Source: a virus. Taken from it: DNA of 24,495 nt. The notes beneath the pieces are model-generated. The model was not told the DNA's origin and ran no database searches. It worked only from the letters and a program-made list of their open reading frames with translations. The position numbers and the translations under genes are program-made. Below are positions 1-24,495 of this stretch, in pieces. Location: positions 1 through 24,495 of IMG/VR virus record IMGVR_UViG_3300027749_000471. One strand, given 5' to 3'. Numbering within the stretch: position 1 is the stretch's first letter; each line of letters begins with the position of its first letter.

Positions 1-51
1 TCTGGTAGTTTGTTTATATCTGGTTCATATACATCGTCAGCAGGAAATTAA
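1..51 (+). CDS. C-terminal end of an upstream phage gene (partial)
   Basis: Frame 1 is open from the window edge to TAA at 49-51 and encodes 16 residues rich in Ser and Gly, ending SSAGN. The stop lies just before the ribosome-binding site of the next gene, as expected for the previous member of a packed late operon. Frame 2 is also open briefly, so the frame choice rests on spacing and composition. The gene probably belongs to the capsid module that precedes gp4-like genes in P22-type phages, but nothing in 16 residues identifies it. Confidence 0.45.
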   Translation, partial: SGSLFISGSYTSSAGN

Positions 52-63
52 TTGGAGATAAAA

Positions 64-306
64 ATGTCACAAGAAAAACAAACTGATGTTGATTTGATTG
101 AAGCCATTGAAAATGGTTGTATTCAAGTTCGTACTTACACTCGCACCATAGAAGATGGCAAATTAATTAGCGGCGTATTTCATCGCCATGTTGTTGCGCC
201 AGGCGATGACTACAGCACTGAGGATGCCAAGGTTAAAACCGTTTGTGCTATGTTGCATACGCCAGAAGTCATTGCTGCTTACTTAGCTGCACAATCGACC
301 ATATAA
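64..306 (+). CDS. Small hypothetical phage protein (80 aa)
   Basis: I do not recognise a family. The start at 64 (MSQEKQTDVD) is preferred over an in-frame TTG at 52 because GGAGA at 54-58 sits at the right distance. The protein is acidic at its N-terminus, has no membrane segment or Cys motif, and ends in a short helix-like stretch. It lies between the putative capsid module and the gp4-like gene, with 9 nt to the next start, so it is probably a virion or assembly protein of the late operon. That role is inferred from position only. Confidence 0.75.
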   Translation: MSQEKQTDVDLIEAIENGCIQVRTYTRTIEDGKLISGVFHRHVVAPGDDYSTEDAKVKTVCAMLHTPEVIAAYLAAQSTI

Positions 307-315
307 GGAAAATTT

Positions 316-1284
316 ATGACTCAGCCGATTGACATTATCACCCGAGCCATGAAAGACATTGGCGCTATTGCTGCTGGTGAAAATCCAACGGCTGATGAGG
401 CGCAAGATGGTCTGGATATGCTCAACGACATGATTGCACAATGGTCGAATGAAAACATGATGGTTTTCTATCGGACAGAGTTGATTTTTCCAACTGTGCA
501 AAATACTGTGCAATACACGTTAGGGCCAGGCGGGTCTGTAGGCGCTACTTTTACGGGATCAATTGCTGCCAACGTCTTGACCGTTACAGCCATTACCAGT
601 GGCGGCATCACGATGGGCATGACTTTATCGGGAACGGGCATTACCGCTGGAACAACTATTGTGGGATTTGGAACTGGCGCAGGCGGTAACGTACTTGAGG
701 CTGGAACATACACGGTCAGTCAATCGCAAACCGTAGCCAGCACGACTATTCAGGCTTATTACGAACGACCACTGACCATTGAATCAGCCTTTGTGCGAGT
801 TGCCACAATGCAAGGCGGGTCTAGTGTCGCTGGCGGTTATTTGGACTATCCTGTAGCTATTTTGAGCCTTGAGGAATATGAATCTCTTGGCATCAAACAG
901 CTTAATGGCCCTTGGGCAAAGATGATCTACTATATGCCTGCCGAAACCCTTGGCACGGTGTATGTGTTTCCCAACCCGTCACAAGGTGAATTGCACTTGT
1001 TCACGCAAACCATTTTTAGGCAATATCAAACCATCAGCGACACAATTACGTTTCCACAAGGCTACAACATGGCTTTGCGCTGGTGTCTTGCTGAACGTTT
1101 GATGCCTATGTATGGCAAATCTAGCCAAACGCAAATTGCATTGATTACCAGCTATGCAGCACAAGCCAAGGCTACGATCAAGCGCACTAATATGCGCCCA
1201 CCACAAGTTTCTCGCTATCCAGATGCGTTGATGATGGGTAAGGCCAAGGACGCTGGCTTTATCATGGACGGAGGATTCAGATAA
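316..1284 (+). CDS. P22 gp4-like head-completion / packaged-DNA stabilization protein
   Basis: In P22, gp4 is the tail accessory factor that binds the portal after packaging and starts tail assembly. Residues 1-70 match that family style: a helical start ([20 protein letters not shown]), [20 protein letters not shown], then a beta strand ending in LGPGG. The family pattern resumes at [11 protein letters not shown] (about 151-161) and continues to a C-terminal region rich in Met, Arg and Pro. Between these halves (about residues 75-148) is a Gly/Thr-rich beta segment that does not belong to the core fold. Start at ATG 316 follows AAGGAAA. The stop overlaps the next start as TAATG, suggesting coupled translation with the gp10-like gene. 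Length is 322 aa, enlarged by the insert. Confidence 0.8.
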
Positions 1285-2759
1285 TGCCTGATTTTGGCTT
1301 TGTTGGGGCTTCTTATGAAGCGCCATCCATCTACCAAGATGCACAAGAGTGCATTAACTTCTTTTGCGAGATTGACCCTACTAAGCAGCAGGGCGCAAGA
1401 GGGGTGGTGGCAATGTATCCAACGCCTGGCCTTGTCAAGATTGCACAGTTATTGACGGCAGAAGTGCGGGGCTTGCATACTCTTTCAAATGAAGATTATT
1501 TAATTGCTGTTGCTGGAAATCTTGTTTACAAGATTGATACCAGCTACACAGCTACTCAAATCGGTACATTAACCACAAGTACAGGGCCAGTTTCCATATC
1601 CGATAACGTCACTAATAATGGCATGACTGCTTACATTGTGGACGGGGTGAATCGTTATACATGGATTGAAGCCAGCAACACATTTGCAACACTGGCAAGC
1701 ACAGATGGCCCGTGGCAGGGGGCTACGGTTGTGGATTCTATTGATGGATACAACATTTATAACCAACCAAACACGTTTAATTGGGCTTGTACTGACTTGA
1801 GTTCAAGTTCATCTAGCCAAGCCTTGTATGGGTCAGCTAACGGCTTTCCTGACAACATTGTGAGCCTTATTGTTGACCGCAGACAAGTCTATGTACTTAA
1901 AGATGTGACTACTGAAGTTTGGACAGATGTAGGAAATACGATTACGGGAATAACGACTTTTCCATTTGCTCGAGTGCCTGGCACGACCGTGCAATCTGGC
2001 GTTGGCGCTGCATTCTCTGTGGCACGTTTTGGGACTTCCTTTGCCGCTGTTTGCAAGGACACCCGAGGTGACTCAACCATTGAAGCAATGGTTAATTACG
2101 AATACAAGAAGTTTTCTACCCATGCTGTTGAGCAATCTTTAACTGATGAAATAACCCATGATGCGGTGGCTTATACCTACCAAATTGAGGGTCACGAAAT
2201 GTATGTAGTGACTTTCCCCTCAGTTGGTGAATATGGCTTGACTTGGGTTTACGATGGGTCAACCCAGCAATGGCATAAGTGGCTGTCTTGGGATTCTGAC
2301 CTTGCCGTTTATAAGCGCCATCGTTCAAATTGCGGATGTTTCTTTAACAATCAATATATTGTTGGTGACTATCAAAATGGCAAGTTGTATTCAATTGAGA
2401 ATGCGGTTTACACAGAAGATGGCGCAACAATTCGCCGTATGCGTCGAGCGCCGCATATAACTACTGATTTGCAAAGACAGTATTTTGAATCATTCCAGAT
2501 TCAGTTCCAGCCAGGCGTTGGCTTGACTACAGGCCAAGGCAATGATCCACAGGCTATGTTGCGCTGGTCAAATGACGGCGGTTCTACTTGGTCAAATGAG
2601 CATTGGGTAACCATTGGCAAAATTGGTCAATATGCCAACCGTGCGCTTTGGAGGCGTTTGGGCTATGCAAGGGATAGAATTTTTGAAGTAGTGATTAGTG
2701 ATCCTGTAAAAGCTGTCATAGTTTCCGCTGAGTTGAAAGCAAGCGCAGGGGAAAATTAA
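1284..2759 (+). CDS. P22 gp10-like packaged-DNA stabilization / tail hub protein
   Basis: In P22, gp10 follows gp4 in sealing the portal and carries the tailspikes and needle. This 491-aa protein has the family's style: an N-terminal YEAPSIYQDAQECINFF segment followed by a beta-rich, propeller-like body with many Gly, Thr and Trp (for example TWVYDGSTQQWHKW). It follows the gp4-like gene directly with a TAATG overlap and precedes the fibre gene with another. That order supports the assignment more than any single motif. No signal peptide or transmembrane segment is visible, as expected for a virion protein. The exact P22 counterpart is inferred. Confidence 0.75.
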   Translation: MPDFGFVGASYEAPSIYQDAQECINFFCEIDPTKQQGARGVVAMYPTPGLVKIAQLLTAEVRGLHTLSNEDYLIAVAGNLVYKIDTSYTATQIGTLTTSTGPVSISDNVTNNGMTAYIVDGVNRYTWIEASNTFATLASTDGPWQGATVVDSIDGYNIYNQPNTFNWACTDLSSSSSSQALYGSANGFPDNIVSLIVDRRQVYVLKDVTTEVWTDVGNTITGITTFPFARVPGTTVQSGVGAAFSVARFGTSFAAVCKDTRGDSTIEAMVNYEYKKFSTHAVEQSLTDEITHDAVAYTYQIEGHEMYVVTFPSVGEYGLTWVYDGSTQQWHKWLSWDSDLAVYKRHRSNCGCFFNNQYIVGDYQNGKLYSIENAVYTEDGATIRRMRRAPHITTDLQRQYFESFQIQFQPGVGLTTGQGNDPQAMLRWSNDGGSTWSNEHWVTIGKIGQYANRALWRRLGYARDRIFEVVISDPVKAVIVSAELKASAGEN

Positions 2760-4432
2760 TGGCAACAATGCCAAACACCAATATCAATATTCCCTATTCG
2801 GCGTTTATTGATGAAACTACGGGTAGACCAACTCAGGCGTGGCTGTTGTGGTTGATGAGCCCAAATTTTATTACTGTAAGTCTTGGTTCTGCATTGGCGG
2901 TTACTTCTGGCGGTACAGGGTTAACCACTATTCCTACCAATGGTCAGCTTTTGATTGGTAACGGGTCAGGATATACCCTAAACACACTTGGCACTGGTGT
3001 TGGTATTTCAGTTGTCAATGCAGCAGGCACAATCACAGTTGCAAATACGGGTGTTCTGTCAAATATTGCAGGCAGTGGCATATCGGTGTCGAGCGCCACA
3101 GGTGATGTAACCATTGCCAATACTGGCGTTTTGTCATTCAGTGGCGGCACAACTGGATTGACCCCAGTAACGGCTACAACAGGTGCAGTTACTTTGGCTG
3201 GCACATTAGGTATTACCAACGGCGGCACAAACGGCTCTGCAACCCCTACAGCTTACGGCGTTGCCTATGGCACGGGTACAGCGTATGCGTTTACTGCTGC
3301 GGGTACATCTAAACAAGCATTGCTTGCCAACACTGGCTCTGCACCTACTTGGACAACCTTAACCAGCGGCTCATCTATTTTGTATGGCGATGGGTCAGGC
3401 GGTTTTAGCAATGTCACTATTGGCACGGGAGTTAGCTTTGTCGCAGGCACTTTGTCAGCTACTGGATCGGGCGGCACTGTTACATCTGTCACTGGTACAA
3501 GCCCTGTAGTCTCCAGCGGCGGCACAACCCCTGCAATTAGCTTGGCAACTGCTTATGGCGATACCCTAAACCCTTATGCGGCAAAGACTGCTAATTATGT
3601 GTTGGCTGGCCCAACAACGGGGACGGCAACTGTTCCGACTTTTCGCGCGCTTGTCTCCGCAGATATTCCAAGCCTTAGCTATGTAACTTCAGTTAGTTTT
3701 ACTGGCGGCATCATCACAGTTGCTACGCCGACCACCACCCCTGCTTTCACAGTGGCTGGAACAAGCGGTGGTATACCTTATTTTTCCAGCGCAACAACTT
3801 GGGCAACCTCTGCTGCATTAACCCAGTATGGCGTTGTTTATGGCGGCGGGGCGGGTGCTGCGCCTGTTTCTACGGCGGCAGGAACTACAGGCCAAGTACT
3901 AACAGCAACTACTGGGGCAGCGCCTACTTGGGCAGCGCCAGCAACCAGCGGCACGGTCACAAGCGTTTCTGTGGTGTCTGCCAACGGCTTTGCGGGAACT
4001 GTGGCAACGGCTACAACAACTCCAGCAATTACCCTAACTACCAGCGTCACAGGGGTTTTAAAGGGTAACGGCACGGCAATTTCTGCTGCTGTTGTAAACA
4101 CCGACTACTTAGCACCGTCTGCGCCAGTGACCAAGACCGCCAATTTCACCGTTGCAGATACTGACGTTTGGCTGATAAACAACAAAACAGGGTCAACCTG
4201 TACGGTGACTTTGCCAGCAGCTTCAAGTTGGTCAGGACGGGTTTTGCGGTTTTTGAATTACCAAGCGCAAACCGTTGTGTCGGCATCTTCCAATGTTGTG
4301 CCTCTGACGGGCGGGGCGGCTGCTACCTCCATTTTGCTGGCAAGCACAGGCGATTCTGCTACGCTGGTATCGGACGGCACAAACTGGTTGATGACTCAGT
4401 ACATACCAAATAATATCTTGTTGCTGGAATAA
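2759..4432 (+). CDS. Tail fibre protein with glycine/threonine repeats
   Basis: This 557-aa protein is very rich in Gly, Thr, Ser, Ala and Val and low in charge, typical of a trimeric beta-structured fibre. Residues 1-40 (NINIPYSAFIDETTGRPTQ, then AWLLWL) look like a virion-anchoring N-terminal domain. The shaft holds degenerate repeats, including GTVTSVTGTSPVVSSGGTTP and a related GTVTSVSVVSANGF block. Two longer similar units begin TAYGVAYGTGTAYAF and TQYGVVYGGGAGAAP and each ends near APTW. A VLKGNGTAISAAVVNTDYL motif common in phage fibres lies near residue 440. The C-terminal ~100 residues, less repetitive, probably form the tip. It overlaps the gp10-like gene by TAATG and is the likely receptor-binding protein. 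Confidence 0.85.
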   Translation: MATMPNTNINIPYSAFIDETTGRPTQAWLLWLMSPNFITVSLGSALAVTSGGTGLTTIPTNGQLLIGNGSGYTLNTLGTGVGISVVNAAGTITVANTGVLSNIAGSGISVSSATGDVTIANTGVLSFSGGTTGLTPVTATTGAVTLAGTLGITNGGTNGSATPTAYGVAYGTGTAYAFTAAGTSKQALLANTGSAPTWTTLTSGSSILYGDGSGGFSNVTIGTGVSFVAGTLSATGSGGTVTSVTGTSPVVSSGGTTPAISLATAYGDTLNPYAAKTANYVLAGPTTGTATVPTFRALVSADIPSLSYVTSVSFTGGIITVATPTTTPAFTVAGTSGGIPYFSSATTWATSAALTQYGVVYGGGAGAAPVSTAAGTTGQVLTATTGAAPTWAAPATSGTVTSVSVVSANGFAGTVATATTTPAITLTTSVTGVLKGNGTAISAAVVNTDYLAPSAPVTKTANFTVADTDVWLINNKTGSTCTVTLPAASSWSGRVLRFLNYQAQTVVSASSNVVPLTGGAAATSILLASTGDSATLVSDGTNWLMTQYIPNNILLLE

Positions 4433-4446
4433 TGATGAATTACAAT
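4418..4446 (+). promoter_or_regulatory. Possible promoter for the cupin gene
   Basis: TTGTTG at 4418-4423 and TACAAT at 4441-4446 are separated by 17 nt and lie in and just after the fibre gene's end, in one of the few gaps of the late operon. The -10 box matches 5 of 6 consensus bases; the -35 matches 3. This could give the cupin gene extra transcription, but it may be chance. Confidence 0.25.
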
Positions 4447-4481
4447 CATATTAGTCCATTTGTTTTCATAAAGGAAATATT

Positions 4482-4844
4482 GTGAACCATGCTGAAATAT
4501 TTGCCGCCCATGAGGGGCAATTTGATGCAGATTTAGGGACAATCCATCATTTTTCTGATGGTCTTTATGCAAAGCAAATGCGTATTCCTGTGGGATTTAT
4601 TGCTGGTACTCATGCCCATAATTACAGTCATTTAAGTATTTTGGCAAAAGGTCGGGTAATTGTTCGCACAGATGATGGTGAAAAAGAGTACACCGCACCA
4701 GCTTGTTTGGAAATAAAATCAGGTGTTCACCACACCATTGAGGTTTTGGAAAACTGTGAATGGTTTTGCATTCATGCAACAGATGAAACAGACGCAACCA
4801 AAGTTGATGAAGTTTTGATTAGAAAGGATACATCATGCCGTTAG
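4482..4844 (+). CDS. Single-domain cupin protein
   Basis: This 120-aa protein has both cupin motifs. Motif 1 is GTHAHNYSHLSILAKGRV (about residues 42-59), with metal-ligand candidates in HAH and a following His. Motif 2 is IKSGVHHTIEVLEN (about 78-91), with a further ligand His. Cupins bind a metal and act as enzymes or sugar-binding folds; the substrate is unknown. The GTG start follows AAGGAA. The end overlaps the next gene by 10 nt. Its position directly after the fibre gene suggests a virion-associated role or one in modifying fibre or receptor glycans, but this is inference. It is shorter than bicupins and has no fused domain. Confidence 0.8.
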   Translation: MNHAEIFAAHEGQFDADLGTIHHFSDGLYAKQMRIPVGFIAGTHAHNYSHLSILAKGRVIVRTDDGEKEYTAPACLEIKSGVHHTIEVLENCEWFCIHATDETDATKVDEVLIRKDTSCR

Positions 4845-5506
4845 GATGGGCGTTGGCTGGGTCAGCCGTTTTAGGTTACATGGGTTCGCAAAACCAAGCA
4901 GGCGCTGCAAGAGATGCCGCTAATACACAGCTTCAAGGCACGTTAGCAGCCGCACAGCAACAGCGGGAAATGTTTGACATTCAAAACAAACAGCAAGAAC
5001 CCTACCGAGAGGCTGGCTATGGTGCGTTGAACAAAATCAACACAATGCTGCCGCAGTTTACAAGGACTTTTACACCTGAAGATTTAACTGCCAACCTTGC
5101 CCCTAACTATGAGTTCATGAAGCAGCAAGGATTAGGGGCGACTGCTCAAGGTGCAAACGTTTCAAGCCCAGGCTCAAATGTTGATCTTGCCAAAACTATG
5201 TTTGCTGAAAACTATGCAAAAGGCGGCTATCAAGATGCACTTACAAATTTTCGTAATCAGCAGACTGACATTTACAATAGGTTATCTAACTTAGCTGGCA
5301 TTGGTCAAACAGCCCAAGGCCAATCGCAAAATCTTGGTTCTGCAACAAGTACCAACTTGGCTAACCTTGCTACTGGTGGCGCAAATGCTATTGCTGGCGG
5401 TCAAATCGGATCAGCTAATGCACAAGCTGCTGGATTGCAAGGAATTGGCAATACAGCAATGATGTATGGAATGTTAAGCCGACCAGCAGTTCCATTAAAT
5501 GTTTAA
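4835..5506 (+). CDS. Probable DNA-ejection (internal virion) protein, small
   Basis: This 223-aa protein starts with a glycine-zipper-like hydrophobic segment (WALAGSAVLGYMGSQ, residues 5-19). A Gln/Ala-rich helical region (about 20-60) follows, and a Gly/Ala/Asn/Gln-rich C-terminal half with repeated GIGQTAQG and GGQIGSANAQ patterns. This resembles small ejection proteins such as P22 gp7, which leave the capsid and help form a DNA conduit through the envelope. It is first of three consecutive genes of this character. The start at 4835 lies inside the cupin gene; AGAAAGG lies upstream. The role is inferred from composition and position. Confidence 0.6.
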   Translation: MPLGWALAGSAVLGYMGSQNQAGAARDAANTQLQGTLAAAQQQREMFDIQNKQQEPYREAGYGALNKINTMLPQFTRTFTPEDLTANLAPNYEFMKQQGLGATAQGANVSSPGSNVDLAKTMFAENYAKGGYQDALTNFRNQQTDIYNRLSNLAGIGQTAQGQSQNLGSATSTNLANLATGGANAIAGGQIGSANAQAAGLQGIGNTAMMYGMLSRPAVPLNV

Positions 5507-5515
5507 GGTATAAAA

Positions 5516-7285
5516 ATGGCAGACATCAATCCAATCACACCTGTTGCTACTGGAATACAGCCTGCGCCACAAATGTCACTTGGTGACATGATGAATTTTG
5601 CCCGTCAAGGACAAGCGTACCAGCAAGCAGAACAAATGAATCCGCTGGCCTTGCAACAAGCTAAACAGCAAGCTAGAACGGGTCAAATTGCGTTAACTGT
5701 AGAAGAACAAAAAGATATTGAACGTAGAGCAATGCAAACGTTTTTTGCTGAACCAGCTAATTTTCAAACTGATGGGCGTATTGACATTAACAAAATAAAC
5801 GCTGCTGTTCCTAAACTTGCGCCACTTACTGGCCCTGATTACGTCAGCAAGATGAGTACGTTAAGCACTGCCCAAACCGAAGCGTTAAAAGCCAAACAAA
5901 ATTTGACTCAAGATCAACGCCAATTAGTTGGTTCTACATTAGGTTTGCTTGGTCGTGCTGGCGTAAATGATCCACAAATAGCAATAAAAGAATTGCGTAT
6001 GTTGTCAGATCAAAATCCTGACAATTTGGACTTGAAAAACTTGATTGAAAAATCTTATGTACCTGTTTTCACGGGTATGCAAGCAGGCCCACAAGTAGCT
6101 GATGCGCTGGTTAAATCTAGTCAAGCTATGCTAACACCAACACAACAACAAGCAACATTTGCACCGCAAGCAGGCACAGTTTCTACTGGTGCTGAAATTA
6201 AGCAAACAACGACAACGCCTAGCGTTGGCACAACAGCGCCAAAGATTGAAGTTGGTGGAACACTGGCATATTCTCAATTGCCGCCTGGCAGCCGCATGAC
6301 TGATACAGGCACAAAAGATTTGAACAATAATTCAATTTTCAATGTGTTTGATGCAAACGGCAGGGCAATAGGTCAAACAACTGTCCCTGCTGGAGTTGAT
6401 GTTAGTCAATTGCCAGGCGCTGCACCTACGACTACTCCACCCGCTAGCGCTGCAACAACTGCGCCCGTGACACAACTACAAACTAATGCTTTGCCAATAG
6501 CTGCCGCTGCACCTGTGCTTTCAAATGCACCTGTAAGGCTTCCAGCAGGCCCAACAGCGGAAACACAAATCAAAGCGGGTACTGAGGTAGCGCCAGGTAT
6601 GAGATTGCCTTATACCGTCAGATCAGCAAGTCAGCCTTTTATTGCAGAACAAAGTGAAGAAAAAGATAAAGCCGCTGGCGCAGACTATCGAAATAATTTA
6701 GTAACTGCTCAAATGGGTTTGACGCAAGGTCGCCGTAATGTTGATGAAGTAATTCAGCAAGCCCAAAAGATTGGTCAACAGCTTTACTTTGAAAAAGGCG
6801 GCATACCAGGCCAAATAGAGCAAAAGATTCGCAACGCTATTGGCAGTGATCAATACGATATGCTTGCCAAAGACTTGGCAAACATGGCTATTACCAATTC
6901 CAAAGCAATGGGTTCTGTTGGCGGTACTGTAGCTGGCTTAGATATGGCGGCAGTTGCTAACGGCACGACCAAAGTGCCTCCTGATGTTTTGGTCAAGATT
7001 GCTCGTAGAGTGCAATCCGATCAAACTAATCTTGATATGCAAGCTAATGGCGCACAGAAATTTTCAGAAAAATATGGCGACAACAACATGAAAGCATATC
7101 AGCAAGCATGGAATGCCAATGCTGACAGTAAGATATTTGAAGCCATGAACATCACACGGGATGAAGCCGATCCTGCAAAACAAAAAGCTGAATTAAATCG
7201 ACTGTTTCCAAATCCGAATCAATACAAGGATTTTCTGAAGAAATATCAGAACATTAAAAAGCTGTCTGAAACTGGGAGTTTGTAA
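5516..7285 (+). CDS. Probable internal virion / ejection protein (589 aa)
   Basis: Residues 1-110 are helical and rich in Gln, Ala and Met. Residues of about 215-350 form a Thr/Ala/Pro linker with low complexity. The C-terminal ~230 residues return to an ordered helical domain (AQMGLTQGRRNVDEVIQQAQ and beyond). No enzymatic motif, signal peptide or membrane segment is visible. It lies between the glycine-zipper protein and an 868-aa protein with similar linkers, matching the three-gene ejection block of P22-type phages. The start at 5516 follows AAGGTATAAAA. The stop is directly adjacent to the next ATG. The function is assigned from position and architecture only. Confidence 0.6.
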   Translation: MADINPITPVATGIQPAPQMSLGDMMNFARQGQAYQQAEQMNPLALQQAKQQARTGQIALTVEEQKDIERRAMQTFFAEPANFQTDGRIDINKINAAVPKLAPLTGPDYVSKMSTLSTAQTEALKAKQNLTQDQRQLVGSTLGLLGRAGVNDPQIAIKELRMLSDQNPDNLDLKNLIEKSYVPVFTGMQAGPQVADALVKSSQAMLTPTQQQATFAPQAGTVSTGAEIKQTTTTPSVGTTAPKIEVGGTLAYSQLPPGSRMTDTGTKDLNNNSIFNVFDANGRAIGQTTVPAGVDVSQLPGAAPTTTPPASAATTAPVTQLQTNALPIAAAAPVLSNAPVRLPAGPTAETQIKAGTEVAPGMRLPYTVRSASQPFIAEQSEEKDKAAGADYRNNLVTAQMGLTQGRRNVDEVIQQAQKIGQQLYFEKGGIPGQIEQKIRNAIGSDQYDMLAKDLANMAITNSKAMGSVGGTVAGLDMAAVANGTTKVPPDVLVKIARRVQSDQTNLDMQANGAQKFSEKYGDNNMKAYQQAWNANADSKIFEAMNITRDEADPAKQKAELNRLFPNPNQYKDFLKKYQNIKKLSETGSL

Positions 7286-9892
7286 ATGGCTGATGTTTTA
7301 GAACAATTCTTTGGTGGGTCAGTTGCTGCACCACCTAAGCCAACTGGCGGCAAAACCGTTGCATCTGATATGCAGTCAAAGCGGGATCAAGATGCTCTGG
7401 CTATCATTCAACAAGAATTAGGCGCAGCGCAAGGCAGGCTTGCATCAGCTACTGATCCGCAACAAAAGATGATGCATCAGGCCGACATTGCTGCACTGCA
7501 ACGAGAGATTGCCCGTAAATCTAAAACTGCAATGCCAGCACCCGCTGCGCCTGCGGCACAAACGACACAAGCAGCGCCAGCCGCACCTAGTGATCCGCTA
7601 GAAGCATTCTTTACAGGTAAGCCTGTTGCCGCACAACCCGCTGCTATTGCCCCAACAAGTACCGCTGGCGCTGGCCGTGGTTCTTATGAGGGATATAGTC
7701 AAGCGGGTGAAGCTGGAGGTAAAGTTAAGGCTGCACCTATTACTCTACAAGGTGCAATTGACCAGCCAAGCACAGCAGTGCGCCAGATATTTGGTAATGT
7801 GTTGAAAAAGGGCTTTGAAGCCCGTCAGCAATTGGGTGAAAGAACTGCTGGCGCAATTGATACTCTTTATGGTGCTGTGCCTGCTTTATATGGTGCTGGT
7901 GTACAAGCATTGGCAAGAACAGCCCAAACGCCTACACAAGCAGAACAAACAGGGCAAGCCGCAGCAGCCACAATCAATCAACCAATTGGTAAAGCCGCTG
8001 GCATTACGGGCAAGGAAACATACCAGCAACCTTTGGGCGGTATTACTCAACCTATTGCTGAACAAGTTAATAAGATGTTTAACGTGCTTGGCATGACACC
8101 AGAACAGATTTCAGAAAAGACTGGAATTCCTGCACCTGACATTAGAAACATGGTTGTTATTGGTTCTGCTGCATTGCCGCAAGCTGTTAAAGAAGTTGCG
8201 CCTGTGGTTGGTAAAGCAGTGCAACCCTTGCGACAAATGGCGGGTGAGTTGGAAATTGTCAAGCCTGGTCAATTAAGTAAAGCAGAAGCGCAAGCACAGT
8301 TTGAAGCCCGTCAAGCACCAGCGGGTAGTGCTGGCGCAGCCGCGGTTGAACAAAATCCTTTTGCTGGCAAGATTACTGGCGAAGAAACAGCCAGAGGTAA
8401 TGGAGTAGGTGCGGTTTTTCCACAAGTCAAACTTACAAAAATACCTAAAGATGTACCTGTTTCTGAACAGCAATTGAGATCACAATTGTTTCAAGAAGTT
8501 TTGCCTGATTTAAAACCAAGGCCAGGCGTTGTAACTGGTAATGATAATTTGCTACGCAATGAGCATGGTTTGGCAAATATGGCTGAACCATCACCATTGG
8601 GATTAAAGTTAAAAGAACAAATTGCTAATGAACAAGTTGGATTTTCTAATTATGCTCAAGATCGTGTTAATGCCACTGGTGCAAGATCAACATTTACAAA
8701 TGATGAACAGCGTGGAAATTTTATCAATGATGTAGCGCATGGAGTTGATCGAGATGATATGTCATCATCAAGTTTGACAGGATATTTAAATCAATCCAAA
8801 AAAGAAATTTACGATTCTGCTCATAAAAATATGGGCGATAACCGAATTAACACTAACCATGCTGATTCATTTTTTGGCAATGCTCAACAATTAGCAACTG
8901 CCGAAAAAGATGGAACTTTGGGTTTTTTAAAAGGCGCACAAAAAGAACTTGAATTGGCAAAAACAGTAGGGTTTGAATTACCTGATGGAAAAATAGCGCC
9001 TGCTGGTTCTGTTGCGTCTTTTAATGCTGTTATCAAAAGCAATAATGCTTCATGGACTCCAGAAAGAGCCAATACTATTCGAAAAATTAATCAAGCAATT
9101 GATAAAGATATTGCGGCTGTGGCTGATCCTGCGTTATACAAACTTGGCGACAAAATACATCAAGTTGAAAAAACTATTCTTGGGTCAAATGGATTCAAAA
9201 GATTATTTGGTGAAGTTGGAGAAAATGGAACTGTAACTTCAAAAGTTGCGCCCGAAAAACTTTTATCATCATTAAATAATTTGCGTAAAGATGAATGGCG
9301 ACACATTCGTGATACTTTTAATGAATTAGCCAATGGTCGGGTTAGAGGTGCGCCAGAGGGTTTGCCGCCAGTACCACCTGAGTTGCGTCAATCTGCCGCT
9401 GCCGCCGTAGCTGAAATGGACGGCGCATTAGCCCGTGAAGTTTATAAAGCAGGCGCTACAAATGTAGGTGAATGGAATTCAAACGCTGTAAACAATAAAT
9501 TGACTTCTATTGTTGGCGAAAAGATTTTAGAAACATTTCCCCCTGACGAAATTCGCAAATTTGGCGCATTAAATTATGTAGGTCAATTTACCCCTGGCTT
9601 GAAATATGAAGGCGCTGGACAACAAACAAGGCGTATTAGTTTGCTAGAAAAAAGCTATCCATCAGTTGGTGCGACTGTTGGCGGTGCTTTGGCTGGTGTT
9701 TTAAGTGAAAATAGTCCTTTAGCAATTGGTGGCGGCGCATACGTTGGGCGAGATATAGGCGCTAGATTGCAAGCTAAAAAAGCTGTAAAAGAAGAAGCCA
9801 AAGCCGTTAGAAAAATGGAAAAAGAAATGGAAAAGGCCAAGGCACTTGGTCAGCAAACAGGCAAAAACAAAATACAAGATTTGGGGAAATGA
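7286..9892 (+). CDS. Large internal virion / ejection protein (868 aa)
   Basis: The longest gene of the window. The N-terminus (MADVLEQFFGG) and a second copy-like stretch, DPLEAFFTGKP near residue 103, flank an Ala/Pro/Gln-rich linker. The middle is long, helical and charged. Near residue 790-830 a Gly-rich hydrophobic stretch (VGATVGGALAGVL, then IGGGAYVGRDIGARL) could insert in a membrane. The C-terminus is a highly charged coiled coil (KEEAKAVRKMEKEMEKAKAL). This fits a protein ejected with the DNA that spans the host envelope. No lytic transglycosylase motif was seen. It overlaps the next gene by ATGA. Function is inferred from size, architecture and place before the lysis genes. Confidence 0.65.
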   Translation: MADVLEQFFGGSVAAPPKPTGGKTVASDMQSKRDQDALAIIQQELGAAQGRLASATDPQQKMMHQADIAALQREIARKSKTAMPAPAAPAAQTTQAAPAAPSDPLEAFFTGKPVAAQPAAIAPTSTAGAGRGSYEGYSQAGEAGGKVKAAPITLQGAIDQPSTAVRQIFGNVLKKGFEARQQLGERTAGAIDTLYGAVPALYGAGVQALARTAQTPTQAEQTGQAAAATINQPIGKAAGITGKETYQQPLGGITQPIAEQVNKMFNVLGMTPEQISEKTGIPAPDIRNMVVIGSAALPQAVKEVAPVVGKAVQPLRQMAGELEIVKPGQLSKAEAQAQFEARQAPAGSAGAAAVEQNPFAGKITGEETARGNGVGAVFPQVKLTKIPKDVPVSEQQLRSQLFQEVLPDLKPRPGVVTGNDNLLRNEHGLANMAEPSPLGLKLKEQIANEQVGFSNYAQDRVNATGARSTFTNDEQRGNFINDVAHGVDRDDMSSSSLTGYLNQSKKEIYDSAHKNMGDNRINTNHADSFFGNAQQLATAEKDGTLGFLKGAQKELELAKTVGFELPDGKIAPAGSVASFNAVIKSNNASWTPERANTIRKINQAIDKDIAAVADPALYKLGDKIHQVEKTILGSNGFKRLFGEVGENGTVTSKVAPEKLLSSLNNLRKDEWRHIRDTFNELANGRVRGAPEGLPPVPPELRQSAAAAVAEMDGALAREVYKAGATNVGEWNSNAVNNKLTSIVGEKILETFPPDEIRKFGALNYVGQFTPGLKYEGAGQQTRRISLLEKSYPSVGATVGGALAGVLSENSPLAIGGGAYVGRDIGARLQAKKAVKEEAKAVRKMEKEMEKAKALGQQTGKNKIQDLGK

Positions 9893-10125
9893 TGGCGACA
9901 CCTGAAATTGACTTAGTTAAGTACGGCGTTCTTTGGCAAAAGGTTGAAGATTACGAGCGCCGATTTGACCAAATGGAAACCAAGATTGACAAACTTGAAT
10001 TATCAATTGAAAAGCTAGTAGCACTGGCAAATCAAAGCCGTGGCGGGTTTTGGATGGGTATGGCGCTGGTATCTGCTTTATCGTCTGCTGTGGGCTATAT
10101 AAGCCATTGGGTAGGCAAGAATTGA
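9889..10125 (+). CDS. XhlA-like small membrane protein, putative holin or lysis accessory
   Basis: This 78-aa protein has a charged coiled coil at about residues 14-46 (KVEDYERRFDQMETKIDKLE) followed by one transmembrane segment at about 53-72 (GFWMGMALVSALSSAVGYIS) and a short tail. This matches the haemolysin XhlA type, small proteins found in phage lysis cassettes with holins and endolysins. The start is ATG at 9889, overlapping the previous stop as ATGA; a second ATG at 9892 is possible. The neighbouring 3TM holin and M15 endolysin support a lysis role. Confidence 0.65.
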   Translation: MMATPEIDLVKYGVLWQKVEDYERRFDQMETKIDKLELSIEKLVALANQSRGGFWMGMALVSALSSAVGYISHWVGKN

Positions 10126-10801
10126 TCCAATCAGTTTGCTCATTGCTGCAAATTCCTGTGTCCAAGGAATTACCAAGCTGTGCGATTTGTACAAGCAAAG
10201 CAAAGCCAACTTCATCAAAATCAAGTCCACTGCTGAAGAAATTGCCACAGATGCCAAAGCAGTCAGATCATGGTGGCAACGATTGTTTGGATCAGCGCCA
10301 GCCTCAATCAAGCCTGTGGCGAAAAAGGAAAAGTTTGTTAACTACAACGAAAGCCAAGCAATGGCAGACATCGTTGCCGAACTAACAAAATTCTGGACGC
10401 TGCAAGATCAGTTAGGGGAGTATTTGAGGGCAGAGGAAGCAAAAGCAAAAGTCTATGACCCAAACGTCACCAATGCCCAGCAGATGCAAACGGCAATGAA
10501 CCGCATCATGTGCCAACAAGAAGCTGCAAAGCTGGAGGTGACAATTCGTGAACTGATGGTGTACGAAACCCCTGGCCTTGCTGACCTGTACACCCAGACG
10601 TATGAGATGCGCGGCGTGATCCGAGAGCAACAGGAGAAAGCTAGACTTGCAAACCTTTCTCAGGAAAGACAAACGCAGTGGCAACAACGACAAGAGGAAA
10701 GAAACCTACGACTAAAACTGGCGGCAGTAGTAGTGACTTCTATATTCCTCCTGTACCTGTGGCTGTGGCTCGTCCTCGTCAATCGTTGGGGGAAGACATG
10801 A
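10121..10801 (+). CDS. C-tail-anchored membrane protein of the lysis region
   Basis: A hydrophobic N-terminal helix (DPISLLIAANSCVQGITKL) is followed by a long helical, Gln/Glu-rich body and one strong C-terminal transmembrane segment (VVVTSIFLLYLWLWLVLV, about 13-30 residues from the end). I chose an ATT start at 10121: it overlaps the previous stop as ATTGA, has AGG 5 nt upstream (10113-10115), and gives the DPIS-type N-terminus I associate with this family. The first ordinary start in this frame is TTG at 10136, with no good ribosome-binding site. From 10121 the product is 226 aa. Its function is unknown; its place among holin and endolysin genes suggests lysis or virion release. Confidence 0.7.
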   Translation: MDPISLLIAANSCVQGITKLCDLYKQSKANFIKIKSTAEEIATDAKAVRSWWQRLFGSAPASIKPVAKKEKFVNYNESQAMADIVAELTKFWTLQDQLGEYLRAEEAKAKVYDPNVTNAQQMQTAMNRIMCQQEAAKLEVTIRELMVYETPGLADLYTQTYEMRGVIREQQEKARLANLSQERQTQWQQRQEERNLRLKLAAVVVTSIFLLYLWLWLVLVNRWGKT

Positions 10802-10959
10802 TGGGCTGGGTGGCCGCTGTGTTGCTCGTAGGGCTGCTGTTGCCCTTGGGCGCAATGCTGTACATGGACATCTTGCAAGCCAAGCACGAAGTCAAAGCGC
10901 AAGTGGAAAAAGTGGAAAAATTAAGGCGTGAAATTGAACAGAAAGAACGGGAGAAATAA
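10678..10959 (+). CDS. Small membrane protein overlapping its upstream neighbour
   Basis: From GTG at 10678 (GGAAAG at 10663-10668) the protein has 93 residues: a Lys/Thr/Gly N-terminus, a Pro-rich stretch (FYIPPVPVAVARP), a transmembrane segment (about 43-64, WVAAVLLVGLLLPLGAMLYM) and a C-terminal charged coiled coil (KVEKLRREIEQKEREK). This start gives a 124-nt out-of-frame overlap with the preceding gene. The alternative ATG at 10798 gives a 53-aa protein with a 4-nt ATGA overlap and keeps the membrane segment and coiled coil. The topology resembles a spanin-type or accessory lysis protein, but no lipobox is present. The downstream join to the holin is TAATG. Confidence 0.65.
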   Translation: MATTTRGKKPTTKTGGSSSDFYIPPVPVAVARPRQSLGEDMMGWVAAVLLVGLLLPLGAMLYMDILQAKHEVKAQVEKVEKLRREIEQKEREK

Positions 10960-11468
10960 TGTTACCAATACTTGCATCACTACTAGGTAGTCTTGCCCAA
11001 AACGGGTTAGGGTTGCTCTCCAGCGCAATTCAAGCCAAAGGCAAGGAAGTGGTTGAAAACACCTTGGGCGTGAAAATCCCTGACGCACCAACCCCTGAAG
11101 ATGTGGCAAAACTGCGCCAGCTTCAATTTGACCATGAAGAACGGCTACTTGAGCTTGGTATTGAAAAAGCCAAGATGGATTTAGCTGAACTTGATTTGCT
11201 GGCAAAAGCCGCGCAGAACGATGCTGACAACATCACAGACCGATGGGAAGCAGATATGGCATCTGACTCATGGCTGTCCAAGAACATACGCCCTATGAGC
11301 CTTATAGCGATCTTTTTGGGATATTTCCTGTTTGCCATGATGTCTGCCTATGGTCTAAACGCCAATGAATCCTATGTGACCCTATTGGGCAACTGGGGAA
11401 TGTTAATCATGGGCGCTTACTTTGGTGGAAGAACCGTGGAAAAACTGGCAGAAATGAGGAAAAAATGA
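10959..11468 (+). CDS. 3TM holin (GTA_holin_3TM type)
   Basis: Holins of this family form membrane lesions that let endolysin reach the cell wall. The 169-aa protein begins with an amphipathic segment (LPILASLLGSLAQNGLGLLS), followed by a charged helix (about 50-105). It ends with RWEADMASDSWLSKNIRP and two hydrophobic segments (MSLIAIFLGYFLFAMMSAYG, about 118-138, and NWGMLIMGAYFGG, about 145-158) before a basic tail. The SWLSKNIRP motif just before the first hydrophobic segment is typical of the family. It overlaps both neighbours by 1-4 nt and directly precedes the endolysin. Confidence 0.85.
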   Translation: MLPILASLLGSLAQNGLGLLSSAIQAKGKEVVENTLGVKIPDAPTPEDVAKLRQLQFDHEERLLELGIEKAKMDLAELDLLAKAAQNDADNITDRWEADMASDSWLSKNIRPMSLIAIFLGYFLFAMMSAYGLNANESYVTLLGNWGMLIMGAYFGGRTVEKLAEMRKK

Positions 11469-11803
11469 GCTTAAACACCGAACAAGCTGCATTCTTGCTG
11501 GATGCCTGCAAACTTATTCAATACGCCACAGAGCAGGGTTTCACGGTTACTGGCGGGGAATTGTCCCGTACACCTGAACAACAGGCTATCTACTTTAAAA
11601 CAGGTCGATCCAAGACTATGAACAGCATCCACTTAAAACGCTGCGCCATTGATTTGAACTTCTTTAAGGATGGAAAGATTATTTGGGACAAGGCAACTAT
11701 TGAGCCGCTGGGTCTATATTGGGAAAGCCTACATCCTAAAAATCGGTGGGGCGGTCATTTTTCTAATCTGGTGGATTGCCCTCACTTTGAGCGTAACGTC
11801 TAA
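11465..11803 (+). CDS. M15-family peptidase endolysin
   Basis: A 112-aa single-domain zinc peptidase, probably an L-alanyl-D-glutamate (or D-Ala) endopeptidase that cuts peptidoglycan cross-peptides. The SxHxxxxAxD signature is at SIHLKRCAID, giving zinc ligands His56 and Asp63. The second part, DCPHFE, supplies the catalytic acidic residue (Asp104) and third ligand His107. The SRTPEQQ segment near residue 34 fits the family. There is no signal peptide or cell-wall-binding domain, so release depends on the holin just upstream. It starts ATGA over the holin stop. Its stop codon overlaps by 4 nt the stop of a small gene on the other strand, ending the rightward late operon. Confidence 0.9.
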   Translation: MSLNTEQAAFLLDACKLIQYATEQGFTVTGGELSRTPEQQAIYFKTGRSKTMNSIHLKRCAIDLNFFKDGKIIWDKATIEPLGLYWESLHPKNRWGGHFSNLVDCPHFERNV

Positions 11804-11895
11804 TCTGCAAAGATGTATAGCAGTAAGACAGCGCCAGCAACGCCAATCAAAGCGCCAACAAACAAAACTAGGATGGTGACAATTATTTCTCCCAT
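11800..11895 (-). CDS. 31-34-residue single-span membrane protein
   Basis: On the minus strand, ATG at 11895 opens a 31-codon frame; an in-frame ATG at 11904 would add MRQ. The product is almost all one hydrophobic segment (IIVTILVLFVGALIGVAGAV, then LLLYIFAD). TAAGGAG just upstream is 11 nt from the 11895 start but only 2 nt from the 11904 start, so I prefer 11895. It overlaps the end of the preceding 63-aa gene and is the last gene of the leftward operon. Its function is unknown. Its stop overlaps the endolysin stop on the opposite strand. Confidence 0.5.
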   Translation of the reverse strand: MGEIIVTILVLFVGALIGVAGAVLLLYIFAD

Positions 11896-12074
11896 TTGGC
11901 GCATAACTCCTTAACGGCTTTGGATTTACGGGGCTTGTCACAGACTTTGCTGATTGATTTGTGCTTGGCTTTTTCCCGCAATTCAATGCTTGTCAACGGT
12001 TTTAACGTGTCTGGATATAGCCCATGCCAGCCTGTAACGCCCATCACCGCAGCCAAAACAAGGCGGTCAATCAC
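11883..12074 (-). CDS. Small basic protein with hydrophobic N-terminus (63 aa)
   Basis: The GTG start at 12074 overlaps the previous stop as GTGA. The N-terminus is hydrophobic (IDRLVLAAVMGVTGWHGLYP), possibly a membrane anchor or uncleaved signal. The remainder is strongly basic with two Cys (SKVCDKPRKSKAVKELCAKW). No catalytic motif is recognised. The gene lies near the end of the leftward early operon among small accessory genes, so a host-directed role is possible but only inferred. Confidence 0.65.
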   Translation of the reverse strand: MIDRLVLAAVMGVTGWHGLYPDTLKPLTSIELREKAKHKSISKVCDKPRKSKAVKELCAKWEK

Positions 12075-12193
12075 TTGTAAACCGCCACTATTTCACCGCC
12101 AAAGTTTTTTTGAATCTCTTTGGCAGGCTGCTCTGTCCAAAAGAATTTAGCTTCGTGGTTTTCTTTGATCCAAACATATCCAAATGGTTTCAT
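12071..12193 (-). CDS. Small hypothetical protein (40 aa)
   Basis: ATG at 12193 follows a strong GAGGAGGGAG sequence and overlaps the upstream stop as ATGA; its own stop overlaps the next gene as GTGA. The peptide begins MKPFGYVWIKENHEAKFFW and ends EIVAVYK, a C-terminal style seen in many small phage proteins of unknown function. The tight coupling on both sides and the good ribosome-binding site make it very likely translated despite its size. It has no membrane segment or Cys motif. Confidence 0.7.
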   Translation of the reverse strand: MKPFGYVWIKENHEAKFFWTEQPAKEIQKNFGGEIVAVYK

Positions 12194-12411
12194 GCGTAAT
12201 CTCCCTCCTCAGTGTGTTCTGTTAACCGTTTTTGCAGACGCTGGATGCGTTGCTCGTTGTACTGAACAATTGATCTGGCATATTCAACGCCTGATTCGGC
12301 CTCTAATTTCTTTTTGTGCGCTTCCCGTAATTCAATGGCAATGATTTCCCTGATTGTTTTGGTGCGGGTGATTTCCCGTAGGAATTTACTTGTTGATTCT
12401 TTTAATGTCAT
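12190..12411 (-). CDS. Small helical, charged protein (73 aa)
   Basis: Almost wholly alpha-helical and rich in Glu, Arg and Lys (IREIIAIELREAHKKKLEAE, then QRIQRLQKRL), so probably a coiled-coil protein. No known domain is recognised. Start and stop both form ATGA overlaps with the neighbours, placing it firmly in the leftward operon. Its function is unknown. Confidence 0.75.
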   Translation of the reverse strand: MTLKESTSKFLREITRTKTIREIIAIELREAHKKKLEAESGVEYARSIVQYNEQRIQRLQKRLTEHTEEGDYA

Positions 12412-12773
12412 GTGTTGCGTTCTTTAAGTATGCTTTCTGCCCATCGAGCGCCAGCAATAAAATCAAATATATGAGTTTTTGGCTCATTCATGTCTTTATC
12501 AATTAGCCCTACCCATGTGCGCTGTGGGTGGGAGTAGAGAGGGCCAGCAATAGGTTTTCCTTTAACCCACAAAATTTCAGTCTTTGAATAAGACTCGTCC
12601 CCTTGTAGCGGCCTGACTGTGCAATGCGCCACAGGCTCTTGGCTTTCCAACTCTGCAATCAGTTGTTTGCCCGCTTGGATGGCTTCTTGCGATTTTTTTT
12701 GAACCCCAAAGTTGTCTATAGAAATTGCAGATAACTTCAGAGCTTCTACCATTTGTTTTAATATTTCAATCAT
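12408..12773 (-). CDS. Phage hypothetical protein, paralogue of the upstream gene (121 aa)
   Basis: The N-terminal half has the pattern MIEILKQMVEALK, then IAELESQEPVA, then PLYSHPQRTWVGL. This matches its upstream neighbour (MIEVLKQALEALE, ALAELENQKPVA, PLYTHPPQR). Such proteins are common in phages and prophages, usually with a helical N-terminus, a PVA segment and an LYxHPQR motif; no function is established that I know of. The C-terminal parts of the two differ, so the duplicated module is mainly the N-terminal ~85 residues. ATGA overlaps occur at both ends. Confidence 0.75.
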   Translation of the reverse strand: MIEILKQMVEALKLSAISIDNFGVQKKSQEAIQAGKQLIAELESQEPVAHCTVRPLQGDESYSKTEILWVKGKPIAGPLYSHPQRTWVGLIDKDMNEPKTHIFDFIAGARWAESILKERNT

Positions 12774-13150
12774 GCTTGCTCTTTGATGCCGTGGATAAAT
12801 TCAGCGTCTCTAAACCCCAATTGGTAAACATTTTTAAATTCAATTCCTGGGTAAAGCCAATGTTTGCTGAACATTAAGTCAATTTGATCATCCGTCAACG
12901 GCTTGCGCTGTGGTGGGTGGGTGTAGAGAGGGATTGGATTTTCACACTCGTCATGGTGTGACTGCTCACAAGGCTCGCCATCAAACGCACTGCACATCCA
13001 CGCCACAGGCTTTTGGTTTTCCAACTCTGCAAGAGCTTGATTTAAAGATGCGATGGCTTTGTCGTGCCTTTCACACCCAGCATCATCTAACTTGTAATTA
13101 CCGCAATGATTTTCCAACGCCTCAAGCGCCTGTTTCAATACTTCAATCAT
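12770..13150 (-). CDS. Phage hypothetical protein with LYTHPPQR motif (126 aa)
   Basis: The helical N-terminus (MIEVLKQALEALENHC) is followed by a Cys/His-rich middle (MCSAFDGEPCEQSHHDEC) that could bind a metal, then PIPLYTHPPQRKPLTDDQID and a C-terminal domain ending FIHGIKEQA. It is a paralogue of the next gene downstream. Start and stop are ATGA overlaps. A conserved phage family of unknown function. The Cys/His cluster is not found in the paralogue. Confidence 0.75.
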   Translation of the reverse strand: MIEVLKQALEALENHCGNYKLDDAGCERHDKAIASLNQALAELENQKPVAWMCSAFDGEPCEQSHHDECENPIPLYTHPPQRKPLTDDQIDLMFSKHWLYPGIEFKNVYQLGFRDAEFIHGIKEQA

Positions 13151-13410
13151 GCTTGTTCTCCTCTGGCTCTGATTTTGGCGGCAATTGTGCTACCGATAAC
13201 GCCAAAGCTGTGTTCAGCAACCTTTGCACAGGCTTCACGTTCTTTGGCAACTGCCTCGTAAATTTCAACCGCTGTTTGGTCTTGCCATTTCTCACGTTCT
13301 TTGGCGGTTGCAAGGTCATAAAAATTTCTCAACGCTTGATGAAAAGAAACATTGATGTCTTGATAAAGACCAGCCTGTCTAGCCATCTCAATAATTTCAT
13401 CTTGTGTCAT
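13147..13410 (-). CDS. Hypothetical phage protein (87 aa)
   Basis: The start at 13410 (MTQDEIIEMARQAGL) is chosen over an in-frame ATG at 13443 because it overlaps the upstream stop as ATGA and has GGGAG at a proper distance. The protein is helical, with a charged region containing two AKERE repeats (TAKEREKWQ and VAKEREACAKVAE). It ends IRARGEQA. This style is common in phage early operons and no function is known to me. Confidence 0.75.
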   Translation of the reverse strand: MTQDEIIEMARQAGLYQDINVSFHQALRNFYDLATAKEREKWQDQTAVEIYEAVAKEREACAKVAEHSFGVIGSTIAAKIRARGEQA

Positions 13411-13709
13411 ATCAACTCCCGCTGAATAGGCATAATTTTCCATTCACGTTCCATGCGCCCTGACTTGGATTTAACAACCTTGCCCGTCAGACAAATTTCC
13501 CCGTCACGTTCTAATTCATGCAAACGCCTGGCTACTTGCATGGATTCCAGCCCCGTCTGTGCGGCAATGCCATCTTTACCCTGTGCGCCGTGCTTAGATA
13601 AGCAATCCACAATGATCTGGGCATGACGGCTGGCAAGGTCTTTTGCAGACCCTGCTGCCTGCCAACTGGTCAAAGGGTCGGTGTTTCTGACTCTTGGATG
13701 CAGCATCAT
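13407..13709 (-). CDS. Winged-helix-like DNA-binding protein (100 aa)
   Basis: Residues of about 28-80 resemble a winged helix: AQIIVDCLSKHG, then GIAAQTGLESMQVARRLHEL as the recognition-helix region, then a wing-like DGEICLTGKVVKSKSGRM. The N-terminus (RNTDPLTSWQAA) is typical of small phage proteins of this kind. It probably binds DNA, either as a regulator or with the adjacent recombination proteins. AAGGGG precedes ATG 13709. The target is unknown. Confidence 0.65.
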   Translation of the reverse strand: MMLHPRVRNTDPLTSWQAAGSAKDLASRHAQIIVDCLSKHGAQGKDGIAAQTGLESMQVARRLHELERDGEICLTGKVVKSKSGRMEREWKIMPIQRELI

Positions 13710-13715
13710 TACCCC

Positions 13716-13952
13716 TTAAAAGTTAACATCATCATCAGCGGGTAAACCCTTGGGTTCAAATGGCTTAGGGTCGTTTAGATACGCCCAACCGTCCCAGCCG
13801 TTTTCCTTTAAGGGAATTACATCTAGCTTGAGCATTTCGCCATTACGGGTTTCAATGATGCTACCGATGCGCTGGTAACGGTTCTTTGTTTGACCGTCTT
13901 TATTTGTGTACTGACCAACAATTGCGGAAACTTCTTTTCTGATTTTTGACAT
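13716..13952 (-). CDS. Small protein with SSB-like acidic C-terminal tail (78 aa)
   Basis: The compact basic N-terminal part (SKIRKEVSAIVGQYTNKDGQ) is beta-rich. The C-terminus (LPADDDVNF) looks like the acidic, Phe-ended tail by which bacterial SSB recruits partner proteins. It starts TAATG over the stop of the YqaJ exonuclease gene and lies two genes after Erf. In many phages an SSB accompanies a recombinase and exonuclease. I infer an ssDNA-binding accessory, but I cannot identify an OB fold with certainty. Confidence 0.6.
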   Translation of the reverse strand: MSKIRKEVSAIVGQYTNKDGQTKNRYQRIGSIIETRNGEMLKLDVIPLKENGWDGWAYLNDPKPFEPKGLPADDDVNF

Positions 13953-14581
13953 TATTTGCTTTCAATGATTTGGTTGAGTTGTTGCACTTGGGATTCGACT
14001 TCAGCAAGGAATTTGACAATCTCTGCTTCAATCTCTGCAATGTAGGCATCATCCCGATTAACACGGGTGACAAACAATTGCGCTTTGGCTGGCATTCTGG
14101 GATCAAATACAACGTAGTCACAAAATTTTGTGCCAGTACAAGCCATTTGAAATTGCATCTGGGTAAAGTACTTGGTTGGCACTTTGCCTGTTAACAGCGC
14201 CTCAATCATGGTTGCAGTATTTGGACATTTGATTTCTACGAGCCCCTCTCCCTCACCTCCCACAAGGCCATCAGGAGACGCACCAGCCCATTCGATTGTT
14301 GGATGCGGTACAAAGCCCACTTCTTCCACCATAACGCCTTGTGCGGCCTCATAAGCGGCACGGGCAAACGGTTCTTGATCTGTACCCCACTGCATTGCGG
14401 CATTTGTATACGACTCTGCTTTAGTCTGGGTCAGGCGTTCAACCACAAGCTGCGCCATGTAGTTTTCCCTGCTGGTGCTGTAACCCGTCTTTGTTTTAGC
14501 GATTACGTCAGCTACCCTGCTTGCGGTTACTTTGCCTAATCTGATGGCAAACCAATCTTCTGAGCGTTGTTCAATTTCCAT
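13952..14581 (-). CDS. YqaJ-type phage exonuclease (lambda-exonuclease fold)
   Basis: This 209-aa nuclease should resect double-stranded ends 5' to 3', giving ssDNA for the Erf annealing protein. The family starts with QRSEDWFAIRLGKVTASRV. Catalytic residues are visible: Glu70 in WGTDQEPFARAAYE, Asp104 in GASPDGLVG, and Glu116 and Lys118 in LVEIKCP. Downstream helices (KYFTQMQFQMACTG) match the conserved Q-x-Q-M region. It overlaps both neighbours. Together with Erf it forms a two-component single-strand-annealing recombination system, also useful for genome circularisation or concatemer formation. Confidence 0.9.
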   Translation of the reverse strand: MEIEQRSEDWFAIRLGKVTASRVADVIAKTKTGYSTSRENYMAQLVVERLTQTKAESYTNAAMQWGTDQEPFARAAYEAAQGVMVEEVGFVPHPTIEWAGASPDGLVGGEGEGLVEIKCPNTATMIEALLTGKVPTKYFTQMQFQMACTGTKFCDYVVFDPRMPAKAQLFVTRVNRDDAYIAEIEAEIVKFLAEVESQVQQLNQIIESK

Positions 14582-14738
14582 CTCTAACCTCCATCATTTT
14601 ATCGGCTTGTTTGTAAGCCAGTTGTGCGTTTTCCCGAAAAGTATCGGGGTTGATTGAATATCCTGTTGCCAAGATGGTTTGCAGTGCTTTGGCTGCGAAA
14701 TAGTCCCGCAGCGTCATTTTGTCCAACATATCAGACAT
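14571..14738 (-). CDS. Small hypothetical protein between Erf and exonuclease (55 aa)
   Basis: The start at 14738 (MSDMLDKMTLRDYFAAKALQ) follows AGGAGAAAAC and is preferred over an in-frame ATG at 14765 that lies inside the Erf gene without a ribosome-binding site. The peptide is helical and ends MMEVRDGN. The MTLRDYFAAKALQ stretch is common in small proteins next to phage recombination genes, with no function known to me. It overlaps Erf by 8 nt and the exonuclease by 11 nt. Confidence 0.75.
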   Translation of the reverse strand: MSDMLDKMTLRDYFAAKALQTILATGYSINPDTFRENAQLAYKQADKMMEVRDGN

Positions 14739-15360
14739 TTGTTTTCTCCTTTTTAGCTTTTGCAATTCGGTCTGCCTTGGCTTTGATTACCTTAGCTTGC
14801 CAAGCCTGATCACCGTCACAGGCGGCGTAAGCTGCGGCATAAGTGGTTTGTAACTCCTCTTTACTGGCGCTGGCATCTATGGCGGCAATGTAATCTGCCA
14901 TCTGACTAGCATTGACTTTGCTTTCTACTGTCGGGCGGCGGCTGGCGCTGTTACCGTCATCATCTTCGGGTGCAAGCCCTGTAGCTGCAAGCAAGCTGTA
15001 ACGTCTGGCATAAGTCAAAGCCGAGCCGTAACCCTGTGGGTCTTGTTTGCTTGCGGGAACATGAAGTAACCCGCATTCCATGATTTCGCCAGATTCGTGG
15101 ATAAACACGGTCTCAACCATCACGCCATCTTTTGATTCATAGGTGCGCTGCATCAAACCTATGCCATTGTCATTTAAAGCCCCAATAACAGCCTCAACGC
15201 AATTAGATAGGTCAGCGTACTTAGAACGAAAATGCGGGTTTGTGGAGGTCTTTAAAGCAGGGCCAAACGCCTTTTGTGCTTTGACAAAGGCTGCGGCTAT
15301 CTGCTTGCCAATTGGTGTTTCTTTTTGGAATGCACGTTCAATGATTTCTTTGGTTTCCAT
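14731..15360 (-). CDS. ERF-family single-strand annealing protein
   Basis: Erf of P22 anneals complementary ssDNA and promotes recombination and circularisation of phage DNA. This 209-aa protein has the family core: AAAFVKAQKAFGPALKTSTN, then NPHFRSKYADLSNCVEAV (residues about 41-58), GYGSALTYARRYSLLAATGL and the acidic PEDDDGN. The C-terminal third is Ala/Lys-rich and helical, as in other members. It is encoded with the YqaJ exonuclease and an SSB-tailed protein in the leftward early operon, where lambda-like phages keep recombination genes. Confidence 0.92.
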   Translation of the reverse strand: METKEIIERAFQKETPIGKQIAAAFVKAQKAFGPALKTSTNPHFRSKYADLSNCVEAVIGALNDNGIGLMQRTYESKDGVMVETVFIHESGEIMECGLLHVPASKQDPQGYGSALTYARRYSLLAATGLAPEDDDGNSASRRPTVESKVNASQMADYIAAIDASASKEELQTTYAAAYAACDGDQAWQAKVIKAKADRIAKAKKEKTNV

Positions 15361-15369
15361 GATGTTTCC

Positions 15370-15642
15370 TTAGTAAGCGTATTTCGGGCCGCAGGTGACT
15401 TCCACCACGGTTTCGACTGTGTAGCCGCCAATTTTGCGTTTGGCGTAAAGGGGGATGGCACGAAGCCCTGCTGTTTCGCATTGCTTTACAGCGTCAATAA
15501 CTTCATTCCTGCCCATTGGCTGCACTTGTTTGTCAACAATTAAGTCTTGATTGGGTGCTTGGGGTGTTGCGCCTGGCAGACTTGAGCAACCAGCAGAAAT
15601 AACCGCAAGCCAGCACATAAGTGAATAGGTGATCATCTTCAT
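15370..15642 (-). CDS. Putative lipoprotein (90 aa)
   Basis: The N-terminus has the three parts of a lipoprotein signal: basic start (MKMITYS), hydrophobic stretch (LMCWLAVISAG) and a lipobox ending at Cys19 (ISAGC). After Cys is SSLPGAT, so sorting to the outer membrane is possible. The mature part contains two Cys (VKQCET and VTCGPKY) and a Lys/Tyr-rich C-terminus. It is in the early operon, not the lysis cassette, and is not Pro-rich, which argues against an Rz1 spanin. Receptor masking or superinfection exclusion is a reasonable guess. The start overlaps the upstream stop as ATGA. Confidence 0.7.
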   Translation of the reverse strand: MKMITYSLMCWLAVISAGCSSLPGATPQAPNQDLIVDKQVQPMGRNEVIDAVKQCETAGLRAIPLYAKRKIGGYTVETVVEVTCGPKYAY

Positions 15643-15836
15643 TCCGAATCCTTTGCAATCAAGTCAAGTTGGCACTGTTTCAATTCCTCTTGGATGTTTT
15701 CCAGTTGGTAGATGTATTCCCGCAAGCGGGACTCCAACAGGCCAACATGGTAGGCAAGGCGGTTAGCTGCGGGTTCGCCTCGATATTGCTTTTCAGCAAC
15801 GTCACGCATGGCTTCAATAATTTGATCAATTGGCAT
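15639..15836 (-). CDS. Small coiled-coil protein (65 aa)
   Basis: Helical throughout, with a long amphipathic C-terminal half (LREYIYQLENIQEELKQCQL). There is no membrane segment. GGAGAG lies 5 nt before ATG 15836, inside the end of the upstream gene. It is coupled to the downstream lipoprotein by ATGA. This arrangement of a membrane peptide, a coiled-coil protein and a lipoprotein may be a functional unit, but no family is recognised. Confidence 0.7.
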   Translation of the reverse strand: MPIDQIIEAMRDVAEKQYRGEPAANRLAYHVGLLESRLREYIYQLENIQEELKQCQLDLIAKDSE

Positions 15837-15953
15837 TTATGCTCTCCAGTAAAGAACGTCAAGAATGACCACCACAATGGCGGCAACGGATACGACCCAC
15901 AAAGCGACTTGTGACCAATCTGTGGGCTTGGTGTACTTTTCAATATCAAACAT
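15837..15953 (-). CDS. 38-residue single-span membrane protein
   Basis: ATG at 15953 opens 38 codons ending TAA at 15837-15839, directly adjacent to the next ATG. The peptide starts MFDIEKYTKPTDWSQ and has one strong transmembrane segment (VALWVVSVAAIVVVILDVLY). AAAGGAAA precedes the start. The spacing on both sides is what the operon uses elsewhere, so I regard it as real. Inner-membrane location is predicted; the function is unknown. Confidence 0.65.
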   Translation of the reverse strand: MFDIEKYTKPTDWSQVALWVVSVAAIVVVILDVLYWRA

Positions 15954-15966
15954 GGTTTTTCCTTTA

Positions 15967-15980
15967 AGGGCTTGCGCCCT
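15967..15980 (-). repeat. GCAA-loop hairpin before the 38-aa gene
   Basis: On the minus strand AGGGC-GCAA-GCCCT forms a 5-bp stem with a GNRA tetraloop, located between TTAATTAA at the end of one gene and the ribosome-binding site of the next. A longer version of the same element is at 16822-16837. No T-run follows, so it is not a standard terminator. Confidence 0.55.
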
Positions 15981-15985
15981 GTTAA

Positions 15986-16174
15986 TTAAGCGTAAGACAA
16001 ACCTTGGAACTCAAAAGAATCCGCAAACTCTGGCGCAGCAGATTTGCGTACCTCAATTGAAACGCAACCAATACCGTAACGTTGAGCCAAGTATTCTTTG
16101 GCATCGGTGGTGTTGGCAATCACCAAAATTGTGGTGGCGCTGAAATCGGTGGGGAAAAAAGTGAAATCGGTCAT
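15986..16174 (-). CDS. Hypothetical protein, first gene after the second leftward promoter (62 aa)
   Basis: ATG at 16174 follows a perfect AGGAGG at 7-nt range; an in-frame ATG at 16258 lies upstream of the promoter and is rejected. The protein (MTDFTFFPTDFSATTILVIA and beyond) looks like a compact alpha/beta fold without known motifs. It includes a GIGCVSIEVRKSAAPEFADS segment near the end. It is directly downstream of a strong promoter with an operator, so it should be expressed early. Its function is unknown. Confidence 0.75.
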   Translation of the reverse strand: MTDFTFFPTDFSATTILVIANTTDAKEYLAQRYGIGCVSIEVRKSAAPEFADSFEFQGLSYA

Positions 16175-16220
16175 GTGACCTCCTAAAAGACCCTGTGCGA
16201 AATTGCTGGGGCATGCATTA

Positions 16221-16248
16221 ATTATAAGCTGGCTTAACACCAAGTCAA
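16221..16248 (-). promoter_or_regulatory. Second leftward early promoter with operator
   Basis: On the minus strand, TTGACT (16248-16243) and a perfect TATAAT (16226-16221) are 16 nt apart. The spacer contains the palindrome O1 (16225-16236). Transcription should begin near 16214, just upstream of the 62-aa gene. This is the best promoter in the window by match to sigma-70 consensus. Confidence 0.8.
16225..16236. promoter_or_regulatory. Operator O1
   Basis: TAAGCTGGCTTA, with 5-bp perfect arms TAAGC/GCTTA around TG. It overlaps the spacer and -10 of the second leftward promoter and is nearly identical to O2 and O3 in the main control region. Confidence 0.75.
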
Positions 16249-16267
16249 GCCATTTCACAATTATTTT

Positions 16268-16582
16268 TTAGGTGGTTTCCCTAAGTTGTTCATAAAACGC
16301 CACAACCTCAAATTTGATTTGGTCAAGCTGCGCCAACACGGTTTGCTGTTGTTCAGCCACAGTTTTCTGGGTAGCACGAATGCTTTTACTGATTCCCCAA
16401 GTCTTGCTGTAATCTTTGCAAACCGTCCAGTAATACATTTCCCCCTCTTTACAGCTTGCCATTACCGTAGTGGTGATTAAGCCGTTAGAGCGTTTCATGG
16501 TGGTAATTGTGATGCGAGTGGTATCGTCCAGCGGAAAGAATGATTCTGCTTTCCATCCAAATACACTTTGAAAAACTTTCAT
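16268..16582 (-). CDS. Hypothetical protein (104 aa)
   Basis: ATG at 16582 follows AAGGAG at 6-7 nt and is preferred over an in-frame upstream ATG at 16672 inside the neighbouring gene. The N-terminal part is beta-rich (DTTRITITTMKRSNGLITTT), and the C-terminal part is a helix (VAEQQQTVLAQLDQIKFEVV) likely to form a coiled coil. No recognised domain. It is the third gene after the main leftward promoter and ends just upstream of the second leftward promoter. Confidence 0.75.
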   Translation of the reverse strand: MKVFQSVFGWKAESFFPLDDTTRITITTMKRSNGLITTTVMASCKEGEMYYWTVCKDYSKTWGISKSIRATQKTVAEQQQTVLAQLDQIKFEVVAFYEQLRETT

Positions 16583-16586
16583 TTTC

Positions 16587-16805
16587 TTACTCCTTGATGT
16601 TTGCAATTTTTTTGGCGTAGGCAATTGCCTGATCCAACATGGTGACGGGATAAATACGCACTGGAGAAACAATCATTTCGGCATCGGTATCTAGCAGGGT
16701 TACGGCGTAGCCTTTTTTGGTTTCAGTAACCAAAGAAGCAATGCCATAAAAAACATTTACAAAGGTTGCCACTTGCACAGTGTTTGAAATTTGAGAAATA
16801 ACCAT
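16587..16805 (-). CDS. Hypothetical protein (72 aa)
   Basis: ATG at 16805 follows AAGGAG and gives MVISQISNTVQVATFVNVFY; a longer frame from 16874 reads through the preceding gene and hairpin and is rejected. The product is a small alpha/beta protein ending in a helix (MLDQAIAYAKKIANIKE). It is separated from the upstream LPD29 gene by a GCAA-loop hairpin. Its function is unknown. Confidence 0.75.
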   Translation of the reverse strand: MVISQISNTVQVATFVNVFYGIASLVTETKKGYAVTLLDTDAEMIVSPVRIYPVTMLDQAIAYAKKIANIKE

Positions 16806-16821
16806 TTTTTTACTCCTTAGA

Positions 16822-16837
16822 GGGGGCTTGCGCCCCC
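16822..16837 (-). repeat. GCAA-loop hairpin between early genes
   Basis: On the minus strand GGGGGC-GCAA-GCCCCC forms a perfect 6-bp G+C stem with a GNRA tetraloop, between TTAATTAA at the upstream stop and TCTAAGGAG before the next start. It is the longer of two copies (see 15967-15980). It lacks a T-run. Confidence 0.6.
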
Positions 16838-16843
16838 GATTAA

Positions 16844-17392
16844 TTAAGCCGCCAATTTGCCTACAGAATTCCAACCGTAACCGTCATCGCCAAGAAAACA
16901 CACGCTGGCAACGGTCTTGCTGGGCTGTGTATCGCACAGGCTTATGTCCTGAATTTTTTGCATGATTCTTCTTTCTGTGTCGAAATCCAAACCCCGTGCG
17001 ATGTATGAGCCAAAGCTGCTTTCACACAGTTCAGGCATTTCATAACCGTAGTATTTGCAAACTGCCTGCACAGCGCCCTCAAAAAATGTCATTGAATATT
17101 TCCGATTGACAAAGATGAAGTTAGCGCCAAAACTGACATTTACGCCGTTCATGCTGTTGTAGTTGTTGCCTTTGTAATCGGTCATGCCATCAAAGTAGCT
17201 GCCCTCAAAGTTGCTGACAACTGCTTTGACTTGGTCAACAGTTGGGCCGTTTACATACTTGACGTTGATGGAAGCGCCCATGCTGTACACGCTGGAAGTG
17301 ACGCTGAACTTGATGCCTGGGAAAGACTCTTTGAGAGCAGCCCGAACTAATTTTGCGGTTTCGGCGCATGAGAGATATTGAGTAGTTGACAT
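16844..17392 (-). CDS. LPD29-domain-like protein, first gene of the leftward operon (182 aa)
   Basis: The N-terminal ~90 residues match my memory of 'large polyvalent protein-associated domain 29': an AKLVRAALKESFPGIKFSV segment, SSVYSMGASINVKYVNGPT and FEGSYFDGMTDYKG. This domain occurs in phage and mobile-element proteins thought to protect or accompany incoming DNA; its molecular role is not established. The C-terminal half, with several Tyr and Cys, is not assigned. TTAAGGAG precedes ATG 17392. As the first gene after PL it would be among the earliest products after infection, suited to anti-host or anti-defence work (inference). Confidence 0.7.
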   Translation of the reverse strand: MSTTQYLSCAETAKLVRAALKESFPGIKFSVTSSVYSMGASINVKYVNGPTVDQVKAVVSNFEGSYFDGMTDYKGNNYNSMNGVNVSFGANFIFVNRKYSMTFFEGAVQAVCKYYGYEMPELCESSFGSYIARGLDFDTERRIMQKIQDISLCDTQPSKTVASVCFLGDDGYGWNSVGKLAA

Positions 17393-17411
17393 TTTGATTC
17401 TCCTTAAAAGA

Positions 17412-17428
17412 CCCCGAACAACTCAGGG
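17412..17428 (-). promoter_or_regulatory. Leader hairpin followed by TCTTTT (possible attenuator)
   Basis: In the PL leader (minus strand), CCCTGA and TCGGGG can pair with one G-T wobble around a 5-nt loop, followed by TCTTTT and then the ribosome-binding site. It resembles a weak terminator that could be overcome by an antiterminator. A similar but less stable arrangement exists in the leader of the second leftward promoter. Confidence 0.4.
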
Positions 17429-17437
17429 CATGGGTGA

Positions 17438-17466
17438 ATATTAAGCTAACTTAACAACCTTGTCAA
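17438..17466 (-). promoter_or_regulatory. Main leftward early promoter (PL-like)
   Basis: On the minus strand a perfect TTGACA (17466-17461) and TAATAT (17443-17438) are 17 nt apart. Operator O2 lies in the spacer. Start of transcription is expected near 17431, giving a leader of about 38 nt before ATG 17392. Confidence 0.75.
17442..17453. promoter_or_regulatory. Operator O2
   Basis: TAAGCTAACTTA, sharing 10 of 12 bases with O1 and O3. It lies between the -35 and -10 boxes of the main leftward promoter, where a bound regulator would block RNA polymerase. Confidence 0.75.
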
Positions 17467-17502
17467 ATGGTATCTGTAAATCCCCTTTAACTTTATAGGG
17501 TA

Positions 17503-17532
17503 TTGACTTAAAGCAGTAAGTTGGCTTATCAT
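17503..17532 (+). promoter_or_regulatory. Rightward early promoter (PR-like) of cro
   Basis: TTGACT (17503-17508) and TATCAT (17527-17532) are separated by 18 nt; operator O3 covers the end of the spacer and the start of the -10. The seventh base after the -10 is the A of ATG 17539, so the transcript may be leaderless. Confidence 0.7.
17517..17528. promoter_or_regulatory. Operator O3
   Basis: TAAGTTGGCTTA, the third copy of the palindrome, overlapping the rightward promoter. Its position supports autoregulation of the Cro-like gene. Confidence 0.75.
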
Positions 17533-17535
17533 GCA

Positions 17536-17697
17536 ATGATGGAAAAAGAGCAAGCTATAAAAAAAGCAGGATCAGCAAGAAAATTGGCTGAATTGCTGGG
17601 CATCAGTCGAGCAGCCATTAGCCAATGGGGTGCAAACGTCCCGCAGGCACGGGTGTGGCAATTGAAAGCAATTTGCCCTCAATGGTTTGCGGTATAG
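17536..17697 (+). CDS. Cro/YdaS-like transcriptional regulator (53 aa)
   Basis: A short helix-turn-helix protein. Residues of about 11-33 (GSARKLAELLGISRAAISQW) form the HTH, with ISRAAISQW as recognition helix, followed by GANVPQARVWQLKAICP, the layout of YdaS/Cro proteins. It sits at the divergent control region, directly after a promoter carrying O3, and probably binds the three TAAGYTRRCTTA operators. Two ATGs are possible (17536, 17539). No Shine-Dalgarno sequence is present, and the -10 geometry favours translation from 17539 on a leaderless mRNA. No CI-type partner gene is visible. Confidence 0.8.
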   Translation: MMEKEQAIKKAGSARKLAELLGISRAAISQWGANVPQARVWQLKAICPQWFAV

Positions 17698-17792
17698 TGT
17701 GAAGCACGGCTACCTTTAGCGGGGGAAAAGACGATTCATCACCGTCCTGCCGATGTTTCTTTTTGTGATGATGACCAATGATGTGAGGTTAT
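17698..17792 (+). other. Leader between cro and the replication gene
   Basis: A 95-nt stretch without an ORF. It contains an inverted pair TCATCAC and GTGATGA around about 20 nt, plus GACG and CGTC, so it can fold. The GAGG ribosome-binding site of the next gene is at 17784-17787. An antitermination or translational control role is possible, but no clear terminator is present. Confidence 0.35.
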
Positions 17793-18563
17793 ATGCACTT
17801 TTATCAGTTTCATATTGGCGACTACAAGTCCCATACGCACCACCTTAGTTTGATTGAAGATTTGGCTTTTCGCCGACTTCTTGACCATTACTATTTGCAC
17901 GAAGCGCCCATTAAACAGCGTGATATTGCCCGTCAAATTGGTATGCGGGACAACGAACAAGAAGTTTTGACAGTACTTAACGAGTTCTTTGTTTCAACTG
18001 ACAAAGGCTTTGTAAACCCGCGTGCTGATGAGGAAATTGCCAAATATCGCAAGTTTTCAGAGGACGGAAAAAAAGGGGCGCACAAGCGGTGGCATAAGGA
18101 TAGCAATGGGGAGGCTAATAGCCCCCCTAATGCGACCCCAATAGCAACCAATAACCAAGAACCAATAACCAATAACCAATTAAAACCCTCTATATGTCCA
18201 CCTGAAGGTGAACCTGACCCACCAAAAAAGTTACCAGGCTGTGACCACAAGGCAGTCATTGAGCTGTACCACCAAAACCTGCCCACAATGCGTAGGGTAG
18301 AGGTTTGGAACGAAACAAGGGCTGGATACCTGCGACAACGATGGCGGGAGGTAGCGGCAGAGCTGGCGCAAGCAAACGACATTGATGCCAATAATGTGCT
18401 TAACTGGTGGGGACAGTTTTTCCAATCTGTCAGCAAATCCAGATTTTTAACTGGCAGGGTCAACGGCAAGGACGGTCGGGCATTTGTTGCCGACTTGGAA
18501 TGGATACTAAAACCAAGCAATTTTGCAAAAATCGTAGAGGGAAAATATCATGGCAATAACTAA
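17793..18563 (+). CDS. DUF1376 replication protein, O-like
   Basis: The first ~95 residues match DUF1376 (MHFYQFHIGDYKSHTHHLS, then EDLAFRRLLDHYYLHEAPI, KGFVNPRADEEIAKY). This domain is often at the N-terminus of phage replication initiators and resembles a winged helix. A low-complexity Asn/Gln/Pro linker (about 110-145) comes from five DNA heptamers. The C-terminal ~110 residues (ETRAGYLRQRWREVAAELAQ to LEWILKPSNFAKIVEGKY) form a domain common in lambda O-like proteins. The gene follows cro, the O position. I infer it binds its own internal repeats and recruits host or phage helicase. 256 aa; ATG with GAGG 5 nt upstream. Confidence 0.8.
   Translation: MHFYQFHIGDYKSHTHHLSLIEDLAFRRLLDHYYLHEAPIKQRDIARQIGMRDNEQEVLTVLNEFFVSTDKGFVNPRADEEIAKYRKFSEDGKKGAHKRWHKDSNGEANSPPNATPIATNNQEPITNNQLKPSICPPEGEPDPPKKLPGCDHKAVIELYHQNLPTMRRVEVWNETRAGYLRQRWREVAAELAQANDIDANNVLNWWGQFFQSVSKSRFLTGRVNGKDGRAFVADLEWILKPSNFAKIVEGKYHGNN
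18146..18180 (+). repeat. Five tandem AACCAAT heptamers, candidate replication origin
   Basis: Five perfectly contiguous 7-bp units: AACCAAT, AACCAAG, then AACCAAT three times. They lie inside the O-like gene, as the lambda origin lies inside O, and are followed by an A+T-rich stretch (TTAAAACC, CTCTATATG). Confidence 0.6.
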
Positions 18564-18750
18564 ATTCACCCAGCAAAAAGATGATTCTTTTGATGAAACG
18601 CTGCGTTTAATGTGTTCAGTACACGGCTGCCCAAACCGCTGGTTAGTCCATTCTGACGGCGAAAAACCTAAGTGTTCAAAGCACCAATGGCAAAGAACTG
18701 AGAAAAAACCTGCTGTCCATAGTTGGCATGAGGTTGGGGAGGAGTTTTGA
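18550..18750 (+). CDS. Small zinc-ribbon-like protein (66 aa)
   Basis: Cys22, Cys27, Cys42 and His45 (MCSVHGCPNRW and KCSKHQW) form a probable single zinc site. The rest is short and polar. It overlaps the end of the replication gene by 14 nt and precedes the methyltransferase locus. Its own tail supplies the GGGGAGGAG ribosome-binding site used by the two following overlapping frames. Such proteins occur in phage replication modules; function not known, nucleic-acid binding likely. Confidence 0.75.
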   Translation: MAITKFTQQKDDSFDETLRLMCSVHGCPNRWLVHSDGEKPKCSKHQWQRTEKKPAVHSWHEVGEEF

Positions 18751-19622
18751 ATGAGCTGGCTCTTTTCGCAGGCGCTGGTGGTGGAATACTTGGCGGCAAA
18801 CTCCTTGGATGGCGAACCGTCTGTGCAGTCGAATGGGAAGCCTACCCAGCAAGCGTACTGTGCGCCAGACAAAATGATGGCATTCTCCCGCCTTTTCCGA
18901 TTTGGGATGACGTACAAACCTTTGACGGAAATCCCTGGCGAGGAATTGTCAATGTCGTCAGTGGTGGCTTTCCATGTCAAGACATTAGTGTCGCCGGCAA
19001 CGGAGACGGACTTGACGGAGAACGATCAGGAATGTGGCGAGAAATGGCACGGATTATTAGCGAAGTTCGACCTAGATACGCATTCGTGGAGAACAGTCCA
19101 ATGCTCGTTACTAGAGGACTTGAACGAGTCCTTGCAGACCTTACCTCAATGGGGTATGACAGTAGGTGGGGAGTTATATCTGCTGCCGACATTGGTGCAA
19201 AACATAAACGAGAACGAATTTGGATTGTGGCTCACTCCGACAGCTACAAACATCTCAGGAAGAAGTCAGGAAGCAATGGAACATCGAATCAAATGGAGAG
19301 AGCGTTTGGGCAGAAAAACAGTTCCACCGGGCAATTTAGCAGAACAAATAATGTTGTCGGGGGTAATTCCATGTGTGGACATGAAAAAACCAACCATGTG
19401 GGGAACGCCCAAGGCGCAGGATTCACGCCATGCTTTGAGGGACAGAGGCAAGGGGAATCTTGGGGAACAAGTATCGGGTCTGCACAATGGTGGGAAACTG
19501 AACCCAACGTGGACAGAGTGGTTGATGGGTTGGCCTCTAGAGTGGACAGACTTAAAGCCATTGGAAATGGACAAGTCCCCCTCTGTGCTGCCACTGCCTG
19601 GAGAATCTTAAGTGAACCATGA
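18747..19622 (+). CDS. C5-cytosine DNA methyltransferase (Dcm-like)
   Basis: Transfers a methyl group from SAM to cytosine C5, probably shielding phage DNA from host restriction. Motifs are visible in order: I FAGAGGGILGG (residues 7-17), IV GGFPCQDISVAG with the catalytic Cys, VI FVENSP, VIII KHKRERIWIVAHS and X KAIGNGQVPLCAATAW. The region between VIII and X (about 165-270), which holds the target-recognition domain, is Gly/Asn/Ser-rich and looks poorly structured. The start is TTG at 18747, overlapping the previous TGA. 291 aa is short for the family. The whole gene is overlapped by a 286-codon frame. No cognate endonuclease is adjacent, so it is an orphan enzyme. Confidence 0.85.
   Translation: MNELALFAGAGGGILGGKLLGWRTVCAVEWEAYPASVLCARQNDGILPPFPIWDDVQTFDGNPWRGIVNVVSGGFPCQDISVAGNGDGLDGERSGMWREMARIISEVRPRYAFVENSPMLVTRGLERVLADLTSMGYDSRWGVISAADIGAKHKRERIWIVAHSDSYKHLRKKSGSNGTSNQMERAFGQKNSSTGQFSRTNNVVGGNSMCGHEKTNHVGNAQGAGFTPCFEGQRQGESWGTSIGSAQWWETEPNVDRVVDGLASRVDRLKAIGNGQVPLCAATAWRILSEP
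18751..19611 (+). CDS. Overlapping-frame protein within the methyltransferase gene (286 aa)
   Basis: Read in the +1 frame relative to the methyltransferase, from ATG 18751 with AGGAG at 18740-18744 (6-nt spacing, better than for the methyltransferase start). It is not noise-like: it has ordered segments such as LDTHSWRTVQCSLLEDLNES, LQTLPQWGMTVGGELYLLPT, GLWLTPTATN, MWGTPKAQDSRH and LNPTWTEWLMGWPLEWTDL. I recall this TPTA / LNPxWxEWLMGWP style from phage and prophage proteins encoded beside Dcm-type enzymes. Its function is unknown; a role as partner or specificity factor of the methyltransferase is conceivable. The frame ends 11 nt before the methyltransferase stop. It could be an assembled pair with it or, less likely, a shadow. 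Confidence 0.65.
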   Translation: MSWLFSQALVVEYLAANSLDGEPSVQSNGKPTQQAYCAPDKMMAFSRLFRFGMTYKPLTEIPGEELSMSSVVAFHVKTLVSPATETDLTENDQECGEKWHGLLAKFDLDTHSWRTVQCSLLEDLNESLQTLPQWGMTVGGELYLLPTLVQNINENEFGLWLTPTATNISGRSQEAMEHRIKWRERLGRKTVPPGNLAEQIMLSGVIPCVDMKKPTMWGTPKAQDSRHALRDRGKGNLGEQVSGLHNGGKLNPTWTEWLMGWPLEWTDLKPLEMDKSPSVLPLPGES

Positions 19623-19891
19623 AAGACTTGTTGCAAACTCAATCCTTAGCCGACTTAAAGACGGTGAAGAATTTAGCCAATCTGTCATCCGAACAGCGCT
19701 TATTGATGCAGGAGACCTTGCACCAGACCGAGGCCAAGGATTGGATCAGGCGCTACAAGAAAAAGATTCGGGAAGAGGGGAAAGCCGAGGCATTAGCCTG
19801 GTGGCAGAAAATCTTATCCGACTTAGTGAAGCGGCGTGGACAGAAAGCTGCTGATGACTTACGGAGACGCATGAATGAGATACGCAGCTAA
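19619..19891 (+). CDS. Small basic helical phage protein (90 aa)
   Basis: Starts ATGA over the methyltransferase stop. Highly helical and basic, with a C-terminal segment (LVKRRGQKAADDLRRRMNEI) that I know from many small proteins in phage replication modules, without assigned function. The middle holds WIRRYKKKIREEGKAEALAWW. It overlaps the following nuclease gene by 17 nt. A second frame (80 aa from GTG 19612) overlaps it but is weaker. Confidence 0.75.
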   Translation: MKDLLQTQSLADLKTVKNLANLSSEQRLLMQETLHQTEAKDWIRRYKKKIREEGKAEALAWWQKILSDLVKRRGQKAADDLRRRMNEIRS

Positions 19892-20141
19892 GGTGGACAG
19901 TAATCAAGATGCCATAGTCAGCACGTTAAGGGCTGCTGGCGCATACGTTTGGATCATTGGTTTGCCGGTTGATCTTTTGGTGGGGTATGGCAACCATACA
20001 TTCCTTGTGGAAATCAAACGTACCGCTAAAAGCCGTTTTACACCGTTACAACGCAATTTTTTTGAAAGTTGGTGTGGAGGTACTTTGGCAAGGATTGACA
20101 GCCCTGACGGGGCTTTAAAAATGATTGGGGTGCTGAAGTGA
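19875..20141 (+). CDS. PD-(D/E)XK nuclease, Holliday-junction-resolvase / VRR-NUC-like
   Basis: A minimal 88-aa nuclease fold: N-terminal helix with SNQDAIVSTLRAAG, then catalytic Asp33 in LPVDLLVGY, Glu46 and Lys48 in FLVEIKRTA, and a helix with TPLQRNFFESW. This matches small phage resolvase-like or VRR-NUC nucleases that cut branched DNA. Its neighbours NinB and an HNH protein suggest a recombination and junction-processing group like the lambda nin region. The start at 19875 overlaps the preceding gene. Confidence 0.8.
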   Translation: MRYAAKVDSNQDAIVSTLRAAGAYVWIIGLPVDLLVGYGNHTFLVEIKRTAKSRFTPLQRNFFESWCGGTLARIDSPDGALKMIGVLK

Positions 20142-20416
20142 GAAGCCTTGAGCAAAACCGACTAATGTGGGCAAATCTTGAGGACATTGCCCAGCAAGTG
20201 GTTTGGTACGGTCAAAAGCTACCCAAGGAAGAATGGAAAGATGTGTTAACTGCTGCACTGAAAAAACAAAAGATTGTGCCAGGCATAGAGGGTGGGTTTG
20301 TGGTCATTGGCGCAAGAACCAGCAAAATGAGCGTGGCAGAAATGACCGAACTGATTGAGCTGTCATCCATGTTTGGCGCACAGCAAGGTGTTAAGTTTCG
20401 GGCTTTAGAGGAATAA
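20138..20416 (+). CDS. ninB: NinB-family recombination protein
   Basis: NinB (Orf of lambda) binds ssDNA and SSB and can replace RecFOR functions in phage recombination. The N-terminus (RSLEQNRLMWANLEDIAQQV) carries the family QN..W pattern, followed by LPKEEWKDVLTAALKKQKIV. The C-terminal MSVAEMTELIELSSMFGAQQ and GVKF segment is also typical. At 92 aa it is a short member compared with about 140 for lambda. The GTG start overlaps the upstream stop as GTGA. Confidence 0.85.
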   Translation: MRSLEQNRLMWANLEDIAQQVVWYGQKLPKEEWKDVLTAALKKQKIVPGIEGGFVVIGARTSKMSVAEMTELIELSSMFGAQQGVKFRALEE

Positions 20417-20423
20417 AAAAGGG

Positions 20424-20447
20424 GATCGGCACAAGGCCGACCCAAAA
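20424..20447 (+). terminator. Hairpin after NinB (weak terminator or processing signal)
   Basis: GGGATCGGC and GCCGACCC flank ACAAG and can pair with one bulged A. It is in the 77-nt gap between NinB and the HNH gene and is followed by AAAATAATC, not a T-run. Full termination is therefore unlikely. Confidence 0.35.
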
Positions 20448-20493
20448 TAATCACCGCAAGCATTTAAAACGGCAACCAAAAAGAAGTGTATCC

Positions 20494-20826
20494 ATGTTCC
20501 AAAAACATCAATATGTAAGGTCAAAAAAACTGCTGAAACTGGTAGCGGGGCTTAATTGCCAAGCCTGTGGGTCGGGCAATATGGTGCAGGCGGCGCACAC
20601 AAACTGGGGCGGGGGCAAGGGTAGGGGCGTTAAGGCTGACGACAATCTGGTGGCTGCGTTGTGCCTTAAATGCCACTATGAGATTGACCAGGGAAAAGAC
20701 TTGACCAAGGAGGAACGCCAGCAAAAATGGCTAGATGCCCATCAAGCAACGGTGCAAGCCCTTTGCGATGCGGGGTCATGGCCTACTGATGTGCCTGTGC
20801 CTACAATGGATGTGCAGTTGTCTTAG
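20494..20826 (+). CDS. HNH-type / DUF1364-like zinc protein
   Basis: Zinc-binding residues are Cys22 and Cys25 (NCQACGSGN) and Cys57, Cys60 (CLKCHYE), with the central QAAHTNWGGGKGRGVKADDN containing His35 and a following Asn. This is the layout of the DUF1364 / HNH-like proteins in lambdoid nin regions, probably metal-dependent nucleases. The C-terminal 35 residues are helical, then Pro-rich. It is the last gene of the rightward early operon; the G of its stop codon begins the terminator stem. Confidence 0.75.
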   Translation: MFQKHQYVRSKKLLKLVAGLNCQACGSGNMVQAAHTNWGGGKGRGVKADDNLVAALCLKCHYEIDQGKDLTKEERQQKWLDAHQATVQALCDAGSWPTDVPVPTMDVQLS

Positions 20827-20852
20827 GGGGGTGTTGCAACCCCCCTTTTTTT
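20826..20852 (+). terminator. Strong Rho-independent terminator of the rightward early operon
   Basis: GGGGGGT (20826-20832) pairs with ACCCCCC (20839-20845) around GTTGCA, followed directly by seven T. The first G belongs to the TAG stop of the HNH gene. Confidence 0.9.
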
Positions 20853-20867
20853 GATATAGTCCAAGCA
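20852..20867 (+). promoter_or_regulatory. Extended -10 promoter of the late operon
   Basis: TGATATAGT (20852-20860) is an extended -10 (TGnTATAGT). A poor -35 candidate, TTGCAA at 20834-20839, falls in the terminator hairpin at 15-nt spacing. Six bases after the -10 comes ATG at 20867, so transcription should start on that A. Dependence on an activator is possible. Confidence 0.6.
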
Positions 20868-21226
20868 TGAACGAAGAAGTCGCCGAATTTGTTGCCACTT
20901 TGCTGCATAGCAGTACGGTTACGCATTTCATGCACTGGTCTACTGACAGCTTTGCCAAGCACATGGCACTAGGGGAATATTATGCCCAAATTATTGAATT
21001 GGTTGACCAATTTGCCGAAGCGTACATGGGTCGCTATGAACAACTTAAAAAGTTTCCTGATGAGTTTCATCTCGAAAAAGACCCCGTAAAGTATTTGGAC
21101 AACCTCAAAGATTTTGTCGAAGAAGCACGAAAAGAACTGCCTCAAGATTCAGAATTGCAAAATCTCGTTGATGAAATCGCCGATTTGATCAATTCGACTT
21201 TGTATAAATTGCGATTCCTCAACTAA
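20867..21226 (+). CDS. DUF5856 / Dps-like helical protein, first late gene (119 aa)
   Basis: An all-helical protein with FMHWSTDSFAKHMALGEYYA, then IIELVDQFAEAYMGRYEQL. The HW..x..H, ALGEYY and VDxxAE arrangement resembles Dps and ferritin-like proteins and the phage family DUF5856. Full metal-site conservation cannot be judged, so a protective or iron-binding role is unproven. There is no Shine-Dalgarno sequence before ATG 20867; the promoter predicts a leaderless message. It is followed by AAGGAG of the next gene. Confidence 0.7.
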   Translation: MNEEVAEFVATLLHSSTVTHFMHWSTDSFAKHMALGEYYAQIIELVDQFAEAYMGRYEQLKKFPDEFHLEKDPVKYLDNLKDFVEEARKELPQDSELQNLVDEIADLINSTLYKLRFLN

Positions 21227-21237
21227 GGAGAAACCCC

Positions 21238-21441
21238 ATGAAAGATATGAACGGCAAATACGGCGCTAACATTCCAATGCCCAAAGGCGTAACTTCCTCT
21301 GACGGCACTGGCTCACAAGGCAGCGCCAAAAAGAACATTCCGAACGCAGCTACCAATGCTGTGGGCGCAGATAAGAAATTTGACGGCGGTAAAACCAGCG
21401 GTGTGGCGTATGTCCATGACCGCAAGTGCTATCAAGACTAA
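21238..21441 (+). CDS. Small Gly/Lys-rich protein (67 aa)
   Basis: AAGGAG precedes ATG 21238. The protein is polar and probably extended (KYGANIPMPKGVTSSDGTGS) and ends SGVAYVHDRKCYQD. No domain is recognised. It lies at the beginning of the late operon and overlaps the next gene as TAATG, so it is probably a small virion or assembly component. Confidence 0.7.
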   Translation: MKDMNGKYGANIPMPKGVTSSDGTGSQGSAKKNIPNAATNAVGADKKFDGGKTSGVAYVHDRKCYQD

Positions 21442-22373
21442 TGGCTATTTCGCTGTCCTCATTGATGACGGCGGGGCGACAAAGCCTTAACCCTGACCAG
21501 ATCAGGGCATCATTGTTATTGCCGCCTGCTGCATCACAAGCACCAGCTACGCCTGAACAATCTGCAAATCCAATTACACAGGCATATCAAAATCGGTTTT
21601 TAAACGATTACGAGCAGCTAAAAGCGGAATATCAAGCCCATGAAGAATCCAAGGGCGGCAAGATCATAAACACTGATGTAGCACGGGAAATGTCGCCTGA
21701 ATACAGGGCTGACCGCACTAAATCCGCTGATGTACACGAGCCAGCAAGTGCTTTCATGAAAAGATATTACGCTGAAAAGCTATCGCAACCGACCCCAAGA
21801 GACAAAGACAATACGGTAGTTTTCAGTGCTGGCGGTACTGGTGCAGGCAAGACTACGGCGTTAGATATGTTGGAAGCACATGATCCAGCCCTGGCACGGG
21901 CAGAGATGATCTATGACACCAACATGAATAAGTTTGAAACGGCTGACCAAAAGATCAAACAAGCCTTGGATGCAAAGCGCAAAGTGCGGATTATTTACAC
22001 TTATCGAGACCCTGCTGAAGCCTTAGAACATGGCGCATTGGCACGAGCAGATAGGATGGAGAAATCCAAAGGATCAGGGCGCACAGTACCAATTGAAGAA
22101 CATTTAAAAACTCACATTGGCGCACGAAAAGTCATTGATGAATTGCAAAAAAAATACAAAAATAACCCTAAAGTTGATATTCAAGTTGTTGATAATTCGT
22201 TAGGCAGGGGCAACGCAAGAGCAAGCCAGCTTGACAAGCTGCCTAAATTAAACGAAAATGAAGTCAAAAGGAGGTTACATGAGACCCTTGAACGAGTCAG
22301 AGCTACCGGAATCGGTGGGACTAAGCCCATCTCCGATGCCATCTACCACGGCACGAGAGGCAACACCCGCTGA
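21441..22373 (+). CDS. Zeta-toxin-like P-loop NTPase (310 aa)
   Basis: Residues 1-125 are Pro/Ala-rich then helical. A Walker A motif follows, SAGGTGAGKTTALD (about 129-142), then IYDTNM, a YRDPAEALEH segment and SKGSGRTVPIEEHLKTHI. These match zeta-toxin-type kinases (GxxGAGK, acidic catalytic site, GR.VP). Zeta toxins phosphorylate UDP-N-acetylglucosamine and block wall synthesis. No epsilon-type antitoxin is adjacent. The start at 21441 (TAATG overlap) is preferred over 21426 inside the previous gene. The role could be host inhibition or a polyvalent virion enzyme. The C-terminus overlaps the next gene by 95 nt. Confidence 0.75.
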   Translation: MAISLSSLMTAGRQSLNPDQIRASLLLPPAASQAPATPEQSANPITQAYQNRFLNDYEQLKAEYQAHEESKGGKIINTDVAREMSPEYRADRTKSADVHEPASAFMKRYYAEKLSQPTPRDKDNTVVFSAGGTGAGKTTALDMLEAHDPALARAEMIYDTNMNKFETADQKIKQALDAKRKVRIIYTYRDPAEALEHGALARADRMEKSKGSGRTVPIEEHLKTHIGARKVIDELQKKYKNNPKVDIQVVDNSLGRGNARASQLDKLPKLNENEVKRRLHETLERVRATGIGGTKPISDAIYHGTRGNTR

Positions 22374-22488
22374 ACACAGAGAAATCAGGCGTTTTGAAGG
22401 TGAAAACAAAGGTTTTGCCGAGCGAATGGCTGCGGCATTAAATCATGCAGTTATCACTGAAGCTGCAAAGGAAACAAATGTCAGATAA
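22279..22488 (+). CDS. Small hypothetical protein overlapping the NTPase gene (69 aa)
   Basis: A strong GGAGG lies 5 nt before ATG 22279, so this start is chosen although it lies 95 nt inside the NTPase gene in another frame. The N-terminal part is Ser/Pro-rich (NESELPESVGLSPSPMPSTT) and the C-terminal part helical (RRFEGENKGFAERMAAALNH). Overlap with the next gene is 11 nt. No family known to me; the N-terminal composition may reflect the frame it shares. Confidence 0.65.
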   Translation: MRPLNESELPESVGLSPSPMPSTTAREATPAEHREIRRFEGENKGFAERMAAALNHAVITEAAKETNVR

Positions 22489-22699
22489 TTGTGGAGACTG
22501 TCGGTTTTTCCGAAACCAGCAAGTTATGGGCGTATGCCGCCTGTACCCGCACCAGCAAAATAAGCACGAATCTGATTGGTGTGGTCAATTTGAGGCAATA
22601 GAAGTGTTGTCTACATACGACATAACCACTGACCAGATTACTGTAGTACCCCAGAAGCGCAAATACACAAGGAGATCAAATGATCAAACCGTTGCGTGA
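22478..22699 (+). CDS. Cys-rich small protein, probable zinc binder (73 aa)
   Basis: From ATG 22478 (GGAAA upstream) the first ~36 residues contain four Cys in the order CGDCRFF, VCRLYP, WCGQF. This spacing is common in small phage proteins thought to hold a zinc or Fe-S site. The C-terminal half ends basic (PQKRKYTRRSN). The longer frame from 22445 is rejected because it lacks a ribosome-binding site. Overlaps the co-chaperonin gene by 20 nt. Confidence 0.75.
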   Translation: MSDNCGDCRFFRNQQVMGVCRLYPHQQNKHESDWCGQFEAIEVLSTYDITTDQITVVPQKRKYTRRSNDQTVA

Positions 22700-22937
22700 C
22701 AGGGTAGTGGTAAAGCCGATTACCCGCAATTTATCGGACATAATCTACGTCAACAACAAAGAGCCGTTTAATGAGGGAACAATTGTGGCAGCAGGCCCAA
22801 TGGTGACTCAGGCACAAGTTGGAGACTTCATCAAGTACGGGAACGGGGATTACCTTAATTGGCCTGTACATCGTATTGATGGACAAGACTATCAAATCAT
22901 TCAAGAAGCAGACATTTGCGCTGTTGTGGAGGCTTAA
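22680..22937 (+). CDS. GroES-like co-chaperonin (phage-encoded)
   Basis: Co-chaperonins cap GroEL and let it fold substrates; some phages (for example T4 with gp31) bring their own for capsid folding. This 85-aa protein shows the Cpn10 layout: IKPLRDRVVVKPI at the start, a mobile-loop region (RNLSDIIYVNNKEP) with a hydrophobic IIY where GroES has IVL, then EGTIVAAGP, VGDFIKYGNG and the C-terminal QEADICAVVEA. It is shorter than GroES (97 aa), mainly in the loop and roof. AAGGAG precedes the start. Its position just before structural genes suits help with capsid folding. Confidence 0.88.
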   Translation: MIKPLRDRVVVKPITRNLSDIIYVNNKEPFNEGTIVAAGPMVTQAQVGDFIKYGNGDYLNWPVHRIDGQDYQIIQEADICAVVEA

Positions 22938-22939
22938 AA

Positions 22940-23107
22940 ATGTCAACTAAACCTGGCTTGTACGCCAACATTCATGCAAAACAAGAACGCATCGAGCGCC
23001 AAAAGGCTGCGGGTAAAACGCCTGAGCGTATGAGAACGCCTGGTGCTAAAGGCGCACCGACTGCTGAGGCATTTAAACAATCCGCAAAAACGGCGAAAAA
23101 GAAATGA
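22940..23107 (+). CDS. Small basic phage protein (55 aa)
   Basis: ATG 22940 follows GGAGG. The peptide (STKPGLYANIHAKQERIERQ, then GAKGAPTAEAFKQSAKT) has a pattern common in phage structural regions: GLYANIHAK and a basic, Ala-rich tail. Function unknown; the charge suggests contact with DNA or packaging proteins. The end overlaps the next start as ATGA. Confidence 0.75.
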   Translation: MSTKPGLYANIHAKQERIERQKAAGKTPERMRTPGAKGAPTAEAFKQSAKTAKKK

Positions 23108-23376
23108 AAAAGCACGACAAGCCCATTGAGCACAAGACTACGGGTAAGGGTAAAACCTATAACCCGACAGAAAAGGGTGCTGGAATGACGGCAAAAGGTC
23201 GTGCTGAATACAACGCAAAGAACAATGCAAATCTTAAACCGCCTGCCCCCAACCCCAAAACTAAAGCAGATGCTGGTCGAAAAGCCAGTTTTTGTGCAAG
23301 AATGGAGGGAGTAGTTAAAAACGCCAAAGGCCCAGCGGAAAGGGCAAAGGCATCCCTCAAAAACTGGAACTGTTAA
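23104..23376 (+). CDS. Small basic phage protein, DUF6321-like (90 aa)
   Basis: Very basic, with GAGMTAKGRAEYNAKNNANL, then GRKASFCARMEGVV and a C-terminal ASLKNWNC. I recognise the KxSFCARM...LKxWNC signature from small proteins near phage packaging genes, annotated as a domain of unknown function. Two Cys are conserved in that signature. It is coupled to both neighbours and probably belongs to the packaging or virion set. Confidence 0.75.
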   Translation: MKKHDKPIEHKTTGKGKTYNPTEKGAGMTAKGRAEYNAKNNANLKPPAPNPKTKADAGRKASFCARMEGVVKNAKGPAERAKASLKNWNC

Positions 23377-23385
23377 AGGAACATC

Positions 23386-23796
23386 ATGTCAAACTCAATT
23401 GCAACTGGCGTAGCTTACCAAGACCCAGAATTCACCACTTGTTATGCAACCCAAGAAATCGGTTATTCGACCGCTGCTCAAGGTGCTGTAACTCAAGCCA
23501 CAGACAAATCCACAGGCGTGACTTTGAATAAGTCTGTTGGTCGCATCACAATGAACAATGCGGCATTGGCTGGCGGTGCTGCTGTGTCTTTCATCCTGAC
23601 CAACAACTTGATTTCAATCAACGACACAATTATTGTGTGTGTTTCTAGTAATACCACTGGTAGCGCACTTGGCGCTTACACCACTTATGTTTCGTATTTG
23701 GCTGCTGGCTCTACTTTGATCACATTGCGAAATTTGAGTGGCACTTCATATTCTGAGGCAGTCATTATCAATTACGCAATCATTCACGGTCAATAA
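23386..23796 (+). CDS. Putative capsid decoration or structural protein (136 aa)
   Basis: Beta-rich, Thr/Ser/Ala/Val-rich and nearly free of charge (SKSVGRITMNNAALAGGAAV-like core, actual start MSNSIATGVAYQDPEF). A VTLNKSVGRITMNNAALA segment and a C-terminal YSEAVIINYAIIHGQ are typical of a small phage family of unknown but probably structural role. AAAGGAA precedes ATG 23386. It lies before the terminase genes. Decoration or minor head protein is a guess from composition. Confidence 0.65.
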   Translation: MSNSIATGVAYQDPEFTTCYATQEIGYSTAAQGAVTQATDKSTGVTLNKSVGRITMNNAALAGGAAVSFILTNNLISINDTIIVCVSSNTTGSALGAYTTYVSYLAAGSTLITLRNLSGTSYSEAVIINYAIIHGQ

Positions 23797-23798
23797 TA

Positions 23799-23954
23799 AT
23801 GCCATTGATCAAATCAATGACCCCCAAGGCAATGAGTAAAAACATTGCCAAGGAGATGGAAGCAGGCAAGCCCCAAAAGCAAGCCGTTGCCATCGCATAC
23901 AGCGTAAAGCGTGAGGCTGAAAAGGCCAAAAAAGCCAGCCCCAAAAAGAAATGA
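23799..23954 (+). CDS. Small Lys-rich protein (51 aa)
   Basis: From ATG 23799, directly after the previous stop, the frame encodes MPLIKSMTPKAMSKNIAKEM, then GKPQKQAVAIAYSVKREA and a Lys/Ala tail. The KPxKQAxAIAYSxKR motif is widespread in tiny phage proteins near packaging and head genes. ATGA couples it to the small terminase gene. Function unknown; DNA contact is likely from charge. Confidence 0.75.
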   Translation: MPLIKSMTPKAMSKNIAKEMEAGKPQKQAVAIAYSVKREAEKAKKASPKKK

Positions 23955-24370
23955 CAGAAACTGCCGATGTACCCGCAAAGCGTCCAGTAGGTCGCCCAAC
24001 CCTATATGACCCCGCATATTGCGAGACTGTCAGGGATTTAGGGCGCATCGGCAAATCTGTTGAGCAAATCTGCTACCAATTGGACGTAAGCCTTAGAACA
24101 ATTTACTTATGGCGTGATGCACATGAAGAATTTATGCACGCCTTGGATGATGCCAAGACTTACGAACAAGCATGGTGGGAAGAACAAGCCGCTGCTTACA
24201 TGGTTGAGAACAAAGAAAGCGATAGGCTGAATTCGACATTGTGGTCAAGGTCAATGGCAGCAAGGTTTCCAAAGAAGTATCGGGAAAGCACAAAGCAGGA
24301 AATTACGGGTGCAGACGGTGCGCCACTGCTCACAGGAATTCAGGTGACATTTGTAAAGCCAAATGAGTGA
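23951..24370 (+). CDS. Terminase small subunit
   Basis: The small subunit recognises phage DNA and starts packaging with the large subunit. Residues of about 11-25 (RPVGRPTLYDPAYCE) and the HTH at about 34-58 (GKSVEQICYQLDVSLRTIYL) are typical. The middle is helical with SDRLNSTLWSRSMAARFPKK, and the C-terminal end (TGADGAPLLTGIQVTF) is a beta-type tail that often contacts the large subunit. It starts ATGA over the previous gene and overlaps the large subunit by 8 nt. Confidence 0.88.
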   Translation: MTETADVPAKRPVGRPTLYDPAYCETVRDLGRIGKSVEQICYQLDVSLRTIYLWRDAHEEFMHALDDAKTYEQAWWEEQAAAYMVENKESDRLNSTLWSRSMAARFPKKYRESTKQEITGADGAPLLTGIQVTFVKPNE

Positions 24371-24495
24371 TGTTTCAAGTGCCATTGCCAACGCTGAGTT
24401 TCCAATCAAGCTGCAAGGCTTATTCCAACCGTCCCGCTACAAGGTAGCCTATGGCGGCAGAGGTGGCGCTAAGTCATGGGGGATTGCTAGGGCGT
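24363..24495 (+). CDS. Terminase large subunit (partial, N-terminus)
   Basis: The frame from ATG 24363 continues past the window edge. The 44 codons present contain the Walker A region YGGRGGAKSWGIARA, preceded by LQGLFQPSRYKVA, as in terminase ATPases that drive DNA into the capsid and then cut it with a C-terminal nuclease. It follows the small subunit with an 8-nt overlap, the usual order. Confidence 0.9.
   Translation, partial: MSDVSSAIANAEFPIKLQGLFQPSRYKVAYGGRGGAKSWGIARA

Follow-up and report, generated by a model that had tools for sequence, protein, structure and literature searches.

Two nested reading frames at one viral locus

In a 24.5 kb virus record, the whole of which is referred to here as the window, a cytosine methyltransferase gene (alpha, frame 1) and a second reading frame of nearly equal length (beta, frame 2, +1 relative to alpha) are read from the same strand of the same DNA. 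Is the second frame a gene and, if so, what do its product and the methyltransferase do together? Both frames are open over the full extent reported in the initial annotation, with stops 11 nt apart as described there and starts 4 nt apart, giving a near-total overlap (Table 1). That annotation had also held that a ribosome-binding site common to both starts suits the second frame better; the Shine-Dalgarno-like GGGGAGGAG stands 6 nt from the beta ATG at 18751 and 2 nt from the alpha TTG at 18747. Many homologous loci carry a GGAG-type site 5–10 nt 5' of the beta ATG. Alpha may start by translational coupling, since the TGA of an upstream 66-aa ORF overlaps its TTG (TTGA). The product of this upstream ORF, which had no family match in Pfam and phrog searches, has paired cysteines (CSVHGCPNRW...CSKHQW) in a zinc-finger-like arrangement.

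The openness of both frames at this locus is well beyond chance. Synonymous shuffling of frame-1 codons introduced 4.8 stops into frame 2 on average and left it stop-free in 11 of 10,000 trials; shuffling of frame-2 codons left frame 1 open in none of 10,000.

Table 1. Features of the nested locus, in window coordinates
Feature	Position	Strand	Description and basis
Upstream ORF	18550..18750	+	66 aa; ORF list and sequence; context, outside the enzyme
Shine-Dalgarno-like GGGGAGGAG	18736..18744	+	common to both frames; sequence
Alpha, frame 1	18747..19622	+	291 aa, TTG start; PF00145 (E 2.6e-31), phrog_363 (E 1.6e-67)
Beta, frame 2 (+1)	18751..19611	+	286 aa, ATG start; phrog_1008 ('DNA methyltransferase', E 2.9e-20)
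Alpha motif I, FAGAGGG	18765..18785	+	SAM binding; invariant in 59-sequence alignment
Alpha motif IV, GGFPCQ	18963..18980	+	catalytic Cys at 18975–18977; G73–C77 invariant, Q78 nearly so (59-sequence alignment)
Beta putative target-recognition region	19048..19491	+	residues ~100–247; selection; matching segment in single-chain relative L294
Alpha motif VI, ENSP	19089..19100	+	E115–P118 invariant (59-sequence alignment)
Alpha motif VIII, KRERIWIVA	19206..19232	+	R155, R157, W159 invariant (59-sequence alignment)
Beta motif IX, KLNPTWTEWLMGWPLEWT	19495..19548	+	beta NN/NS 0.06, SN/SS 0.14
Alpha motif X, RLKAIGNGQVPLCAA	19548..19592	+	largely invariant; alpha NN/SN 0.02, beta unconstrained

The second frame stays open across viral homologues

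With alpha or beta as the query, 160 viral loci were retrieved, of which 105 are distinct. Stops in relatives, which the initial annotation had named as the mark of a chance shadow, do not appear: frame 2 is open across the match in all 105 distinct loci, compared with about 13–28 stops in the third frame. Were the methyltransferase alone translated, its conserved motifs holding frame 2 open, alpha-codon shuffling of the homologues predicts a mean of 6.1 stops at each locus, with a stop-free frame in 0.05% of trials. Coding length varies among these open loci (236–355 residues for alpha, 232–346 for beta), so that indels have preserved both frames. Beta starts with ATG in 103 of the 105; an alpha NTG lies 4 nt before this ATG in 82 of 98 loci, and in the other 16 the alpha start lies 9–18 nt further upstream. 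Two segments that the initial annotation had linked to phage proteins near Dcm enzymes, GLWLTPTATN and LNPTWTEWLMGWP, recur in related loci. At one locus (L151, near position 2762) a stop falls in the alpha frame before motif X and beta is still open.

Purifying selection acts on both proteins

Differences among homologues were classed by their effect in both frames, using 91 representatives and pairs at least 70% identical. Purifying selection acts on both proteins: gene-wide, the beta ratios are 0.22 for NN/NS (bootstrap CI 0.15–0.30) and 0.39 for SN/SS (0.28–0.60), and the alpha ratios are 0.08 for NN/SN and 0.15 for NS/SS. Simulated selection on alpha alone gives beta ratios of 0.8–1.2, with or without beta stops forbidden. 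Free variation at synonymous sites of the methyltransferase, a further sign by which a shadow was to be recognized, is likewise contradicted by the SN/SS value, which is about 1 in the neutral simulation.

Constraint is distributed between the frames in the complementary fashion that had been anticipated, falling on alpha at motifs I–VIII and X and on beta in the variable recognition region and motif IX. Alpha is held most strongly in codons 2–165 and over motif X (codons 267–286), and beta in codons 206–266, where NN/NS is 0.14 and then 0.06 over motif IX. Across codons 166–245 beta NN/NS is 0.24 and alpha is nearly unconstrained (NN/SN 0.65, NS/SS 3.3); there are few SS sites in the recognition region, so SN/SS is unreliable there and is to be ignored. 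Codon-preference scores, which are mildly informative, are higher for beta than for alpha in codons 166–245 and higher for alpha than for beta in codons 100–165.

Parts of beta do look as a shadow would. Its NN/NS is 0.99 in codons 2–33 and 0.73 in codons 267–286, and the surroundings of WRTVQCS and the segment GWTDLKPLEMDK are near-forced by alpha motifs VI and X, respectively; the alpha segment 5' of motif X is, for its part, almost dictated by beta motif IX. Because stretches of beta are near-forced by alpha motifs VI, VIII and X, protein identity (43%, with E 2e-52, to an Acinetobacter phage) overstates the independent conservation of beta, and the argument is carried by the two-frame analysis and by variants without overlap rather than by raw identity. 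Yet beta constraint peaks where alpha is nearly free, alpha is without motif IX, and beta-type sequence is kept in the absence of any overlap in one relative (L294, below). As far as sequence allows, a chance shadow of the methyltransferase is refuted, and we give it next to no credence.

Methyltransferase motifs are divided between the two chains

The alpha chain, a C5-cytosine methyltransferase, holds motifs I, IV, VI, VIII and X, in keeping with the catalytic motifs first attributed to it, and its PF00145 motifs are conserved across 59–100 sequences. Its likeness to the single-chain enzymes M.HhaI and M.HaeIII, in a profile comparison, covers residues 1–169 only; the recognition region and motif IX differ in lying here on the other chain and in the other frame. 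Neither a motif IX nor a recognition domain was found in the alpha chain, IX being present in the +1 frame only, and the NCBIfam dcm score of alpha (85.6) falls below the cut-off of 100.65. In split enzymes these two elements join the other motifs only when the pair of chains is taken together.

The missing block is found in beta, where KLNPTWTEWLMGWPLEWT has the position and spacing of a C5 motif IX. Single-chain phage enzymes have an IX-type block in frame with X, as in RLAAAFPEWMMGWPAGWV...GNGVVP of Tweety gp72 and KLTPRECWRLQGFPDWAF...GNSV of a Streptococcus phage, whereas nested loci, in phages as distant as mycobacteriophages and freshwater phages, keep motif IV in frame with X and have IX in the +1 frame. 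The proposed recognition region of beta includes the DNA whose alpha-frame product is variable and of low complexity. Its placement on beta is suggested both by selection, which acts on beta and leaves alpha nearly free, and by L294, in which the matching segment sits in the chain between VIII and IX–X.

Might beta nonetheless have a separate role, regulating or inhibiting alpha, or be an overprinted protein with no relation to it, such as an anti-restriction factor? No Pfam or NCBIfam model and no domain of known function matched it, and no counterpart of its N-terminal 100 residues was found in single-chain enzymes, as such a protein would lead one to expect; against this stand its motif IX, absent from alpha, and the rearranged loci described below, and we consider a separate role very improbable. 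Comparison of beta, a beta profile and IX fragments with PDB sequences gave nothing credible, AlphaFold2 models of both chains (59–76 relatives) were poor, with mean pLDDT of 48 and 44, and were not relied on, and a fold search with the beta model yielded no meaningful similarity. We also considered a hidden HNH element (PMC11855218) as the identity of beta, and rejected it on the grounds that beta extends over the entire gene and contains methyltransferase motif IX.

Rearranged relatives tie alpha and beta to one enzyme

The nested +1 layout recurs in 357 of the 373 loci retrieved. They come from viral and plasmid DNA and from contigs of bacteria and archaea, among them Pseudomonas, Acinetobacter, Burkholderia and Akkermansia contigs, archaeal MAGs and a Leptospira plasmid. 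Two kinds of departure from this layout bear on the relationship between the chains. In seven loci (L258, L272, L273, L281, L302, L311 and L352) alpha stops after motif VIII and motif X is read as part of the beta ORF; an alpha tree, in which six of the seven were placed, indicates on well-supported branches at least five independent changes that moved X to the beta-frame chain. In 13 of the 373 loci, alpha- and beta-type segments lie in one ORF. L294, an Actinomycetota MAG contig, encodes motifs I–VIII, beta-type sequence with IX, and then X in a single chain of 730 aa, although this is one MAG contig only, and the resemblance to beta residues 97–140 is weak (5.8 bits). These X-on-beta and single-chain variants tie alpha and beta to one enzyme; a regulator or unrelated protein would not be expected to bear motif X, as beta-frame ORFs do in five or more lineages, or to be joined to alpha in one chain.

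A different way to unite the motifs would be ribosomal frameshifting, by which one polypeptide would pass into the +1 frame after motif VIII, continue through the recognition region and IX, and return for X. The blocks do follow the canonical order in the DNA (I–VIII, recognition region, IX, X), and at loci with X on beta one +1 shift would suffice for a complete enzyme. The window layout, by contrast, requires two shifts inside one gene, beta keeps its own ATG in nearly all viral loci even where the alpha start moves, and selection acts on the part of beta 5' of wherever the shift might occur (codons 34–99, NN/NS 0.35–0.40), leaving frameshifting only a slight chance of being correct.

Several loci lie apart from this argument. 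Alpha remnants under motif IX in L294 were discounted, as LNPxWVEWLMGWP nearly forces that shadow. Four loci (L175, L203, L324 and L339) were given no weight and may be frameshifted copies; in L324 (273-aa ORF at 957) and L339 (ORF at 3004) the beta ORF enters the alpha linker and X before IX, as though a single indel had exchanged the frames, a layout that could reflect frameshifted copies, sequencing errors or another arrangement. The single-chain loci of CheeseTouch (L379), Wachhund (L380) and Tweety (L381), with the IX block in frame with X, also have, over VI–VIII and beyond, a +1 ORF with many recognition-like segments of the LPTP type, and in Wachhund such segments occur in both frames; these loci are GC-rich, so that chance ORFs are a concern.

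A putative two-subunit methyltransferase

We judge it highly probable, on the basis of sequence comparison, that the two nested genes specify the two subunits of a single C5-cytosine DNA methyltransferase. Alpha would bind SAM, carry out catalysis through motifs I–VIII and supply motif X; beta, started at its own ATG 4 nt downstream in the +1 frame, would supply target recognition and motif IX. Translation of both chains probably begins in a single initiation region, and their assembly would restore the series I–VIII, recognition region, IX and X in space, so that either chain alone should not be fully active. The product would most likely methylate phage DNA against host restriction, a role suggested by its being a phage gene with replication and NinB genes as neighbours.

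The initial annotation had offered the second product as a partner, an inhibitor or a specificity subunit. A partner or specificity subunit is the supported reading, physical partnership being probable; the inhibitor is disfavoured because frame 2 has the motif IX that frame 1 lacks and because similar sequence forms part of the L294 single chain.

Comparison with known systems

M.EcoHK31I (target YGGCCR) is a two-polypeptide C5 methyltransferase whose small polypeptide is read in another frame from inside the gene of the large subunit, a trait shared by the +1 layout described here; M.AquI has the target CYCGRG. The M.EcoHK31I small polypeptide is shorter, at 176 aa, whereas beta approaches alpha in length and covers almost the whole alpha gene, with starts only 4 nt apart. 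The M.EcoHK31I recognition domain has been predicted on its large subunit, whereas our evidence favours the small chain, beta; the present gene also differs in residing in a phage, with no recognized restriction enzyme alongside. The division of motifs is the same, the large M.EcoHK31I subunit having I–VIII and X and the small subunit only IX (PMC3404938), and the two systems are likened by layout.

In M.AquI the large chain has I–VIII and the small chain the distal variable region with IX–X (PMC3404938), the same split as in our seven relatives with X on beta, although in those relatives beta and alpha still overlap in different frames. The window itself differs in having motif X on alpha, so that IX and X do not share the small chain. 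The enzymes of Tweety (gp72), Wachhund and CheeseTouch have similar IX–X blocks in frame, where here IX is on the other chain and in the other frame. The ShiLan element places an out-of-frame HNH endonuclease inside a phage methylase gene (PMC11855218) and so resembles the present locus in having a second protein out of frame within such a gene; it differs in being a mobile homing insertion outside the enzyme, whereas the overlap here would constitute the enzyme's own second half.

A search mostly outside subscription journals found no report of nested methyltransferase subunits in phages. The evidence points to the near-total overlap, the recognition region on beta, the wide distribution and the repeated rearrangement to an M.AquI layout as the apparently new features of this system.

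Implications

Near-complete same-strand overlap of two constrained proteins that are functionally coupled, as these appear to be, is unusual in tailed DNA phages, and its repetition in hundreds of divergent loci, in phages and prophages, makes it a good natural system for studies of overprinting. A broader reading, on which we are evenly divided, is that whole-gene overlap is an old, stable design in a large clade of phage C5 methyltransferases, in which X moves repeatedly between chains and single-chain enzymes re-emerge by duplication and fusion; on these grounds the overlap would act as a reservoir for reshaping enzyme architecture, with the recognition region evolving on whichever frame is freest. 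If this is true, the overlap would be no oddity of one restriction system.

Gene callers report alpha only in some records, beta only in others and both in few, so the enzyme is often half-annotated, and cloning alpha alone might make it look inactive. A split recognition chain could be of use in engineering split methyltransferases, work in which M.EcoHK31I has served before (PMC3439449). Among public annotations, that of Pseudomonas phage phPA-G (L378, 1501–2229) has the beta frame only, as 'hypothetical protein', and those of Paenibacillus phage Bloom (L167) and Streptococcus phage P0095 (L377) label both overlapping frames 'DNA methyltransferase'; the second P0095 ORF may be a shadow, since motif IX is in the main frame of that phage.

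Neighbouring genes in the window

Domain and family searches identified a replication-initiation-like protein at 17793–18563 and NinB at 20138–20416. Directly downstream of the nested pair, ORFs at 19612–19854 (80 aa) and 19619–19891 (90 aa) are likewise in almost complete +1 overlap, the latter with a weak DUF7696 match. Farther along, at 21426–22373, a 315-aa protein has a Zeta toxin-type P-loop domain (PF06414, E 1.3e-14).
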